DNA of 64,000 nucleotides from Bacillus marasmi (lineage in GTDB: Bacteria; Bacillota; Bacilli; Bacillales; Cytobacillaceae). Below are positions 1 to 64,000 of this stretch, piece after piece. Made by a program: the position numbers and the translations under genes. Location of the stretch: positions 62,001 to 126,000 of the forward strand of contig NZ_LR656172.1 of assembly GCF_902168435.1 (NCBI RefSeq). The letters run 5' to 3'. Below the pieces are notes generated by a model, which made no database searches, had not been told where the DNA came from, and was given only the letters and a program-made list of their open reading frames with translations. The first letter of the stretch is position 1; every line of letters starts with the position of its first letter.

Positions 1-720
1 AAGTGCCCTATTTCTTTGGTTTTCTAAAATTAAGACTACTTAGAGCACCCATAAGTGCCCTGTTTTTTTATCTAGTTTAAAATTGAGGGCACTTAGAGTA
101 TCTATAAGTAACCTATTTTTAAGACAATCCAAAATCAAGGACAAAAGCCCATTTAAGTTACCTATTTTTAAGTTAATAAAAAAACGAGGGTACTAATAAC
201 TCCTATAAGCGACCTATTTTTAAGCTAATTAAAAATAGAGGGCACTAAGCACACTTATAAGTGCCCTGTTTTTTTATCTAGTTTAAAATTGAGGGTACAT
301 AGAGCATCTATAAGTACCCTATTTTTAAGACAATCCAAAATCAAGGACACTAAGCCCATTTAAGTTACCTATTTTTAAGTTAATAAAAAAACGAGGGTAC
401 TAATAACACCCATAAGCGACCTATTTTTAAGCAAATTAAAAATTGAGGGCACTAAGGACACCGATAAGTGCCCTGTTTTATATCTAGTTTAAAATCGAGG
501 GCACTTAGAGTATCTATAAGTAACCTATTTTTAAGCTAATTAAAAATCGAGGGTACTTAGAACATCTATAAGCACCCTGTTTTTTAGAAAATATTAAATT
601 AAGGGCACATAGAGTACCTATAAGTGCCCTATTTTTTAGACAATCTAAAAACGAGGCCACTTATCACCCTCATAAGCACCCTATTTTTCAGCCAATCCCA
701 AATTAAGATCACCAATCCAT
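1..720. repeat. Tandem palindromic array, ~51-bp unit, ~205-bp higher-order period
   Basis: About 14 degenerate units of roughly 51 bp run head to tail. Each unit holds an arm like TAAGTGCCCT, a T-rich then A-rich spacer, and a reverse-complement arm like AGGGCACTTA, so neighbouring arms can pair across either an A/T spacer of about 22 bp or a short spacer of about 10 bp. Units starting near 52, 256 and 461 are nearly the same, as are those near 105 and 309, 154 and 361, and 205 and 411. This gives a four-unit higher-order repeat of about 205 bp. The spacers are not unique, so it is not a CRISPR array, and no credible ORF crosses it. The array may continue upstream of the window. Bases 721-799 hold nothing recognisable. 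Confidence 0.85.
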
Positions 721-799
721 CCCCCACTAGTGATCCCAACCCAACAAAAAAAGCAGGACCCCCACCAGGCCCCGCAACCAAAAACCATCAATCCCCAAA

Positions 800-2464
800 T
801 CACCTACCACTCACCGCCACAAACCATTCCTTCCCATTAAACACATTCGGCGCGGGCACTTGCTCCTTCACACCATTCCTCAGCAAATAATTCACATTCT
901 CCGGAAACTCAAGCACCGCACCATCCGGCAGCGCTACCACCAACACCGGGTTCGCCGACCGCGCACCACGCACCGACAACTTCCCGTCCTTAAACATCTC
1001 AGCCGCCGCCACATACCGCAAACCCGAAACATCATCACCACTACCGCCACCAGCGCCATTCCAAGCCAACCCCAAATGCCCCGCCACAACACCCGCAAGC
1101 TCCGTATTATCCAACAATCCGCTCGGCTTCCCAGGCCCGAACGCATACAGCGACACATCCTCACCCGTGTGCCCATGCGACGTAAACCCGAGCCGCGCCC
1201 GCTGTGCCAGCATCTTCGTCATCTCAATCTCCATACTCTTCACATCATGCGCCCGCGCCAGCCGCCGCCACTCATCCTTACTCAAATCCTTCAACCCGTA
1301 GCGCACCGCCACATCCTGCAAATTCCCACGGTCCTTCTCCATCGTCGAAATCGCACCCTCAAGCGTCAGCCCAGCCCGCTGCAACGGACCAACAAACAAC
1401 TCCGGTTCAGACTTCATATACGTTATATCCGTCACACCGTTGCCAATCGACAGCCCGCCATTGCCATGGTCCGTCACCGCAATCACCAACGTATTCCCAT
1501 CCTTCGCAGCAAAATCAAGCGCGCCCCGCACTGCCTCATCAAAGCCCAGCACCTCGCTCACAATCCCAACCGGATCATTCTTATGCGCCGCCCAATCAAC
1601 CTTGCTACCCTCAACAAACAAGAAAAATCCTCGATCCTGCTTCGACAACAACCCAATCGCCGCCTTCGTCATCTCCGCCAAAGACGGCTGCTCCGGCGTC
1701 AACGACTCCCGGTCAAAATGATTGCTCATACCACCACCAGCAAAACTACCCCAAACCTTCACACCCCGGGACCCAACAGCCTCAGCCTCGGATCCAGTCC
1801 CATCCGCACCAGAACCAGCCCCGGCCCCGGCCAATCCACCATTCGCAGCTACCTCATCAACCACCTTACCCAACTCATCCCGATTCCGCACAACCCGATA
1901 ACCTTGACTCTTCAACACAGGCACCAAATTCTCCTTATCACGGCGATTCTTTGAAAGCAACGCATCCATCCCGCCACCAAGCACCACATCAATCCCCTGA
2001 TAAACCTGCTGCTCCGCAATATCATCATACTCACTCCGATGCTTCACATGCGTCGAAAACGTCGCCGGCGTCGCATGCTGAACCTCAGACGTCGCCACCA
2101 GCCCAGTCGCAAGCCCCGCTGCCCGTGCCGCCTCAACCAAATTCACCACCGGCTTCAAACCGCGCGACCCTTCACCCGGAACCATCCCGACCACCTCATG
2201 CACCGTCTTATGCCCAGAGGCAAAAGCTGTACCAGCCGCCGCCGAATCCGTAATCGCCGACTGCAACGAATTCGTCCGCACCCCGCCAACCAACATCTCA
2301 TCAAGCGCCAGAGAACTCCCCCGATACATCCGCGAAAGCGTCACCGCACTCGAACTCGTCCCATCCATCACCATCATAATCACATTCTTATGCCCAGCCG
2401 CCACTGTCCCTTTTGGTAAAAATAAAGCCAACATCAGCACGACAACCAAAATCCTCCGTACCAT
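800..2464 (-). CDS. Secreted alkaline phosphatase, PhoA family
   Basis: This is a metal-dependent phosphomonoesterase that should act outside the cell to release phosphate. The N-terminus is a Sec signal peptide (residues 1-24, charged MVRR, hydrophobic core, cleavage near VAAG). Family motifs are MVMDG (metal-binding Asp about residue 34), TDSAAAGTAF containing the nucleophile region, TDHGNGG, and HTGEDV near the C-terminus. The ORF is open to 2485, but the ATG at 2464 follows a GGGGGG ribosome site at about 8 bp and starts the signal peptide cleanly; the upstream ATG lies inside a REP hairpin. Length (554 aa) is a little above the E. coli enzyme. The gene is markedly richer in G+C than its neighbours, with a Gly/Ala-rich insert near residue 210, which suggests a different origin. 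It stands alone. Confidence 0.92.
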   Translation of the reverse strand: MVRRILVVVLMLALFLPKGTVAAGHKNVIMMVMDGTSSSAVTLSRMYRGSSLALDEMLVGGVRTNSLQSAITDSAAAGTAFASGHKTVHEVVGMVPGEGSRGLKPVVNLVEAARAAGLATGLVATSEVQHATPATFSTHVKHRSEYDDIAEQQVYQGIDVVLGGGMDALLSKNRRDKENLVPVLKSQGYRVVRNRDELGKVVDEVAANGGLAGAGAGSGADGTGSEAEAVGSRGVKVWGSFAGGGMSNHFDRESLTPEQPSLAEMTKAAIGLLSKQDRGFFLFVEGSKVDWAAHKNDPVGIVSEVLGFDEAVRGALDFAAKDGNTLVIAVTDHGNGGLSIGNGVTDITYMKSEPELFVGPLQRAGLTLEGAISTMEKDRGNLQDVAVRYGLKDLSKDEWRRLARAHDVKSMEIEMTKMLAQRARLGFTSHGHTGEDVSLYAFGPGKPSGLLDNTELAGVVAGHLGLAWNGAGGGSGDDVSGLRYVAAAEMFKDGKLSVRGARSANPVLVVALPDGAVLEFPENVNYLLRNGVKEQVPAPNVFNGKEWFVAVSGR

Positions 2465-2483
2465 ACAAACATCCCCCCGAAAC

Positions 2484-2568
2484 ATGGGGACGGTTCCTGC
2501 GTTTCCCTAATTTTTCCCAATCACTAGCAAAGTACTATCAACAAGTAGAAAAAAGGAACCGTCCCCAT
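2484..2568. repeat. Inverted REP pair upstream of the phosphatase
   Basis: ATGGGGACGGTTCC at 2484-2497 is repeated as its exact reverse complement at 2555-2568, so the 85-bp segment can fold into one long hairpin. The core GGGGACGGTTCC is the same one that recurs at about 24 other places in the window. It sits directly upstream of the alkaline phosphatase start, where it may separate or end transcripts. Confidence 0.85.
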
Positions 2569-2689
2569 CACTGTTTTCATATAGTTATGTGTTATGTATG
2601 GGAATTTTATGTAACTAAATTTTAACGACAGGGGAGGTGGGTGGAATAAGTTCATCGCCAAATACAATCATCCTAAATAGCGAGTGACA

Positions 2690-2935
2690 TCCTCCACTTA
2701 CGTCGATAAATCCTCAATTCGCGTCGATAAAATCAAAATTTGCGTCGATAAACTCCGAAAACACGTCGACAAATCACCCAAACGCGTCGATAAACTCCAA
2801 CCACCCCCTAGCGGGGCTGTGACAAACTCCACATTGACCGATAAAAATCGCAAAGCGACCGATAAATCCACCAAAGCGACCGATAAAAATCGCAAAACGA
2901 CCGATAAACCCACCAAAGCGACCGATAAATCCCAT
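2690..2935. repeat. Two blocks of 21-bp repeats coding heptads in either strand
   Basis: Five or six copies of CGTCGATAAA (about 2699-2800) and then six copies of GACCGATAAA (about 2836-2930) recur every 21 bp. On the plus strand this reads as heptads with VDK and then TDK; on the minus strand it reads as heptads with LST and then LSV. No ribosome site stands before either reading, and the two blocks are variants of one design split by a short G/C-rich segment. I treat it as a non-coding or cryptic repeat tract. Confidence 0.7.
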
Positions 2936-3015
2936 ACACTACCTAATCAACATCACCAAACCCCAAAACATAACAAAAAAAGACGGGCATCAGCGCCCGC
3001 CTCGCATATCAAAAC

Positions 3016-4164
3016 TTAATAAAATCTCTTAAATCCATCAAAATGCTGTTTATAATAGCTGTTATTCACGTCGGTGATCCGCACGCCACTGGAATCGGCG
3101 TGGATAAATTGGTTATTCCCCAAATAAATGCCCATGTGGGAAATGCCTTTCTTGTATGTATTCTCGAAAAATAGCAAATCTCCAGGCACCGGACTAGTCA
3201 CGTAGTAGGAACGATTATAGTAACCCTCGGCCGAGGTGCGTGGGATTGGTTTGCCAGCACCATTGTAAACATAGAACACATATCCGCTGCAATCAAACCC
3301 AGCCGGAGTCGTCCCGCCCCAAGCATAAGGCACGCCAAGCACTGACTGAGCCACCCCGATTAATTTAGCTACTTCACTAGTAGGAGCCGGCGCCGGTACA
3401 GGAACTGGCACGTTACCACCAACCTGGGCCCCACCCGGAGCCACCACACCACCACCAATCTGAGCCTCACCCGGAGCCACCGCACTACTCCCCGCGCCCG
3501 AAATTGGAACCTTTATTGTTTGTCCAGCATAAATTAAATCAGAGCTAAGTTGATTTGCTGTTTTTATTTTTTGGACAGTTGTTCCATGAGCTACAGCAAT
3601 CCGGCTTAAACTATCCCCGCTCTTAATCAAATAATCAACGACAGCGCCACTACCACTCCCGGCACTCACCTCATTATTCACAGGCGCAACTGGCGCAACA
3701 ACCTCGCCACCTCCACTTGCACTCGAAACCTTCAACACATTACCAGGATAAATCAAATGTCCACTCAGATTGTTCCAGCTCATTAGCTCAGCGAGAGAAA
3801 TCCCATGACGTTTAGCGATTCCGCTTAAAGTATCGCCACCCACAACTGTATGCGTTTTCACAGCAACGCCCGATGCCGTCACAGCTACCGGAACACTACC
3901 AGGACTCGGCAAATCCGCAGCCACACCACCATTACTACCACTATCAATCGAAACTACCAACTTTTGATTAATATAAATAAGATCAGAATTGAGCTGATTA
4001 AGGCGTTTGATTTCGGAAACGTTTGTTTTGTATTTAATGGCGATATGAGAGAGGGTGTCACCCTTTTGAACGATGTATGTATTTGCCGAAACGCTGCTTG
4101 CAAATGCTGTGGAAAGTACAGCTAAAGTGGCTGCTTTTACGAGTTTTTTCTTCAATATTTTCAC
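3016..4164 (-). CDS. Secreted LysM / NlpC-P60 cell-wall endopeptidase
   Basis: This is a peptidoglycan hydrolase that cuts stem peptides, related to Bacillus LytE/LytF/CwlS-type autolysins. A signal peptide (residues 1-27, ending SVSA) is followed by three LysM modules (about 28-72, 105-148 and 178-222; each has a GDTLS or GDSLS core). Gly/Ala/Pro/Val-rich linkers lead to a C-terminal NlpC/P60 domain (268-382). The catalytic triad is visible: Cys292 in FDCSGY, His343 in SHMGIY and His355 in FIHAD. The start shown is GTG; a TTG three codons later gives an equally good signal peptide, and neither has ideal spacing from the AGGGG site. It is monocistronic. Confidence 0.93.
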   Translation of the reverse strand: MKILKKKLVKAATLAVLSTAFASSVSANTYIVQKGDTLSHIAIKYKTNVSEIKRLNQLNSDLIYINQKLVVSIDSGSNGGVAADLPSPGSVPVAVTASGVAVKTHTVVGGDTLSGIAKRHGISLAELMSWNNLSGHLIYPGNVLKVSSASGGGEVVAPVAPVNNEVSAGSGSGAVVDYLIKSGDSLSRIAVAHGTTVQKIKTANQLSSDLIYAGQTIKVPISGAGSSAVAPGEAQIGGGVVAPGGAQVGGNVPVPVPAPAPTSEVAKLIGVAQSVLGVPYAWGGTTPAGFDCSGYVFYVYNGAGKPIPRTSAEGYYNRSYYVTSPVPGDLLFFENTYKKGISHMGIYLGNNQFIHADSSGVRITDVNNSYYKQHFDGFKRFY

Positions 4165-4368
4165 ATCCCCTAAATATTTCGACTATCGAAAAAAGCTTAT
4201 CACACAAGGGCTGAAGCCTTCTGTGACTTACATTGTCGAAAAATGGAAATAGCCTTCACAATAGGTAAATGTTAGAATATTGTCATACTTTGTAGTTGGA
4301 AAGAGATTTACAGGAATGGATGTCGTTTGTAAAATAGGGTTTATGAGACATAAGGAGGACTGACAGAA

Positions 4369-4524
4369 GTGAGCCAAAATTACCAAGAGAACCAACACAA
4401 CCAAGACTATTTTCAGGAAGTTATAAAACGCGCATATGATTTGGGAACGAAGGAAAAGGAAATCACTGTTGGAAACCTGCTAGAAGAGATTATGAGAGAT
4501 TTAAGACCGCTAATTTCAAAATAA
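4369..4524 (+). CDS. Small hypothetical protein, 51 aa
   Basis: I do not recognise this protein. It starts at a GTG 8 bp downstream of a near-perfect AAGGAGGAC ribosome site and encodes a hydrophilic, mostly helical 51-residue product that begins MSQNYQ and ends PLISK. The strong ribosome site and good codon use argue that it is real. It lies alone between two minus-strand genes and must have its own promoter in 4200-4350. There is no membrane segment or cysteine. Confidence 0.6.
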   Translation: MSQNYQENQHNQDYFQEVIKRAYDLGTKEKEITVGNLLEEIMRDLRPLISK

Positions 4525-4625
4525 ACATAGAATCACAGCACATAAAACAAAATCAAATAAAATACATAGACTAGCTCCACTAAAGATAAAAACCAATAGC
4601 AAGCCAGTCTATATCAGAACTATAT

Positions 4626-4715
4626 TCAATCACCAAAAACAACCCTAACAGGGACCGCCACAAAAACAAAAACAACAATGATCAGGCTAGCAGGAGGCGC
4701 TTCTAACAACCTCAC
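4626..4715 (-). CDS. Possible 29-aa hydrophobic peptide overlapping the regulator 3' end
   Basis: This ORF starts at a GTG with GAGGG 5 bp upstream, inside the last codons of the TPR regulator and in another frame. It ends 61 bp past the regulator stop. The product has a short N-terminal part, a strongly hydrophobic middle (LIIVVFVFVAV) and a short tail RVVFGD. Peptide genes overlapping or directly following the regulator are typical of the RRNPP family (PapR, NprX, Phr, AimP), and this position fits. The sequence alone does not prove expression, and the layout differs from a classical Sec signal followed by a pheromone. Confidence 0.3.
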   Translation of the reverse strand: MRLLEAPPASLIIVVFVFVAVPVRVVFGD

Positions 4716-5580
4716 TCCAACCCTCGATTTTACCTTTAATATAGTTAATATATTTTTCATCCTTTTGCAGTTCAAAAATAATGAGAGCCCGTTCCATGCA
4801 GGCTTTGGCGCGGCGATAATTCTGCTGCAGCTCGTAATTGTAGCCAACCTGGTAGTGAAGCTCGCCTAACAAATAAAGATTATCTCGCTCGATGCACCAG
4901 TCAATCGCATCATAGCAGTTCTGGTTTGAATCCTTAAAGCGGCCAAGCCTAGTATAGGTGCGCGCGGTGTTGTACATTAACCGGCTCATGATCGTATCAT
5001 CCTGCACATGGGTAATGAGCGCTAAATTCTCCTTTGCCGGGGTATACACATTGAGCGCCTCGTCATACTGCTCCTCCTCAAAATAAATAATCCCTTTAGA
5101 AAGTGAAATTTCAATCTCCCGCTCATTCCAGATTTTATCAAAAGTTAATGAGATTGCCTCGTCCAAGGTTGCTAACGCTTGGTCCTTTTTTTCGTGCAGC
5201 GTGTACTCATAAATCCCTTTATGCCAGAGGAGTTCCTGTAAATGGAGGCGGTTTTCCGCGAACAGCGGGTTTTTCATTTCGGTCTTGACGATTTCTTCTA
5301 TAGTCTCGTAATCGAGGTTACGACGCGCAATTTTTAGTTGGCGACTGACCTCCTGGACGTAGTCGAGCCGTGGTGTTCTGCCGATATCAAAGAAGTAGTT
5401 CACATCGACACCTAGCCGTTGTGAAATGAGATAGAGAGTTGGGGCGTAAGGGTAGACATCGCCTTTTTCGATTTTGCTGACCTGCGCCTGCGTGCAAATC
5501 CCTTTCGCAAGCTCCTTCTGCGACAGTCCATACACCTTGCGTAATTCCTTAATCTTTTTTCCAATGGCCAAAAAATCCAC
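4687..5580 (-). CDS. XRE-family regulator with TPR domain (RRNPP-like)
   Basis: This is a cytoplasmic DNA-binding regulator. An N-terminal helix-turn-helix (residues about 5-60, with LSQKELAKGI and QVSKIEKGD) is joined to a long all-helical C-terminal region whose repeated Tyr/Ala/Leu pattern looks like TPRs (for example YDEALNVY, LGELHYQVGYNYEL and YRRAKACMERAL). The architecture and length (about 297 aa) match PlcR/NprR-type peptide-sensing regulators. A GTG at 5580 with AAAGGGTG upstream fits the family start; the ORF stays open to 5619. If the family function holds, a short imported peptide binds the TPR domain; the overlapping hydrophobic ORF at its 3' end is one candidate. Confidence 0.82.
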   Translation of the reverse strand: MDFLAIGKKIKELRKVYGLSQKELAKGICTQAQVSKIEKGDVYPYAPTLYLISQRLGVDVNYFFDIGRTPRLDYVQEVSRQLKIARRNLDYETIEEIVKTEMKNPLFAENRLHLQELLWHKGIYEYTLHEKKDQALATLDEAISLTFDKIWNEREIEISLSKGIIYFEEEQYDEALNVYTPAKENLALITHVQDDTIMSRLMYNTARTYTRLGRFKDSNQNCYDAIDWCIERDNLYLLGELHYQVGYNYELQQNYRRAKACMERALIIFELQKDEKYINYIKGKIEGWSEVVRSASC

Positions 5581-5617
5581 AACAATCACCCTTTGTCGAT
5601 AAGTTCCTCCGGATAGC

Positions 5618-5875
5618 ATGACGCGAAGGCTTGCAAAGGTGTACTTCGGAGTTTTACTAATATTGTCAATTCTAATGTACCATACAACGAAATATTCCTA
5701 TAATTATGACCTTATAGGGATTGGTAAGGAAATCGGAGAAAACGTCCAATGTATCCGCTTAAATGACCAAATTTGCAAAATTAAAACAAATTGGAATTAT
5801 GGTTTAATTATTAATGAAGTAGTAATGCTATTGGTTTTATTTGTTCATAATGTTTCGTTCGGACCAATTTCATAG
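5618..5875 (+). CDS. Doubtful small membrane ORF, 85 aa
   Basis: This plus-strand ORF is divergent from the TPR regulator. It encodes two hydrophobic stretches (about residues 9-20 and 66-80) around a polar middle. It ends 25 bp before a perfect terminator-like hairpin, which is the main reason to list it. There is no convincing ribosome site at the ATG, and no family is recognised. The region may simply be the regulator's upstream control DNA. Confidence 0.22.
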   Translation: MTRRLAKVYFGVLLILSILMYHTTKYSYNYDLIGIGKEIGENVQCIRLNDQICKIKTNWNYGLIINEVVMLLVLFVHNVSFGPIS

Positions 5876-5899
5876 AACGAAATCATTAATCTCCTTTTG

Positions 5900-5930
5900 T
5901 CACTTTGTGATCTCACAAAGTGATCTTTTT
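5900..5930 (+). terminator. Rho-independent terminator-like hairpin
   Basis: Perfect 11-bp arms TCACTTTGTGA and TCACAAAGTGA are separated by 2 bp and followed by TCTTTTTTG. It would stop plus-strand transcripts from the 5618-5875 region before the polysaccharide leader. Bases 5931-6360 hold no gene that I can support. Confidence 0.65.
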
Positions 5931-6361
5931 TGTTTAGAGGGAGGTGCTCGCTTCAGGGCACTTCATAGTCCTTTAAATGGAAAAATCAAGAAGTTACAAA
6001 AAGCGACAAAATCCTACTTTCCGTGCGAAAAATATTTCCTTATTCTGATATAAAGTTTATAGGCGAAAAGTAATAGTGTTAAATCGGAAGATAGGTATAT
6101 TGTCATGGAAAAATAACGAGGAAGAACCCATATAAACCATTTGTTCTTTAAAAAGAACAATTAAACCTCTCTGAAAAACTTCCCAAAATGAACATTTTCC
6201 TACAATAGGATGTAGGTTTTCACTATCAAAATATTGCTTCCAAAATGTAGAAAAATGTTGTTTAATAATTAATGCCTTAAAGTATTTATTAACTTAAATA
6301 CAATACGCACTTTAGTAATTAGAATTTCGATATATTTGGTGATAAAAAATTATGGGACTAG

Positions 6362-6645
6362 ATCAGTGTCTAGCTCCGGCGACCAACGTCTAGTGGACTT
6401 CACCCATCTCCTACGATAAGTCAACATCGAATCGCTTGCGCTCTTCGTGTTTCCTTTATCTCAGTCGATGTGCTCCAGTCCATACGACGCTACCCGGTCG
6501 CCTACGCTTTTCGATTTGTCTAGCTCCGGCGGCTAGGGGCTCGGGGTCACAAGTCAATCCGTCAAGAAGGTCAAAGAACGACCTTCATGCCGGCTCGTCT
6601 TGTGCCTGTCGCCCCTGAACGAGCCGCTTCCGCTTTTCGTTTTCG
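6362..6645. repeat. Bacillaceae-type CTAGCTCCGGCG dispersed repeat
   Basis: Two G/C-rich segments start with GTCTAGCTCCGGCG (6369 and 6518) and contain blocks such as AAGTCAACATCGA, CGTGTTTCCTTTATCTCA and CGCTTTTCG. I recognise this as a high-copy intergenic repeat of Bacillaceae chromosomes. It is clearly higher in G+C than the surrounding DNA, codes for nothing, and ends immediately upstream of the first EAR element. Confidence 0.7.
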
Positions 6646-6650
6646 GTGAT

Positions 6651-6765
6651 GCCTCCTTTCCGTTACCAATGGAGACACTCGGCCATGCTGTGGGTTGCGG
6701 GAAACGCAGCCTTAGATACTTGTTGTCAAGAGGATGGTGTGAGGGCGGGTTTGATGCCCGATTAA
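6651..6765 (+). ncRNA. EAR (epsC) antitermination RNA, copy A
   Basis: This segment carries the blocks ATGGAGACACTCGGCCATG, CTGTGGG, CCTTAGATACT, GATGGTGTGAGG and GGGTTTGATGCCC, which match copy B at 11610-11735 block for block. It lies in the 5' leader of an epsC homologue. In B. subtilis the eps-associated RNA lies just upstream of epsC and lets RNA polymerase read through downstream terminators. The closing hairpin GGGTTTGATGCCC changes its loop relative to copy B but keeps its stem. No Rfam search was run. Confidence 0.82.
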
Positions 6766-6777
6766 ATAGTTATGAAA

Positions 6778-6834
6778 AATAGCTAATGAAAGGCCATGTG
6801 CCCGCTTACATGACTTTTCATTAGCTATTATTTT
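6778..6834 (+). terminator. Hairpin between EAR copy A and epsC
   Basis: Arms AATAGCTAATGAAA (6778-6791) and TTTCATTAGCTATT (6816-6829) are perfectly complementary and are followed by ATTTTTG. This is a plausible intrinsic terminator that EAR would have to override. The equivalent hairpin after copy B shares the CTAATGA/TCATTAG core. Confidence 0.7.
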
Positions 6835-6903
6835 TGAAAGGGATGTAACAACTTAACACAACAACCTACAGCCCAAAATTGACCATAGAGAAGGAGGTTC
6901 AAG

Positions 6904-8721
6904 ATGACAATCAAAAAAAGAATTACAACGTTTATCATAGTTGATTCATTGATCGTAATGACAGCTATTTTCCTTAGCTATGTAACGCTTGAGGCGTATT
7001 TACCGAAATATGAACTTCCGATGCTGCTAACGTCATCGATTGCCTTATTGCTTAGCCACCATGTCTTTGCTTACAGTTATAAGCTCTACAACAAAGCTTG
7101 GCGCTATGCCAGTGTCGGCGAACTCGTCGTCATCGTCAAAGTCGTGACCTTTTCAATCCTTGCGACCCTACTCGTACAGCTGATTGCATTCCAAAACATA
7201 TACATAAGAGCCTTATTGCTAACGTGGATGCTGCATGTGCTATTAATTGGCGGTACGCGCTTTTCGCGACGAATCATCGACAGTCGGAACACTACCCGCG
7301 TGAAGGCCTTCAAGCGAACATTAATCGTTGGAGCCGGAGCCGCAGGAACGATGGTCGCCCGTCAGCTTCTATCCAATGGAGACCATGATCTTAAGCCGGT
7401 CGCCTTCGTTGATGATGATAATGCAAAAATCAAGCTCGATATTCTCGGCGTTCAAGTACTTGGCGATACAAGCAAAATCTCCACGATTGTGAAGGAGTAT
7501 GCAATCGATAATATCGTCATTGCGATACCGTCACTTAGTAATAAGGAAATGAAGCATATTATTGACGAATGTGTAAAAACTACAGCCAAAACGCACATTA
7601 TTCCGAAGCTGGAGGATTTAGTAAGTGGTAAGGTCTCGGTAAGTGCCATGCGTGAGGTTCAAGTAGAGGATTTACTCGGTAGAGATCCGATTGAACTAGA
7701 CATGAAAATGATTTCCGAAAACCTTGCCGGAAAAACAGTGCTCGTCACAGGTGCAGGCGGTTCAATCGGTTCTGAGATTTGCCGTCAAGTCTGCCGTTTC
7801 AAGCCGCGAAAAATTGTTCTAGTTGGACACGGCGAAAATAGCATTTACGGAATTGACATGGAACTTCGCAACCAATATCAACAAGACATTGAGATCGTCC
7901 CAGTCATCGGAGATATTCAAGACCGCAAACGGATGCACAAAATCATCAACCAGCATCAACCCAATATTGTTTATCACGCTGCAGCCCATAAGCATGTCCC
8001 ATTAATGGAAGTAAACCCAAGGGAAGCGGTTAAAAACAATATCTTTGGCACAAAAAATGTTGCAGAAGCCGCTCAAACCAATAACGTCGACACTTTCGTC
8101 ATGATTTCAACCGATAAAGCCGTAAATCCAACCAACATCATGGGAGCAACAAAGCGCTTTGCCGAAATGGTCATTCAGCAATTATCACAACAGGGTAAAA
8201 CAAAGTTTGTCGCAGTCCGTTTCGGTAACGTGCTTGGCAGCCGAGGTAGCGTCATTCCGTTATTCAAAAAGCAAATCGCAGCAGGTGGTCCAGTAACGGT
8301 CACCCATCCAGAAATGACCCGTTACTTCATGACCATCCCTGAAGCATCGAAACTAGTCATCCAAGCTGGAGCATTGGCCCGTGGTGGCGAGATTTTTGTT
8401 CTTGATATGGGTGAACCAGTGAAAATCGTCGATCTAGCCAAAAACTTAATCAAGCTATCTGGTTATACAATAGAAGAGATTGGTATTCACTATACGGGCA
8501 TGCGTCCAGGTGAAAAAATGTACGAAGAGCTACTCAACGAAAACGAGGTCCATCCAAAACAAATCTTCCCGAAAATTCATATGGGACGAGCTGTTATGTT
8601 GGAATCAAGACTATTAACACATTTAACCGACAACCTGCTATCCATGTCACCAACAGAAATGCACGATACGCTCATAAAGGTGGCAAATAATAAGTACGAG
8701 TTACGACAGGATCACCAATAA
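6904..8721 (+). CDS. epsC: EpsC/CapD-type membrane sugar-nucleotide 4,6-dehydratase, paralog 1
   Basis: This membrane-bound enzyme is expected to act on UDP-GlcNAc, giving the 4-keto-6-deoxy intermediate for a deoxyamino sugar. Four membrane segments occupy residues 1-123. A first Rossmann motif GAGAAG (143-148) is followed by an SDR domain with TGAGGSIGSE, HAAAHKHVP, STDKAV and MGATKR, where Met takes the place of the usual SDR Tyr, as in the EpsC/FlaA1/PglF family. Length 605 aa is normal. GAAGGAGG sits 8 bp before the ATG. It is about 70% similar by eye to the paralog at 11959. An EAR RNA and hairpin in its leader indicate antitermination control. Confidence 0.93.
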   Translation: MTIKKRITTFIIVDSLIVMTAIFLSYVTLEAYLPKYELPMLLTSSIALLLSHHVFAYSYKLYNKAWRYASVGELVVIVKVVTFSILATLLVQLIAFQNIYIRALLLTWMLHVLLIGGTRFSRRIIDSRNTTRVKAFKRTLIVGAGAAGTMVARQLLSNGDHDLKPVAFVDDDNAKIKLDILGVQVLGDTSKISTIVKEYAIDNIVIAIPSLSNKEMKHIIDECVKTTAKTHIIPKLEDLVSGKVSVSAMREVQVEDLLGRDPIELDMKMISENLAGKTVLVTGAGGSIGSEICRQVCRFKPRKIVLVGHGENSIYGIDMELRNQYQQDIEIVPVIGDIQDRKRMHKIINQHQPNIVYHAAAHKHVPLMEVNPREAVKNNIFGTKNVAEAAQTNNVDTFVMISTDKAVNPTNIMGATKRFAEMVIQQLSQQGKTKFVAVRFGNVLGSRGSVIPLFKKQIAAGGPVTVTHPEMTRYFMTIPEASKLVIQAGALARGGEIFVLDMGEPVKIVDLAKNLIKLSGYTIEEIGIHYTGMRPGEKMYEELLNENEVHPKQIFPKIHMGRAVMLESRLLTHLTDNLLSMSPTEMHDTLIKVANNKYELRQDHQ

Positions 8722-8727
8722 ACAATT

Positions 8728-8770
8728 GAAGAAACTGTTCAGAATTGTAGATTTTGTGACGAGTTTCTTC
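8728..8770 (+). terminator. Hairpin after epsC paralog 1
   Basis: GAAGAAACT (8728-8736) pairs with AGTTTCTTC (8762-8770), 7 bp past the epsC stop. The T-run is weak, so this may be an inefficient terminator or a processing site. From here to 9180 the DNA is A/T-rich with no gene that I can support. Confidence 0.45.
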
Positions 8771-9190
8771 TATATAATATGTAAACGTTTCAAAACCAAA
8801 AGGTAAAAACAGTTAGGTTTGGATTAATGGGGAAAAATTGGTTATGGAATACAGTTTTGGGGATTGCTTTACAAAAGTAATTATCATCATTCACACATCT
8901 GTTAATTAACAACGAAAAAAACATAATTACAGTCGTAAATATGAGTTATTATATTATTATAAAATTCAGGCTTCGAGATTACTAAATTCTCAAATGGTTT
9001 TAATCTCGATTTGCTATTCCGAAAAAAACATAATCATAAAATGCACTTAAATGTTTGTAGAAAATGTTAAGAATTGATGAAATTTTTCCCAATTGACAAA
9101 AACTCCTTTCAATTACCACTAAATTGGTATTACAATAGGTAAGTGGTTCGCATAGTTCGATAAGATAATAGAATAGTAGACAGCGAAATA

Positions 9191-9199
9191 TGATATAAT
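9191..9199 (+). promoter_or_regulatory. Extended -10 promoter element before the wzz-type gene
   Basis: TGATATAAT is a perfect extended -10 (TGnTATAAT), 40 bp before the start codon of the gene at 9240. No good -35 box stands 17 bp upstream, which fits extended -10 promoters. It would give the wzz/kinase/phosphatase genes their own start. Confidence 0.5.
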
Positions 9200-9239
9200 A
9201 CAACAGGTTTATACAAAAATTCGCGCTTCGGAGGATGAA

Positions 9240-9986
9240 ATGGAAGAGACAATTAGCCTAAAAGAATTATTTCAAACGTTGCGGAAAAGACTTGGCTTAA
9301 TTGCTGTCATTACGATAACAGCTGTTCTAATAAGTGGCATCGTTAGTTACTTTTACTTAACCCCGATTTATCAATCATCAACACAATTACTGGTAAATCA
9401 AACAAAAAATGAACAAGCAGTATATAGTCCAAGTGAGGTTCAAACAAACCTTCAATTAATAAATACTTATAATGTCATTATTAAAAGCCCAGCAATACTA
9501 GATTTAGTTGCAGGCACAATTGGTAATGATATGTCGGCGTCACAATTAAGCTCAAAAATCACTGTCGGCAGTGAAAAGGACTCACAGGTCGTAAATATTT
9601 CTGTCCAAGATCCTGATCCTGCGATGGCGGCGAAAATTGCTAATACAGTTGCCGGAGTGTTCCAAAAAGAGATTGTTAATATTATGAATGTTGATAACGT
9701 TAGCATCCTAGCAAAAGCATCAGTACCTGAAAATCCTTCACCAGTTAAGCCAAATCCAGAGTTGAATATTGCGATTGCTTTAGTTGTTGGATTGATGGCT
9801 GGAGTGGGGATTGCTTTCTTACTAGAATACTTAGATAACACTATTAAGACAGAACAAGACATCGAAAAAATCTTAGAGATGCCTGTATTAGGTGTGATCA
9901 CAACGATTGAAGAAGAAGAGTTGAAAGTTGCCAGTCATCGCGCGCGGAAAAATCATAAAGTAAGAGGTGAGACTGTTGGTTCTTAG
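9240..9986 (+). CDS. Wzz-domain chain-length / BY-kinase modulator (CapA/EpsA type)
   Basis: This membrane protein controls polysaccharide chain length and activates the partner tyrosine kinase. It has a transmembrane segment at residues 18-39, an extracytoplasmic domain, the motif PENPSPVKPN before a second transmembrane segment (about 173-193), and a short cytoplasmic tail. This is the usual 248-residue layout of Firmicute CapA/CpsC/EpsA proteins. CGGAGG is 6 bp before the ATG. The 3' end overlaps the kinase gene, so the two are translated together. Confidence 0.93.
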   Translation: MEETISLKELFQTLRKRLGLIAVITITAVLISGIVSYFYLTPIYQSSTQLLVNQTKNEQAVYSPSEVQTNLQLINTYNVIIKSPAILDLVAGTIGNDMSASQLSSKITVGSEKDSQVVNISVQDPDPAMAAKIANTVAGVFQKEIVNIMNVDNVSILAKASVPENPSPVKPNPELNIAIALVVGLMAGVGIAFLLEYLDNTIKTEQDIEKILEMPVLGVITTIEEEELKVASHRARKNHKVRGETVGS

Positions 9987-10686
9987 AAAAAAAACAACAA
10001 CATCACATAGTCAAAAACGTAGTCTCATCACTAAATTAGCACCAAAATCATCTATCTCTGAGCAATACCGTACAGTTCGGACTAATATCCAGTTCTCTTC
10101 AGTTGATGAAGAAATCAAATCGATTATGGTGACTTCTGCAGATCCGTCAGAAGGAAAATCAACAACGGTAGCCAACCTAGCGGTAACGTTTGCGCAACAA
10201 GGCAAGAAAGTCCTCCTTGTTGATGCCGATATGCGGAAACCAACCGTTCATTATACATTCCAAGTTGAAAATATTTATGGCTTAACGAATGTGTTAACAA
10301 AAATTAAAACATTAGAAGAAGCAATATCACATACGGATGTTGAACATTTAGATATTTTAACGAGCGGTCCAATCCCGCCGAATCCAGCCGAGTTATTAGG
10401 CTCAAAGGCGATGTTAGAGTTTTTAACTACAGTAGAAGAAAAGTATGACGTGATTCTTTTTGATACGCCACCGATTCTAGCTGTGACTGATGCGCAAATT
10501 TTAGCAAACTTGTGTGAAGGTAGCGTGCTTGTTGTTGCTAGTGGGAAAACGGAAATTGAGAAGGTAACCAAATCCAAGGAATTATTAGCTCAAGCAAAAG
10601 GTAAACTTCTAGGAGCTGTCCTTAATAATAAGAAAATGGATAAATCTAACTACTACTATTATTATGGCACGTACGGACATAAATAG
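9976..10686 (+). CDS. BY-type tyrosine kinase (CpsD/CapB/EpsB)
   Basis: This cytoplasmic autokinase pairs with the Wzz-type modulator and regulates polymer assembly. Walker A (SEGKST, residues about 59-64), Walker A' (VLLVDADMRKP) and Walker B (VILFDTPP) are all present, and the C-terminus carries the autophosphorylated tyrosine cluster (NYYYYYGTYG). The ORF is open from a GTG at 9967, but GAGGTGAG is best placed for the TTG at 9976, giving MVLRKK, the common family start. It overlaps the previous gene by 11 bp. Its phosphatase follows about 100 bp later. Confidence 0.94.
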   Translation: MVLRKKTTTSHSQKRSLITKLAPKSSISEQYRTVRTNIQFSSVDEEIKSIMVTSADPSEGKSTTVANLAVTFAQQGKKVLLVDADMRKPTVHYTFQVENIYGLTNVLTKIKTLEEAISHTDVEHLDILTSGPIPPNPAELLGSKAMLEFLTTVEEKYDVILFDTPPILAVTDAQILANLCEGSVLVVASGKTEIEKVTKSKELLAQAKGKLLGAVLNNKKMDKSNYYYYYGTYGHK

Positions 10687-10784
10687 GTAACATTCGACAA
10701 ATTTCACCCATTTACCACTGAATTTCATGATGTTATGATGAAAATCGTCAGAGGAAAAAGACTAATGTAAGGGGCTTGGTAGCG

Positions 10785-11549
10785 ATGATTGATGTCCATT
10801 GTCATATATTGCCGAACGTAGATGACGGCGCTCAAACTATAGAAGAAAGTATAGCGATGGGACGTGCTGCCGTCGAGCAGGGAATTACTTCAATCATTGC
10901 TACCCCGCACCATAAAAATAATCAATACGAAAACACAAAACCACAAATTCTAGCTGCTGTAGCTGAACTCAATCAAGCATTCCAGGCCGAGGGAATTCAA
11001 TTAGAAATTCTCCCTGGCCAAGAGATTCGGATTTTTGGCGAGATACTCGAAGACTACCAAAGGCAAGAAATCCTATCGTTAGCAAACTCCAATTATATGT
11101 TAATTGAATTACCGACTGGGCAGGTTCCGCGCTATACGGAAAAGTTACTCTACGACCTGCAAATGGAAGGTCTAGTCCCAATTATTGCTCATCCTGAACG
11201 GAATCAAGAGCTTGTACAGCGTCCAGACCTTCTCTATCAGTTTGTTAAAAAGGGTGCACTAACCCAAGTAACAGCTGCGAGTGTTTGTGGTGCTTTTGGG
11301 AAAAAAATCAAGCATTTTTCGCATCAGCTTATTGAAGCAAACTTAACGCATTTCATTGCTTCAGATGCTCATAATCTCGCAGGTCGCACGTTTATGATGA
11401 GGAAAGCTTTTAAAGAAATACAAGCTAAATACGGAATGGATACAGTGTACCTGTTTCAAGAAAATGCCGAGTTACTAGTTGAAGGTTCACGAGTGTATAA
11501 AGAAATGCCAGAACGAATCAAAAAGAAGAAAATATTTGGAATCTTTTAA
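10785..11549 (+). CDS. PHP-family protein-tyrosine phosphatase (CpsB/YwqE)
   Basis: This metal-dependent phosphatase removes phosphate from the BY-kinase tail and so resets the polymer assembly cycle. The four PHP metal-binding motifs can be seen: HCHILPNVDDG at the N-terminus, TPHH (about residue 41), AHPER (about 137) and SDAHN (about 196). Length 254 aa is typical. The ATG at 10785 with AAGGGG 10 bp upstream starts the PHP motif directly; the ORF is open from a TTG at 10776. EAR copy B lies just downstream. Confidence 0.94.
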   Translation: MIDVHCHILPNVDDGAQTIEESIAMGRAAVEQGITSIIATPHHKNNQYENTKPQILAAVAELNQAFQAEGIQLEILPGQEIRIFGEILEDYQRQEILSLANSNYMLIELPTGQVPRYTEKLLYDLQMEGLVPIIAHPERNQELVQRPDLLYQFVKKGALTQVTAASVCGAFGKKIKHFSHQLIEANLTHFIASDAHNLAGRTFMMRKAFKEIQAKYGMDTVYLFQENAELLVEGSRVYKEMPERIKKKKIFGIF

Positions 11550-11609
11550 AAAGAAATACTGAGTGGCTGATCAATGAAGTTTACATCTTATGTCAGGCTT
11601 AATCCTGAT

Positions 11610-11735
11610 CGGCGAGGCTTCCTGTCCGATATCGATGGAGGCACTCGATCATGCTGTGGGACATGCGGATGTGTGGTCCTTAGACGCTAGTCGTCAATAG
11701 CATGGTGTGAGGCTGGGTTAGATGCCCAATTATCT
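11610..11735 (+). ncRNA. EAR (epsC) antitermination RNA, copy B
   Basis: This element lies between the kinase-phosphatase genes and an epsC homologue, exactly as EAR lies between epsB and epsC in B. subtilis. The blocks GATGGAGGCACTCGATCATG, CTGTGGG, CCTTAGACGCTAGTCGTCAA, CATGGTGTGAGG and GGGTTAGATGCCC align with copy A. Differences fall in predicted stem positions and loops. The copies are similar but not identical, so this is not a recent duplication. Bases 11550-11609 and 11848-11958 hold no gene that I can support. Confidence 0.85.
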
Positions 11736-11798
11736 TTTAATAACTGAGCGAAACGATAATGATTGCGGTTGCATCATACAAATATCGAAAATATCGAT

Positions 11799-11847
11799 AA
11801 ATATCTAATGATAGTTCGTGTGGGACATGGGTTATCATTAGATATTT
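11799..11847 (+). terminator. Hairpin between EAR copy B and epsC paralog 2
   Basis: AAATATCTAATGATA (11799-11813) and TATCATTAGATATTT (11833-11847) are perfectly complementary over 15 bp. The run after the stem (ATTTG) is short, so termination may be weak. Position and CTAATGA core match the hairpin after EAR copy A. Confidence 0.6.
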
Positions 11848-11958
11848 ATTTGTGTAAAGACTTTACACAGTTAGAAATGGAATATTTTCTATTTAGAATA
11901 TTCCGCAAACTCAAGTGCTTTTATGGGGGTATTTTGCAAAAGAAAGGAACTGATTGCT

Positions 11959-13779
11959 ATGGCCTACAGGACGAGGATCACAATCCTAGCATTGCTCGAT
12001 TCTATTATTGTACTAACTGCAATTTATATTAGTTTTTTAACCTTACATCCTAATCTATCAATCTTGGCCATGCCGACTTTGCTGTTTACTTCGCTTTCAT
12101 TGTTACTTAGCCATCATTTATTTGCTTCTATTTATAAGCTTTATAAGAAAGCATGGGAATATGCGAGCATTGGTGAAGTAAAATCAATCGTCAAGGCTGT
12201 CACCTTCTCAATTGGGATAACATTGGTCATGCAATTGATTGTCTTCCAAGATGCCTATTTGCGTGCATTATTAATCACTTGGATGATTCATATTATCTTG
12301 ATTGGTGGATCACGAATTTCCTGGCGCTTAGTAAGGGATCGATACATTAAAACACAGAAACAAATGAAACGGACTTTGATTGTTGGTGCCGGTGCAGCTG
12401 GGACGATGGTTGTGCGGCAGCTTTTGAATAATCATGATACTGAATTAAAACCAGTAGCATTTATCGATGATGATCCGAGGAAATACAAGTTAGATATTTA
12501 TGGATTAACAGTGGTTGGAAATGCTGGGCATATTGCAAAGACGGTTGAAACGTTGCAAATCGATCATATTGTGATTGCGATTCCTTCATTAAGCAAAGCA
12601 GAATTAAAACGAATTTTTGATGAATGCTCAAAAACAAAGGCAAAGACGCAAATCATTCCGATGATTGAGGATATTATGCTTGGAAAAGTATCGGTTAATA
12701 GCTTCCGTGATGTTCAAGTTGAGGACTTGCTAGGTCGTGAACCAGTAGAGTTAGATATTGCTGGGATTTCGGAATATGTTAGTGGGAAGACGGTGCTTGT
12801 TACAGGTGCTGGCGGTTCGATTGGCTCGGAAATTTGCCGGCAGATTTGTAAGTTTAACCCAGGTCGGCTTGTATTAGTTGGGCATGGTGAGAATAGTATT
12901 TATGGTATTGATATGGAGTTACGGAATTCTGTTTCAGCTTCGGTAGAAGTTATTCCTATTATCGGGGATGTTCAGGATAGAGAGAGAATGTTTGAGATAA
13001 TGGATGAGTATCGTCCGGCTGTGGTGTATCATGCTGCGGCGCATAAACATGTTCCACTAATGGAGTATAACCCTAGAGAGGCAGTAAAAAACAACGTATT
13101 CGGCACAAAAAATGTGGCAGAGGCTGCTGATACCTATGGTGTCGATACTTTTGTGATGATTTCTACTGATAAGGCAGTTAATCCTACTAATGTAATGGGA
13201 TCGACGAAGCGGATTGCGGAGATGATTATTCAGGGGCTTGATCGGACGAGTAAGACGAGGTTTGTTGCGGTTCGGTTTGGGAATGTCCTTGGTAGTCGTG
13301 GTAGTGTGATTCCGTTGTTTAAAAAACAGATCCAAGCCGGTGGGCCGGTGACGGTTACCCATGAGGATATGACTAGGTACTTTATGACAATACCAGAAGC
13401 CTCAAGGCTTGTGATTCAGGCGGGATCTCTTGCAAGAGGTGGGGAGATTTTTGTGTTGGATATGGGTGAGCCTGTTAGGATTGTTGACCTTGCTAGAAAT
13501 CTTATAACCCTTTCGGGTTATTCCGTTAATGAGATCGGGATTCAGTTTTCTGGGTTGAGACCTGGGGAGAAGATGTTTGAGGAATTGCTGAATGAGAAAG
13601 AGATCTATCCTGAGCCGGTTTATCCGAAGATTTTTATTGGGAAGGCTGTTTTGGAGCAGGAGGGGGAGGTTGAATACCTACTGAATCAGTTTGAAGAGTT
13701 TACTCAGGATGATGTTAGGGAGTATGTTATTAACTTAGCTAACAGGCGTACTAACGAGCGGTTAATGGTAGCGGAGTGA
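11959..13779 (+). CDS. epsC: EpsC/CapD-type membrane sugar-nucleotide 4,6-dehydratase, paralog 2
   Basis: It has the same architecture as paralog 1: four membrane segments, GAGAAG nucleotide-binding motif, then an SDR domain with TGAGGSIGSE, HAAAHKHVP, STDKAV and MGSTKR. The likely role is a UDP-GlcNAc 4,6-dehydratase feeding the downstream deacetylase, formyltransferase and reductase. The ORF is open from an ATG at 11923, but the ATG at 11959 has AAAGGA upstream and aligns with the start of paralog 1 (MAYRTRIT versus MTIKKRIT). Codon use drifts to G-ending codons in the second half, unlike the first half and unlike its neighbours. Confidence 0.93.
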   Translation: MAYRTRITILALLDSIIVLTAIYISFLTLHPNLSILAMPTLLFTSLSLLLSHHLFASIYKLYKKAWEYASIGEVKSIVKAVTFSIGITLVMQLIVFQDAYLRALLITWMIHIILIGGSRISWRLVRDRYIKTQKQMKRTLIVGAGAAGTMVVRQLLNNHDTELKPVAFIDDDPRKYKLDIYGLTVVGNAGHIAKTVETLQIDHIVIAIPSLSKAELKRIFDECSKTKAKTQIIPMIEDIMLGKVSVNSFRDVQVEDLLGREPVELDIAGISEYVSGKTVLVTGAGGSIGSEICRQICKFNPGRLVLVGHGENSIYGIDMELRNSVSASVEVIPIIGDVQDRERMFEIMDEYRPAVVYHAAAHKHVPLMEYNPREAVKNNVFGTKNVAEAADTYGVDTFVMISTDKAVNPTNVMGSTKRIAEMIIQGLDRTSKTRFVAVRFGNVLGSRGSVIPLFKKQIQAGGPVTVTHEDMTRYFMTIPEASRLVIQAGSLARGGEIFVLDMGEPVRIVDLARNLITLSGYSVNEIGIQFSGLRPGEKMFEELLNEKEIYPEPVYPKIFIGKAVLEQEGEVEYLLNQFEEFTQDDVREYVINLANRRTNERLMVAE

Positions 13780-13795
13780 AATGATGTGAATTTTG

Positions 13796-13834
13796 CAGTT
13801 CCCTTCTTTATGGGAAGGGAACTGTTGATTTTTA
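13796..13834 (+). terminator. Rho-independent terminator after epsC paralog 2
   Basis: CAGTTCCCTTC (13796-13806) pairs with GAAGGGAACTG (13814-13824), followed by TTGATTTTTATT. It would end the regulatory module, or be read through under EAR control, before the sugar-modification genes. Confidence 0.8.
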
Positions 13835-13991
13835 TTCTAAGGTTTGTGTAAGTTAAGAAATTAGGATGAGAGTTTTCTTTTAGATGGTTTGTAGTTAAGT
13901 GGAACAGGAACATCCAACTAAGTCCTAACCAACTAAAAGTAAAAAACGGGTTACAAGTTAGAATATTTAATAATAAGTGAGGTTAAATCAT

Positions 13992-14672
13992 ATGTCATAT
14001 TTAGTTGTTGTTGCGCATCCAGATGATGAGGTTTTAGGTGCAGGCGCTACAATGTATAAGCTTGCTCAAGAAGGGCATTCAGTAAATGTCTGCATTCTAT
14101 CAGGAGAAGTTAATGCAAGAAATTTCCGTCCTACCACTGAAGAGCTAAATGAAGATGTGAACAACTCTATGAATATATTAGGTGTTGATAAAGTTATCAC
14201 TGGTAACTTTCCAAATATAGAGTTTAATAATGCTGGTCATATAAAACTTGTTCAGTTTATTGAAGCAGCAATTCTTGAAACAAATGCTGATGTTGTATTT
14301 ACTCATCATCCAGCTGACTTAAATAATGATCACCTACACACTTCTATGGCATGCCAAGCAGCAGTAAGGTTATTCCAAAGAAGAAATGATGTAGCCCCAC
14401 TTAAGGAACTACTTTTCATGGAAGTGCCATCTTCTACTGAATGGGGATTAAATAAAGCCATGAACCAGTTTTCACCTAATACATTTATTGAAGTTGGTGA
14501 ATTTAGTGTGGATAAAAAAATAGAAGCTCTCGCACAATATCGCGGAGTTATGCGAGATTATCCTCATCCTAGAAGTAAGGAAGCAATCAAAGGACTATCA
14601 GCTTACCGTGGTGGGCAATCAGGAATGGTTTATGCAGAAGCCTTTGAGAGTGTATTTAGACGTGGATTCTAG
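13992..14672 (+). CDS. PIG-L (LmbE-like) N-deacetylase
   Basis: This zinc-dependent deacetylase acts on N-acetyl sugars. The metal-binding AHPDDE motif (residues 8-13) and the later THHPADLNNDHLH motif (about 97-109) match the PIG-L family. The ATG at 13992 follows GTGAGG at 9 bp; the ORF is open from a GTG at 13977. It is the first gene of the long biosynthetic run and lies 22 bp before a formyltransferase. The pair suggests that an N-acetyl group is removed and an N-formyl group put in its place; this is inference from gene order. Confidence 0.88.
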   Translation: MSYLVVVAHPDDEVLGAGATMYKLAQEGHSVNVCILSGEVNARNFRPTTEELNEDVNNSMNILGVDKVITGNFPNIEFNNAGHIKLVQFIEAAILETNADVVFTHHPADLNNDHLHTSMACQAAVRLFQRRNDVAPLKELLFMEVPSSTEWGLNKAMNQFSPNTFIEVGEFSVDKKIEALAQYRGVMRDYPHPRSKEAIKGLSAYRGGQSGMVYAEAFESVFRRGF

Positions 14673-14694
14673 AAAGTAGAGAGGATGGTATACG

Positions 14695-15516
14695 TTGAAG
14701 AAAAAAATTGCGTTTGCAACTTGCGTTCAATTAGGGCTAAGTTGTATTGAAGAAATATATCGTATTGGTGGGAACCTAGACTTACTTATTACGATTAAAG
14801 ATGAAAAAGCAAAGAATAAGTCTGGAAGAATCTATTTAGATGATATTGCAAATGAACACAACACACCGCTATTGAAGATTAATAATATCAACGATCAAGA
14901 TGTTCTTTCTGCTTTAGAGGAATACCAGATTGATTGGTTGTTTATTATTGGTTGGTCGCAAATTGCTAAGAAAGATGTTCTTGAAGCACCGACGTATGGC
15001 TGTATTGGCATGCACCCTACTTTATTACCAACCGGTAGAGGAAGAGCGGCAATACCATGGGCAATTATCAAGGGGTTAGAAGAAACTGGTGTCACTATGT
15101 TTAAGTTGGATGAAGGTGTTGATACCGGTGATATTATCGGTCAAGGGGTTATCAAATTAAATCAGAAAACTACAGCAACACAACTTTACCAAAAAGTAGA
15201 TGAAATGCACATTACACTAATTTCAAAGTACTGGGAAGATATCGTTAATAACAATATTACACTTACAAAACAAAATGAAGTAGAAGCTACAGAATGGCCT
15301 GGAAGAAAGCCGGAGGATGGCGAAGTATTAAACAGTATGACTATGGATGAAGCAGATAAGTTGGTAAGAGCAGTTACACATCCGTACCCAGGTGCTTTTT
15401 ATAAAGATGGGGATGGATCATATAGAATTTGGTCTGCTAAAACAAATAAAGATGACGGGGCTATAAAACTAATTGATGGATATTTAATTCCTGTTGATTA
15501 TGAGGTAGAGGTATAG
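14695..15516 (+). CDS. Sugar N-formyltransferase, methionyl-tRNA formyltransferase-like fold
   Basis: This enzyme is expected to move a formyl group from N10-formyl-THF to an amino sugar. The core motif reads IGMHPTLLPTGRG (about residues 101-113), and the second catalytic region reads LDEGVDTGDI (about 138-147). The His and Asp of the Asn-His-Asp set are there, but the Asn position is Gly. This is probably a subgroup feature rather than a loss. The TTG start has GAGAGGATGG upstream. A C-terminal extension of about 60 residues follows the catalytic domain. It runs directly into the phosphoglycosyl transferase gene with a 2-bp gap. Confidence 0.85.
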   Translation: MKKKIAFATCVQLGLSCIEEIYRIGGNLDLLITIKDEKAKNKSGRIYLDDIANEHNTPLLKINNINDQDVLSALEEYQIDWLFIIGWSQIAKKDVLEAPTYGCIGMHPTLLPTGRGRAAIPWAIIKGLEETGVTMFKLDEGVDTGDIIGQGVIKLNQKTTATQLYQKVDEMHITLISKYWEDIVNNNITLTKQNEVEATEWPGRKPEDGEVLNSMTMDEADKLVRAVTHPYPGAFYKDGDGSYRIWSAKTNKDDGAIKLIDGYLIPVDYEVEV

Positions 15517-15518
15517 TC

Positions 15519-16178
15519 ATGGAAGATAAGAAATTTCAAAAGTTAATTAAACGTTTATTTGATATTGTTGTTTCGTTAATAGTTCTTATTCCTTTTCTTC
15601 CAATATGGGTTTTAATTGCAATTTTAATCAAGGTTACATCTCCTGGTCCGGTGTTTTTCTTACAAGATAGACCAGGGTTAAATAAGAAAATCTTTAAGGT
15701 CTATAAATTTCGAACGATGAGACCGGGTTCAGACAAAATGGTTAAAGGCCAAGAGGTAATGAAAGATGATGATCGTGTCACAGGTATTGGAAAGTTTCTT
15801 AGAAGAAGTAAAATAGATGAAATTCCTCAAGTATTAAATGTATTAAAAGGTGAAATGAGCCTCGTCGGTCCAAGACCTGAAAGAGTAGCATCTCTAGCTG
15901 ATTATACAGATGAAATTTCTAAAAGGCTTAATATGAATCCAGGTATGACTGGATTAGCTCAAGTAAGTGGTAATATATACCTTTCCCTAGGAGACCGGTA
16001 TAAGCTTGATGTTTATTATGTAGAGCATTATAGCCTGTTGCTTGATTTGAAAATAATTATTAGGACTGTTGGTGTTGTATTATTTGGTGAAGATAGATAT
16101 GTTAACAGGTATTTGGTAGATATTAATTTAGGATTTGCAGAAGTAGCATCTACTAATGAGGAGAAGGTTTTGAAATGA
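15519..16178 (+). CDS. Undecaprenyl-phosphate phosphoglycosyl transferase (monotopic, PglC/WcaJ C-domain type)
   Basis: This enzyme starts repeat-unit assembly by placing a sugar phosphate on the lipid carrier. It is a small monotopic form with one re-entrant hydrophobic helix (residues 13-37). The family motifs are SPGPVFF, FKVYKFRTM, the catalytic Asp-Glu pair in SKIDEIPQ, SLVGPRP and PGMTGLAQ. Length 219 aa is slightly longer than PglC. It overlaps the following reductase gene by 4 bp, so the two probably act in sequence on one sugar. Confidence 0.94.
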   Translation: MEDKKFQKLIKRLFDIVVSLIVLIPFLPIWVLIAILIKVTSPGPVFFLQDRPGLNKKIFKVYKFRTMRPGSDKMVKGQEVMKDDDRVTGIGKFLRRSKIDEIPQVLNVLKGEMSLVGPRPERVASLADYTDEISKRLNMNPGMTGLAQVSGNIYLSLGDRYKLDVYYVEHYSLLLDLKIIIRTVGVVLFGEDRYVNRYLVDINLGFAEVASTNEEKVLK

Positions 16179-17083
16179 AAAAGATACTTATAACAGGAGT
16201 TAATAGTTATATAGGTACTTCATTTAAAAAATGGGTTTCACAATATCCTGATAAGTATTCTGTGGATTTTATTAGTATAAGAGATGGCCATTGGAAGGGA
16301 AAGTCATTCTTTGGATATGACGTCATTTTTCATACAGCTGCTATTGTTCATGTTAGTGAAAATGATACATCTAATTATTTTAAAGTAAATAGAGATTTAA
16401 CAGTAGAACTTGCTAAGAAAGCAAAAAAGGAAGGTGTGAAGCAATTCATATTTCTAAGTACGATGGGGGTTTATGGTACGGAAACAGGCTATATTACTAA
16501 AGATACTAAGCCGAATCCAAAGACCCCTTACGCCCAGTCAAAATATGAAGCTGAACAACTTTTATTACAATTCAATTCTAGTGATTTTAATGTGGCAATT
16601 CTACGACCACCTATTGTATATGGTAAGGGATGCCCTGGAAATTTTGCAAGATTATCAAGAGTTGCTTTGAAAGCTCCTTTATTTCCCGATATAGAAAATG
16701 TACGTAGTATGATATTTATTGATAATTTATCGGAATTTGTAAAATTATTAATTGATAATAATTTTAGTGGTTTATACTTTCCACAGAATAAGAATTATGT
16801 AAACACATCTGAACTAGTGAGGCTTATTGCAAAAGTCCATGGTAAGAAACTTAAGGAGACAAAACTCTTTAACTGGGTTGTTGCAAAAGGTTTAAAAAAC
16901 AATATAGTAATTAGAAAAGTTTTTGGGTCCTTTGTATATGATAGAAAGTTAAACGGTGGACCAGGTTCTATGATGGACGGTGTTGTGCTGAACTACGAGA
17001 CTGATTCTTTTGAAAAGTCTGTTGAAATATCTGTTGGAAGGAATAGCAAAAAAGACAATAAAAATGAAGGTAATATCTATTAA
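16175..17083 (+). CDS. NAD-dependent sugar epimerase/reductase (SDR)
   Basis: This extended short-chain dehydrogenase has a Rossmann motif near the N-terminus (ITGVNSYIG) and the catalytic YxxxK in YAQSKYEAE (about residues 111-119). By context it may reduce the 4-keto product of the EpsC enzymes, giving a QuiNAc- or FucNAc-type sugar for the adjacent phosphoglycosyl transferase. Such reductase/transferase gene pairs are common in O-antigen loci. The substrate cannot be told from the sequence. The start overlaps the previous stop by 4 bp. A gap of 138 bp without a gene follows. Confidence 0.85.
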   Translation: MKKILITGVNSYIGTSFKKWVSQYPDKYSVDFISIRDGHWKGKSFFGYDVIFHTAAIVHVSENDTSNYFKVNRDLTVELAKKAKKEGVKQFIFLSTMGVYGTETGYITKDTKPNPKTPYAQSKYEAEQLLLQFNSSDFNVAILRPPIVYGKGCPGNFARLSRVALKAPLFPDIENVRSMIFIDNLSEFVKLLIDNNFSGLYFPQNKNYVNTSELVRLIAKVHGKKLKETKLFNWVVAKGLKNNIVIRKVFGSFVYDRKLNGGPGSMMDGVVLNYETDSFEKSVEISVGRNSKKDNKNEGNIY

Positions 17084-17221
17084 TCATTTCTCTAAAGATA
17101 AACAAGTGAAATTGGGACTTCTATACTTATTTTTATTTTAATAGAAGCCTTAGTTAGAAAATATTTAGAAAAATTCATGTAATTAGAAGAAATAATGTAT
17201 TTAAAGGGAGATAACATATAG

Positions 17222-18289
17222 ATGAGAATTGTTTTAATTACTTTAACAAATGCTCCAGGAATAATAAGGTACAGTATTAATATTGCTAATCAATTTGCAA
17301 AAAATGGTCATAATGTAAGTTTTGTTTGTTCGAAATATTTTGAATCAAACATTATAAACGAAAATATAGATGTGATTAAAACATTTGATACAAAAAGGCC
17401 TAGAATAGAAAAAAGTACCTTTGATTATAAAAAGTTACTTCAAGTAGTTAACACAATAAAGAAAATTGATCCAGAAGTAGTGCACTTTATGTCCCCACAC
17501 CCATTAAATATTCCTCTAAGTTTCTTATTAAAGAAATATAACAATGTCATGACTGTTCATGACCCTGAGCCACATCCTGGTGAAAAAATTACGAAAGTGC
17601 ATTATTACTATAATAAAATAGCAACTCGATACTTAGCGGATAAAATAGTGATTCATGGGAAAAGTCATAATAATGCGCTAAAAAAAATGAAAGTTGATAA
17701 AAAAGCTAAGTATATTAAGATGGGGATTGAACCAGCTAACGAAGTAATTACTGTGTTACCAAGGGAAAAAACTGTGCTATTTTTTGGAAGAATTCAACCG
17801 TATAAAGGGTTAGATTTATTCATTAAATCAGCTATTCTTCTTGAAGAAAAAAGGAAAGATATTAAATTTATTATTGCTGGAGATGGTAATATAGAGGAAT
17901 ATTCGGAATTATTAGGTAGAATCAATAACCTAGAGATTCACAACTACTTAATTCCAGAACAGGAAATTGAAAATTTATTTAAAAAATCAAGTATTGTAGT
18001 GCTTCCGTATACATCAGCTAGCCAAAGTGGAATAATACCCATTGCGTATTATTATTCTAGACCGGTAATTGTTACAAATGTTGGTGCACTACCGGAATAT
18101 GTAGAGAATTATTCCACAGGGTTAATAGTAGAAAACGTTGATGAAGAAAGTGTATCTAAAGCAATAATGGACCTGTTACTAGACGAAAATGAGCTCTTAA
18201 GGATGAGTAAAAAATCCTTCGAAAAATTGAGAGATGATCTATCTATCGATGTAATGTGTAAAGCACTAATTAATTATTATTCATTATAG
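17222..18289 (+). CDS. Family 4 glycosyltransferase
   Basis: This GT-B glycosyltransferase adds one sugar to the lipid-linked repeat unit on the cytoplasmic face. The donor-binding half contains FFGRIQPYKGLDLFIKS (about residue 182), IIAGDG, and SQSGIIPIAYYYSRPVIVTN with GALPEYV, which is the usual GT4 region. The N-terminal half starts MRIVLITLTNAPG and includes HDPEPHPG. Length 355 aa is typical. AAAGGGAG stands about 12 bp before the ATG. The donor sugar is unknown. Confidence 0.88.
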   Translation: MRIVLITLTNAPGIIRYSINIANQFAKNGHNVSFVCSKYFESNIINENIDVIKTFDTKRPRIEKSTFDYKKLLQVVNTIKKIDPEVVHFMSPHPLNIPLSFLLKKYNNVMTVHDPEPHPGEKITKVHYYYNKIATRYLADKIVIHGKSHNNALKKMKVDKKAKYIKMGIEPANEVITVLPREKTVLFFGRIQPYKGLDLFIKSAILLEEKRKDIKFIIAGDGNIEEYSELLGRINNLEIHNYLIPEQEIENLFKKSSIVVLPYTSASQSGIIPIAYYYSRPVIVTNVGALPEYVENYSTGLIVENVDEESVSKAIMDLLLDENELLRMSKKSFEKLRDDLSIDVMCKALINYYSL

Positions 18290-18383
18290 GAGTTACTTAA
18301 GTTTTAAAAAAGTAGGAAAAATACTCTAATAACAGTTAGACCAAGTGTATTTTTTAACTATCTATTTATTGAGGAGAAAAATA

Positions 18384-19454
18384 ATGAAAAGAATTGCAAT
18401 TTTTTCTATACATCCAAGTTATGACTACAGAATTGAGAGACATATTAAATCTTTATTATCTTTAGGATATAGTGTAGATTATCATAATATATCAAGAGAG
18501 AGTAATGTACAATTTAATGTGAGTCATCAGAAAATGAATTATATTCATTATGAAGTTAAAGGAAAGTCTGTTTTTAATTTATTTAAAATATATATTAATT
18601 TAATGAAGAAAATAAATAATCTAGGTTATGATTATTATTTTATTCAAGATCCAATTTTGTTAAGTTTATTCATATTTACTAAACATAAGAAAAAAATTGT
18701 CTTAGATGTTCATGAGATATATAATTTAATTTCGATTAAAGAAAGACTCTTAATTAAATTTTTCTATAATAAAGTAAATGATGTAATTGTATCAGCTTAT
18801 AAAGATAATTTTTTAATGTTCAATCAAAAAAAAGAGTTTATCTTTGGAAACTATCCTTTGAAGAGAGATTTTTCATATAATCAAGTTGATAAGATTAGAA
18901 AATTTAAAATTATATATGCAGGAATGATAACAGAGGAATTTAGAAATATGAAGAAAACTTTGGATGTGTTTGAAGTGTTGTTAAATAGTGGAAACTTCGA
19001 AGTGCATTTAATTGGCAAGGTTGCCAACAGGGAGTTAAAGGAAGTTTTGGAAGATAAAATCAAATATTTAAGTAGTAGTTATGATGACTTTTACTATTAT
19101 GGGCCTAAAAGCCATGATTTTGTTGTGGAAAAAATTTTGGAGTGCGATTTTTCTATCAACTTAATAAGTTTGAATAACGATGTATCTATCTCCCCAAATA
19201 AAAATTATGAATATATGCTGGGTAATACTATTCTAGTTACTGATCATAATAATATAAATCATAAACTTCCCGAAAACATTATTTGTATTTGTGATAAAAA
19301 TGATAATGAAAAAGATATTGCACACAAAATTATTAATATCACAAAAGATCTTAATAGCATGAATGAGTTAAAAGATTTATCAAGAAAGTATATATTGGAT
19401 AACAATTTGATTTGGGAGAGATACATTGAAGACTATAAAGAAATATTTAGATAA
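18384..19454 (+). CDS. Glycosyltransferase, GT-B type
   Basis: This is a glycosyltransferase of the polymer pathway. It starts MKRIAIFSIHPSYDYRI and contains LDVHEIYN in the N-terminal half and IYAGMITEEFRNMKKTLDVF, FEVHLIGK and SPNKNYEYMLGNT in the C-terminal half, as in GT4-like enzymes. The ATG at 18384 has GAGGAG 8 bp upstream; the ORF stays open to 18345. The A/T content is very high, as in most of this block. The sugar transferred cannot be told. Confidence 0.8.
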   Translation: MKRIAIFSIHPSYDYRIERHIKSLLSLGYSVDYHNISRESNVQFNVSHQKMNYIHYEVKGKSVFNLFKIYINLMKKINNLGYDYYFIQDPILLSLFIFTKHKKKIVLDVHEIYNLISIKERLLIKFFYNKVNDVIVSAYKDNFLMFNQKKEFIFGNYPLKRDFSYNQVDKIRKFKIIYAGMITEEFRNMKKTLDVFEVLLNSGNFEVHLIGKVANRELKEVLEDKIKYLSSSYDDFYYYGPKSHDFVVEKILECDFSINLISLNNDVSISPNKNYEYMLGNTILVTDHNNINHKLPENIICICDKNDNEKDIAHKIINITKDLNSMNELKDLSRKYILDNNLIWERYIEDYKEIFR

Positions 19455-19476
19455 ATTGAAAGGTAACTAAGATAAC

Positions 19477-20931
19477 ATGCGGAGGATTCTTAGATTAGAA
19501 AAACTAAAGAATTTAAACTCAGATACAATAACATTTATTAAACATTCAAAAAATTATATTACTGCCGAGTTTTTTATTGCAGGCTTAACTTTTTTAAGCA
19601 TACCATTATTAACAAGATTATTATCACCTGGTGATTACGGCCTTATATCGCTGTTTAGTACATTAGTATCTATTATGATAGTTTTGTTTAGCCTAAATAT
19701 ACATTCTTCTATTCGAAGAGCATATTTTGATTTTGATGAGGATTTTAATAAATTATTAGGAAGTAACATTATCTTTTTAATATTGTTTAACTTCATTATT
19801 TTGTGTCTAATTTACACTATTAAAGAGAATTTATCTGCATTGTTAAATATCGATCAAGATTTAATTATGTATGCAGCAGTTATCTCTTCTGCATCAGTTC
19901 TCTATGAAGTGTTAATAGCTTATTTACAAGCAATAAAAAAAAGTGGTAAATATGCTATTTTGTCTGTTTTTAGAAGCAGTTCAATTCTGATTTTGACATT
20001 AATTTTAATAGTAGTATTAAGTGGTGATAATTATCTCGGCAGAATCTATTCTGAATTTTTAATTAAAGCATTATTGTTTTTTTACTCATTAATATATATT
20101 AGCAAGATAGCATCCTTTTCTTTAAAATGGAAATATATAAAATATACTTTAATATTTGGCTTGCCCTTGATTCCACACTCATTATCTGGTTATATTTTAA
20201 CAACCTTTGACCGAATAATAATAAATCAAGTTTCTGGAAGTATTGATACTGGTTTATATTCTTTTGCATATAACGTAGGAATGATAATGAGTGTTTTTGT
20301 TATGGCATTGAATAAATCCTGGGTGCCAATCTTTTTCGATAAATTAAAAAAGCAAGAAAGTACACCTATAAATATACTCGCAGGTAAGTATTCCTTATTC
20401 ATATATCTTGCTTCCATTGTGTTAATTATGTTCTCAAAAGAAACTGTATTAGTTCTAGCAGATGAAAGATATTTTGAGGCTTTGAAACTAGTTCCAGTAA
20501 TAATATTAAGCTATGTTTTTGTATTCTTGTATACTTTATATAGTAATTATGCATTCTATAGAAAAAAAACGATGATTATATCATTAAGTACATTACTAAC
20601 GGCAATTATTAATATTACATTAAATTATCTTTTGGTGCCTATTTACGGTTACGTTATTGCAGCCTATACTACTCTTTTTTCATATGTTTTATTATTCATA
20701 TTACATTATCTAAATGCAAAAATACTACTTAAGGAAAAAAATATTATTGAATTAAAATTAGTATTACCAAATATAACATTGGTGATAATTTCTGCAATAT
20801 TTGTGTTTTACATAGATGGGCTTTTAGAGAGCTTTTTTTATGTATTCTTCATAAAAGTTATATATATATGTATTTGTGCATTATTATTGTTCAAACCATA
20901 TATAAAGGATTGGCATTATAAAAAGGAATAG
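19477..20931 (+). CDS. Wzx-type polysaccharide flippase
   Basis: This membrane protein moves the undecaprenyl-linked repeat unit across the membrane. It is 484 aa, with about 12-14 hydrophobic segments and the family signature near the N-terminus ([29 protein letters not shown]). It belongs to the MOP/MATE-like polysaccharide transporters. The ribosome site is weak at the ATG shown. The stop overlaps the GTG of the next gene. It pairs with the Wzy-like polymerase at 23082. Confidence 0.92.
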
Positions 20932-21467
20932 TGGTGATAAAAATGGTTGGTAAGATTTTGTGGTTTTTAAAAAATAGGATAATAAATAAATTTTTGCACA
21001 GAGTATATACGCTCCTAGTAAATAGAAAAGCTAAAGAAGTAGGAGCGGAATTAAAAGTGAATGGGTTTAGTAGAGTATCAGCAAATACTTGGTTGGGAAA
21101 TAACATAAATTTCAACGGTATGGAAATAAGAGGAAATGGCAAAGTTGTTATTGGGGATAATTTCCATTCAGGAACCGATTGTTTAATGCTCACTGAGTAT
21201 CATAATTATGATAATGGTGGAGCAATACCATATGATGACACTACTATTATTAAGGATATCATTATTGAAGAGAATGTCTGGATTGGAAGTAGAGTAATAA
21301 TACTAGGAGGAGTAACTATTGGGGAAGGGGCAATAATTCAGGCAGGTAGTGTTGTTACAAAAAATGTACCAAAATATAGTATTGTAGGTGGACACCCTGC
21401 AATGGTTTTTAAAACTAGAGATATTAAGCATTATGAAAATTTAAAAGCAATGCAAAAATTTCATTAA
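20931..21467 (+). CDS. Hexapeptide-repeat acyltransferase
   Basis: This left-handed beta-helix acetyltransferase probably O- or N-acetylates a sugar of the repeat unit. Hexapeptide repeats run through [37 protein letters not shown], ending with [13 protein letters not shown], a typical LbH C-terminus. His in TEYHNY (about residue 91) is a candidate catalytic residue. GTG starts at 20931 and 20934 and an ATG at 20943 are all possible. A 130-bp gap follows. Confidence 0.87.
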
Positions 21468-21597
21468 AGGCTTTTTACCACTCTAGATGTGTCTACAGCT
21501 AGCTTGTGAAAAAATAATATTTTTATGTTAATAAAATAAAAAATTTAGAAGTAATCAGTCTTACGTGTAATAATAGAAGTTTGGAGGTGGTGATTTC

Positions 21598-22971
21598 TTG
21601 AAAAAAATCAATACTGTAAAAGGAATTTGTGAAGCTATTTGGGAAATTGAACAAACACATGATTTATTGAATATGCGCATCGAAGAAGTAAAAATTTGGC
21701 AATACATTAGAATGGATATGTATTATAAAATTGCAACATCTATAGGTGTTTTAAACGAACCACATCCTATTAAAACTTCCTTTAAGAATAAGATAATCAG
21801 TTTAATAATGATGATTGTTAACTATATCATTAGGAACCCATTAACAGGGAAATATTCTAAAGATATTTTAATATTTGATCATCCAAGGAAAATATTGAGT
21901 ATGGGTGAGTATATAGACCCGTATACCGATTACTATATAAAATCTCTAGATGCAGGATCATATTTGGTATATGAAAGACCGTACATGGGGAAACACCTAA
22001 AGAACAATAAAGAAAATATAAAATATTTGGATACTCTTATTTTGGCGTCTCAGATACACAGATTTTTTAATAAGGTAAAATTTAGCGAAGAAGAGTTAAG
22101 TAGAATAGATAGTATACAGAGTGATATTAGTAGAACTTTCAATATTGACTTAAATTTAAAAAGTTTCATTTCAAATCGAATATTAAAGTTTAATTATGAA
22201 AATAGTTATTATGAAAAGCTATTAAAAAAGAGAAAGCCAAAAGAGATATATTTGGTAATTTCATATAACAATGCTCCGTTGATTAACGCAGCAAAAACAT
22301 TGGGAATACCTGTTACAGAATTTCAGCACGGTATAATTAGTAAATATCATTTAGGATACTCATATCCTTTTAGAGAAGTGCAGCAGCTGGAATATTTACC
22401 AGATAAAATGTTTGGATTTAGTAACTATTGGTTTAATAAATCTTTTATTCCGCTTGATTCATCCCAAATTTTTATTAGGGGATATGATCATTTTAGAATT
22501 CAAAAAAATAAATATAAAAAAGTAAAAAAAGACCCTGCAATAATTCTTTTTATATCTCAAGGTGTTATTGGTAAGGAATTATTTCAAATAGCAGTTGATT
22601 TATCAGTAATACAACCGGAGATGAAAGTTATATATAAATTGCATCCTAGTGAATATACGACTTGGAAGGATTCATATTTACAGAGCAAAGAGTTACCGGA
22701 AAATCTATCAGTAGTAGCTAATAACAACACTGATTTGTATGAATTAATGGCAAAAGCAAGTTTTCAAATTGGTGTTTTTTCAACTGCTATTTATGAAGGT
22801 TTAGAATTCGGTTGCAATACAATATTAGTAAATTTACCAGGTATTGAGTATATGCAGGACTTGATAGATGATGGTATAGTAAATTTTGCAAATAATATTG
22901 ATGATATTAATTCAGCAATAAATACAAATAGAAAAAATATTATGAAGAATACTGAAGGATCATTTTTTTGA
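21598..22971 (+). CDS. Probable GT-B-like polysaccharide transferase, family uncertain
   Basis: I do not assign a family with confidence. The 457-residue protein has no signal peptide. The C-terminal half looks like the donor-binding domain of capsule transferases (KpsS/CDP-glycerol or polysialyl-type): FQHGII near residue 242, ILFISQG, YKLHPSEY and FSTAIYEGLEFGCNTILVN. The N-terminal third is helical and basic. It could add the nonulosonic acid made by the genes downstream; this is inference from position. The TTG start has a GGAGGTGGTG ribosome site. Confidence 0.6.
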   Translation: MKKINTVKGICEAIWEIEQTHDLLNMRIEEVKIWQYIRMDMYYKIATSIGVLNEPHPIKTSFKNKIISLIMMIVNYIIRNPLTGKYSKDILIFDHPRKILSMGEYIDPYTDYYIKSLDAGSYLVYERPYMGKHLKNNKENIKYLDTLILASQIHRFFNKVKFSEEELSRIDSIQSDISRTFNIDLNLKSFISNRILKFNYENSYYEKLLKKRKPKEIYLVISYNNAPLINAAKTLGIPVTEFQHGIISKYHLGYSYPFREVQQLEYLPDKMFGFSNYWFNKSFIPLDSSQIFIRGYDHFRIQKNKYKKVKKDPAIILFISQGVIGKELFQIAVDLSVIQPEMKVIYKLHPSEYTTWKDSYLQSKELPENLSVVANNNTDLYELMAKASFQIGVFSTAIYEGLEFGCNTILVNLPGIEYMQDLIDDGIVNFANNIDDINSAINTNRKNIMKNTEGSFF

Positions 22972-23081
22972 AAGCGCCTATTGTATAAAGATATATTATA
23001 TATTGATTTTAAATTGATTTTATAATTCATTCTATTTTTTCATAATAATAGAAAAATAGGGATTATTGTAAGGAGTATTAA

Positions 23082-24290
23082 ATGAAAATATTGCATGAAA
23101 AATGGGGTTTTTTCCTAACATTACTCGTATTCTCTTATATGTTTATTGGGGGATATATTATTAGTGTAATACTAATTAAGGAATATCCCAGGTATTATCA
23201 GTTTTCATTAAATGAAAATATCTTATTGTTTACTTTTATAGGGTTAAGTATTGTGTTTGGGTATTATTTCTCGAATTTAAGTGCCAATATGATTCCAACA
23301 AAAAAGTATACAATAAACTTCTTCAAATTTAATGCTATTGATGCCAGTTTGATATCCTTGTTTATCGCCGTTGTATTTATTTTTGAAAGGTTGTTAAAAC
23401 TTGGGTTTATGCCTTTTTGGATTTATGATCCTTTTTATATAGCCTCTTTAGGAGAAAGTGGATACCCTGGAATTGGATTCACTATATTGTCCATAAGTGC
23501 AGGCCTGGATTTTTTAATATATTATAAAAATAATCATCAAGCTATTAAAAACAAAAAATTATTATTAATATTCCTTGTTAAAGTACTATTATTATTTCTT
23601 TATTCAAGAAGTAGAGGATTGTTAGTGTGGCTAGTAATAATTATTATTTTTTACTTTATATCTCGTAAAAATGTTAAATTTAAAAATGTATTAACTTTAT
23701 CTTTAATTTCTGTGTTTACACTTTTATTATATCGAATTGTTAGCGAGTTAAGTGTCTCTTCAGATTTTGAATATATTAAATTTAAATTATTATTTGATAT
23801 TGCTCCAGAATTTAAAGATTTATCTACTTTTCTTATTGTATATGTACCGAATTGGTTTCCGAATATCAAATATGAATTAATTCAATCGTATATGCTATCA
23901 ATATTACCAGAAGGTATTTGGTCTATAGTAGGTTTAAGTAAATTAACTTCAAGTGTTAATAATATAGGGGCTTTTGGACATGAACTCCTTTTTGGGAATC
24001 AAGATAGGGGAGTAAGACTTACACCATATGCTGAGTTCTTTATGTTTGGTGGCAAAGTAGGAATGGTAATTGGAGGCTTTTTAATAGGTTATTTACAAGG
24101 GTATTTTGATAGAAGAAAGTCAGTTTCTCTCTTTGCATTCTTAATGATAATTAATATAGCTTATTCACAACTTTTTAATATAAAGGCTATGGTATTCAGA
24201 TTTTTACCTATAGTTATTATTGTAATTATATATGGCTATCAATGGATAGTGTTGAATAGAAATGCTATTCAGGAGGATAAATCTAAATAA
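23082..24290 (+). CDS. Wzy-like O-antigen/capsule polymerase
   Basis: This polytopic membrane protein (402 aa, about 10-11 hydrophobic segments) would join repeat units on the outer face of the membrane. A large extracytoplasmic loop with scattered Arg and Tyr lies in the second half (about residues 215-320), the usual Wzy layout. Wzy proteins share little sequence, so the call rests on topology and on the Wzx, Wzz and phosphoglycosyl transferase genes nearby. AAGGAG lies 7 bp before the ATG. Confidence 0.75.
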   Translation: MKILHEKWGFFLTLLVFSYMFIGGYIISVILIKEYPRYYQFSLNENILLFTFIGLSIVFGYYFSNLSANMIPTKKYTINFFKFNAIDASLISLFIAVVFIFERLLKLGFMPFWIYDPFYIASLGESGYPGIGFTILSISAGLDFLIYYKNNHQAIKNKKLLLIFLVKVLLLFLYSRSRGLLVWLVIIIIFYFISRKNVKFKNVLTLSLISVFTLLLYRIVSELSVSSDFEYIKFKLLFDIAPEFKDLSTFLIVYVPNWFPNIKYELIQSYMLSILPEGIWSIVGLSKLTSSVNNIGAFGHELLFGNQDRGVRLTPYAEFFMFGGKVGMVIGGFLIGYLQGYFDRRKSVSLFAFLMIINIAYSQLFNIKAMVFRFLPIVIIVIIYGYQWIVLNRNAIQEDKSK

Positions 24291-24370
24291 TATAAACATT
24301 AAAATTTCAAAATTTGCATTTGATTGTATTGATATTATAATTCTAAATTGGATAGTAAGGGGTTGAAAAA

Positions 24371-26014
24371 ATGATGAAAAAAATTCTTTGTGTTATTCCT
24401 GCACGTGGTGGTTCAAAAGGCATTCCGAGAAAAAATGTACGATTCTTATGCGGAAAACCTTTAATCGGATATAGCATAACGAATGCAAAGAACAGTAAGT
24501 ACAACTTAGATATTGTTGTTTCTACAGATGATGATGAGATTGAAAGAATTGCTTTATCTTATGGAGTTTCAATTATTAAAAGACCAAAAGAGTTGGCTTT
24601 AGATCATATTACATTAGATCCTGTTATTTACCATGCAGCGTGTGAGATGGAGAATAGAAAGAGAATAACATACGATTATGTAATAACAATGCAGCCGACT
24701 TCTCCCTTATTAAAGACATTTACTCTAGATGCTGCTATAGATTATTTAATAGAAAATAATTTCGATACAATAATAAGTGGAATTAATCGCCCTCATTTGT
24801 CATGGACAGAAAAGGATGGAGAGATTATTCCAAACTATAAAAAAAGAGTGAATAGACAATATCTTCCAAAAAATTTATTTGAAACTGGTGCATTCTTCAT
24901 TTCCAAAAGACAATTTGTTACAAGGGAGAATAGATTCGGAAAAAATGTTTCAATTTTTGAGGTCCCAGAAAATGAGTCTATAGATATTGACAATCCGCAT
25001 GATTGGTGGATTGCAGAAAAGGAACTTTCTAAAAAGTTTATCTTAATAAGAACTGACGGGTATGACGAAATAGGATTAGGTCATATATACAGGTGTTTAT
25101 TACTTGCATATAATCTTATTGATCATGAAATTAGATTTGTTTTATCTAATCAGTCCGATATAGGTATCAAGAAAATTATCGAAAGTAATTTCCAATATAC
25201 TATAATAAATGATAATTTTGAAATTGGAGAACTAGTTAAAAAGTACAATTCAGAAATAATTATAAATGATATTCTTGATACAAGCGAAAAATATATTGAG
25301 TATTGTAAAAAACTAGGGGTTAGAGTTGTAAACTTTGAGGATTTAGGTGATGGCGCCCGTCTTGCAGATGCAGTAATTAATGATTTGTATGATAAAAGAA
25401 ATGATTACAAAAATCACTTTTGGGGAAGTGAGTATTATTGTATTAGAGAGGAGTTCTTGCTTGCCAAACCGGCTGAGTTTAGAAAGTATGTAAAAGAAGT
25501 TTTAGTTATTTTTGGAGGAACTGATCCTAGTAATTTATCACTAAGATTATTAGATATTATTAAATCCTTACCGAATAATAATAAAATTCATTATACTTTT
25601 ATCTTAGGGATTGGATATAAGGCGGTTAATGAGTTTTTATCTTTAGCAAACACCGTGAATTTAAATTTTGACATAGTAAGAGATGTTAAACTAATGTCAG
25701 AATTTATGGGGAAAGCTGACATTGCAATATCATCTCAGGGAAGAACTATGCTAGAACTTGCCAATTTAGCAGTACCTACAATATTACTTGCTCAAAATGA
25801 ACGTGAACTACACCATGAATTTGGGTATTTAAAAAATGGTTTTATTAACCTTGGATTAGGAAATCAAGTCGAGGATCAAACAATACGAGAAACATTAATT
25901 TGGTTAATTAATAGTCCACAAATAAGAAAACAAATGAAAGAAGAAATGCTAAAAAAAGATCTTAAACAGGGGATACAAAGAGTATTAGATATTATACTAG
26001 ATCGAATTCGATAA
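24371..26014 (+). CDS. Fusion of CMP-nonulosonate cytidylyltransferase (NeuA/PseF type) and PseG-like hydrolase
   Basis: Residues 1-225 are a cytidylyltransferase that activates a nonulosonic acid with CTP: IPARGGSKGIPRKN at the N-terminus, STDDDEI, and MQPTSPLL. Residues 229-547 match PseG, the glycosyltransferase-like enzyme that hydrolyses UDP from the 2,4-diamido sugar before condensation: IRTDGYDEIGLGHIYRC (G-x-GH motif), FGGTDPSN and a helical C-terminus with SSQGRTMLELANLAVP. Two consecutive pathway steps, before and after the NeuB reaction, are thus on one chain. The ATG shown has AAGGGG upstream. The synthase follows 13 bp later. Confidence 0.88.
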   Translation: MMKKILCVIPARGGSKGIPRKNVRFLCGKPLIGYSITNAKNSKYNLDIVVSTDDDEIERIALSYGVSIIKRPKELALDHITLDPVIYHAACEMENRKRITYDYVITMQPTSPLLKTFTLDAAIDYLIENNFDTIISGINRPHLSWTEKDGEIIPNYKKRVNRQYLPKNLFETGAFFISKRQFVTRENRFGKNVSIFEVPENESIDIDNPHDWWIAEKELSKKFILIRTDGYDEIGLGHIYRCLLLAYNLIDHEIRFVLSNQSDIGIKKIIESNFQYTIINDNFEIGELVKKYNSEIIINDILDTSEKYIEYCKKLGVRVVNFEDLGDGARLADAVINDLYDKRNDYKNHFWGSEYYCIREEFLLAKPAEFRKYVKEVLVIFGGTDPSNLSLRLLDIIKSLPNNNKIHYTFILGIGYKAVNEFLSLANTVNLNFDIVRDVKLMSEFMGKADIAISSQGRTMLELANLAVPTILLAQNERELHHEFGYLKNGFINLGLGNQVEDQTIRETLIWLINSPQIRKQMKEEMLKKDLKQGIQRVLDIILDRIR

Positions 26015-26027
26015 TGGAGGACATATA

Positions 26028-27098
26028 ATGGAGAGTATAATTATAGACAGAGCTACTAAGAATAAATTTGTATTAATTGCTGAGATTGGTGTTAATTATT
26101 ATGATATTGCAAATGTTAATAAAATTGCTCCTATTGAAGCAGCAAAATTAATGATACAGAAAGCTAAAAGTTCAGGTGTCCATGCAGTTAAATTTCAATC
26201 TTATAAAGCTGAGACATTAGCGGCTAAAACATCACCATCATATTGGGATGTTAATGAAGAATCTACAACGTCTCAATATGAACTTTTTAAGAAATTTGAC
26301 AGTTTTTCTTATAATGAGTATAAAGTATTATCTGATTATTGCAAAAGTTTAGATATAGAATTCCTTTCAACTGCATTTGATTTTGAATCAGCTGACTATT
26401 TGTATGATTTAATGAACGTATATAAAATATCATCATCCGACTTAAATAATTTGCCATTCGTTGAATATCAAGCAAAAAAAGGAAAGCCAATATTATTATC
26501 AATCGGAGCATCGAATGAGGAAGAGATTGATGAAACTATATCAACAATTAGAAGATATAATGATAAACCAATAATATTAATGCATTGTGTTCTCGAATAC
26601 CCAACCCCATATAGTCATGCAAACCTAAATAGAATTATTAGTATAAAAAATAAGTACACTGATTTAATTATTGGATATTCAGACCATACCCGACCAGATG
26701 CAGAAATGGAAGTAATAAAAACAGCATATAATTTAGGGGCAATTGTTATAGAAAAACACTTTACTCTAGATAAGACACTTCCAGGAAATGATCACTATCA
26801 TGCAATGTCACCTGAAGATGCATTGAAAATTAATGAGGGAATAAAGTTTATAGATCAAATAAGAGGAAAATATGATATTAAGTGTCTTGATTCAGAATTA
26901 GTATCCAGAGCAAATGCAAGAAGATCATTGGTTGCTTCATGTAATATTTTTGAGAATGAAATAATAACGGAAAATATGCTTACATTTAAACGTCCAGGTG
27001 TTGGAATCCCACCATCAGAAATAAAAAATATAATAGGAAGAGTTGCTAACAGAGATATAACTGAAGACACGATTATTAGTTTTGAAATGTTGAAATAG
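26028..27098 (+). CDS. NeuB-family nonulosonic acid synthase (PseI/LegI/NeuB)
   Basis: This enzyme condenses a 6-carbon sugar with phosphoenolpyruvate to make a nine-carbon acid. The N-terminal TIM barrel holds AEIGVNYYD, VKFQSYKAETL, LSTAFDFES, YKISSSD, LMHCVLEYPTP and GYSDHT; the C-terminal SAF (antifreeze-like) domain starts near residue 290 (ARRSLVAS, KRPGVGIPP). With the PseG fusion upstream, pseudaminic acid is the most likely product, but legionaminic or sialic acid cannot be ruled out. GGAGG lies 9 bp before the ATG. Confidence 0.92.
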   Translation: MESIIIDRATKNKFVLIAEIGVNYYDIANVNKIAPIEAAKLMIQKAKSSGVHAVKFQSYKAETLAAKTSPSYWDVNEESTTSQYELFKKFDSFSYNEYKVLSDYCKSLDIEFLSTAFDFESADYLYDLMNVYKISSSDLNNLPFVEYQAKKGKPILLSIGASNEEEIDETISTIRRYNDKPIILMHCVLEYPTPYSHANLNRIISIKNKYTDLIIGYSDHTRPDAEMEVIKTAYNLGAIVIEKHFTLDKTLPGNDHYHAMSPEDALKINEGIKFIDQIRGKYDIKCLDSELVSRANARRSLVASCNIFENEIITENMLTFKRPGVGIPPSEIKNIIGRVANRDITEDTIISFEMLK

Positions 27099-27110
27099 GA
27101 GATGTATCAA

Positions 27111-28337
27111 ATGTCTATTGTTAATGTTATTGGTTTAGGGTATATTGGTCTTCCAACTGCACTAATTCTAGCAAAGAGCGGTATTAAGGTAGTAGGAACA
27201 GATAAAAATAGTAGTCTTGTGAACTCACTTATTGAGGGGAAACTTACTTTTGAAGAAGAGGGTTTAATGGAGTTGTTCCAGACAGCACAGTCCAACGGCA
27301 TAAAGTTTTCAACAGATTATCAAGTTGCTCAAACATATATTATAGCAGTACCAACACCATATGTAAAAGAAAGTAAAAAACTAGATCCTAAGTACGTAAT
27401 ATCGGCAGTGAATAGTGTGTTAGATGTATGTGAAAAGGGTACGAAGTTAATTATTGAATCAACAATATCACCCGGAACTATTGATAAACATATTCGTCCA
27501 CAGATTGAGAAAAGGGGATATACTATAGGAGAAGATGTCCATTTAATCCATGCACCTGAAAGAATTATTCCAGGAAATATGGTTTACGAACTTGAGCATA
27601 ATTCAAGAACGATAGGTGTGGACAATCTGGAAATCGGAAATAAAATAAAAGGACTGTATTCAAATTTTTGTAATGGCGAGATTGTTATTACAGATATAAG
27701 ATCTGCTGAAATGTCTAAGGTGATTGAGAATACCTATAGGGATATTAATATTGCGTTTGCTAATGAGTTAGCGAAAATATGTCGAACTGATAATTTGGAT
27801 GTATATGAGATAATTAAAATTGCAAATAAACATCCAAGGGTAAATATACTACAGCCTGGACCTGGGGTGGGAGGTCATTGTATTTCAGTCGATCCATGGT
27901 TTTTAGTTGGGGATTATCCAGACTTAACTAATTTAATACTAACTGCACGAAAAATAAATGATTCGATGCCAGGATTTGTTCTCAGTCGGATAAGAGATAT
28001 TATGAGACAGCATAAAATAAAAGATATTTCAAAAGTTGGTCTCTATGGATTAACGTATAAAGAGAATGTAGACGATATTCGAGAAAGTCCTACACTTCAG
28101 TTAATTGAGAGAATGGATGAACATTTAGCTTTTGGTGTAAAGATTTTTGATCCGTATGTAAAAAGTAGAATTGTAGAACACCAATTTATGAATTTTGAAG
28201 ATTTCTTAAATGAAATAGAAATTGTTGTTATTATGGTCGCTCATGACCATATTATTGAGAATGTTGAACTAATAAAAAATAAACTTGTTCTTGATACAAA
28301 AAATATTTGTACATTCAAGGAAGCTTTTAAATTATAA
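27111..28337 (+). CDS. wecC: UDP-N-acetyl-D-mannosamine dehydrogenase
   Basis: This enzyme oxidises UDP-ManNAc twice with NAD to give UDP-ManNAcA. The N-terminal Rossmann motif is GLGYIGLPTA, the central domain carries ESTISPGT and the conserved Lys/Asn helix (MSKVIENTYRDINIAFANEL), the catalytic Cys lies in GPGVGGHCISVDP (about residue 255), and the C-terminal domain has YGLTYKENVDDIRESP. The ATG at 27111 has AGGAG 9 bp upstream; the ATG at 27102 has none in range. It partners with the epimerase at 30658, although a GDP-mannose gene lies between. Confidence 0.93.
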   Translation: MSIVNVIGLGYIGLPTALILAKSGIKVVGTDKNSSLVNSLIEGKLTFEEEGLMELFQTAQSNGIKFSTDYQVAQTYIIAVPTPYVKESKKLDPKYVISAVNSVLDVCEKGTKLIIESTISPGTIDKHIRPQIEKRGYTIGEDVHLIHAPERIIPGNMVYELEHNSRTIGVDNLEIGNKIKGLYSNFCNGEIVITDIRSAEMSKVIENTYRDINIAFANELAKICRTDNLDVYEIIKIANKHPRVNILQPGPGVGGHCISVDPWFLVGDYPDLTNLILTARKINDSMPGFVLSRIRDIMRQHKIKDISKVGLYGLTYKENVDDIRESPTLQLIERMDEHLAFGVKIFDPYVKSRIVEHQFMNFEDFLNEIEIVVIMVAHDHIIENVELIKNKLVLDTKNICTFKEAFKL

Positions 28338-28379
28338 TAATAATTTAACTGAACGAAACAATTAATATTCAGATTCATA

Positions 28380-28734
28380 GAGTTCACTATTCTTGGTGAA
28401 CTCTTACTTTCATCTAAAAGGGAAATACTTACTAAACTCATAAAATTTGAATGTGATCTCCCAATTAAAAATGTCCCTTGTTTATCAATTTTTATGATTC
28501 TTAAATAATGGAAATAGGGATAAAGATAATCATTATATAAAAAATATGATGTTATTTAATTACTTGTTCAAACAATCTTGATATTTTTTACCATTTATTC
28601 AATATTTATGAAACCTACTTCTCATTGAAATAGACAAATAAATGAGACTCGATATATTTATCATAGAGCACCTTAAGTTAATTATTCGGACAGATTATGA
28701 TTTTCTGTAATCACAGGTATCTGTATCTGTCCTA
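28380..28734 (+). terminator. Gap with two hairpins between wecC and the GDP-mannose gene
   Basis: No gene lies in 28338-28932. Two stem-loops stand out: GAGTTCAC/GTGAACTC (28380-28403, followed by TTACTTTC) and GGACAGAT/ATCTGTCC (28688-28734). The first is a weak candidate terminator. The second resembles the GGGACA-type hairpins seen later in the window. A break in the operon here is likely. Confidence 0.4.
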
Positions 28735-28932
28735 TGAGGAATTTATCAATTCAGTTAAACTATGTTGTGGAAAAAACTGTGCTATAAATATTAAAGTTCC
28801 CTAAATTTTTTTTACCTAAATTAAGTAATAACATCGAGAAAAGATTACAAATAGACACTTAAAGTTGTGGTGACAATTGCCCAAAACTGATATTCAGTTG
28901 AAAATTTAACGACTAAAGAAAGTGGGGATGGT

Positions 28933-30306
28933 ATGAATATTATTTTATTATCCGGTGGATCAGGAAAGCGTTTATGGCCATTATCAAATGACGCTAGGTC
29001 AAAACAATTCTTAAAAGTGTTAGAGAATAATAATTCAGAACTTTGTTCTATGGTACAAAGAGTTTGGAATCAACTAGGTAATGTAAACTTGCAAGAATCC
29101 ACAACAATAGCTACAAGTAAATCTCAAGTTGATATTATTCAGAATCAATTGGGTGCAAATATTCCACTAGTTATAGAACCAATGAGGAGAGACACCTTTC
29201 CAGCAATTGCTCTAGCTGCAACATACCTTTATTCAATTAAAGGGGTATCTTTGAATGAAATTGTAACAGTTCTACCGGTAGATCCTTTTGTTGACGATAG
29301 TTTTTTTTACAGAATAAAAGATTTAGAAAATGTTCTAACCGAAACTAAAGCTAACTTAGCATTAATAGGGGTAAAGCCGACATTTCCTTCTGAAAAATAC
29401 GGATATATAATACCAAGAAGAGAGAAAGATAATGATTTATACTATAATGTAAGTCACTTTAAAGAAAAACCTGATACAGAAATTGCTAAAGAATTAATAC
29501 TTAATAATGCACTTTGGAATTGTGGTGTGTTTGCATTTAAATTAGATTTTATTATTAATAAACTAATTGAAATGGGATTTCCTATCCAATTCGATGAATT
29601 GTTAAAGCAATATAATCTACTGCCTCAAAATAGTTTTGATTTTGAAGTTGTTGAAAAAGAAAATAAGATTGTCGCACTCCCCTATATTGGGGAATGGAAA
29701 GATTTGGGCACATGGAACACTTTGACAGAAGAAATGACAAATGAGGTACTTGGTAAGGGGATAGTATCGGGGGATTGTGAGAACACACATCTTGTTAATG
29801 AATTAGACATACCTGTTGCTATTTTGGGTGTGAGTAATGCTGTTGTTGCTGCTAGTCCAGATGGAATCCTAATTTCGGATAAAGGCGCTAGTCCGAGAGT
29901 TAAGGAATTAGTTTCTTCATTTATTCAAAGACCAATGTATGAGGAAAGACGTTGGGGTTGGTATCAAGTTTTAGATCATACAAAATTCCCAGATGGTAAA
30001 GAAGTTTTAACGAAGAAAATTGGGGTAACGGCTGGCAAAAATCTAAGTTACCAATTACATCATAAAAGAAGTGAAGTATGGACTATAATAGATGGTGAAG
30101 GTGAATTTGCATTAGATGATAAAATAATTAGGGTAAAACCAGGAGATGTGCTTTATATTCCATTGGGTTCTAAACATGGAATTAAAGCTACTACGGAACT
30201 CCAGTTTATTGAAGTGCAATCAGGTAGTGATTTAGTTGAAGAAGATATAAAACGAATTTTTATGACATGGGAAGAAGTAGAAAAAAACTGCACAGTCAGA
30301 AAGTAG
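28933..30306 (+). CDS. Mannose-1-phosphate guanylyltransferase / mannose-6-phosphate isomerase
   Basis: This enzyme makes GDP-mannose for the polymer. The N-terminal nucleotidyltransferase shows LLSGGSGKRLWPLSND, KQFLKV, PSEKYGYI and FKEKP; the C-terminal cupin (about residues 345-450) has the type II isomerase signature GKNLSYQLHHKRSEVW and GDVLYIPLGSKHGI. The two-domain ManC/AlgA form (457 aa) is usual in polysaccharide loci. The ATG has GTGGGGATGG upstream. No GDP-mannose-modifying enzyme is seen nearby, so mannose itself may be used. Confidence 0.93.
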   Translation: MNIILLSGGSGKRLWPLSNDARSKQFLKVLENNNSELCSMVQRVWNQLGNVNLQESTTIATSKSQVDIIQNQLGANIPLVIEPMRRDTFPAIALAATYLYSIKGVSLNEIVTVLPVDPFVDDSFFYRIKDLENVLTETKANLALIGVKPTFPSEKYGYIIPRREKDNDLYYNVSHFKEKPDTEIAKELILNNALWNCGVFAFKLDFIINKLIEMGFPIQFDELLKQYNLLPQNSFDFEVVEKENKIVALPYIGEWKDLGTWNTLTEEMTNEVLGKGIVSGDCENTHLVNELDIPVAILGVSNAVVAASPDGILISDKGASPRVKELVSSFIQRPMYEERRWGWYQVLDHTKFPDGKEVLTKKIGVTAGKNLSYQLHHKRSEVWTIIDGEGEFALDDKIIRVKPGDVLYIPLGSKHGIKATTELQFIEVQSGSDLVEEDIKRIFMTWEEVEKNCTVRK

Positions 30307-30657
30307 ATCTATTTCCTAAAGGGACATTGAACATAATAGAAAGAGAGACATGGGGACTGTCTGTCAATCCGTTGTTTGGTGATTAAATATGTAGCAAAAA
30401 GGATAATGTCCAGTTCAATTATAAAATATAAATATTATCTGAAGGACATTTACCAAGGATCACGCGGGATCGCCAATATTTCCACGAATTTTGGCATTTA
30501 AAAATAATAGTTATTATATTATTTATATTAATAAAAATAGCAGGCATAACTAGTAGCAGGTTGTGCCTTTGTTTATTCATTTAAAAAGAAACAATGTCAA
30601 TTGTTACGAATATATACAAGTTTTTTACAATTATATGTAAGGATGTTGGTAACAATT
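30307..30657. other. Intergenic A/T-rich gap
   Basis: I see no gene here. Near 30345 a short GACATGGGGACTGTCTGTC resembles a decayed REP hairpin of the GGGACA type. The 100 bp before the epimerase is very A/T-rich and may hold its promoter. Confidence 0.4.
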
Positions 30658-31752
30658 ATGAAGAAAAAGATAATGGTGGTCTTTGGGACACGACCAGAAG
30701 CAATAAAAATGTGCCCATTAGTTAAGGAATTAAAGTCGAGAGGAAATTTAGAAACAATCGTATGTGTTACTGGTCAACATAGAGAAATGTTGGATCAAGT
30801 TTTAGATGCATTTAATGTTGTTCCTGACTTTGATTTATCCATCATGAGGTCAAAACAAACATTATTCGATGTCACGATAAATATTTTAGAGAAAATGAAG
30901 GCTGTTCTAGAAGAAGTAAAGCCGGATGTAGTTTTGGTTCATGGTGATACATCCACCACTTTTGTAACTGCTTTAGCGTGTTTCTATCTACAAATACCTG
31001 TTGGGCATGTTGAGGCAGGTTTAAGAACTTATAATATTTACTCACCTTATCCAGAAGAATTTAACCGCCAAGCAGTAGGGATTGTTGCAAAGTATCATTT
31101 TGCACCGACAGATATGTCAAAAGAAAACCTAAATAGAGAAGGAAAAGATTCTTCAACAATTTACGTTACTGGAAACACTGCAATTGATGCTCTAAGAACA
31201 ACAGTTAGAGATGATTATTATCATGAACAGCTAGAATGGGCAGCGGATAGTAGATTAATAATGATTACTGCACATCGAAGAGAAAATCTAGGCGAACCGA
31301 TGAAAAATATGTTTAGAGCTATCAAGCGGATAATTGATGAGAATGAAGATATTAAAGCAATTTATCCTATTCACATGAATCCAGTTGTTAGAGATGCTGC
31401 AAATGAGATTCTAGGCAACTGTGAAAGAATTCGAATCATTGAGCCATTAGAGGTTTTAGATTTCCATAATTTCCTTTCTAGATCTTATCTAATACTAACT
31501 GATAGTGGAGGAATTCAAGAGGAAGCTCCAAGCCTGGGTAAACCAGTACTTGTTATGCGTGATACCACTGAACGTCCTGAAGGTATTGCTGCAGGAACAT
31601 TAAAGTTGGTTGGAACAGATGAGGAAAATATCTATAATACATTTAAGTTACTTCTTGAGGATAAAGAAGAATATGAAAGAATGAGTCAAGCAAGCAATCC
31701 ATATGGTGATGGATTTGCTAGTAAGAGGATTGCGGATATTTTAGAGGGTTAG
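30658..31752 (+). CDS. wecB: UDP-N-acetylglucosamine 2-epimerase, non-hydrolysing
   Basis: This enzyme interconverts UDP-GlcNAc and UDP-ManNAc, the substrate for WecC. The N-terminus MKKKIMVVFGTRPEAIKM, HGDTSTT, HVEAGLRT, PEEFNRQ, TAHRREN, HMNP and DSGGIQEEAP are all family motifs. Length 364 aa is typical. The ORF is open upstream to 30601, but the ATG at 30658 gives the family start. It lies after a 350-bp gap and before a strong terminator, so it closes the locus and may be transcribed on its own. Confidence 0.95.
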   Translation: MKKKIMVVFGTRPEAIKMCPLVKELKSRGNLETIVCVTGQHREMLDQVLDAFNVVPDFDLSIMRSKQTLFDVTINILEKMKAVLEEVKPDVVLVHGDTSTTFVTALACFYLQIPVGHVEAGLRTYNIYSPYPEEFNRQAVGIVAKYHFAPTDMSKENLNREGKDSSTIYVTGNTAIDALRTTVRDDYYHEQLEWAADSRLIMITAHRRENLGEPMKNMFRAIKRIIDENEDIKAIYPIHMNPVVRDAANEILGNCERIRIIEPLEVLDFHNFLSRSYLILTDSGGIQEEAPSLGKPVLVMRDTTERPEGIAAGTLKLVGTDEENIYNTFKLLLEDKEEYERMSQASNPYGDGFASKRIADILEG

Positions 31753-31769
31753 TTTTCGTAATGAAGGAT

Positions 31770-31820
31770 AAAGAGCCAAATTCCTTTTGTTGATAACAAA
31801 AGTGAAATGGCTCTTTTTGT
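31770..31820 (+). terminator. Rho-independent terminator closing the polysaccharide locus
   Basis: AAAGAGCCA (31770-31778) pairs with TGGCTCTTT (31808-31816), with an inner TTTTGTT/AACAAAA stem, followed by a T-run. It lies 18 bp past the epimerase stop and is the strongest terminator in this part of the window. Confidence 0.88.
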
Positions 31821-31900
31821 TTATATCTTGATGAGGAAGCTCCGAGAAAATCTGTTGCTTTCTCAAAATCGCAGAATAACATTGAATAAAGGGTTCTGAA

Positions 31901-32525
31901 GGGACATAGGTCAGGTTCACTGTCCCACCATCTTTTGATAGTTCGATAGTTAGCTGGGTGAATCATGTCCCAATCGATTACTATTTTTATATATTTTTTG
32001 TAGGAATTTTAGCAATAGTAAGGTACATAGGGCTTCTTCCCCTTCATTTTAGGCATTGAATCCGTCAGTATACTGACAGTTAGTTATCGTCAATTTCAGA
32101 ACATTACCGGGACCTGTCCCTGTGGCCTTCTCATAGTATGATGTCCTCTGAACATTAGTTTGGGGGACTGCTTTCATTTGGAATGACACTTTAGTGCGTT
32201 AATTCATTAATTTGTTAATCTGGAAATGCGATGTAGATTTCTAAACTTTTTTCCAATATTGAATGGATTATTTCATAGGGTTTTTTTCAGTTTTTATTTT
32301 GAAAAAAAGCTTATATACGGAATCGGTGCCATGGTGAATAACAGATTTTGATACGAATGTTGCTTCTATGGGACGGAGTGATTGATCAACTATGTACAAG
32401 GGCTCGTTTGTTTCGATTTGTTCTTCAGCCGCTTTGATGATCCTAGCAATATGCGCAATATCTGCAAGCCTTTCTTCCCTGATAATAGCATGTGTAGAGG
32501 CATTCAAGAATTGTAATATATACAT
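31901..32525. repeat. Large repeat module, copy 1, lacking the REP head
   Basis: This segment starts GGGACATAGG and runs through CACTGTCCCACCATC, GAATCATGTCCC, CTGTCCCTGTGGCC and TTTGGGGGACTGC to the end of an 84-residue minus-strand ORF. It matches 35142-35767 almost throughout and 33194-33477 in part. Unlike the other copies it has no GGGGACGGTTCC hairpin at its left edge. Bases 31821-31900 hold nothing recognisable. Confidence 0.85.
32268..32522 (-). CDS. Repeat-borne 84-aa hypothetical protein, copy 1
   Basis: This protein of unknown function starts MYILQFLNAS and is near-identical (about 90% by eye) to the product at 35513-35767. Changes between the copies are mostly conservative (Ile/Val, Asp/Glu, Lys/Asn), which suggests that coding was kept for some time. 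Its ribosome site is poor here (AAAGGA at long spacing), unlike copy 2. It is the only ORF in the 620-bp repeat module. There is no membrane segment or recognised motif. Confidence 0.5.
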   Translation of the reverse strand, partial: YILQFLNASTHAIIREERLADIAHIARIIKAAEEQIETNEPLYIVDQSLRPIEATFVSKSVIHHGTDSVYKLFFKIKTEKNPMK

Positions 32526-32599
32526 AGTTATACCCATTCCTTTCCCTTCGCTCAAGGCACAAAACGTAATGAAACACGTTGCCTTGAACGTTATTTTGG

Positions 32600-32827
32600 C
32601 AAGTCTATAGCCATAGGGATAACAATAAACTACAAATCACGGGGAGGTGAGTGGGCCACTCTATTAGTGGAGTGACCGCATAGTTATATGTGTGGATTGC
32701 CTTTCCAAGCACAAATAAGTGTGACTTCGAGCACGCAGACTTATCTTTGTATAAACATTACTCGTTTATTGCTGGGCAATCAGTCAATGTTGTCTATCCC
32801 TATAATTCTATTAAAGGAGATATCCCT
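32600..32827 (+). other. Left end of a broken IS110-family element
   Basis: This is the DNA between the repeat-borne ORF and the IS110 transposase start. It includes a G/C-richer segment with GGGGAGGTGAGTGG and GGCCACTC. In IS110-type elements the non-coding end before the transposase encodes the structured bridge RNA that guides recombination. I could not define a structure, so a bridge-RNA gene is only an inference from position. Confidence 0.35.
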
Positions 32828-33117
32828 ATGGCTTTAAAGGTTGTTTACCAAATTTGTTGTGGAATTGACGTGCACAAAACCTTTGTTGTTGCTTGTATTG
32901 CTACGACCAACGGCAAAGGAGTAACTACTTACAAACGCCATCGCTTTTCTACCTATACGAAAGGTTTGAGAGAGCTGTCACAATGGCTTTGTGAAAATAA
33001 CTGTAAGGATGTTTGTATGGAATCTACGGGAAAATACTGGATTCCCGTGTTCAATGTACTAGAGAATACCTGCAACATCACTTTGGCACATCCTAAATAC
33101 GTAAAGGCAATCCGTGG
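32828..33117 (+). pseudogene. IS110-family transposase, N-terminal fragment
   Basis: This fragment matches the RuvC-like N-terminal domain of the DEDD transposase. It starts MALKVVYQICCGIDVHKTF (first catalytic Asp) and continues to CMESTGKYWIPV (Glu) and HPKYVKAIRG. In intact members the next residues are a Lys-rich KTDKKDA motif. Here a REP hairpin cuts in at 33116 and adds TGTVPVFP and a stop. About three quarters of the protein, including the Tnp_20 domain, is missing. AAAGGAG stands 8 bp before the ATG. Confidence 0.85.
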
Positions 33118-33477
33118 AAACACGGGGACGGTTCCGGTGTTTCCCTAAAAATTTCCATTTCGTGGAGCGTTTGACGCTTACAACTATCTAGGAGGGACAT
33201 AGGGTCAGGTTCACTGTCCCGCCATCTTTTGGTAGCTCGATAGTTAGCTCTGTATGAATCATGTCCCAAACGATTACTATTTTTATATATTATTTGTAGG
33301 AATGTTAGCAATAGTAAGGAACATAGGGCTGCTTCCCCTTCATTTTGGACATTGAATCCATCAGTATACGGACAGTTAGTTAACGTCAATTACAAACAAC
33401 ACCGGGCCCTGTCCCTGTGGCCCTCTCATAGTATGATGTCCTCTGAACATTAGTTTGGGGGACTGCTTTTATTTGGG
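33116..33477. repeat. REP-headed element, truncated copy
   Basis: It starts with the hairpin GGAAACACGGGGACGGTTCC...GGTGTTTCCC, then a 45-bp linker ending CTATCTAGGAGGGACA, then the GGGACA/TGTCCC module as far as CTGCTTTTATTTGG. It stops exactly where the next REP begins at 33478; in copies 1 and 35063 the same sequence continues towards the 84-residue ORF. The left edge cuts the IS110 gene. Confidence 0.85.
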
Positions 33478-33566
33478 GGAAACACGGGGACGGTTCCGGT
33501 GTTTCCCTAAATATTTCCATTTTTCGGAGAGTTTTGACGGTTACAACTATCTAGGAGGGACAATAG
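33478..33566. repeat. REP-headed element, very short copy
   Basis: Only the hairpin, the linker and GGAGGGACAATAG are left before the next REP starts at 33567. Confidence 0.85.
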
Positions 33567-33833
33567 AGAAACACGGGGACGGTTCCGGTGTTTCCCTAAA
33601 TACTTCCATTTTTTCGGAGAGTTTTGACGGTTACTACTATCTAGGAGGGACAATAGGGATAGATTCACTGTCCCACCATCTTTTGGTAACACGAAAGTTA
33701 GCTTGATGAATCATATCCCAACCGATTACTATTTTTATAAATTTTTTGTAGGGATTTTAGCAATAGTAAGGAACATAGGGCTGCATCCCCGCCATTTTGG
33801 ACATTGAATCCATCAGTATACGGACAGTTAGTT
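33567..33833. repeat. REP-headed element, truncated copy
   Basis: Hairpin, linker and module run to CGGACAGTTAGTT and are cut there by the next REP at 33834. In the longer copies this point continues AACGTCAATTAC. Confidence 0.85.
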
Positions 33834-33991
33834 GGAAACACGGGGACGGTTCTGGTGTTTCCCTAAAAATTTCCAATTTGTGGAGCGTTTGATGGTTACA
33901 ACTCGGAAACACGGAAACACGGGGACGGTTCCTGAAACACGGGGACGGTTCCGATGTTTCCCTAAATATTTCCATTTTGTGGAGAGTTTTG
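33834..33991. repeat. Cluster of three stacked REP heads
   Basis: REP hairpins begin at 33834, 33913 and 33934. The first keeps the linker to GTTACAACTC; the second is only about 20 bp long; the third runs to GAGAGTTTTG and is cut by the REP at 33992. The partial GGAAACAC at 33905 shows a further broken head. Confidence 0.8.
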
Positions 33992-34195
33992 GGAAACACG
34001 GGGACGGTTCCGGTGTTTCCCTAAATATTTCCATTCTTCGGAGAGTTTTGACTGTTACAACTATCTAGGAGGGACAATAGGGATAGATTCACTGTCCCAC
34101 CATCTTTTGGTAGCATGATAGTTAGCTAGATGAATCATGTCCCATTCGATTACTATTTTTATATATTATTCGCAGGAATTTTAGCAATAGTGAGT
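33992..34195. repeat. REP-headed element, truncated copy
   Basis: Hairpin, linker and module run to TTAGCAATAGTGAG, after which unrelated DNA with IS21 remnants begins. This copy is not cut by another REP. Confidence 0.8.
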
Positions 34196-34307
34196 ATTGC
34201 AGATAGATTGAGCCAGTGGTGCGGAGTTTTAAGCCATGGTTTGCGGATGAAAGAGCCAGTATTTGTGTGAAAGGGAGCCACTTTTAATAATGCATAAAAT
34301 AATTTTA

Positions 34308-34341
34308 CAGCCATTTGAACAGAGAACTGTTCAAATGGCTG
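34308..34341. other. Perfect 15-bp stem-loop at the end of an IS21 remnant
   Basis: CAGCCATTTGAACAG and CTGTTCAAATGGCTG are exact complements around a 4-bp loop. It lies downstream of the minus-strand istB remnant and may be its terminator or part of the element end. Bases 34342-34433 show repeated TTTGAAC words, as IS21 ends often do. Confidence 0.5.
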
Positions 34342-34433
34342 CTTATCGTATTATTTAAATCTTTTATTCTCTAACTCCTTGTCAATAATCTCAATTGCTG
34401 TGAGCGTCAAGTACATTTGAACAATTTTGCTCA

Positions 34434-34823
34434 TTAATTTTGAACACTTTCTTCATTAAATATAGTTTGGCGATGCTTCATTCGATAGCTTGGATCTGTC
34501 ATATGAACAATTTCAGCTCGATGTATAAGACGGTCCAGAATGGCGGTCGCTACACCAACATCACCTAATAGCTCCGTCCATTCTTTTGGAGAGCGATTAG
34601 AAGTCAATATGATCGATGAATGATTATATAAATCATTGACTAATTGAAAAAATAAATTGGCCTCTCTTGGATCCATAGCTGCGTACATTAAATCATCAAT
34701 AATCACTAAATTGGAATCTTTCATACGTTTTATTCTTGTTTGTGACTTTCTAGTAATATCCATAGTTTTCAGGGTATGAACCAATTCCCCCATTGAAATA
34801 AAGGATACTTTGTACCCCTGTTT
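34434..34823 (-). pseudogene. IS21-family istB fragment (C-terminal part)
   Basis: This remnant holds the C-terminal half of an IS21 helper ATPase: Walker B region NLVIIDDLMYA, NLFFQLVNDLY, IILTSNRSPKEW and ATAILDRLIHR are IstB signatures. The N-terminal part with Walker A is gone; a REP hairpin starts at 34824 where the reading frame (GYKVSFIS just upstream of the first Met) is cut. It is not close to the complete istB at 36898, so a different IS21 element was once here. Confidence 0.85.
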
Positions 34824-35062
34824 AGAAACACGGGGACGGTTCCGGTGTTTCCCTAAATATTTCCATTTTTCGGAGAGTTTTGACGGTTACAACTATCTAG
34901 GAGGGACAATAGGGATAGATTCACTGTCCCACCATCTTTTGGTAACACGAAAGTTAGCTAGATGAATCATGTCCCAATTTGAAACACGGGGACGGTTCCG
35001 GCGTTTCCCTAAATATTTCCATTTTGTGGAGCGTTTGACGGTTACAACTGATTACAGTCAAG
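34824..35062. repeat. Two truncated REP-headed elements
   Basis: The first (34824-34980) runs from hairpin through linker to GAATCATGTCCCAATTT. The second (34981-35062) starts GAAACACGGGGACGG and keeps only the linker to GTTACAACTG plus about 15 bp. Each ends where the next REP starts. The left edge of the first cuts the istB fragment. Confidence 0.85.
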
Positions 35063-35767
35063 GGAAACACGGGGACGGTTCCGGTGTTTCCCTAAATATT
35101 TCCATTCTTCGGAGAGTTTTGACGGTTACAACTATCTAGGAGGGACAATAGGGATAGATTCACTGTCCCACCATCTTTTGGTAGCATGATAGTTAGCTAG
35201 ATGAATCATGTCCCATTCGATTACTATTTTTATATATTATTCGTAGGAATTTTAGCAATAGTAAGGAACATAGGGCTGCTTCCCCTTCATTTTGGACATT
35301 GAATCCATCAGTAAACGGACAGTTAGTTAACGTCAATTACAAACAACACCGGGACCTGTCCCTGTGGCCCTCTCATAGTATGATGTCCTCTGAACATTAG
35401 TTTGGGGGACTGCTTTCATTTGGATCGACACTTTAGTACGTTAATTCGTTATTTTGTTAAACCGGAAATACGATGTAGATTGCAAAATTTTCTCCCAATA
35501 TTGAATGGATTATTATAAAGGGGTTTTTCCAGTATTTATTTTGAAAAAGAGCTTATATACGGATTCGGTGCCAAGGTGAATAACAGATTTTGATACGAAT
35601 GTTGCTTCTATGGGACGGAGTGATTGATCAACTATGTACAAGGGCTCGTTTGTTTCGTTTTGTTCTTCAGCCGCTTTGATGATCCTAGCAATATGCGCAA
35701 TATCTGCAAGCCTTTCTTCCCGGATAACAGCATGCGTAGAGGCATTCAAGAATTGTAATATATACAT
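35063..35767. repeat. REP-headed element, longest copy
   Basis: This is the most complete member: REP hairpin (35063-35092), linker, GGGACA/TGTCCC module, CTGTCCCTGTGGCC, TTTGGGGGACTGC and the 84-residue minus-strand ORF, about 705 bp in all. The other copies share the left end and differ in how much of the right end remains, so this can serve as the reference unit for the family. Confidence 0.82.
35513..35767 (-). CDS. Repeat-borne 84-aa hypothetical protein, copy 2
   Basis: This is the second copy of the unknown protein MYILQFLNAS. It has a strong AGGAGG site 7 bp before the ATG, better than copy 1, so it may be the expressed one. The product is soluble-looking, with a helical middle (ERLADIAHIARIIKAAEEQ) and a basic end. 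The gene points away from the REP end of its element, towards it in reading direction. No function is inferred. Confidence 0.55.
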   Translation of the reverse strand: MYILQFLNASTHAVIREERLADIAHIARIIKAAEEQNETNEPLYIVDQSLRPIEATFVSKSVIHLGTESVYKLFFKINTGKTPL

Positions 35768-35900
35768 AGATGTTCCTCCTATGGTTTATATTATTTGGAC
35801 GTAGAATAATCAGTTTATCTTTATTATAGAGGCTATTGGTTCTCGCTCCGTGAAGCTGGTTCAAAAACTCTGTGACAATTTAATAGTAAAACAAAAAGGA

Positions 35901-35938
35901 AACGCAGCATCTTCTCGTAAATGATGCTGCGTTTTCTA
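35901..35938. terminator. AACGCAGCATC hairpin
   Basis: AACGCAGCATC (35901-35911) pairs with GATGCTGCGTT (35923-35933), followed by TTCTATT. The same hairpin occurs inside the REP-flanked cassettes at 56393, 57605 and 60786, so this is a stray part of that family. The rest of 35768-36130 holds no gene. Confidence 0.65.
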
Positions 35939-36130
35939 TTGAACACAGAATAATAATGAAAGTATCCACCTTTTCGTATAAGTGAATGGATGATTATTCT
36001 AAGTGTCCTGGAAATAGTAAGATAATAATTGGCTTAATTATTAGCAAAGAGAAAGTGAATTCCCATGTTAAAAATAGTTGAGGCCAACTTCAACACAAGA
36101 GCTAGTACAAACCTAATAATTTAATCAATT

Positions 36131-36385
36131 TTAAGCATTCTCGTTATACTTTCCTTTTTTAATTAGGAATTTTTCAATTTCATCCATAAATTCGCTAGGT
36201 TTCATATCAAAGGCACAAGCCATGTTCATAACTGTTTTTAATTTTGGCTCACTAGCATTTCTTTCTAAGTTGCTCAGCCCCTTGGTACTCATGCCAGTAT
36301 TGTATGCTAATTCCTCTTGTGTCAAATCCCTAGCTAGTCTTAATTCTGTTATTAGTTCACCTATTTTTCCTGATGTAAATTTCAA
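36131..36385 (-). CDS. Small XRE-family transcriptional regulator
   Basis: This is a DNA-binding protein made almost only of a Cro/C1-type helix-turn-helix (residues 6-62: LTQEELAYNTGMSTKGLSNLER). A short acidic-basic tail follows. The TTG start has AGGTGA 6 bp upstream. It shares the motif of a C-terminal KPSEFMDEIEK with the XRE protein at 40204 (KPYEFIKEIEK), so both belong to one subfamily. Target and ligand are unknown. Confidence 0.85.
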   Translation of the reverse strand: MKFTSGKIGELITELRLARDLTQEELAYNTGMSTKGLSNLERNASEPKLKTVMNMACAFDMKPSEFMDEIEKFLIKKGKYNENA

Positions 36386-36743
36386 AAATACTCACCTTTT
36401 TAAAACAATTACATTACGAGAAGTGAAATTACTCCACGTAGTACACTTCCTAAAAAGGTGATTTCGACAAAAATATTTTCAGGAATTGTAATATAGGGGT
36501 GGTTCTTGGGTTTCCCTAGTTAGTTATCAATGTGTAACAACAGTATTAATATTGGCATTGCTTTGAAAAGGGACAGTTATTTCATATTTTAGGGAACCTA
36601 ACGACAGAATTGGAAGCCACTTGTGCCATCACTAGAGCCGCTTCACCGGTGAATGAACAGGATAACCTTGAACCCCGCTGAATTTAGATTGGCGGGGACA
36701 AAGTTTAATAAATACCTTTACTGTGTTAATTTTCAAATGAATT
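36386..36743. other. Intergenic region with decayed REP and a CCCCGC hairpin
   Basis: GGGGTGGTTCTTGGGTTTCCC near 36496 is a worn REP. Further on CCCCGC...GCGGGG (about 36677-36702) forms a hairpin. No gene is supported. Confidence 0.4.
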
Positions 36744-36897
36744 ATTACCTAATTGAATATTTCGCACAAAAAGCAACACCGTGTTACTCATTTTAGCATC
36801 TATGATTTTCAGTTTGAGCATCAGTAATAATCTATAAAAATATCACTTGAAGAAAAATTGCGTACTACCATGTGGGGGGCAGCACGCAAAAGAATAA

Positions 36898-37653
36898 CTA
36901 AACCTGGTTTTGTTTCTTTGCGTAGAGTTGTCTCATATTCAGGTTCCCAGTAAACATCCAAGAAGCGTTGTGGACAATTCTATCCATCATTGCATCGGCA
37001 TGAACTCCTCCACCAAGGCGTGCGTGCCAGTCTTCCTTCTTGAACTGTGTACAAAATATGGTAGAACTATTTTCATGTCTACGTTCAATCAGTTCAAAGA
37101 GGAAGTGTTGTTCTTCCTCTGATAGATCGTCGAGTAGCCATTCATCAAGAATCAGTAGCTTGTAGTTGGAGAATTTTTTAAGCAGTTTAGATATTCCCAG
37201 TGGTACCAATGTTGCCTCATCACGTAACATCAATAGATCCGGAATTCTGATGTATCTGGTTCTTACCCCGTGTATGCAGGCTTGTTTACCAAGTGCACAC
37301 GCTAGGTAACTCTTCCCTGATCCCGTGAATCCGTGAAATATGACGCTGGAATGCACATCTATGAACTGTACCGTTGAAAGGCTTAAAAGTTTCTCTTTAT
37401 CTAGCCCACGATCAATATAATGAATGTCGTTGAATGAAGCATTCCCAATGCGGAATTTGGCAGACTTTATTAGTCGCTCCACTTTACTGTTGTATTTTCT
37501 CTGATAGACGAAATCGATTGCCATTTTCATGCGATCTTCAAATGACATCGTGGAGTAACCGATATCTTGAGATTGCTGATCAATTGCTTCGATCATTTCA
37601 TTAAGGTTCAATTCACGAAGCTTTCTTCTGGTTTCTTCATTAAGTAGACTCAT
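36898..37653 (-). CDS. istB: IS21 helper ATPase IstB
   Basis: This AAA+ ATPase helps the IstA transposase choose and join the target. Walker A is GFTGSGKSY (about residue 111), Walker B is LLILDEWLL, and the C-terminal part carries IIFCTQFKKEDWH and DRIVHNA. Length 251 aa is normal. The ATG follows the istA stop directly, with a GGAGGTGAC site inside the last istA codons, so translation is coupled. It looks intact. Confidence 0.93.
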   Translation of the reverse strand: MSLLNEETRRKLRELNLNEMIEAIDQQSQDIGYSTMSFEDRMKMAIDFVYQRKYNSKVERLIKSAKFRIGNASFNDIHYIDRGLDKEKLLSLSTVQFIDVHSSVIFHGFTGSGKSYLACALGKQACIHGVRTRYIRIPDLLMLRDEATLVPLGISKLLKKFSNYKLLILDEWLLDDLSEEEQHFLFELIERRHENSSTIFCTQFKKEDWHARLGGGVHADAMMDRIVHNASWMFTGNLNMRQLYAKKQNQV

Positions 37654-39225
37654 CTAATTGTCACCTCCGCCATAATACTGTGATCCGCGGACGTAACCTT
37701 GAACGGTCTGATTTAGTTCCTTAGATTTTATTTCTGCCTTTTTTGACAGAAATAATTGATCCTGATTTGATGATAGGATTGTTTTTAAATTTTTATATCT
37801 TGGCGAACGAATCTTCTCAAGTGCAAGCTCACAAGCTACTTCGAGACGTTCAGTTGAATAAGTTTTGCTTAATCTTAGTACGGATAGAGCTGAATTGTAT
37901 CCTTGTTCTTTGATTCGAACACTCGCGAAGATGCGGTCAATAACTTCACCGGTATTGGGGCCAATGGAATAGGCCCATTTTATTATCCGTTCATCATCCC
38001 ATTTAGCATGTTGGAACTTGTCCGGCATATGTTCTTCGCAAGTGGACCATTTATACTTAAGATAGTCTGGGAACCTTTTGTGGGAGTAAAGTCGTTCGCT
38101 TTTATAGTAGATTTCAACCAGTGATTCCGTGATCTTAAGATCCACTTTTTTGCCTACGTAATTGTATGGCACTGAATATCGGTTGGTTTTGTATGCGACG
38201 TGACAGTCTAGATTTACATTGTGGCCATAAATCCATTCAGCGACTTCATAAGGAGTAGAGGGTAACTCACGTAGGTGTTTACTTTCGATTTCAGTGAATA
38301 TTTCTGCACGACTGCCTTCGCGCTTTTGAAACGCTGCATCGTTAAAGTCTTTTAGCTTATGTGCTACAGCAATCTTTATTTCTTCCAATGAATGGAATTC
38401 TTCATTTCTAAGTTGAGCGATGATTGCAGTCGCTATTTTTCCAACGGTACCTTCAACAGATGCTTTCTGTTTAGGTTTTTTCACACCGGCGGGTGTGATA
38501 GCAGTGAGATAGTGATTTCCAAAGTCTTCATACTTTTCATTTAGGACAATTTCGCCTTGGCGTGGATGACTGATAACACCTGTTTTCAAATTGTCGCAGG
38601 TGACCCTAACGGTTGAACCACCAAAGAACTCGAACATATTTACATTGCATTTCAACCAGGTATTTTGCTTCATATCAAGACACGGCTCGACATACGAATA
38701 CTGGCTGTACGGGAGTGTAGCGACAAACAGATATACTTTAATAATTTCTCCGGTTGTACGATCAACGATGGTCATCGTCGAACCACTCCAGTCAACTTCG
38801 CAAACCATACCAGGCTTGTGACGCAAGTGATTTGTCAGGCTATTTGCGGTTACATATTCAGAATAGCCTTCACAAAATTTTGTGTACCCCATGGATAAAC
38901 TACTTGAGGAGAGGCATTTATCCTTGTATTCGTTCCACAAGAGTTTAAGATTAACCCCTGTTTTCTTGAGTTCTGTATGGATATAGCTGTAATCTGGTGC
39001 CTTGTAAAGCGTTTCTGAAATAAACTTGTCGGGATAGAACATCCGGTAGACTTCTTCGTCTGTTTTGTCCTTGATATCATGGTAAGTAATTCCAAGTTCA
39101 CCTGCAATCTTACAAACATCACCAACAGAGTGTTGAGACATCTTGCGCGTCCGGCAGATTTCTCTCTGCGACATTTGTGCAGCACGAAGCTCTAAAATTA
39201 ACTTCACTTTGATTTTTTTGGCCAT
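37654..39225 (-). CDS. istA: IS21 transposase IstA
   Basis: This is a DDE transposase that cuts and joins IS21 DNA. An N-terminal helix-turn-helix (MSQREICRTRKMSQHSV) is followed by the retroviral-integrase core: Asp in CEVDWSG (about residue 144), Asp in RVTCDNLKTG (about 210) and Glu in KASVEGTVG (about 262). The C-terminal beta-barrel region (NRYSVPYNYVGKKVDL) is also present. 523 aa is full length with no frameshift, so the element may be active. GGAGG is well placed before the ATG. Confidence 0.94.
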   Translation of the reverse strand: MAKKIKVKLILELRAAQMSQREICRTRKMSQHSVGDVCKIAGELGITYHDIKDKTDEEVYRMFYPDKFISETLYKAPDYSYIHTELKKTGVNLKLLWNEYKDKCLSSSSLSMGYTKFCEGYSEYVTANSLTNHLRHKPGMVCEVDWSGSTMTIVDRTTGEIIKVYLFVATLPYSQYSYVEPCLDMKQNTWLKCNVNMFEFFGGSTVRVTCDNLKTGVISHPRQGEIVLNEKYEDFGNHYLTAITPAGVKKPKQKASVEGTVGKIATAIIAQLRNEEFHSLEEIKIAVAHKLKDFNDAAFQKREGSRAEIFTEIESKHLRELPSTPYEVAEWIYGHNVNLDCHVAYKTNRYSVPYNYVGKKVDLKITESLVEIYYKSERLYSHKRFPDYLKYKWSTCEEHMPDKFQHAKWDDERIIKWAYSIGPNTGEVIDRIFASVRIKEQGYNSALSVLRLSKTYSTERLEVACELALEKIRSPRYKNLKTILSSNQDQLFLSKKAEIKSKELNQTVQGYVRGSQYYGGGDN

Positions 39226-39478
39226 TTTCGGCCCTCCTCCCTACAGATTCGTGAGATTTTCTCTCGTACTTAATTCTATAGGAAGCGATGCTTTTATGCG
39301 GATTAGTGATGCTTTTGTGCGAATCATGTCAAAAAGAATACTGATGCTTTTCACCGGATAGGTGTTGCTCAAAAGCGAAACCGTGTTGCCTTAACAGCGA
39401 AATAATTACCTAATCGAGTCAACGTTCTTATTACAGTAACGAAATAAATCGAATTCGATCTCATCTCTTAAGTGTAAT

Positions 39479-40048
39479 TTATTTTAGTGTGTCTTTATGT
39501 TTCTGTTTTTTGATACGGCGTTTCTTGCTTGAGATATTGAGTATGATACGCTTTTTTGCGGGTTCTTGGATGAATGAAGTTGGATTACTGCCAATTTCAA
39601 CGGTAAGTTTTCTTAGTTGTTCTGCAGCTTGGAGTTTGTGATTGAAGGAAGACAGTTTACGTTGAATGTCGAGAGTTTGTCCATTGCTGAACTCAACTCT
39701 AGTTTTTCCTAAATGGGCGGTTGTTCTGATAATATGTATAGGGTTAAACCAAATTGCTTTATCGTTTGTTATGGCTCTATCTGGAAATACACAAATACTT
39801 TGGATTGGATTCACCATTACTGGACACATACTAAATTCACCCAGAATCCATTTGGCAGTCGACTTTGCCCCGCGAAGATCATATCCAATCAATTTTATAC
39901 TATCCTCAAGAATCTCTAGCGGAGAGCGATCAACAAGAAAACTTCGGTCAACTTGGTGTACTTTTGAAATTAACTTTCCATTTTGATCATATAGGCCTTC
40001 AATGAACATCGTATACTGATTGATAATATAAAATTTTTCCATTAGCAA
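39479..40048 (-). CDS. comK: ComK-family competence transcription factor
   Basis: ComK activates the late competence genes for DNA uptake by binding K-boxes as a tetramer. The product is divergent but follows the family along its length: YIINQYTMFIEG at the N-terminus, DRSPLEILEDS, CPVMVNPIQSICVFP, AIWFNPIHI, TRVEFSNGQTL and SSFNHKLQAAEQLRKLT. The C-terminus is very basic. The ORF is open from 40093; the TTG at 40048 has AAAGGAG at 8 bp, the ATG at 40042 at 14 bp. It lies between an IS21 and a small XRE gene in repeat-rich DNA, and a second 3' fragment occurs at 40885, so the usual chromosomal copy may be elsewhere. Confidence 0.8.
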   Translation of the reverse strand: MLMEKFYIINQYTMFIEGLYDQNGKLISKVHQVDRSFLVDRSPLEILEDSIKLIGYDLRGAKSTAKWILGEFSMCPVMVNPIQSICVFPDRAITNDKAIWFNPIHIIRTTAHLGKTRVEFSNGQTLDIQRKLSSFNHKLQAAEQLRKLTVEIGSNPTSFIQEPAKKRIILNISSKKRRIKKQKHKDTLK

Positions 40049-40203
40049 TACATCGTCTCCTTTGGTATGTGTTAATTGAATTTCCAAAAACAATAGTAAC
40101 CATAATCAATTGGGAGTTCTACAATGTGTTGATTTTTTTCATCACCTCCTTTCGATACTCTAATATCTTAAGATTGAAGAAAAATAGGGAACTAGTAATT
40201 ATG

Positions 40204-40503
40204 TTAGCGCTTACGATAATGGGGTACATCTAAATAGTTGCTGGAAGTTGATGAGTAGTTTTCGCGATTCCAATTTATTTCTTTTTCAATTTCCTTTATG
40301 AATTCATATGGTTTCATTCCAAGCCCTTTTGATAGGTAAAATAATGTAGTAAGATTAGGTGATTTCCTATCTGATTCATAATAAGTAATAGACCTGGATG
40401 CAACCTTACTGCGAAATGCCAACTCCTCCTGGGATAAGTTTTTCTTTTTCCTAAGTCTCATCAATACCTTGCTGATTTGAATAGTTTCTCTGTTCCTCAA
40501 CAA
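40204..40503 (-). CDS. Small XRE-family transcriptional regulator
   Basis: A Cro/C1 helix-turn-helix protein (residues about 10-66: LSQEELAFRSKVASRSITYYES) with a Ser/Tyr/Arg-rich tail. The TTG start has AAAGGGG 6 bp upstream. It lies 110 bp upstream of the ComK-like gene on the same strand, so it may be co-transcribed with it or regulate it; this is inference from position. It resembles the XRE protein at 36131 in its second half. Confidence 0.85.
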   Translation of the reverse strand: MLRNRETIQISKVLMRLRKKKNLSQEELAFRSKVASRSITYYESDRKSPNLTTLFYLSKGLGMKPYEFIKEIEKEINWNRENYSSTSSNYLDVPHYRKR

Positions 40504-40612
40504 AAATTCCCCTTTTAGTCTATTACATACTGATTGCTAAATATCCGCCAAGAACTTTAGTTCGGAATTTCAGAATTGACAATTAATTGTAACTTGATAT
40601 TCAGAAATTTGA

Positions 40613-40660
40613 AACAAAGGGACGGTTCTGGTGTTTACCTAAATATTTACAGTTGTTTCG
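40613..40660. repeat. Isolated worn REP
   Basis: GAAACAAAGGGACGGTTCTGGTGTTTACC followed by TAAATATTTACAGTTG is a REP head with several changes. It stands upstream of the XRE gene and heads no recognisable module. Confidence 0.7.
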
Positions 40661-40884
40661 AGAATTAATAAATAGCGCACCATACGGTGCGCATGAAAGC
40701 ATAATATCAAAAAATATTTTAAGACATCTAAAGAATCTCCTTATGGATATAAGCAGTTCCTATATATTCATATCCTATTTCTATATTGTGCTATTAAACT
40801 GGTGATTACATCCAATAGATTTTACCATCCTCAAGTATAAAACACTTAATCCAGACACCTAATCATCTGATATTAAATTACTAT

Positions 40885-41006
40885 TTAACTTGGTGTTTTT
40901 TGGTTGAGATATTGAGGAGGATGCATGTTAATGTGCTTCTTGGATGAATGAAGTAGGATTTTTACCTATTTCAATAGTAAGTTTTCTTAGTTGTTCTGCA
41001 ACTTGA
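40885..41006 (-). pseudogene. Second comK-like 3' fragment
   Basis: Read on the minus strand this encodes QVAEQLRKLTIEIG, then KNPTSFIQEAH and a stop, matching LQAAEQLRKLTVEIG, SNPTSFIQEP of the ComK-like gene at 39479. Only the last 30 or so codons are left. The upstream part ends exactly at a GGGACA-type repeat at 41006, which has replaced the rest of the gene. The non-coding DNA beyond the stop is also related to that of the intact copy. Confidence 0.75.
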
Positions 41007-41235
41007 GGGACAAGGGGACAGTTCATTCACTGTCCAACCATCTTTTGGTATTTCGTTAGTTAGCTGAATGAATCATGTCCCAATCAATTACTATTTTCGA
41101 TATTTTTTGCGGAATTTTTAGCAATAGTGAGGAGCATAGGGGTGCTTCCTCTGCATTTTGGACATTGGATCCATCAGTATACGGACAGTTTGTAACGTCA
41201 ATTACAGGAGGGACATGGGGACAGCACCACATTCC
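41006..41235. repeat. GGGACA/TGTCCC module without REP head
   Basis: It starts GGGACAAGGGGACAG, goes through CACTGTCCAACCATC and GAATCATGTCCC to CGGACAGTTTG, and ends with GGAGGGACATGGGGACAGC. It is a diverged relative of the modules at 31901 and 35142, lacks the 84-residue ORF, and cuts the comK fragment on its left. Confidence 0.8.
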
Positions 41236-41421
41236 ACCCCGGGCCCGGGGCGAGGGATATACCATATGGATCTCTAAGTTACGATTTAAATTCCAAACAA
41301 TTTCTTAAAACTTAGTGCAAAGGACACACAGGAATTACAAAACATTACTAATGAAGGAAAAGGATTTTTTGTGTTTTGGTTTTGTCGAAAATTTTGGCAT
41401 CATATGTCGTATGTTTTATTG

Positions 41422-41450
41422 TTTACAATTTACGATCGAATGCTATACTA
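41422..41450 (+). promoter_or_regulatory. Candidate sigma-A promoter
   Basis: TTTACA and TATACT are separated by about 16 bp, close to consensus. A plus-strand terminator-like hairpin (AAAAAGTCCTC/GAGGGCTTTTT, 41666-41697) follows about 220 bp later. Any transcript between them would be short; I see no good plus-strand protein in it. Confidence 0.4.
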
Positions 41451-41576
41451 ATAGTGGATATAGATTTTCTCACGAAGCCGAGTCGTGTCGTCTTCGCGTA
41501 TTTTATTTACATCGTTACGAATTTCGTATGGGTCAGAACCATTCGAAAATCCAAGCTCAAATTGTTCAAGAAACAT
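41448..41576 (-). CDS. Possible 42-aa protein
   Basis: The minus strand encodes a 42-residue product starting MFLEQFELGF and ending REKIYIHY. The amino-acid mix is protein-like (acidic and basic residues mixed, no odd runs), unlike the shadows around it. An in-frame stop stands just upstream of the ATG, and the ribosome site is weak. It could be a real short protein or the tail of a decayed gene. Confidence 0.25.
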   Translation of the reverse strand: MFLEQFELGFSNGSDPYEIRNDVNKIREDDTTRLREKIYIHY

Positions 41577-41891
41577 TGCGTATTATCCCAATAGGGAGTT
41601 GGAATCCTTTCTTTGACCGGAAGGGAGTTCAATCGGAGTTGGTATCATTGTTTGAACCAACCAAAAAAAGTCCTCCTGACTAGAGGGCTTTTTTTCGTTC
41701 TTACATATACATATTAGGGAAGGACCGTTCCCCTTCTCATACTGTCCCATCTGTTCGAGTCGTGATTTTCGTGGCAAGTGGCATACTGTGTTTCCAGCCT
41801 TAAGTGGGTGACTAGACCTCTCAAAACGTACTTTGCAGCTTTACGGCTCGTATAATTGGGGTAATAAATCCTTATAATATGTTTAGTTCTT

Positions 41892-42110
41892 CTACTTCTT
41901 TGCTATTTCTTGGAATATCGGTACCACTGGTACGAGTTGAGTTACGTCAACTCCACATATAAGTGCGATGGCAAGGGCTCCTATTGCTGTGACTAGTAGC
42001 ATTAGGGGCATCCAAGCTTTTACAAGCTCGGCCCGGCCTTGTGCTCGGGTTTTGTAAGCACTGGCTTCCTTTAGGGAAGTGTTTTTCTTACTGGATATAT
42101 TTTTCCTCAT
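41892..42110 (-). CDS. Small single-pass membrane protein, 72 aa
   Basis: I do not recognise the family. A basic N-terminus (about 30 residues, MRKNISSKKNTS) leads to one hydrophobic segment (about 32-58, WMPLMLLVTAIGALAIALI) and a short tail. The ATG has a strong AAAGGAGG site 9 bp upstream, which makes translation likely. It stands alone in repeat-rich DNA. Bases 41577-41891 and 42111-42600 hold no other gene that I can support. Confidence 0.6.
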   Translation of the reverse strand: MRKNISSKKNTSLKEASAYKTRAQGRAELVKAWMPLMLLVTAIGALAIALICGVDVTQLVPVVPIFQEIAKK

Positions 42111-42610
42111 TTAGCCCATCCTCCTTTCATGAAGATGAAGATGGGCACCTACCGTTATTTATTTTACCATATTATAGTATTAATGTACGAGAACTTTTAG
42201 GATGGGTTAATTAGCAATATTTTCGACATGAGTGCTCTTCGGAAGCTCCCACTTCTTAATTTCTAGAAAACTTTTATGCAGAGAAATTAAATTTGTCCTT
42301 CGATGTTGTTGTTCATTTAATTCTCTTAAAGAAAGGGACGTGCGTGTCCTACCATTTTTGGATGATCTTATAGGTCAATCCAGTTCATGAGACCAGGTTC
42401 ATCTTCCCGAAGGATATAGGGAATCGGTTGATGTCCGCCCCCCGGGACGAGGGACCTGTGGATCTCATGTGTCCTGACGGCCGAATCGTTTATGATTTAA
42501 AGTTTGGGTTGCAAGTCACTACTGAACAAAATGATATGATGGCTTGGCGGTTGAGGGAAAAGAGCAACCCTCGTAAACGTAAGAAAAAAATAGAAAGTGG
42601 TAATCAGGAT

Positions 42611-42665
42611 ACCCCACCAAGTAACTGTATTTTTATTATACAGCTACTTGGTGGGGTGTTTTTTG
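42611..42665 (+). terminator. Strong Rho-independent terminator
   Basis: ACCCCACCAAGTA and the matching TACTTGGTGGGGT close a 30-bp loop with an inner CTGT/ACAG stem, followed by GTTTTTTG. It lies in front of the decayed gene at 42746 and insulates the accessory island from the repeats upstream. What it terminates is not clear. Confidence 0.85.
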
Positions 42666-42745
42666 TATGCGATGTTAGTCAAATTTTATGAAATTGTGAT
42701 AGGGTAAAAGTATCTAATAGCTAGTCCGAATTGGGAGGCAATTAA

Positions 42746-43723
42746 TATGCACAATGTATCCAATGATAAGGCAGTAAAAATAGGTGCTACGACTTTTTCA
42801 GAGCTTAATTATAAGGAAAGCGATATAGAGGAATTATTACGGAAGAATATCAAAATGATATGGACGAAGAAGAATCGATGCTGATCGTTGGTAAACAAGT
42901 ACGAAACTCCTAGCATGGGATCAGTGAACTTACCGCCGTTGATAATAAGGAGAATATCGTGTTGGTTAAGATAAAACGAGATCGCAAAGACATTGAAGGG
43001 AGAAAGGAAACCTTTGAATTTCAGGCCATTCGGTATGCGGCCAGCTATGCAACAATAGAGGATCCAGAGGATTTAATGAATAGAATATAAGCCCCCTACA
43101 TCGAGAAATATCGGAATGAATTTGAAAGCGGCCCTTTAACCAGTGTGGAACTTGGGACTCGGAAGTTAATGGAGTTTTTACGGGTAAATGGTGCGGAAAG
43201 CAACCTTAATAAGAATCAAAAAATCATACTAGTAGCTTCCGATTATGATGAGCAAACTTTATCGGCGGTTGCCTGGTTAAACAGTAATAATGTTGATATC
43301 ACCTGTTTTAAAATGATTCCTTACAAGATACAGGATGAAGTGTACATAAATATTGAAAAGATTTTGCCAGTTAATACATATAAAGATTACTACGTTAATT
43401 TCTTAGACAGCCCGATAAAAGGCAGCTCACAGAAAAAAGGCTTCACACGGAGAACACTGCCTAAAATTAATGAAATGCTCGAATGGGGCGTTGTTAAAGC
43501 TGGGGATATAATTGTTGCAAAAGGCCGGGATGATGAAGGCACCCTTTTGCCTAATGGGAACGTAGAGGTTAATGGCGAAGAAATCTCTATGCAGAAATGG
43601 TTAAAAGAGCTGTTTGGCTGGAACAGCATCCAAACCTATGTGTTTGCTGTTCATAAGGAGACGGGGAAGACGCTTTCTCAGATACGGGAAGAATATATGG
43701 AAAAGGAACAGGAAGAGGTGTAA
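42746..43723 (+). pseudogene. Decayed gene of unknown (possibly nuclease-like) function
   Basis: The gene starts at an ATG after GGGAGG and reads MHNVSNDKAVKIG, then loses frame near residue 37. In the shifted frame a sensible protein goes on (ELTAVDNKENIVLVKIKR, FEFQAIRYAASYA, PYIEKYRNEFE) but is broken by a TAG near 42912 and a TAA near 43090. From 43145 it is open to 43723. The E...VLVKIKR...FELQAIRYA layout recalls PD-(D/E)XK-like proteins that bind through KIKR, but I do not name a family. At least three lesions make it a pseudogene unless the C-terminal part is used alone. Confidence 0.7.
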
Positions 43724-43731
43724 TCTAAACT

Positions 43732-45522
43732 TTGGAAAAAGAAGAGTTCCAGATGATAAGTGAGTTTATCATTTACAAATATAATGAGGCTGCAAGTTTA
43801 GAGGCTTTATTAATCAATTCGTATATTGATTTGGGTAAATATTCCGTTGATTTGTTGTTGGATAATATAAGTGGAATTACAATAAATCATCTAAAGGAAT
43901 ATGCGAGTAAAATCTTAAGAGAAAATTTGCATATAAAAACTGATGAAGATTTCTATAGTAAGTTCTGTAGGGATATAATAAGATTTAGCGATTTACCGAA
44001 AAATACACATAGAAAATTACTCCTCGAGTATGAAAGTACTAAAGAAAAGATTAACAAAATAATATCTACTATTGATAACAGGATAAACACTATTCAAGGA
44101 GATATGTTGCAATTAGAAAATGAAAAGGCTGATATTGTTAATAGGAATAATCTTAACAATGATATTATGAAAAATTTAGCAGCATATGAAAATGAGCTAT
44201 TAAATAATATCAGAAAATCGAAGGAATTATATGCTGAAAAGGAAACACTGGAGTATTCAAGGGATTTTCTAATAAGAGAACTTGATGTGTTTGCTGATGA
44301 AACAAATGAATATGAGATCAAACATAGATTGAAGAAATATGCTTTTGATATATCACGTCGGGATGACAGCTTGATTACAGCTGAAATGAAATTTGCTTAT
44401 TACAATGATGTATTAGATATTACGGAAAGTAATATAAAAAATGTTTTGGTTCCTTTTTTTAAGGTGAAAGTCTATAAAGAGATAGAGGATGTACGTCGAT
44501 ATGGATACAAGGAATCTTATTTATCTTCTAAAGACGAATGGCTTAGAAAGTGCGAGGAAAAGATTAAGTCAATTCCAAAACCGGATGAACTAATAAATTT
44601 GAAGCAAAATAATAATGAGCTATATAGAAAAAGACTTCAGGCATTCATAAAAGAAAATAACGTAGTTGAATTCATTAAAACTGAACTTAAACGTAGTTAT
44701 TGTGTCCGAGAACGGAAAGGCATACTATTGAAAGTTTTGGACTTTTTCCAGGAAGAAGACTATATCATTTTTAATAATATCGCACCCGTTCAAATTGAAG
44801 GTCTTTTTAGCGATTTTCTTATGGATGCAACTATGACCCAAAGGTTTAAGGATTTGAGGGTATTTGAAAACGCTGTTCTTAGGGAGAAAATACAGTACTT
44901 AGAAAATCTAGACACAGGCATTTATCCGGAAGCGGTTTTACATTTCAAATACTACTATAATCATTTCATAAGAAATCCTATTGCTCACGGGGATTATCAT
45001 AAAAACATCTCTAGTGAATATGAAGAAGTATTTGCATTAGAATTATTATTGGACCTAAACTTTTTGGTATATATGATTTCTCGACAAGCGGAGAGTAATA
45101 AAATTATTGAATTTATAACTGGTTTTTACCACTCTAAAGAAAAACCAGAAGCAAGGTATAGGGTGTTGCTTTCTGAGCTGAATGCTGGTCGACTACATTC
45201 AAGTTTTGATAGTGTGTACACACCCGACCCATTGAAGTCGGTATATTGGATAACAAATAAATTTTTTGACGAAATTTATGTTAATGCAGGAATAGTTGAT
45301 GAAGTCGCGGTTATTAGAAAAGATTTATGTTCTGTTGGATTTTGGACTTATGTAGAAGAATATTTGAATGCTTATGGGACAAAGAATATTCATGAAGTGA
45401 CCATCGACGTGAATTTCATTTATAGAGTGAAATCATTATTTTCCTACATTAGGGAAAATAATTTAGATGCGTTGACCGTATTAGCAAGTGTTCACGATAG
45501 ACTAAAAAGTATGGAAATTTAG
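43732..45522 (+). CDS. Large unknown protein with coiled coil and HEPN-type RNPIAH motif
   Basis: I do not recognise the whole protein. It is 596 aa, cytoplasmic, with a long coiled coil (about residues 95-200) and helical domains. Residues 414-419 read RNPIAH, the Rx4H motif with a polar residue after Arg that marks HEPN ribonucleases, set between hydrophobic helices as in that fold. Such proteins are often toxins or defence effectors. The TTG start is weakly supported; an ATG at 43753 is an alternative. It follows the decayed gene after 8 bp and precedes the AAA/subtilase operon. Confidence 0.6.
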   Translation: MEKEEFQMISEFIIYKYNEAASLEALLINSYIDLGKYSVDLLLDNISGITINHLKEYASKILRENLHIKTDEDFYSKFCRDIIRFSDLPKNTHRKLLLEYESTKEKINKIISTIDNRINTIQGDMLQLENEKADIVNRNNLNNDIMKNLAAYENELLNNIRKSKELYAEKETLEYSRDFLIRELDVFADETNEYEIKHRLKKYAFDISRRDDSLITAEMKFAYYNDVLDITESNIKNVLVPFFKVKVYKEIEDVRRYGYKESYLSSKDEWLRKCEEKIKSIPKPDELINLKQNNNELYRKRLQAFIKENNVVEFIKTELKRSYCVRERKGILLKVLDFFQEEDYIIFNNIAPVQIEGLFSDFLMDATMTQRFKDLRVFENAVLREKIQYLENLDTGIYPEAVLHFKYYYNHFIRNPIAHGDYHKNISSEYEEVFALELLLDLNFLVYMISRQAESNKIIEFITGFYHSKEKPEARYRVLLSELNAGRLHSSFDSVYTPDPLKSVYWITNKFFDEIYVNAGIVDEVAVIRKDLCSVGFWTYVEEYLNAYGTKNIHEVTIDVNFIYRVKSLFSYIRENNLDALTVLASVHDRLKSMEI

Positions 45523-45686
45523 ACTCATACAATGTTACATTGCCTTCTTATCAAGTGTATATAATGATGTGCAGTAATCTTACGGAAAGTCGCATAAGGG
45601 TGTACACATTTGTTTTAATAATCTTTGTTTCGGGAATAACGTGGACATCCTCTGGCAACAAAATGCCAACTTCAAAAAACAATTTT

Positions 45687-45731
45687 ATGAGCCTTATTTC
45701 TCGCATTGGAGAAGTGGGGCTCATTTTTTGT
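45687..45731 (+). terminator. Terminator after the HEPN-motif gene
   Basis: ATGAGCC (45687-45693) pairs with GGCTCAT (45718-45724) around an inner TTCTC/GAGAA stem, then TTTTTTG. It separates the HEPN-motif gene from the ATPase/subtilase operon. Confidence 0.8.
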
Positions 45732-45771
45732 TGCTAAATTGGGTAATATTATTGTTAATTCTAAAATATAG

Positions 45772-45857
45772 GTGTATTATAAAGTAAATAATACAAATTA
45801 TATAATACACTTGATTGATTTAACTTGTTAATATCAGCGTTTCACAAGTGTATTATA
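45772..45857 (+). promoter_or_regulatory. Three copies of GTGTATTATA: operator-like region of the AAA/subtilase operon
   Basis: GTGTATTATA (45772-45781) and its complement TATAATACAC (45801-45810) form an inverted pair, and a third direct copy, AAGTGTATTATA, lies at 45846-45857. The last copy is 29 bp before the ATPase start. TATAAT within the second copy could serve as a -10 box. The ATPase has a C-terminal helix-turn-helix-like segment, so feedback control through these sites is possible. Confidence 0.55.
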
Positions 45858-45885
45858 AAAGTTGTTAACGAGGTGTTATAGTACA

Positions 45886-46998
45886 ATGAGTTTAGAGAAA
45901 TTACTACCTTCACTAATTAGAGCATCGTTAGATGAGGATTATAGAACTGTAAGATCTATTGCTATGAGGTTAATTCGGAGAATTAAGGATACTCATCCTA
46001 GTATTGCAAACGAAATTGCAGAAGCTTTATCGCAGCATGGAGTCGGTGCCAGCGCAAAAAGATCTGTAGGAATTAGTGATTCGCCAGTTGATACGGAGAC
46101 GCTTTTTTCTTTAGCGACTGTCGACGAACCGTTAGAGGTTGCCAGACCGATTTTTTCGGATAAGGTTAATGAATTAATCGATACATTTATTCAAGAAAGA
46201 AGAGAATCTAAGAAACTTATGAGTGTGGGGCTTAATCCACCAAGTTCATTATTATTATATGGGCTTCCTGGAGTTGGGAAAACGGAACTTGCAAAGTATC
46301 TATCAGGGGTGTTCGGTCTGAATCTTATAGTCCTTGATCTTTCTAGCACAATTTCTAGCTATCTTGGAAAAACGGGGCAGAACTTAAAAAAAGTGTTAGA
46401 TTATGCGAAGTCAGGCCCTTCAATATTGCTTTTGGATGAATTTGATGCCGTAGCTAAAAGAAGAGATGATATGTCTGATCTAGGGGAATTAAAAAGAATT
46501 GTAAATGTACTATTAAAGGAACTAGAGGATTGGCCAAATCACACAATTATCATTGCTGCAACCAATCATCCTGATCTATTAGATAGTGCAATTTGGAGAA
46601 GATTTGATAGGGCGATTGAAATTGGATTACCTGATAAAGACGAAAGAATAAAGATATTGATGAATGAACTAATAAGCGTAAAAATGAGTAAAGATTTAAC
46701 AAGCATTATTCATGTAATTGGTGAAATGGCTAAAGGTTTATCTGGTGCTGATATTTGTAAGTTAGTGGAAAGGGCAAAAAGGAAGTCTGTTCTTTCTGAA
46801 ATAAGTCTTGAAGATGCTTTACTTAGGGAATTACCGGATTTTATAAAAGGAGATACTGTTGAATTTAACAAACAGTTCTGTAAATTGGCGAAAGAAAAAT
46901 TAGATGTTTCTATTAGGACTTTAGCTACTTGGTTAGGTAAAAGCCCTTCAACTATACAGTACTATCTAAAAGAAAAAGGAGGAAACTTAGATGACTGA
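45886..46998 (+). CDS. AAA+ ATPase paired with a subtilase
   Basis: This is an AAA+ ATPase of 370 residues. A helical N-terminal region (1-90) precedes the AAA module: Walker A GLPGVGKT (126-133), Walker B LLLDEFD (181-187), sensor-1 Asn227 in AATN and the arginine finger in WRRFD (238-239). A C-terminal segment (LDVSIRTLATWLGKSPSTIQ) looks like a helix-turn-helix. The ATG has GAGGTG 10 bp upstream; the ORF is open from 45862. Its 3' end overlaps the subtilase gene by 8 bp, so the products are probably made in a fixed ratio and work together. The ATPase may unfold or select substrates, or control the protease. Confidence 0.9.
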   Translation: MSLEKLLPSLIRASLDEDYRTVRSIAMRLIRRIKDTHPSIANEIAEALSQHGVGASAKRSVGISDSPVDTETLFSLATVDEPLEVARPIFSDKVNELIDTFIQERRESKKLMSVGLNPPSSLLLYGLPGVGKTELAKYLSGVFGLNLIVLDLSSTISSYLGKTGQNLKKVLDYAKSGPSILLLDEFDAVAKRRDDMSDLGELKRIVNVLLKELEDWPNHTIIIAATNHPDLLDSAIWRRFDRAIEIGLPDKDERIKILMNELISVKMSKDLTSIIHVIGEMAKGLSGADICKLVERAKRKSVLSEISLEDALLRELPDFIKGDTVEFNKQFCKLAKEKLDVSIRTLATWLGKSPSTIQYYLKEKGGNLDD

Positions 46999-49276
46999 TA
47001 AATTTAGGCCTATTTTAGGTAGAGGAGAGAACTATATTTTCCCGGATCAAAACAGACCAGGTGCCCCTGTTACAGACAGAAGACCATCTTATGAAGATGC
47101 AAGAGGAAGATTGCTCAGTCAAATTCATACTGTGAAAGATCAAGTTAAAGAAATACCTGCCGAAAACAGACTGGATGAAGTTATATTTAACATGAAAATG
47201 GCTCTGGGTTATACAGCAAAATCATATCATCCGAATAATTTAATAAAACAATCAGGAATAAAAGATGTTGGTTCTAAAAAGTGGCAGGTAAAAGAAGTGA
47301 ATAATGGAAAAGAGACAATAAAGCAAGGGAAAAGTATATTCCTGAGAATGTCAGAGGATGAACTGGTATATCTAGAGCGTCTGCTTAATCAAAAGTCTTC
47401 TGATTTACCTAAAGGCTTTATTGATGATATTAGAACAGTTGAGGAATTTTATATTGGTGATAACGATTATCTTCTAGATATTTTTAATCAAGACTGGAAT
47501 GGTGGTCGTGTCGAATTTGTATTACATCCTTTCGGTAACTTGGAAGATGTAGCGGAAGAAAGATTTATGAATCTGCTTAATAAATATGGAGGCAACCCTA
47601 ATAAGGCTAAGGTTCGCAGCTACTCGCCTGGACCAACGTTCATTAGTGCGTATGTTGAAAGGGAAACATTGGAGCACTTAGTGAATTTTAATCCAATTCG
47701 AACTGTGCATCCAATGGTTTTTAGAGGAGTTCCAGAAATCAGAGGTTCTCTGACTAATTTAGCCTTGCCTAAACCTCCGCTTGAAAATACAAAATCATCA
47801 ATTACAGTGGGAGTATTTGATGGGGGATTAAAAGAAGATTCACCTTATTTTAGTGATTTCTCTAAAGAAAATAATCCTATTGAAACAGAAGAAATACCTG
47901 ATTTTATTCAACATGGAACCGGAGTGGTAGGCACAATCCTTTATGGTGACCTAAAGGAGTACGGGAAAGAAGATACGCTTGAAACCCCGTTTGTAAATGT
48001 GGAAAGCTTCCGTGTACTTCCTCCATCTGATCCAAATGACATAGACTTATATGAGGTTATAGATGTTATTGAAGATGTTGTGCCCAAAAGAACAGATATA
48101 AAAATATATAATTTATCAATAGGTCCATATGGTCCGATAGAAGATGACTATATTTCAAGATTCACTTATGTTATCGATAGCCTATCACAAAATGGGGAGA
48201 GGCTTTTTACGGTAGCTGTAGGAAACGATGGTGATATGGAAGATGATGATAGTAGAAGAATTCAATCTCCTTCAGACACGGTAAATGGCCTGGGTATTGG
48301 TGCGTATACATTTGATCAAGAACAAAAGATAATTAGAGCCCCATATAGTTGTATTGGTGAGGGAAGAGAAGGAGCGAAGGTAAAGCCCGATATTGTAGAA
48401 TTTGGTGGCTGTGAAAGAAACCCATTTCATTTAGTAGGGTTAGATGGAAAGTCGCGATTTTTTGCTAGTGGTACAAGCTTTGCTGCACCGCTGGTAGCAA
48501 GAAAAGCAGCAGAGATTATGGGGAGATGTAATTTAGTTGATCCTCTAGTGGCTAAAGCGTTAATTATTAATAGTTCAATGCATCCTGAAATGCAATTCGA
48601 CAGGTATTTAGGTTATGGTGCAACCCCAGCAAAAGTAGAAGAAATTTTAGGTTGTGATACAAATAGAGTTACAGTTTTATATAAACAGAGGATATTGCCT
48701 AAAAAATATGCTCGGTTAGAAATACCGGTCGTAAAGGATCTTGATTATAACGGTAAGGTGAATATCTATTGGACTATTGCTATCGCTGCAAAGCCTAACC
48801 CTTTAAATACAGAGGATTACACAACAAGTGGGATAGAGGAATACTTTTATCCTAATGTAAATGATTATAAGTTCACATCTCCTGATAATAAGCATAATTA
48901 CAAGAGGAATTTACTTACTCAGGAAGATGAGGTACAGGAATTATTGAATCAAAACTGGAAACAAAGCAGGTTTCCTGTTACAAAGTCAGGAACTATGTAT
49001 TTGAATGAACAAGAAAGAAGAGCGGAATTTAAATGGGATACCATTGTGAAAAAGGGTGTTTCCGTACAATACAAAAATTTAGATTCTCCATTCTTAGTTT
49101 TACATGCCATGGATAGAAATATTGAGGAACACCTTTCCGACTTTTTCAATTATGCCGTTGTTGTTACTGTAGAGTACGAGAAGTATCAAGGCGATGCATA
49201 TCAAAGCACAGTTTCACAGTTCAATAAATTAGAGATGGCCCAAGTTAAAAATAGAAATGAATTATTTGTCAAATAA
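46991..49276 (+). CDS. Intracellular S8 subtilisin-like protease
   Basis: This is a serine protease with the subtilase triad Asp277 (VGVFDGG), His308 (FIQHGTG) and Ser496 (ASGTSFAAP), and oxyanion Asn412 (AVGNDG). There is no signal peptide, so it acts inside the cell. Residues 1-250 form an N-terminal region that may act as propeptide or recognition domain (includes HPFGNLED and RTVHPMVF), and about 250 residues follow the catalytic domain. Length 761 aa is well above secreted subtilisins. Overlap with the ATPase gene marks the two as one system, possibly a defence or regulated-proteolysis module. Confidence 0.92.
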   Translation: MTDKFRPILGRGENYIFPDQNRPGAPVTDRRPSYEDARGRLLSQIHTVKDQVKEIPAENRLDEVIFNMKMALGYTAKSYHPNNLIKQSGIKDVGSKKWQVKEVNNGKETIKQGKSIFLRMSEDELVYLERLLNQKSSDLPKGFIDDIRTVEEFYIGDNDYLLDIFNQDWNGGRVEFVLHPFGNLEDVAEERFMNLLNKYGGNPNKAKVRSYSPGPTFISAYVERETLEHLVNFNPIRTVHPMVFRGVPEIRGSLTNLALPKPPLENTKSSITVGVFDGGLKEDSPYFSDFSKENNPIETEEIPDFIQHGTGVVGTILYGDLKEYGKEDTLETPFVNVESFRVLPPSDPNDIDLYEVIDVIEDVVPKRTDIKIYNLSIGPYGPIEDDYISRFTYVIDSLSQNGERLFTVAVGNDGDMEDDDSRRIQSPSDTVNGLGIGAYTFDQEQKIIRAPYSCIGEGREGAKVKPDIVEFGGCERNPFHLVGLDGKSRFFASGTSFAAPLVARKAAEIMGRCNLVDPLVAKALIINSSMHPEMQFDRYLGYGATPAKVEEILGCDTNRVTVLYKQRILPKKYARLEIPVVKDLDYNGKVNIYWTIAIAAKPNPLNTEDYTTSGIEEYFYPNVNDYKFTSPDNKHNYKRNLLTQEDEVQELLNQNWKQSRFPVTKSGTMYLNEQERRAEFKWDTIVKKGVSVQYKNLDSPFLVLHAMDRNIEEHLSDFFNYAVVVTVEYEKYQGDAYQSTVSQFNKLEMAQVKNRNELFVK

Positions 49277-49312
49277 ACTAGAATAGGGCTTAGTTCAAAA
49301 ATAGTTAGTCTC

Positions 49313-49346
49313 TGCTCATCGCCAAAACTGGTGGTGGGCTTTTTGT
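49313..49346 (+). terminator. Terminator after the AAA/subtilase operon
   Basis: GCTCATCGCC pairs with GGTGGTGGGC across a short A-rich loop, followed by a T-run. A related hairpin (51829-51861) closes the next operon. Confidence 0.78.
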
Positions 49347-49505
49347 TTATACTTCAGATGAGTATTAGCCTAATAAAAGTAGTATAAGTAATAATTTTAA
49401 GAATCCGGTTGACTGACATTATCAAAGTATAAGATAATAAAATAAAAATTACAGAAAATAATCTTTTGTATAATATATAAAATAATCTTTAAAGGGAGAT
49501 ATGTA

Positions 49506-49892
49506 ATGAGCTCGATTCAAAAATATGTCGAAGAACGAATAGCGATGTTAGAAATAGAAAAGATTCCAAAACCAGTGAAGTTTTCCGTTTCTATCGAAAA
49601 TGAAACAAATTTTCGTTTGCAGTACCTTGCAAAACAATTAGAAACTAGTAGAGCAAATTTAGCTGCTGATTTCATCCAACTAGCTATTGTAGAGGCTGAA
49701 AAGACACTTGGAATTAATCCGTTTGACTTTGAAAGTGAATATGGAAAAGCCTATCTAGAAAATTGTGGAGGACATTTCCATCATGATGAAACAGGGCTAT
49801 ACCGAATAAATGCAAACGGTGAAAAAGAAAAAGTAACAGATCTAAATAATGAGGGAGAAGTTGATTACAGTTCAACCTCAGATAAGAAATGA
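49506..49892 (+). CDS. Small protein with ribbon-helix-helix-like core
   Basis: The family is not recognised. Residues 20-65 (VKFSVSIENETNFRLQYLAKQLETSRANLAADFIQLAI) follow the pattern of a ribbon-helix-helix DNA-binding fold: one strand and two helices. The rest is acidic, with a Ser/Asp-rich tail. The ATG has AAAGGGAG 7 bp upstream. It is the first of four co-oriented genes, so it may regulate them or act as an antitoxin-like partner. Confidence 0.6.
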   Translation: MSSIQKYVEERIAMLEIEKIPKPVKFSVSIENETNFRLQYLAKQLETSRANLAADFIQLAIVEAEKTLGINPFDFESEYGKAYLENCGGHFHHDETGLYRINANGEKEKVTDLNNEGEVDYSSTSDKK

Positions 49893-49903
49893 GGCATTAG
49901 ATT

Positions 49904-50662
49904 ATGAACTTGATAGAGCTAGAAAAAGTTGAAGAAGCACTACGTAGTGATAAGATAACGTTTGCCGAAGCTGGGGAAAAAATTTATGGGTCAACTACTA
50001 AACCATGGCAAACTGAGCATTGGAAGAAAAAGCGAAATGAACTTATTAAAGACTCTTGTGAACAATGCGGCAGCACAAAACCGCAAATGGTTTTACAGCA
50101 TATGTGGCACCCATCGTCATACAGGACTCATGTAAGAATTGCCTATGAATCCTTTTTAGAAGACGAAAAACTAAATAACTCCCTTCCTGATGTGAAGGAT
50201 GAAGAGGTTCAAATATATCTGGACCAATTCACGGATACAAAAGAGTCGTGTCCATCTTGCGGAGTGAGAAGTATAAGCAAACGAAAAACGATGAAACCCA
50301 CTTATCGTTGTGCCAAATGTTATCACGAATTTGATGAACCTAAGATGGTTCCCTATCATCCAAAACTGGGTGTTGCTCCTTCATTTAATGACTTAAAACG
50401 AGGAATGGCAAATAGAAGATTGCAAGATTACATTTGGGACACATATGGAGATAAGATTAGAAAAAAAGCCATCTTACAAGGGATAGAAGAACATAAGCGT
50501 TATATTTCACTGGAAGATACAAAAACATTCTGTAAGCGGTGTGCCTTTTTATGGGACAGGAAACGAAAGAAAGTTTGTGATGTTTGCAAAGATACTCTTA
50601 TTCCAATTCAAATGCATGCTTGTTACAAATGCCAAAAAGATGGACATCCTGGAGTTTTATAG
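49904..50662 (+). CDS. Multi-zinc-ribbon protein with an HNH-like N-terminus
   Basis: This protein of 252 aa contains four CxxC-type knuckles: CEQC (about residue 50), CPSC/CAKC (about 113-141), CKRC/CDVC (about 211-229) and CYKC near the C-terminus. After the first pair comes LQHMWHP, similar to the His motif of HNH nucleases, but the full HNH set cannot be confirmed by eye. The likely role is nucleic-acid binding or cutting. It starts 12 bp after the preceding gene. Confidence 0.6.
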   Translation: MNLIELEKVEEALRSDKITFAEAGEKIYGSTTKPWQTEHWKKKRNELIKDSCEQCGSTKPQMVLQHMWHPSSYRTHVRIAYESFLEDEKLNNSLPDVKDEEVQIYLDQFTDTKESCPSCGVRSISKRKTMKPTYRCAKCYHEFDEPKMVPYHPKLGVAPSFNDLKRGMANRRLQDYIWDTYGDKIRKKAILQGIEEHKRYISLEDTKTFCKRCAFLWDRKRKKVCDVCKDTLIPIQMHACYKCQKDGHPGVL

Positions 50663-50695
50663 TAAAAGAATAAATTTGAAAAGGTGATTTTATTA

Positions 50696-51037
50696 ATGAA
50701 TACAGTTAAAATCAGCGAATACTCAGCTCAAGAAAATGATCTGGAAACAGAAATTACTATTTCTGGTAAGTCAGAAGATGATACTGAACTTATTATTCAA
50801 GGTATAAAAAAATTAATGTCTCATATTGATGTGAAGCATGCATGTAATGAAGACCATGAAAAGTTTAATCACTATATTGAAACCTTATTATTATCTGTAG
50901 CTGATATAGTCGGTTATGAACATTATTATTGGGAGCAAGTTCCTGATTCAGAGAAGAAGTACAATGAGTTTGATGAGCTTGAGGTGTCGCGAGAAGAAAA
51001 AATCAAGCTATTAAAAATCATGGTTGAAAATCTGTAA
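50696..51037 (+). CDS. Hypothetical protein, 113 aa
   Basis: No family is recognised. It is a small, acidic, mainly helical protein with no membrane segment. AAGGTGAT 8 bp before the ATG supports the start; the ORF is open from a GTG at 50684. It is the third gene of the operon behind the AAA/subtilase pair. Confidence 0.55.
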   Translation: MNTVKISEYSAQENDLETEITISGKSEDDTELIIQGIKKLMSHIDVKHACNEDHEKFNHYIETLLLSVADIVGYEHYYWEQVPDSEKKYNEFDELEVSREEKIKLLKIMVENL

Positions 51038-51068
51038 TACATAACATTATTTTAAGGAGTGAATTATC

Positions 51069-51773
51069 GTGTCTAATGCTTTGACAAGAGAAGAGCTAAA
51101 TGAGCATCCAATGTTTTTCGTTGAAACAACAAAACAAGAAGTATTTAAGATTGAGAGAAAAGAAAATGGTTATATGATGACAGATATAACTCCACCAATT
51201 TTGGAAAAAGAGATTAGTGACTTCTGTAGTGTGCAGTTGCCGAAAAAAGCATTAGATAATCTTAAAGATAACCCATACTATGACTTTATGAAAGTTCGCG
51301 GGTTCAAGACGTTTGAAGGCATTGCGAAAAAAGGTTTGTTTGGCTTTTCTGGATCTGATGATAGAGGTATGACGGTTACAAAGGGAACGATCGATAAGCT
51401 TTATTATAAACAAAACTTTGGTAACCTTATTTTAAATATTCACCACTTTGAATTTCCGGGAAAGAAGGTAGACTTGCCTAAGTTAGTAAAAAGTCATTTT
51501 GTAATTGAGACGGAAGATGACTCATACACATTCGAGAAAAGAGATGATAATTTTTATTATAACGATCAAAAACTAATTGCTGTATTTTCTATTGTCAATA
51601 AGATAAAAGATATATCAATAGAAAACATATTGGCTCAAAATATTGAGGGTGAGTTTGATGTCTCTTCAGATTTATTGTACTTAAACCGTCCTTTTATTCT
51701 TGTAACTGAAAATAACGGTAAAGCGAATGTTAGCTTTCGAAATACTCCTATTGTTAAAGCTTATCAGTTATAA
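51069..51773 (+). CDS. Hypothetical protein, 234 aa
   Basis: No family is recognised. The protein is soluble and rich in beta-strand patterns from residue 85 on (GLFGFSGSDDRGMTVTKG, FGNLILNIHHFEF, FVIETEDDSYTFEK), which might be a PH-like or SH3-like fold. The GTG start has AAGGAG 8 bp upstream. It is the last gene of the four-gene operon and is followed by a terminator. Confidence 0.55.
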   Translation: MSNALTREELNEHPMFFVETTKQEVFKIERKENGYMMTDITPPILEKEISDFCSVQLPKKALDNLKDNPYYDFMKVRGFKTFEGIAKKGLFGFSGSDDRGMTVTKGTIDKLYYKQNFGNLILNIHHFEFPGKKVDLPKLVKSHFVIETEDDSYTFEKRDDNFYYNDQKLIAVFSIVNKIKDISIENILAQNIEGEFDVSSDLLYLNRPFILVTENNGKANVSFRNTPIVKAYQL

Positions 51774-51828
51774 AAAAGTGATTATAAATTTACTTAGCAT
51801 ATATAATAGAAGAAATTCGTCTAAGTTA

Positions 51829-51861
51829 GCTCATTGCCATTAATGGTAGTGGGCTTTTTTG
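51829..51861 (+). terminator. Terminator closing the four-gene operon
   Basis: GCTCATTGCCAT pairs with ATGGTAGTGGGC around TA, followed by TTTTTTG. It lies about 55 bp after the last stop. Bases 51862-52010 hold no gene. Confidence 0.85.
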
Positions 51862-52010
51862 TTCGCCTTCATTTATAAATACATCTAACACACATACTAT
51901 CTATTCTTACAAAAACATCATTATATAAAGATAAAAAAGGTGAATTAGATACAATATATAGTGTTTTCGGATAGATATAATTCTATATTTAGTTTTCTTA
52001 TCTAACTAGT

Positions 52011-52507
52011 ATCATGGGGTGTTGTTCCTTGATGAAATCGCAGAATTCCCGAAGAAAACGCTTGATATGTTAAGACAACCGCTTGAATCAGGAGTGGTCA
52101 CAATTAGTAGGGCTCAATCAACGGTTAGGTATCCTTCCTCATTTATGCTCATTGCCGCAATGAACCCCTGCCCATGTGGATATCATGATTCAAATACTCG
52201 TTATTGCACCTGCACCCCAAAACAAATTCAATCCTATCAAAATAAAGTCTCAGGGCCAATCGTTGACCGATTTGATATACTGCTTCATTTAAAACCTGTG
52301 AATCTTAGTCAATCATCAAAAGAACAAATCGGTTCTGATTTTATCCGAAAAAAGGTGGAGCAGGCACGTCAAATCCAATACCGACGCTATCAACAGCAAG
52401 TGACAAACGCCAAGGTTCCTTTTGAAAAATTGTCGGCACTCTGTCCAATGAAAGAACATCAATTAAACATGATTCGTCAAATCGCATCAAAGCATCAATG
52501 GAGTAAC
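52011..52507 (+). pseudogene. YifB/ComM-type Mg-chelatase-like ATPase, internal fragment
   Basis: This fragment covers part of the Mg-chelatase-like AAA domain: VLFLDEIAEFPKKTLDMLRQPLE (Walker B region), SSFMLIAAMNPCPCGY, CTCTPKQIQSYQNKVSGPIVDRFD and SALCPMKEHQLN. The Walker A part and the whole N-terminal Lon-like domain are missing; an in-frame stop lies just upstream. At 52508 a REP hairpin cuts in after WSN and adds RETGGRFRRFP before a later stop. A functional yifB should lie elsewhere. Confidence 0.85.
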
Positions 52508-52690
52508 CGAGAAACAGGGGGACGGTTCCGTCGTTTCCCTAATTTATTCCATTATTTATTTTTTCAAATATCCACCAAACATAAGTAGTAATATAAGCAG
52601 AAAACACGGGGACGGTTCCACTGTTTACCTAATTTCTTCCATTGTTTATTTCTTCAAATATCCACCAAGCATAAATAGGAATATCAGCAT
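52508..52690. repeat. Two tandem REP units of about 95 bp
   Basis: GAGAAACAGGGGGACGGTTCC at 52508 and AGAAAACACGGGGACGGTTCC at about 52600 each head a copy of the same 60-bp tail (TTCCATT, ATTTATT, TTCAAATATCCACCAA, CATAA). The second copy has lost or gained a few bases. They form the left boundary of a larger REP-flanked segment that ends at 53239. Confidence 0.82.
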
Positions 52691-52730
52691 ACATATATAT
52701 GGACAAAGGGTTAATTGTCCCACCATTTTT

Positions 52731-52895
52731 GTGTGCCAGGCATGTTCACTAACTAGGCAGTGAAAGTCCGCTATGGACGTTGGGATATTCGATCCATTAG
52801 CCGAAGGCAAGGTGTCCGTGGTGACGCTGAATCTGAAGGAAGCCCTAGGCAAATCCTCGGTCTGAGGTACACGAACCACATTCGAGGTTGTCATT
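52731..52895 (+). ncRNA. Group II intron 5' fragment (domain I)
   Basis: The segment starts GTGTGCC and contains CAGTGAAAGTCC, GCCGAAGGCAAGGTGTCC, GAATCTGAAGGAAGCC, CTCGGTCTGA and CGAACCACATTCGAGG in the order found in domain I of bacterial group II introns. No reverse-transcriptase/maturase ORF and no domain V follow, so it is a dead 5' remnant. The small ORF through it is a shadow. Its left edge follows a GGACA...TGTCCCACCA repeat. Confidence 0.72.
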
Positions 52896-53206
52896 TCAGG
52901 ACGAGTTTATTTCTCCCATTCCTGGGGTGTTTGGTGGTATACCTATTCATATGATTGAAATAGAACAATTCATATGTTGAAGTCAGGTAAATAAATATTC
53001 TTGCGAGGAATTTCTGTTTAGGATTCTGATGATGGGTAAACAAATGATATCGTAAAAGTCGGGAAGAGAATAATCCTCATATTAAAAAGGCTAGGCTGAG
53101 AGTATTAACTCTACGTCCTGGCTACTTTTTTGGGGAAAATTAATCGATAAATATGCACACGTTGAGCAGTTTGTATAATACTGGGTGATATACTGGTAAT
53201 GAATAG

Positions 53207-53239
53207 AGAAACGGTAGAACCGTCCCCCTGTTTCGCCAT
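53207..53239. repeat. REP in reverse orientation, right boundary
   Basis: GAGAAACGGTAGAACCGTCCCCCTGTTTC is the reverse-oriented REP. Together with the unit at 52508 it brackets about 730 bp that include the intron remnant and a GGCTAGGCTGAG hairpin also seen near 56800 and 59300. It lies about 100 bp upstream of the AbiEi-like gene. Confidence 0.8.
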
Positions 53240-53335
53240 TTCAGGTTTGGAAACACTTAAAAATTTTTCTAATTAACGTTAAAATTGCACTAAAATATCC
53301 GCTTTTAAATTTACAAGCGGACATTGAGGTGTTTT

Positions 53336-53932
53336 ATGGATAAATTTTCTGCTGTTAAAAAGAAATTTGAAAAGTATGGTGGTATTTTGAAGACCTCTGA
53401 ACTCAACCAATGTGGATTAACGAGCAGACAAATTAATGATCTACTTGCTGAAGGGTTGATTACCAAAATTAAACGTGGTTTTTATGAACTTACGGATTAT
53501 ATGGTCAGGGAGGAAGTTGTGATTGCTCGATTGTTTCCAGAGTCAGTAATTTTCTTAGAAAGTGCCCTGATGCAATATGATTATACGGACCGTATCCCTC
53601 AAATGTGGCAAATAGCAGTAGATAAACATACATCAAAATCCAAATTTAATATTGATTATCCATTTATTCAGCCGTTTTACATCAAGAGTGAATATGTAAA
53701 TATTGGGATTGATTATTTGGTTGTGGATAATGTTCGTGTGAATATTTATAACCGGGACAGAACGATTTGTGATGTGTTGCGTTACGAGAAAAAACTTGAA
53801 AAGGAAGTATTTAACAAAGCGATACAAAGGTATGTGCAAGATGATCGAAAAAACATAAGAAAGCTATATGAATACGGGAAAATAATGAATATTGAGAAAA
53901 AAATTCAAACTTATATCGGAGTGTGGCTGTAA
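53336..53932 (+). CDS. AbiEi-like antitoxin/regulator of a type IV toxin-antitoxin system
   Basis: AbiEi proteins neutralise the nucleotidyltransferase toxin AbiEii and repress the operon. The N-terminal winged helix is seen at residues 10-50 (GGILKTSELNQCGLTSRQINDLLAEGLITKIKRGFYEL), and the C-terminal AbiEi-4-like domain includes YNRDRTICDVLRY. The ATG has GAGGTG 6 bp upstream. Its stop overlaps the start of the AbiEii gene in TAATG form, the usual AbiE layout. The partner is truncated, so this gene may be an orphan. Confidence 0.85.
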   Translation: MDKFSAVKKKFEKYGGILKTSELNQCGLTSRQINDLLAEGLITKIKRGFYELTDYMVREEVVIARLFPESVIFLESALMQYDYTDRIPQMWQIAVDKHTSKSKFNIDYPFIQPFYIKSEYVNIGIDYLVVDNVRVNIYNRDRTICDVLRYEKKLEKEVFNKAIQRYVQDDRKNIRKLYEYGKIMNIEKKIQTYIGVWL

Positions 53933-54159
53933 TGGCAGACCGTTCAGCATCTGTAATAGCTAAACTAAAAAATAAATCGAAAGAGCAGGGTGTTCCATTA
54001 CAACAGTTATTAAATTTATTCTGTCAGGAAGAGTTTATAAGAAGACTGGCCCGCTCCAATTATAAAGAACAGCTGATTTTAAAAGGTGGATTCCTCTTAT
54101 ATACTATTAGTCAGTTTACTACGAGACCAACTGTAGATGCCGATTATTATTTACTTTAA
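53932..54159 (+). pseudogene. AbiEii-like nucleotidyltransferase toxin, truncated
   Basis: Only the first 75 residues remain, against about 250-300 in the family. They include the nucleotidyltransferase start LKGGFLLY and the metal-binding DxD in RPTVDADYY, after which a TAA ends the frame. The later catalytic and substrate-binding parts are missing, so activity is not expected. The following 30 bp lead straight into the convergent TumE-like gene, which suggests a deletion at this point. Confidence 0.8.
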
Positions 54160-54189
54160 ACACGTCTACTTGGTCTGGTATGACAGTTC

Positions 54190-54651
54190 TTACTTTCCCG
54201 TATAGGCTTTTACATACGCATGGCTTTTAATAAAGTACAAAACATTGTATAAGCATTTATACTGTGTGTCTGGTTCACGCTTGCGGGCTTCTTTGTCATT
54301 TCCATCAATTTTTACATGTAGATGAAAGGGATCAAACTGTTTTACAGCTGCTGGAGCTTCCTCAGGATGATAATGAGCATGAAATTTCATTAATATACTT
54401 GAACTATCTTCCCAATCGTAATGGTATTCTATTATCTCACCGGAAGCATTATCGATATATTCAACGCAATAAAGAGGGGGGATTTCTAAGTGCAGTTTAA
54501 ATTTAATGCGTTTCGCTTGTACTGATACATTGGGCCCATGATGTATTAGTGCTCTCTTACTGGGGATAGGTGTGACCTCGTCAATAATATCTTTGTAGTC
54601 CAATGCCTCAAGTTTTCGAAAATTTGTCCTTTTAATCCCGAGAGTCTTCAC
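54190..54651 (-). CDS. TumE-like toxin candidate
   Basis: This 153-residue protein has a central beta-rich region (IKFKLHLEIPPLYCVEYIDN, IIEYHYDW) and the His-rich stretch FHAHYHP, FDPFHLHV near residue 110, as in the TumE/DUF6516 toxins. A GTG at 54651 with AAAGG 8 bp upstream fits the pair layout; the open frame to 54735 overlaps too far into the antitoxin. The start overlaps the previous stop by 20 bp, so the two are co-translated. The family call is by eye. Confidence 0.58.
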   Translation of the reverse strand: MKTLGIKRTNFRKLEALDYKDIIDEVTPIPSKRALIHHGPNVSVQAKRIKFKLHLEIPPLYCVEYIDNASGEIIEYHYDWEDSSSILMKFHAHYHPEEAPAAVKQFDPFHLHVKIDGNDKEARKREPDTQYKCLYNVLYFIKSHAYVKAYTGK

Positions 54652-55393
54652 TACGAATCCTTTGTAAGAAGAAAGACCACATAGCAGCATCTGCTTCTTC
54701 TTGTGCAGAGAGTTGATCCCAGTCTCTATCCCCAAAAACAGCCTGGAAATCTTCGCCGTTATATTTCTCTTTAAAGTGTTTTAAATATAACCGAATTTGC
54801 TCCTCCTCAGTAACAGTGTTTACACTTCTGGATTTTTCCCATTCTGCAACGTCATATTCGTAGGCTTGAATCACTTCTTTTACTTGGTAACGAGTACCAG
54901 ACGGTGCATCGTACCAGGTTTCAGGGTGAATCTTTACCTTTTCATGTGAGTTTTTTCGAACTATTTTTTCCATTGTACCATCTGGTAACTCAATTAAGAA
55001 TCTCCCCTCATGAATCCAATTGTTAATTGATGTAGTGCTTACACCGAAATATGTTGCTAACTGACCAGTGGTATAGCCTTTCACTAGTTCTTGTTTTGGT
55101 AACTTATACTTATATATTTTGTTTTTTCGAGGAGCGGATGCAACTTTTACCATACTGAGCAACAATTCTTCTAATGTACTCTTTGCAATGTCAATGTTGT
55201 CCAATAATGAAGCTTCAGATAATTTGTCATTAGATTTAAATTCATCTTGTACTAAGTTATGAATAGCTTTGATAAAAATGAGTCTAAATTGCTTGTCAGC
55301 AAAACTATCTGAGGCCCATTCTTCCAAATTCATATTATTTAACTTTTGAATTTTATCTTCAAAAATTCTTTGTTCAATTTCTGTAATAGCCAT
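54632..55393 (-). CDS. HTH protein upstream of the TumE-like gene, antitoxin candidate
   Basis: This 253-residue protein has a MerR/excisionase-like helix-turn-helix in the middle (about residues 105-135: GYTTGQLATYFGVSTTSINNWIHEGRF) between a helical N-terminal domain and an acidic C-terminus. Its position directly upstream of and overlapping a TumE-like gene suggests the antitoxin/repressor. It is longer than usual TumA antitoxins. The ATG at 55393 has GAGGTG 8 bp upstream; a TTG two codons earlier is possible. Confidence 0.62.
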   Translation of the reverse strand: MAITEIEQRIFEDKIQKLNNMNLEEWASDSFADKQFRLIFIKAIHNLVQDEFKSNDKLSEASLLDNIDIAKSTLEELLLSMVKVASAPRKNKIYKYKLPKQELVKGYTTGQLATYFGVSTTSINNWIHEGRFLIELPDGTMEKIVRKNSHEKVKIHPETWYDAPSGTRYQVKEVIQAYEYDVAEWEKSRSVNTVTEEEQIRLYLKHFKEKYNGEDFQAVFGDRDWDQLSAQEEADAAMWSFFLQRIRSEDSRD

Positions 55394-55843
55394 ATTCAAT
55401 TCACCTCACACCTCCAATATACCAAATACTACAAGCAACTACAAGTAACTGAAACTTACTCGCTATACTACAAGTATTATTCATTAATTAGGATTATATA
55501 CCATGAAACAAGTGAAACAAGGAGAAACAAGGGGACGGTTCCAGTGTTTCCCTAAATAATTCCATTTCATGAAGAATGAAACGAGGGGTCACATCATTCA
55601 GTCGTTTCCTTAAAATCTACCCTTTCGTGGAGTGATTAAGGTAACTTTTTCGAAACAGGCAAACAATCATGGTGTTTTCGAAAAGCCGTTATGAGATATG
55701 CATAATAAATTAGCAAATAATGTGCAATAGAAGCATTTATGTTTATTCGAAAATAGAATTTATTCGTTCAGTTCGGTATTGTATATAAATAAATTTAGTG
55801 CTTATAAATATAAGAAAAACAGGTAGAAATGAGGGAGTTAAGT
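55394..55843. other. Intergenic region with one REP
   Basis: GAGAAACAAGGGGACGGTTCCAGTGTTTCCC at about 55520 is a plus-oriented REP with a TTCCATTTCATGAAG tail. The segment 55400-55500 upstream of the HTH gene contains several ACTACAAG words that may be an operator. No gene is supported. Confidence 0.6.
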
Positions 55844-56383
55844 ATGGATGAAGAATTATCATGGATTTCAGTAAATCACCATTTATCTGTTGATGATGAA
55901 TTTGAATATATTGTGGGGTCCTCAACCATCTCATTAGATAGTGATGATGGAAATGATCTTAGTAGGAAAAAGATAGGGTACATTCGGTTTCATGTCTTCA
56001 ATATGTTTTGTTTTGATGACTTAGATGAAATCATAGATACTGCTGATTCTATCTCAGGTGATGAATTATATCTCATTGAGACCTTTTTAGAAACCGGAAA
56101 TATCATTTTAGGACAAGAAAAAGTTCTGTGTTTGGATGCAATAAAAGTTGATGACAAATATCGGTCAAAAGGTTATGGTATCACCGCGATAAAAGATTTA
56201 ATCAGGTTCAGTCGTGTTTTAGGTATTGATTATATTATTTTAATACCAGCGCCTATTGAAGGTGAAACGTTTAACGAGCAACGGCAAGAAAAAGTTGAAA
56301 GATTGATACATTTCTATGAAAAATTGGATTTTGAATTATTTTCTCCAGGTGAGGGAGAGCCAATAATGTTTTTGTCGCTATAG
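55844..56383 (+). CDS. GNAT-family N-acetyltransferase
   Basis: This acetyl-CoA-dependent transferase has the GNAT motif A VDDKYRSKGYGITAIKDLI (about residues 106-124; R/QxxGxG/A core KGYG). A beta-rich N-terminal half and FYEKLDFELFS near the end are also typical. The substrate is unknown. The ATG at 55844 has GAGGGAG 8 bp upstream; the ORF is open from 55829. A REP cassette begins 10 bp after the stop. Confidence 0.78.
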   Translation: MDEELSWISVNHHLSVDDEFEYIVGSSTISLDSDDGNDLSRKKIGYIRFHVFNMFCFDDLDEIIDTADSISGDELYLIETFLETGNIILGQEKVLCLDAIKVDDKYRSKGYGITAIKDLIRFSRVLGIDYIILIPAPIEGETFNEQRQEKVERLIHFYEKLDFELFSPGEGEPIMFLSL

Positions 56384-56392
56384 TGAAACAAG

Positions 56393-56722
56393 AGGAAACA
56401 AGGGGACGGTTCCTTTGTTTCCCTAATATCTACCAATTTGCTGATTTCATGATCATTTCAAGTTTCAAACGGGGACATAGGGACAGGTTCACTGTCCCAC
56501 CATATGAAAAAAGAAACGCAGCATCCTCTCACATGGCGGATGCTGCGTTTTCAGTTGAAAACAGTTTATTATCTGTTTTTTTACCAGTATATTATTTATT
56601 AATCAAACGATTGATTAATTTTTTCAAATGAAAGGTTCATTATTTAATTGAAGCTTAAGAAAGGGACTTGATTACCCTCTAAATGGGAATTATTAGGGAA
56701 ACGGGAGAACCGTCCCATTGTT
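56393..56722. repeat. REP-flanked cassette 1 (type A)
   Basis: A plus REP (GGAAACAAGGGGACGGTTCC, 56393) and a minus REP (GGGAAACGGGAGAACCGTCCC, to about 56716) bracket about 330 bp. The inside holds a GGGACA...TGTCCC hairpin, the hairpin AAACGCAGCATCC/GGATGCTGCGTTT with T-run, and AATCAAACGATTGATT. The same order is found at 57597-57925 and 60786-61070. It fills the gap between the GNAT and nuclease genes. Confidence 0.85.
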
Positions 56723-56789
56723 CCTAGTATAGAAACTTGGTAAGTGGGGGATACGAATGAAATCATCTAAATTCAGCGAATATTAATTA

Positions 56790-57042
56790 ATGACCCTTAT
56801 TAAATAGGCTAGACTAAGAGTTTTAACTCTATGTCCTAATCTCTTTTAATCGCTATTGAAATGCATATCGTTGAACTCTGGCAAGTAATCTGAAATTTAC
56901 GTGAAAGTTTGCAGATATTAAACCTTTTATACATTTAATGGTGCAAAACTATTTTAAAGATTTTATTGAATATATAGACCATAAGTAATTTTTGATGGAC
57001 AATAGAAATAGTTAATTATTGGAAAAAGGAGAATGAACTACT
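56790..57042. repeat. Partial type B cassette
   Basis: TAGGCTAGACTAAGAG, TTTTAACTCTATGTCC and AATGCATATCGTTGA match the inner parts of the segments near 53095 and 59300 but are not closed by a reverse REP. The rest is A/T-rich and must contain the promoter of the nuclease gene. Confidence 0.6.
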
Positions 57043-57585
57043 GTGTTTAATAATGCCACTTTAGATTTTATATTTTTTGTATCAATTCTTATTGTGCTTT
57101 TTACTTTTGCATGGGGGATTAATAATGAATTTTATAAACGAAAAAAATTAGAAATATTAGAAGCAAGGTTAAGTCAAGCAGGCATGTCAGATATTGATGT
57201 GATGAACGGTATCGAGTTTGAACAATTTTTATCAATACTTTTTAAAAAACTTGGTATTAAAGTACATAGAACCCAAGCATCCAATGACTTTGGTGCAGAC
57301 CTAATACTTGAAGGAAAGGAACGGATTGTAGTTCAAGCCAAGAGATATAAAAAGAAAGTAGGCATTAAAGCTGTTCAAGAAATCAATTCAGCGAAAACTT
57401 ACTATCAAGCACATGAGGCTTGGGTAATAACGAATAACTACTTTACAGCACCAGCTAAGGAACTAGCAGAATCGAATGGTGTAAAGCTGATTGATCGTAA
57501 TGGATTAGCAGACTTAGTTCTAAGTTCAAAGGACTATACACAAGAGGTTTCTGGAAACAAGGGGGCGGCTCCACCGTTTTTCTAA
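57043..57585 (+). CDS. Membrane-anchored Mrr-like restriction endonuclease
   Basis: A single hydrophobic segment at residues 8-26 anchors a cytoplasmic Mrr-type PD-(D/E)XK domain: GIEFEQFLSILFKKLGIKV, then catalytic Asp in NDFGADLIL and QAK in IVVQAKRYKKKVG. AWVITNNYFT follows as in the family. Mrr-like proteins cut modified or foreign DNA; membrane-anchored forms occur in many Bacillales. The last residues (GNKGAAPPFF and stop) come from a REP inserted at 57550, so the natural C-terminus may be altered, though the catalytic core is complete. Confidence 0.85.
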   Translation: MFNNATLDFIFFVSILIVLFTFAWGINNEFYKRKKLEILEARLSQAGMSDIDVMNGIEFEQFLSILFKKLGIKVHRTQASNDFGADLILEGKERIVVQAKRYKKKVGIKAVQEINSAKTYYQAHEAWVITNNYFTAPAKELAESNGVKLIDRNGLADLVLSSKDYTQEVSGNKGAAPPFF

Positions 57586-57925
57586 TGAAACATGGGACTG
57601 AAACAGGGGACGGTTCCGTTGTTTTCCTAATATCTACCACTTAGCTGATTTTATGATTATTTCAAGTTTCAAAGGGACATAGGTTCGGTTCACTGTCCCA
57701 CCGTATGAAAAATGAAACGCAGCATCCTCTCAAATGGCGGATGCTGCGTTTTCAGTTGAAAACAGTTTATTATCTGTTTTTTTACCAGTATATATTATTT
57801 ATTAATCAAACGATTGATTAATTTTTTGAAATGAAAGGTTCATTATTTATTGAAGGTTAACAAATGAACTGGATTACCCTCTAAATGGGAATTTTTAGGG
57901 AAACGGGAGAACCGTCCCCTTGTTC
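57550..57925. repeat. REP-flanked cassette 2 (type A) with a doubled left REP
   Basis: A changed REP (GGAAACAAGGGGGCGGCTCC, 57550) lies just before a second one (57600), followed by the type A interior with the GGGACA hairpin and the AAACGCAGCATCC hairpin, and a minus REP ending near 57925. The left edge sits in the nuclease gene, the right edge in the 3' end of the minus-strand gene at 57843, so the element touches two convergent genes. Confidence 0.85.
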
Positions 57926-58289
57926 TATGGTTTAGTTCGATGATGTTATTAAATCCGTAGAGCTTGAAGGCATTCGGTTCGTTAAGTCTATGTGTTTCAT
58001 AAACACTGATAATACCTAGTTTCACAGCCGTTTTTATCATACTATTGAAAGTTGATTTTTCGATGTAACCATGTCGGTGATGGTAAATAACGTAAAGTAT
58101 TGTTTCAGCTGTTGAGATGCACACTCCAGGAATTACATTGGAAACTTCTATTAGCCATTGGAGAGCGGCTAGTTCATGTGGTGTAAACTCGTCCTTGTTT
58201 TCGCTAATCCACCATTCCGTGTATTTCATGAACTCATCATACGAATCAAAGTCGGATAAAAAACTGTCTAATTCTATCACATCTTCCAT
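57843..58289 (-). CDS. Unknown partner gene of a sigma factor
   Basis: No family is recognised with certainty. The soluble, helical protein includes FTPHELAALQWLIEVSN, TAETILYVIYHHRHGYIEKSTFNSMIKTAVKLGIISVYE, which looks like a winged-helix segment, so it may bind DNA or the sigma factor. It lies 87 bp downstream of the sigma-70 gene. The last 27 or so residues (RTRGRFSRFP and on) are encoded by a REP, so the true C-terminus has probably been replaced. The start is uncertain: a TTG at 58337 and an ATG at 58310 are also open. Confidence 0.5.
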   Translation of the reverse strand: MEDVIELDSFLSDFDSYDEFMKYTEWWISENKDEFTPHELAALQWLIEVSNVIPGVCISTAETILYVIYHHRHGYIEKSTFNSMIKTAVKLGIISVYETHRLNEPNAFKLYGFNNIIELNHRTRGRFSRFPKNSHLEGNPVHLLTFNK

Positions 58290-58375
58290 TTGGAGTCTCA
58301 TTCCTTTCATATTTTTTATAAAAGAAGTATTGCTCAAGCTCTAAAAAGTCAGCTGTTCGCTTTGATTTCTGTTCA

Positions 58376-58870
58376 CTATTCAAAATCCACCATTGAAATG
58401 CGATCCCTCAATTTTTCTCTTGCTTGTTTTCTCCAGTTTTTAACTGCAGACATTGAAACCTTTTCCTTTTTGGCAATTTCTTTTATTGATAAGCCCTCTC
58501 TGCAGGTGTAATGTACCCATATGCGCTCCTGGGCGGTTAAAGGCAAGCATAGATCAGCGAGATAACTAGAGACTGTTACTTCTTCTTTTTTAGGAGAAGC
58601 AAGGTTGCCCCAAAAAATGTCATCCGGAAAGTCTAAGCACTCTGAGGCTTTGTTCTGCTTGATCAATTCTGTTAAAAATAAACCTTTAATGTAAGTGTAA
58701 GCATAATTTAAGAAACTACCTTTCTCGCTGTTAAACCGCGAATGTGCCTCCCACAGACCGATTAAACCAATCTGAAAGAATTCTTCTTTATTTTTATAAA
58801 TATGCAAAGATTTCATGATTTTATAAATCATCGGTGTATAGTTATCGACCAGTTCATCAAAACTTTCCAT
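58376..58870 (-). CDS. Sigma-70 family RNA polymerase sigma factor, short form
   Basis: This protein of 164 aa has region 2 (EEFFQIGLIGLWEAHSRFN, FLNYAYTYIKGLFLTEL) and a region 4 helix-turn-helix (EGLSIKEIAKKEKVSMSAVKNWRKQAREKLR) without regions 1 and 3, as in ECF-like and phage-like sigma factors. It may direct polymerase to a small set of genes. The ATG has AAGGGA 7 bp upstream. No anti-sigma gene with a membrane segment is adjacent; the downstream gene is the only candidate partner. Confidence 0.85.
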   Translation of the reverse strand: MESFDELVDNYTPMIYKIMKSLHIYKNKEEFFQIGLIGLWEAHSRFNSEKGSFLNYAYTYIKGLFLTELIKQNKASECLDFPDDIFWGNLASPKKEEVTVSSYLADLCLPLTAQERIWVHYTCREGLSIKEIAKKEKVSMSAVKNWRKQAREKLRDRISMVDFE

Positions 58871-59095
58871 GATTAATCCCTTCAGGAAAGCGCGCTACCA
58901 ATGTATTCCCGGGTAACTTAACCATAGCGATTTTGGGGGAAATTTTCGAAAACCGATTTTTCACTTTTTATGCAAAAAAATAACGTTTTCAATAAAAAAT
59001 CACGCCAAAACCAACCGAAAAGGCCACTTTTTATCAACAAAAATGAAAAACAAACACAATTTCGCGGTGGGCGGTGCCTGTCACCGCCCGAATTT
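58871..59095. other. Region upstream of the sigma gene, with a GGGCGGTG palindrome
   Basis: GGGCGGTG, a CCTGT loop, and CACCGCCC at about 59070-59091 form a G/C-rich hairpin just before a REP. GGTGCCTGTCACC is another intergenic repeat word that I know from Bacillaceae. The rest is A-rich and holds no gene. Confidence 0.55.
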
Positions 59096-59440
59096 GAGAA
59101 ACAAGGGGACGGTTCCTGCGTTTCCCTAAATACTTCCATTTCTTTGTGCGTTAGTAATTGTTATTGAACTTTTTCAGATTTGAAGTCGTGGATATGCTAA
59201 TATTTACGAAGTATTTTAGTTTAGGAACGTGATGATTGCGCTAATGGTGGTATTGTCCTTTTGGTTTAAATCTTTTTTAATGATCCTAATTAATAAAGGC
59301 CAGGGCCAAGAGTTATTACTCTAGTCCTTGCCTCTTTTTTGTGGGTACACAAACATGTGCAGTTGAGCGGCTTTTCTAAGTTGAAGGGTAAATTGGTAAT
59401 GTTTAGGGAAACGGGAGAACCGTCCCCATGTTTCCCATGT
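59096..59440. repeat. REP-flanked cassette 3 (type B)
   Basis: A plus REP (GAGAAACAAGGGGACGGTTCC, 59096) and a minus REP (GGGAAACGGGAGAACCGTCCCC, to about 59430) bracket about 335 bp. The inside holds GGCCAGGGCCAAGAG, TTATTACTCTAGTCC and a T-run, like the segments near 53095 and 56806. It lies between the divergent sigma and Fic genes. Confidence 0.82.
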
Positions 59441-59546
59441 TTCCTGTTTTATTGGGAAAAATGAAGGGTTTTATGGTATAATTCACAATAATGTGTATCA
59501 TAATTTTAAAAATAGCGTATTTTTTTAATTAAGGAGGGGATTATTT

Positions 59547-60788
59547 ATGGATTATGATAAACTTTCGAAGGTTTTTTATAAGTATGATAGTAAGAAGCAT
59601 CGTGATGAGTATGAAAAAAGGCTCAATAGTTATGGTGCCTATCATACAAATCTCCATGTTAATCCCTTCAGAAAAGGAAGAACGGAAAGTCATTCTGAAT
59701 CATTATTTTTTGTCCATGTTGATAAATTAGCAAAGCTTTATGAAGAAGTTTTGATGAACAGTTGTAAAATTCAATTAGCGGTTAAAGAGCTGCCTCCATT
59801 TGCAGTAGAGCCTTACTTTCATAAACTTATTGTGAACGAGGCACAGAGTAATAATGAAATCGAGGGAGTTAGAAGTACGAAAGAAGAATTATCAAACGTA
59901 TTAGATTCTATTCATGACTCTAAATCTTCAGCTAAGAAACGCTTTTTAGGGATGATGAAAACTTATAATTATATCGATAAGTTAGAGCCGATTCAGACAG
60001 TAGAAGATTTCAGAAAGCTATATGATGAATTGGTAGCGGATGAGATTCCTAAAAGGAAACAACCTGATGGGAATTATTTTAGAGCTAAAGGTGCCACGAT
60101 TACTGACGGGTTTAAAATAACACATAGAGGTGTCGAACCTGAAGCAAAGATAAATGAGAAGTTAACTGATTTAATCAATTTCTTAAATGTATCTGAGATT
60201 CCGGATTTATATAAATATTTTATTGCACATTATTTCTATGAATATATCCATCCGTTTTATGATGGCAATGGCAGAACTGGAAGACTTTTGGTCTGTAGTT
60301 ATGTTTCTAGAAAGCTAGAACGTTATTCAGCCATTACATTATCTTACGCGATTAATAATGATAAATTAAAATATTATAAGGCCTTGGAGAATGTCTCAGA
60401 TCCCCTTAACAAGGGGGAACTAACATTTTATTTGATGGATATGTTAGAGATTTTAAGCTCAGGACAGAATACAATTATTGAGGATTTGCAACTAGGACTA
60501 GCGAAAGCTCAACGTATTAAGGAATATATTAAAAGTATTAATTGGGCAGTGAATGACAATTTATTAAAATTTGTTCTACATGTGCAGCTAGACATTACGG
60601 TTTTCGCTGGTGAAGATCGAATTTTATCAAACGCAGAGTTAGTGAAGGTTTCCGGTGAAAGCAGCCATAAAATAAACAAAGTAATGAATGAACTTGAAAC
60701 CCGTAATGTTGTTTATTTAGTAAAAAGCCGCCCCAAAACATATGCAATCAATGACCAATTTATCGAAAACATATTCAAAAATGCTTAG
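59547..60788 (+). CDS. Fic-family protein (AMPylase-type)
   Basis: Fic proteins transfer AMP or related groups from nucleotides to target hydroxyls. The active-site loop HPFYDGNGRTGR (residues 235-246) matches HPFxxGNGRxxR exactly. Upstream, NNEIEG (102-107) fits the inhibitory helix, but with Asn in place of the usual Ser/Thr. The C-terminus has a winged-helix-like segment (NAELVKVSGESSHKINKVMNEL), so it may also bind DNA. Length 413 aa is common for class II Fic proteins. AAGGAGGGG stands before the ATG. A REP starts 1 bp after the stop. Confidence 0.93.
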   Translation: MDYDKLSKVFYKYDSKKHRDEYEKRLNSYGAYHTNLHVNPFRKGRTESHSESLFFVHVDKLAKLYEEVLMNSCKIQLAVKELPPFAVEPYFHKLIVNEAQSNNEIEGVRSTKEELSNVLDSIHDSKSSAKKRFLGMMKTYNYIDKLEPIQTVEDFRKLYDELVADEIPKRKQPDGNYFRAKGATITDGFKITHRGVEPEAKINEKLTDLINFLNVSEIPDLYKYFIAHYFYEYIHPFYDGNGRTGRLLVCSYVSRKLERYSAITLSYAINNDKLKYYKALENVSDPLNKGELTFYLMDMLEILSSGQNTIIEDLQLGLAKAQRIKEYIKSINWAVNDNLLKFVLHVQLDITVFAGEDRILSNAELVKVSGESSHKINKVMNELETRNVVYLVKSRPKTYAINDQFIENIFKNA

Positions 60789-61070
60789 AAACAAGGGGAC
60801 GGTTCCGGTGTTTCCCTAATTTCTACCACTTAGCTAATATTATGAACATTTCAAGTTGAAAAAGCAGCATCCTCTCACATGTCGGATGCTGCTTTTTCAG
60901 TAGAAAACAGTTTAAAACTGTTTCTTCTTCTACCAAACTGTTATTTATTAATCAAACGTTTGATTTATTTTTCGAATGAGAGGTTCATCACCTTAATTGA
61001 AGCTTTAGAAATGGACTGGATTAACCAAAATGGGAATTATTAGGGAAACAGGAGAACCGTCCCGGTGTTT
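60786..61070. repeat. REP-flanked cassette 4 (type A, without the GGGACA hairpin)
   Basis: A plus REP (60786) and a minus REP (GGGAAACAGGAGAACCGTCCC, near 61043-61063) bracket a type A interior. Compared with cassettes 1 and 2 the 35-40 bp GGGACA...TGTCCCACC hairpin is absent: CAAGTTGAAAAAGCAGCATCC runs straight through. AATCAAACGTTTGATT is also a changed form. A further GGGACGAGGGACCTGACCC word lies at about 61102. Confidence 0.85.
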
Positions 61071-61233
61071 CTGTTGTTCCCACTAAAGGGAAAGGAGCCA
61101 TACTGGGACGAGGGACCTGACCCTGTGGACCGTTCTAAAAGAAAACATAATATCGACGGATGCTAGAAATGTTATTATGATATAATACTTAAAAGTTTTC
61201 ATAATATTCTTAGTGAAAAGGGTCGTGGCTAGA

Positions 61234-61911
61234 ATGTTATCTTATGATGAAACCAATTTGATAAAAACTTACCTTCCCTTTTACTCACATTTAAATATCG
61301 AAGAGCAAGACATTTTGAAAAGATCAATGGCACGGAGAATTCTTTTAAAAGGAGAAAATCTTCAAAAACAACATAATGATTGTAATGGTCTTGTAGTCGT
61401 AGAGCACGGACGGATACGTGCCTATATTATGAGTGAAGATGGCCGTGAAGTCACTTTGTTTAGACTTGCTGATGGAGAAATTTGCTTGTTAACTGCATCT
61501 TGCTTGTTTCATAACCTAAATTTCGAAGTGAATTTTGAAGTTGAAAAGGATAGTGCTGTATTTTTCATTCCTTCACCTGATTTTGAAATCTTAAGTACGA
61601 ATAATATTTATGTGAAAGAGTATATGCTAGATCAGATGGTGCTCAGGTTTTCAAATTCTATGTGGGTGATGGAACAAATCGTGTTTGGAGGACTATCCAA
61701 GCGGGTTGCTGGATTTATTTTAGAGCAAACCATTTTAGAAAATAGCAAGGTATTAACCATTACTCATGAAACAATCGCTAAAAATATCGGTTCCGCTCGT
61801 GAAGTAGTAAGTAGAATGCTGAAGCATATGGAAAACGATAAAATTGTTCAAACTTCAAGAGGAACGCTTGTTGTTGAGGATTTAAACAAATTAAGAGAGT
61901 TAGCACAGTAA
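61234..61911 (+). CDS. Crp/Fnr-family transcriptional regulator
   Basis: This regulator has an N-terminal cyclic-nucleotide-binding-like beta-barrel (residues about 20-130: GENLQKQHNDCNGLVVVEHGRIRAYIMSEDGREVTLFRLADGE) and a C-terminal winged helix (ITHETIAKNIGSAREVVSRMLKHME). Cys residues occur at about 50 and at 89 and 94, in a pattern different from the N-terminal four-Cys Fnr cluster. The ATG at 61234 has AAAGGG 11 bp upstream; a GTG at 61213 is also open. It converges on the oxidoreductase gene and may govern it. Confidence 0.88.
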   Translation: MLSYDETNLIKTYLPFYSHLNIEEQDILKRSMARRILLKGENLQKQHNDCNGLVVVEHGRIRAYIMSEDGREVTLFRLADGEICLLTASCLFHNLNFEVNFEVEKDSAVFFIPSPDFEILSTNNIYVKEYMLDQMVLRFSNSMWVMEQIVFGGLSKRVAGFILEQTILENSKVLTITHETIAKNIGSAREVVSRMLKHMENDKIVQTSRGTLVVEDLNKLRELAQ

Positions 61912-61946
61912 AAAGATGATGGCCACTTGACCATCATCTTTTTCCT
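61912..61946. terminator. Bidirectional terminator between convergent genes
   Basis: AAAGATGATGG pairs with CCATCATCTTT around CCACTTGA, with A-run on the left and T-run on the right, so it can serve the regulator on the plus strand and the oxidoreductase on the minus strand. Confidence 0.88.
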
Positions 61947-61951
61947 TTTTT

Positions 61952-64000
61952 TTATAGTTCAGTTTTAATATATTCAATCATTCTCGGTGTAATATGTGGA
62001 ATAATTAACGGTAACATGTTAGGCATTAACGAGTCCATTGTCTTTGGAAGTAAATCTGGCATTAATTCCTCCATATCTTCAGGTAATGGTCCCACTCGTC
62101 TTGACACCTCAGCTAGCATATCTGGCATTACTTTCGGCATAATATCAGGTACAAGCTTTGGCATAAGGGGTGGCATCATTTTTGCCATCATATTTAATCC
62201 ACCAGGGGTATGTTTCATGGCCTTCATCATCGAAACCATGGCAGATGGCATTGATTCGAACATGGGTTTGAAAAGAGAAGCCATAATATCGGCTAATACC
62301 TCAGGTTTCATTAACAATATAAATTTTTCAAAATATCCCCACATTTCGATTGAGTATTCCGATTGATCCTTGATATGATATCCAAGACCTTCCATAACGA
62401 AGCGAGCTAAATCTGTTATCTCTAATCCAAGCTCATTTTTAACATTTGAGTCTCTAAGCTGAACCTGACAGCAGGGACATAAGGCTACCACAGTATTGGC
62501 TTTTACATCAACAGCTTCTTGAAGTCGCATCCCACCTAGTTTAGGAGCCACAGGCGTTTCGCCGATTAAGGTTAGTACTGAACCACAGCAATAGCCCTCC
62601 TCACGATTATGCTCCATATCAACATAATCAACTCCCGGTATGGCTTTCAATAAATCTCTAGGAGGCTCATATATCCCTTGTGCTCTGCCAGCATGACAGG
62701 AGTCGTGGAAAGTAACGCGTTTATTGACCTCATGGGTAAACTTGAGTTTTCCTTCTCTAAAGGCTTCTGCTGCTATTTCCGAATAGTGTTTTACTTCAAA
62801 ATCATATTCAATTCCTTTTTTGGCAGCAAGTTCTGCATATAATTCCTTCCAAACTAAACCACAAGCAGGACAGGATGTGACAATGGTTTTTGCCCCTCGT
62901 TTTTTTGCTTCAGCAACATTGTGCTCGAAAATTTCCTCAAATACATCCCATTTACCAGAAACTTTCATTGGGATTCCACAGCAGGCTTCATCGCCACCCA
63001 TATAGGAAAAATCAATCCCCGCTTCCGTTAACAATCTTACTGAGCTTTCAGCAACATCAGTATTAACGAAGGAGGCGGTACAACCAGCAAAATATAAAAT
63101 ATCAGCTTTATCTTTGATTTTTGCTTTAATATCCTCTGGAACCCAATTAGCACGGTTCTCTTTTTTGCCAGCCCAAATATTCCGTTCTCCTCGAAGAGAA
63201 GCTGCCATCATTTCAAATGGAGGGAAGGTCATCCGTTTTTCCTCGTGGATTAAGGTCCCGCGTAAGTCCATCCAGTTGTGTTCTACAGGTATATCAAGCT
63301 GACAACGCGTATTGCATACCTCACATGTTGTACATAATAAGAAATTCGACACAGTATCAGGGTTGAATTTTTCTCTGCCTGCAATTACCTCACGTAAATA
63401 ATGGTACTTACCGCGTGGAGATTGTGATTCCCAACCTCTACCAGCGAATTGCTCGCAAGATGAAACGCAATAGCCGCAGCGCGAACATGCAGTTGCATAA
63501 TAAGCAATATCTCCTGGAATGCCTTTCTTTTTGCCTTCACGGACTGACTCACCAAATGGCGCAGTGGCAGCATTAGCAAATGGACGAATAAGAGGTTCTA
63601 ATGAGGACGCAGTTCCCATTATTTTATCAATCATCCCACTGCCAAGTACTTTATTAGGATTAAATAATCCTTTTGGATCGATGTTCGCTTTATATGTTTG
63701 AACCTTTTCATAGCGATCAGTTCCAAGCACTGTTTTTGCTTCTCGCCGGAAATAAAGACCAGTTGCATACGCAGAGCCACCATGCCTTTTGGCGATTTCA
63801 ATGACTGACAATGACAAAGCGAAAGCCATATTGAATGCAAAAGTCCGCTCATCGTGTGGGATGAAACCTAGCAAGATGACCTTATCGCCTTTGGCAACCA
63901 TTCCTTCAAGGACAAATGGATGTTTTATTTTTGTCTCGATTTCACTTAGAACGATTGCTAAATTCTTTAATGGTACCACCACTTCAGTTGGAATCATTGA
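61952..64000 (-). CDS. FAD-linked oxidase / Fe-S (CCG-domain) oxidoreductase, 5' end beyond the window
   Basis: This is a fused glycolate/D-lactate dehydrogenase-like flavoprotein. The visible part starts in the FAD-linked oxidase C-terminal domain (TEVVVPLKNL, DPKGLFNPNKVLGSG), then two 4Fe-4S motifs (CSRCGYCVSSC and CTTCEVCNTRC), then two cysteine-rich CCG domains (ACCGIP, SCPACG, HDSCHAG, YCCGS, CPCCQ) typical of HdrD/GlcF-type quinone- or disulfide-reducing proteins. The last 130 residues form an unusual Met/Pro-rich tail with repeated MPxxMPxxMP patterns. The frame is still open at 64000, so the FAD-binding N-terminus lies outside. Confidence 0.9.
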   Translation of the reverse strand, partial: SMIPTEVVVPLKNLAIVLSEIETKIKHPFVLEGMVAKGDKVILLGFIPHDERTFAFNMAFALSLSVIEIAKRHGGSAYATGLYFRREAKTVLGTDRYEKVQTYKANIDPKGLFNPNKVLGSGMIDKIMGTASSLEPLIRPFANAATAPFGESVREGKKKGIPGDIAYYATACSRCGYCVSSCEQFAGRGWESQSPRGKYHYLREVIAGREKFNPDTVSNFLLCTTCEVCNTRCQLDIPVEHNWMDLRGTLIHEEKRMTFPPFEMMAASLRGERNIWAGKKENRANWVPEDIKAKIKDKADILYFAGCTASFVNTDVAESSVRLLTEAGIDFSYMGGDEACCGIPMKVSGKWDVFEEIFEHNVAEAKKRGAKTIVTSCPACGLVWKELYAELAAKKGIEYDFEVKHYSEIAAEAFREGKLKFTHEVNKRVTFHDSCHAGRAQGIYEPPRDLLKAIPGVDYVDMEHNREEGYCCGSVLTLIGETPVAPKLGGMRLQEAVDVKANTVVALCPCCQVQLRDSNVKNELGLEITDLARFVMEGLGYHIKDQSEYSIEMWGYFEKFILLMKPEVLADIMASLFKPMFESMPSAMVSMMKAMKHTPGGLNMMAKMMPPLMPKLVPDIMPKVMPDMLAEVSRRVGPLPEDMEELMPDLLPKTMDSLMPNMLPLIIPHITPRMIEYIKTEL

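Follow-up and report, generated by a model that had tools for sequence, protein, structure and literature searches.

A companion hairpin beside the EAR antitermination RNA in exopolysaccharide loci of Bacillus marasmi and related bacteria

The exopolysaccharide locus of Bacillus marasmi carries two EAR elements (epsC RNA, Rfam RF01735), each followed by a long hairpin with a CTAATGA/TCATTAG core. The two hairpins, H1 and H2, are real and are linked to EAR, and the companion hairpin acts as RNA in the sense transcript. Judging from the sequence, H1 and H2, which are of the type called A below, are most likely a leaky pause or terminator of the NusG-dependent kind lying beside EAR and bypassed by EAR-modified RNA polymerase, a reading that we hold with almost as much conviction as doubt.

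EAR antiterminates at several distal intrinsic terminators of the eps operon and at heterologous ones as well, and is thought to work processively, according to a passage of a review (PMC7858274). The epsC motif is reported in PMC2864571, which also gives Winkler's personal communication on antitermination and credits Winkler with predicting a pseudoknot in the epsC RNA; the structure line of the EAR matches described below does not display it.

Two EAR-hairpin pairs in one locus

The features of interest in the window (the whole stretch of DNA that was analysed, 64,000 nt) are collected in Table 1. The initial annotation had read two segments as EAR RNAs, each standing with its hairpin before an epsC homologue, and in this it was right: a search with the covariance model finds both to be full-length matches, far over the RF01735 gathering score of 42 bits, and both lie in leaders of exopolysaccharide genes that include epsC. 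The two epsC products are full-length EpsC-type paralogs (Polysacc_synt_2). The order of the locus is EAR1-H1-epsC1, epsA, epsB, the ywqE/CpsB-type phosphatase gene and EAR2-H2-epsC2, with a terminator-like hairpin beyond epsC2 that is a candidate distal target of EAR2.

Table 1. Coordinates of features in the window and the basis of their assignment
Feature	Position	Strand	Basis and remarks
SinR-operator-like palindrome GTTCTTTAAAAAGAAC	6143..6158	+	sequence match; upstream of EAR1
EAR1 (epsC RNA, RF01735)	6644..6760	+	cmscan, 111.2 bits, E 1.8e-18, model 1-117
H1, type-A companion hairpin (GCTAATGA / TCATTAGC)	6778..6829	+	fold -26.5 kcal/mol, z -7.6
U-rich tail of H1, TTATTTTT	6828..6835	+	sequence, motif test; contains TTNTTT
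epsC paralog 1 (Polysacc_synt_2)	6904..8721	+	ORF, Pfam 429 bits
epsA-type chain-length protein (Wzz)	9240..9986	+	ORF list, domain match
epsB-type tyrosine kinase	9967..10686	+	TIGR01007, 254.9 bits, over its cut-off
ywqE/CpsB-type phosphatase (PF19567)	10776..11549	+	ORF list (its bounds), domain match
EAR2 (epsC RNA, RF01735)	11610..11728	+	cmscan, 99.1 bits, E 6.6e-16, model 1-117
H2, type-A companion hairpin (TCTAATGATA / TATCATTAGA)	11796..11850	+	fold -27.9 kcal/mol, z -7.1
TTATTT (TTNTTT) at base and tail of H2	11846..11851	+	sequence, motif test
epsC paralog 2 (65% identity with paralog 1)	11959..13779	+	alignment, domain match
Terminator-like hairpin, 14 pairs (6 G-C), T-tail	13795..13825	+	just after epsC2

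The core of H1 begins 22 nt after EAR1 and that of H2 begins 76 nt after EAR2. The CTAATGA/TCATTAG core had been correctly picked out, but the stems, described as perfect over 14-15 bp, are longer if the inner stems and the G-U pairs are included: H1 has 16 contiguous outer pairs (G-U included), one mismatch and then six inner pairs, and H2 has 26 contiguous pairs, likewise with G-U. None of 200 shuffles of either hairpin folds as well as the original. The pattern CTAATGA-N10-40-TCATTAG is found only at these two places in the 4.64 Mb genome (a reversed control pattern matches one place). A simple terminator scan of the + strand accepted H2 and not H1.

In being full-length model matches before epsC, in polysaccharide operons of Bacillales, these EARs are like those already known; they differ in that the window has two, 5 kb apart in a single locus, and the companion hairpin falls outside the 117-position Rfam model. 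The third EAR of the genome, on another contig (C21), is followed by a hairpin of 23 pairs that lacks the CTAATGA core. One genome of the same genus (G013, locus L118) shares both EAR/hairpin pairs, with 6.9 kb between them; in another (G014, locus L230), the 12 kb around the type-A site hold only one EAR and an H2-like hairpin.

The SinR-operator-like palindrome is the one match in the 64 kb, the mean for shuffled sequence being 0.01. We take GTTCTYT to be the SinR consensus; the word occurs in two papers on SinR. SinI-domain matches are present in the genome.

Companion hairpins of two types, with and without EAR

For a wider view, the 133 best-scoring EARs listed for the family were taken (three of them from this genome; the duplicate L119 dropped). 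Among the 132 with enough sequence downstream (L069 has too little), 121 are followed within 150 nt by a hairpin of at least 18 pairs, as against 25 of 132 shuffled sequences, 38 of 133 upstream regions and 29 of 132 regions at +200 to +350. The helices are long (median 25 pairs). Since EAR and hairpin go together so commonly in the family, the presence of two such pairs in one locus, which the initial annotation had seen as two independently switched segments, is by itself no argument for two independent switches; EAR being thought to act processively, according to the part of the review already referred to (PMC7858274), EAR1 could act past H2.

The hairpins were divided into two types. Type A comprises 32 that fit a loose pattern, and has TAATG/CATTA arms and a T-rich tail; type B comprises every other hairpin of at least 18 pairs folding below -14 kcal/mol (n=86), a remainder that includes type-A-like variants (L009, L025, L033, L113) and chance hairpins in coding sequence. 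Type B varies in sequence while keeping its pairing. In an alignment of 59 of the 73 listed sequences, from which 14 near-duplicate or odd ones had been removed by eye before the count, 21 of 22 pairs have double compensatory changes; pairing holds in 94.1% of cells, compared with 73.7% when shuffled and at most 50.8% when slid. The type-B loop is centred 35.5 nt after EAR (interquartile range 34-37, n=86), with the next start codon a median 28 nt beyond the hairpin (interquartile range 18-56, n=84); type A is more loosely spaced from EAR (interquartile range 45.5-68, n=32), and its median distance to the start codon is 65 nt. There is little T enrichment beyond the type-B stem. A recognisable end of ywqE, as judged by short protein-end motifs, lies upstream of 25 of the 32 type-A hairpins and 6 of the 86 of type B.

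Among 28 EAR loci of other families, judged by eye and with several ambiguous cases, three that probably belong to the B. subtilis group (L197, L198, L202) have a long helix without a U-tract that separates EAR from the ribosome site of epsC, and five more (L199, L207, L209, L211, L222) have a hairpin after EAR. No such hairpin was seen by eye after the EARs of L203 and L206, which are of the same genus as the first three, or after any of the eleven EARs of one family (f19).

Type A is tied closely, though not without exception, to EAR. The pattern ATCTAATGN{14,42}CATTAGRTATTTATTT, run over 84,980 species, finds 61 loci, in genera that include Bacillus, Neobacillus, Mesobacillus, Cytobacillus, Peribacillus, Jeotgalibacillus, Pontibacillus, Rossellomorea and Pseudalkalibacillus; two carry the labels Paenibacillus sp. 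and Chryseobacterium sp. In 55 of the 61 loci the hairpin is preceded, at a distance of 12-104 nt, by an EAR on the same strand; one further locus (L164) is EAR-linked by way of the same site in L243, where the EAR is seen 37 nt upstream, and another (L146) stands 2.1 kb after an EAR. For the remaining four (L176, L191, L192, L193) no EAR was found at E values up to 1. A related type-A pattern has matches in 76 of 193 family genomes, mostly at one place each, and its reversed control in none of the 193. Two of these genomes (G138 and G149) have the pattern and no EAR among the family matches listed, and no EAR was detected with the type-A hairpins of L226 and L227. L227 (from G149) was compared with an EAR-bearing relative (L244): from a point just upstream of the hairpin into epsC the two align at 83% identity and in the upstream gene 78%, but the EAR stretch itself fails to align. 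All six type-A hairpins without a detected EAR (L176, L191, L192, L193, L226, L227) precede epsC or galU, and the frames that follow are open throughout the sequence examined.

Action as RNA and the features of a NusG-dependent pause

Of 68 non-redundant type-A hairpins, 58 are more stable in the sense fold than in the antisense fold (a first comparison, on 87 sequences, had overlaps between sets and was repeated on these 68 unique cores), a count to be read against the bias of choosing hairpins sense-first, since control hairpins found in that way favour sense in 100 of 119 cases. When the hairpins are instead located antisense-first, sense is still the more stable in 91 of 115, whereas 49 of 82 controls are more stable as antisense. 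Covariation as RNA is seen in the inner stem of type A; the outer stem is nearly fixed in the alignment, in part because the search pattern imposes it (59 rows: the two hairpins of the window and 57 of the 61 pattern loci, L139, L146, L164 and L191 being left out). A near-perfect inverted repeat, with a core that is fixed in pattern-selected loci, could also be a site in DNA: a protein-binding operator, a recombination site or a mobile repeat. That identity we reject as very improbable. The half-sites stand anywhere from 24 to 42 nt apart, the sense-strand bias and the covariation of the inner stem are properties of an RNA, and the pattern mostly occupies a single place in a genome.

In B. subtilis, NusG-dependent terminators have weak hairpins with terminal A-U or G-U pairs, interrupted U-tracts and the motif TTNTTT, and a NusG domain with the changes Y77H/N81S/T82V is unable to promote pausing at that motif, as described in passages of PMC8060035; TTNTTT is necessary and not sufficient for NusG pausing, in the account excerpted from PMC12288461. 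The type-A hairpin shares these features. Of the five lowest stem pairs of each of the 68 type-A hairpins, 340 in all, only 3 are G-C, in sequences that are partly pattern-selected, and the stem base is of A-U and G-U pairs; the U-rich tract is interrupted; and TTNTTT is present in both hairpins of the window. On the 3' side of EAR-anchored type-A hairpins TTNTTT occurs in 27 of 32, compared with 7 of 32 on the mirror side and 12.1 (s.d. 2.4) in shuffles. For type B the corresponding figures are 40 of 86, 18 and 12.7 (s.d. 2.7). All three pausing residues, Y77, N81 and T82, are present in the NusG translated from this genome. What sets the companion hairpin apart from the NusG-dependent terminators is that it adjoins an antiterminator RNA and has a recurrent CTAATG core.

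The suggestion that H1 and H2 might be the first terminators overridden by EAR fares unevenly on this evidence. The A-U terminal pairs and the interrupted, sense-strand U-rich tail with TTNTTT make a terminator or pause role, and with it that suggestion, plausible for type A. As a general explanation "terminator" does not serve, because T is scarce beyond the type-B stem and the helices of the B. subtilis-group-like loci have no U-tract; on the same grounds we reject the canonical terminator as the general identity of the companion hairpin. Canonical intrinsic terminators, in which a U tract comes after a stem base rich in G-C, are also a poor match in composition: the companion stems are A-U-rich, in type A at the base as well. 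Nor can the type-A hairpin be a complete stop relieved only by EAR, since six sites keep it without a detected EAR and with open frames downstream; it is for this reason that the pause or terminator is taken to be leaky. A local antiterminator, in which the EAR P1 loop would pair with the 3' arm of the hairpin, was also tried and rejected: in 57 EAR/hairpin sets the duplex energies are no better than those of shuffles (the median p is 0.42 when the arm is shuffled and 0.45 when EAR is), and the best pairing falls in the P1 loop in 10 of the 57.

A possible brake beside the element that lifts brakes

As we picture it, each EAR would be one half of a two-part module: the antiterminator, and then, 22-76 nt later, the core of the companion hairpin. 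RNA polymerase would slow at the base of the stem, which is weak and made of A-U pairs, and at the TTNTTT/U tract. Some of the unmodified polymerases would stop at this point, so that fewer enter epsC and the genes that follow it; those modified by EAR would continue and override terminators further on, that at 13795-13825 being a possible example. A pause at the hairpin may also allow EAR time to fold and load. To our knowledge, the mechanism by which EAR captures RNA polymerase is not settled.

Two other accounts of an RNA hairpin at this place have to be weighed. It might be an element of mRNA stability or processing at the border with the epsC message, blocking exonuclease where that message adjoins EAR (or the epsAB-ywqE message) or offering a cut to a double-strand-specific RNase, and in this way fixing how much there is of each of the two parts, with no part in termination. 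The length of the helices, the strong covariation of type B, the retention of hairpins without a detected EAR, their position before the next start codon and the helices without U-tract in B. subtilis-group-like loci all suit such an element, which we think somewhat unlikely to be the answer because it leaves unexplained both the enrichment of T-tracts and TTNTTT on the sense strand and the narrow range of distances between EAR and type B. That range speaks for the second account, by which the hairpin would extend the structure of EAR, stacking under or beside it at the RNA exit channel, aiding its loading or retention on RNA polymerase and terminating nothing itself: the type-B loop keeps its place relative to EAR but not to the start codon, and nearly all of the best-scoring EARs in the family have a hairpin. 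The looser spacing of type A, its occurrence without a detected EAR and the EARs of f19 that have no hairpin count against an extension, the more improbable of the two.

The pairing of EAR with its hairpin has partial parallels elsewhere. The put RNAs of phage HK022 and the conAn protein-plus-RNA system of pLS20 also use RNA in processive antitermination past terminators (PMC8955417); we liken them to EAR by description only, and the passages of that source on which we draw describe no dedicated companion hairpin. The literature searched yielded no description of the EAR companion hairpin either, though the original EAR paper (Irnov and Winkler 2010) might mention it.

A broader proposal, which we advance only tentatively, is that EAR works in many Bacillaceae-type bacteria as a device of two parts, the antiterminator RNA and a dedicated companion hairpin of two structural types, of which type A, with its recurrent CTAATG stem, would be a NusG-directed pause or terminator that gates polymerases where EAR loads and is able to outlive EAR in evolution. 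A hairpin that comes right after EAR, nearly constant in its distance in type B and bearing a NusG pause motif in type A, provides a handle on where loading or discrimination may occur, and the operons that have kept the hairpin and not EAR are natural comparisons. The hairpin may be a built-in transcription brake placed beside the very element that lifts brakes.

A dispersed repeat abutting EAR1

The first of the window's two EAR antiterminator RNAs, EAR1, which lies before epsC1, is directly abutted at its start by the end of a dispersed repeat. A genome search with this 294-bp stretch returned 73 matches, several of them arranged in tandem with a period of ~120-125 bp. Among the 133 best-scoring EARs listed for the host's family, EAR1 is the only one adjoined by the repeat's simple end motif. 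Judged by eye, a similar CTTTTCG end occupies the same place in two loci of another family (L205 and L207).

EARs and hairpins at other loci

The genome's third EAR (L119, 7167-7275) also has a long hairpin, which is without the CTAATGA core; the hairpin at the third EAR of a genome of the same genus (L110 in G013) is similar to it. Inspection by eye of L191 and L192, loci with the CTAATG(A)-core (type-A) companion hairpin in which no EAR was found, shows other strong stem-loops between the upstream gene and that hairpin. In a distant family, a single contig (G249:C42) carries two EARs ~0.5 kb apart, at 9106-9221 and 9758-9876.

A SinR-operator-like palindrome and neighbouring features

The perfect palindrome GTTCTTTAAAAAGAAC resembles a SinR operator in sequence; shuffled sequences contain on average 0.01 matches to it. 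SinI-domain matches number three in the genome, one of them on the window's own contig.

Features of the window (nucleotide positions)
Feature	Position	Score	Remarks
RNPP-family regulator	4687-5619 (-)		HTH and RNPP_C domain matches; adjoins polysaccharide locus
Palindrome, putative SinR-like site	6143-6158
Dispersed repeat	6350-6643
Strong terminator-like hairpin	13795-13825		Directly 3' of epsC2
Terminator-like hairpins of identical sequence	32143-32168 and 33438-33463		1.3 kb between copies
Group II intron D1-D4-3 match	52815-53024	46.6 bits
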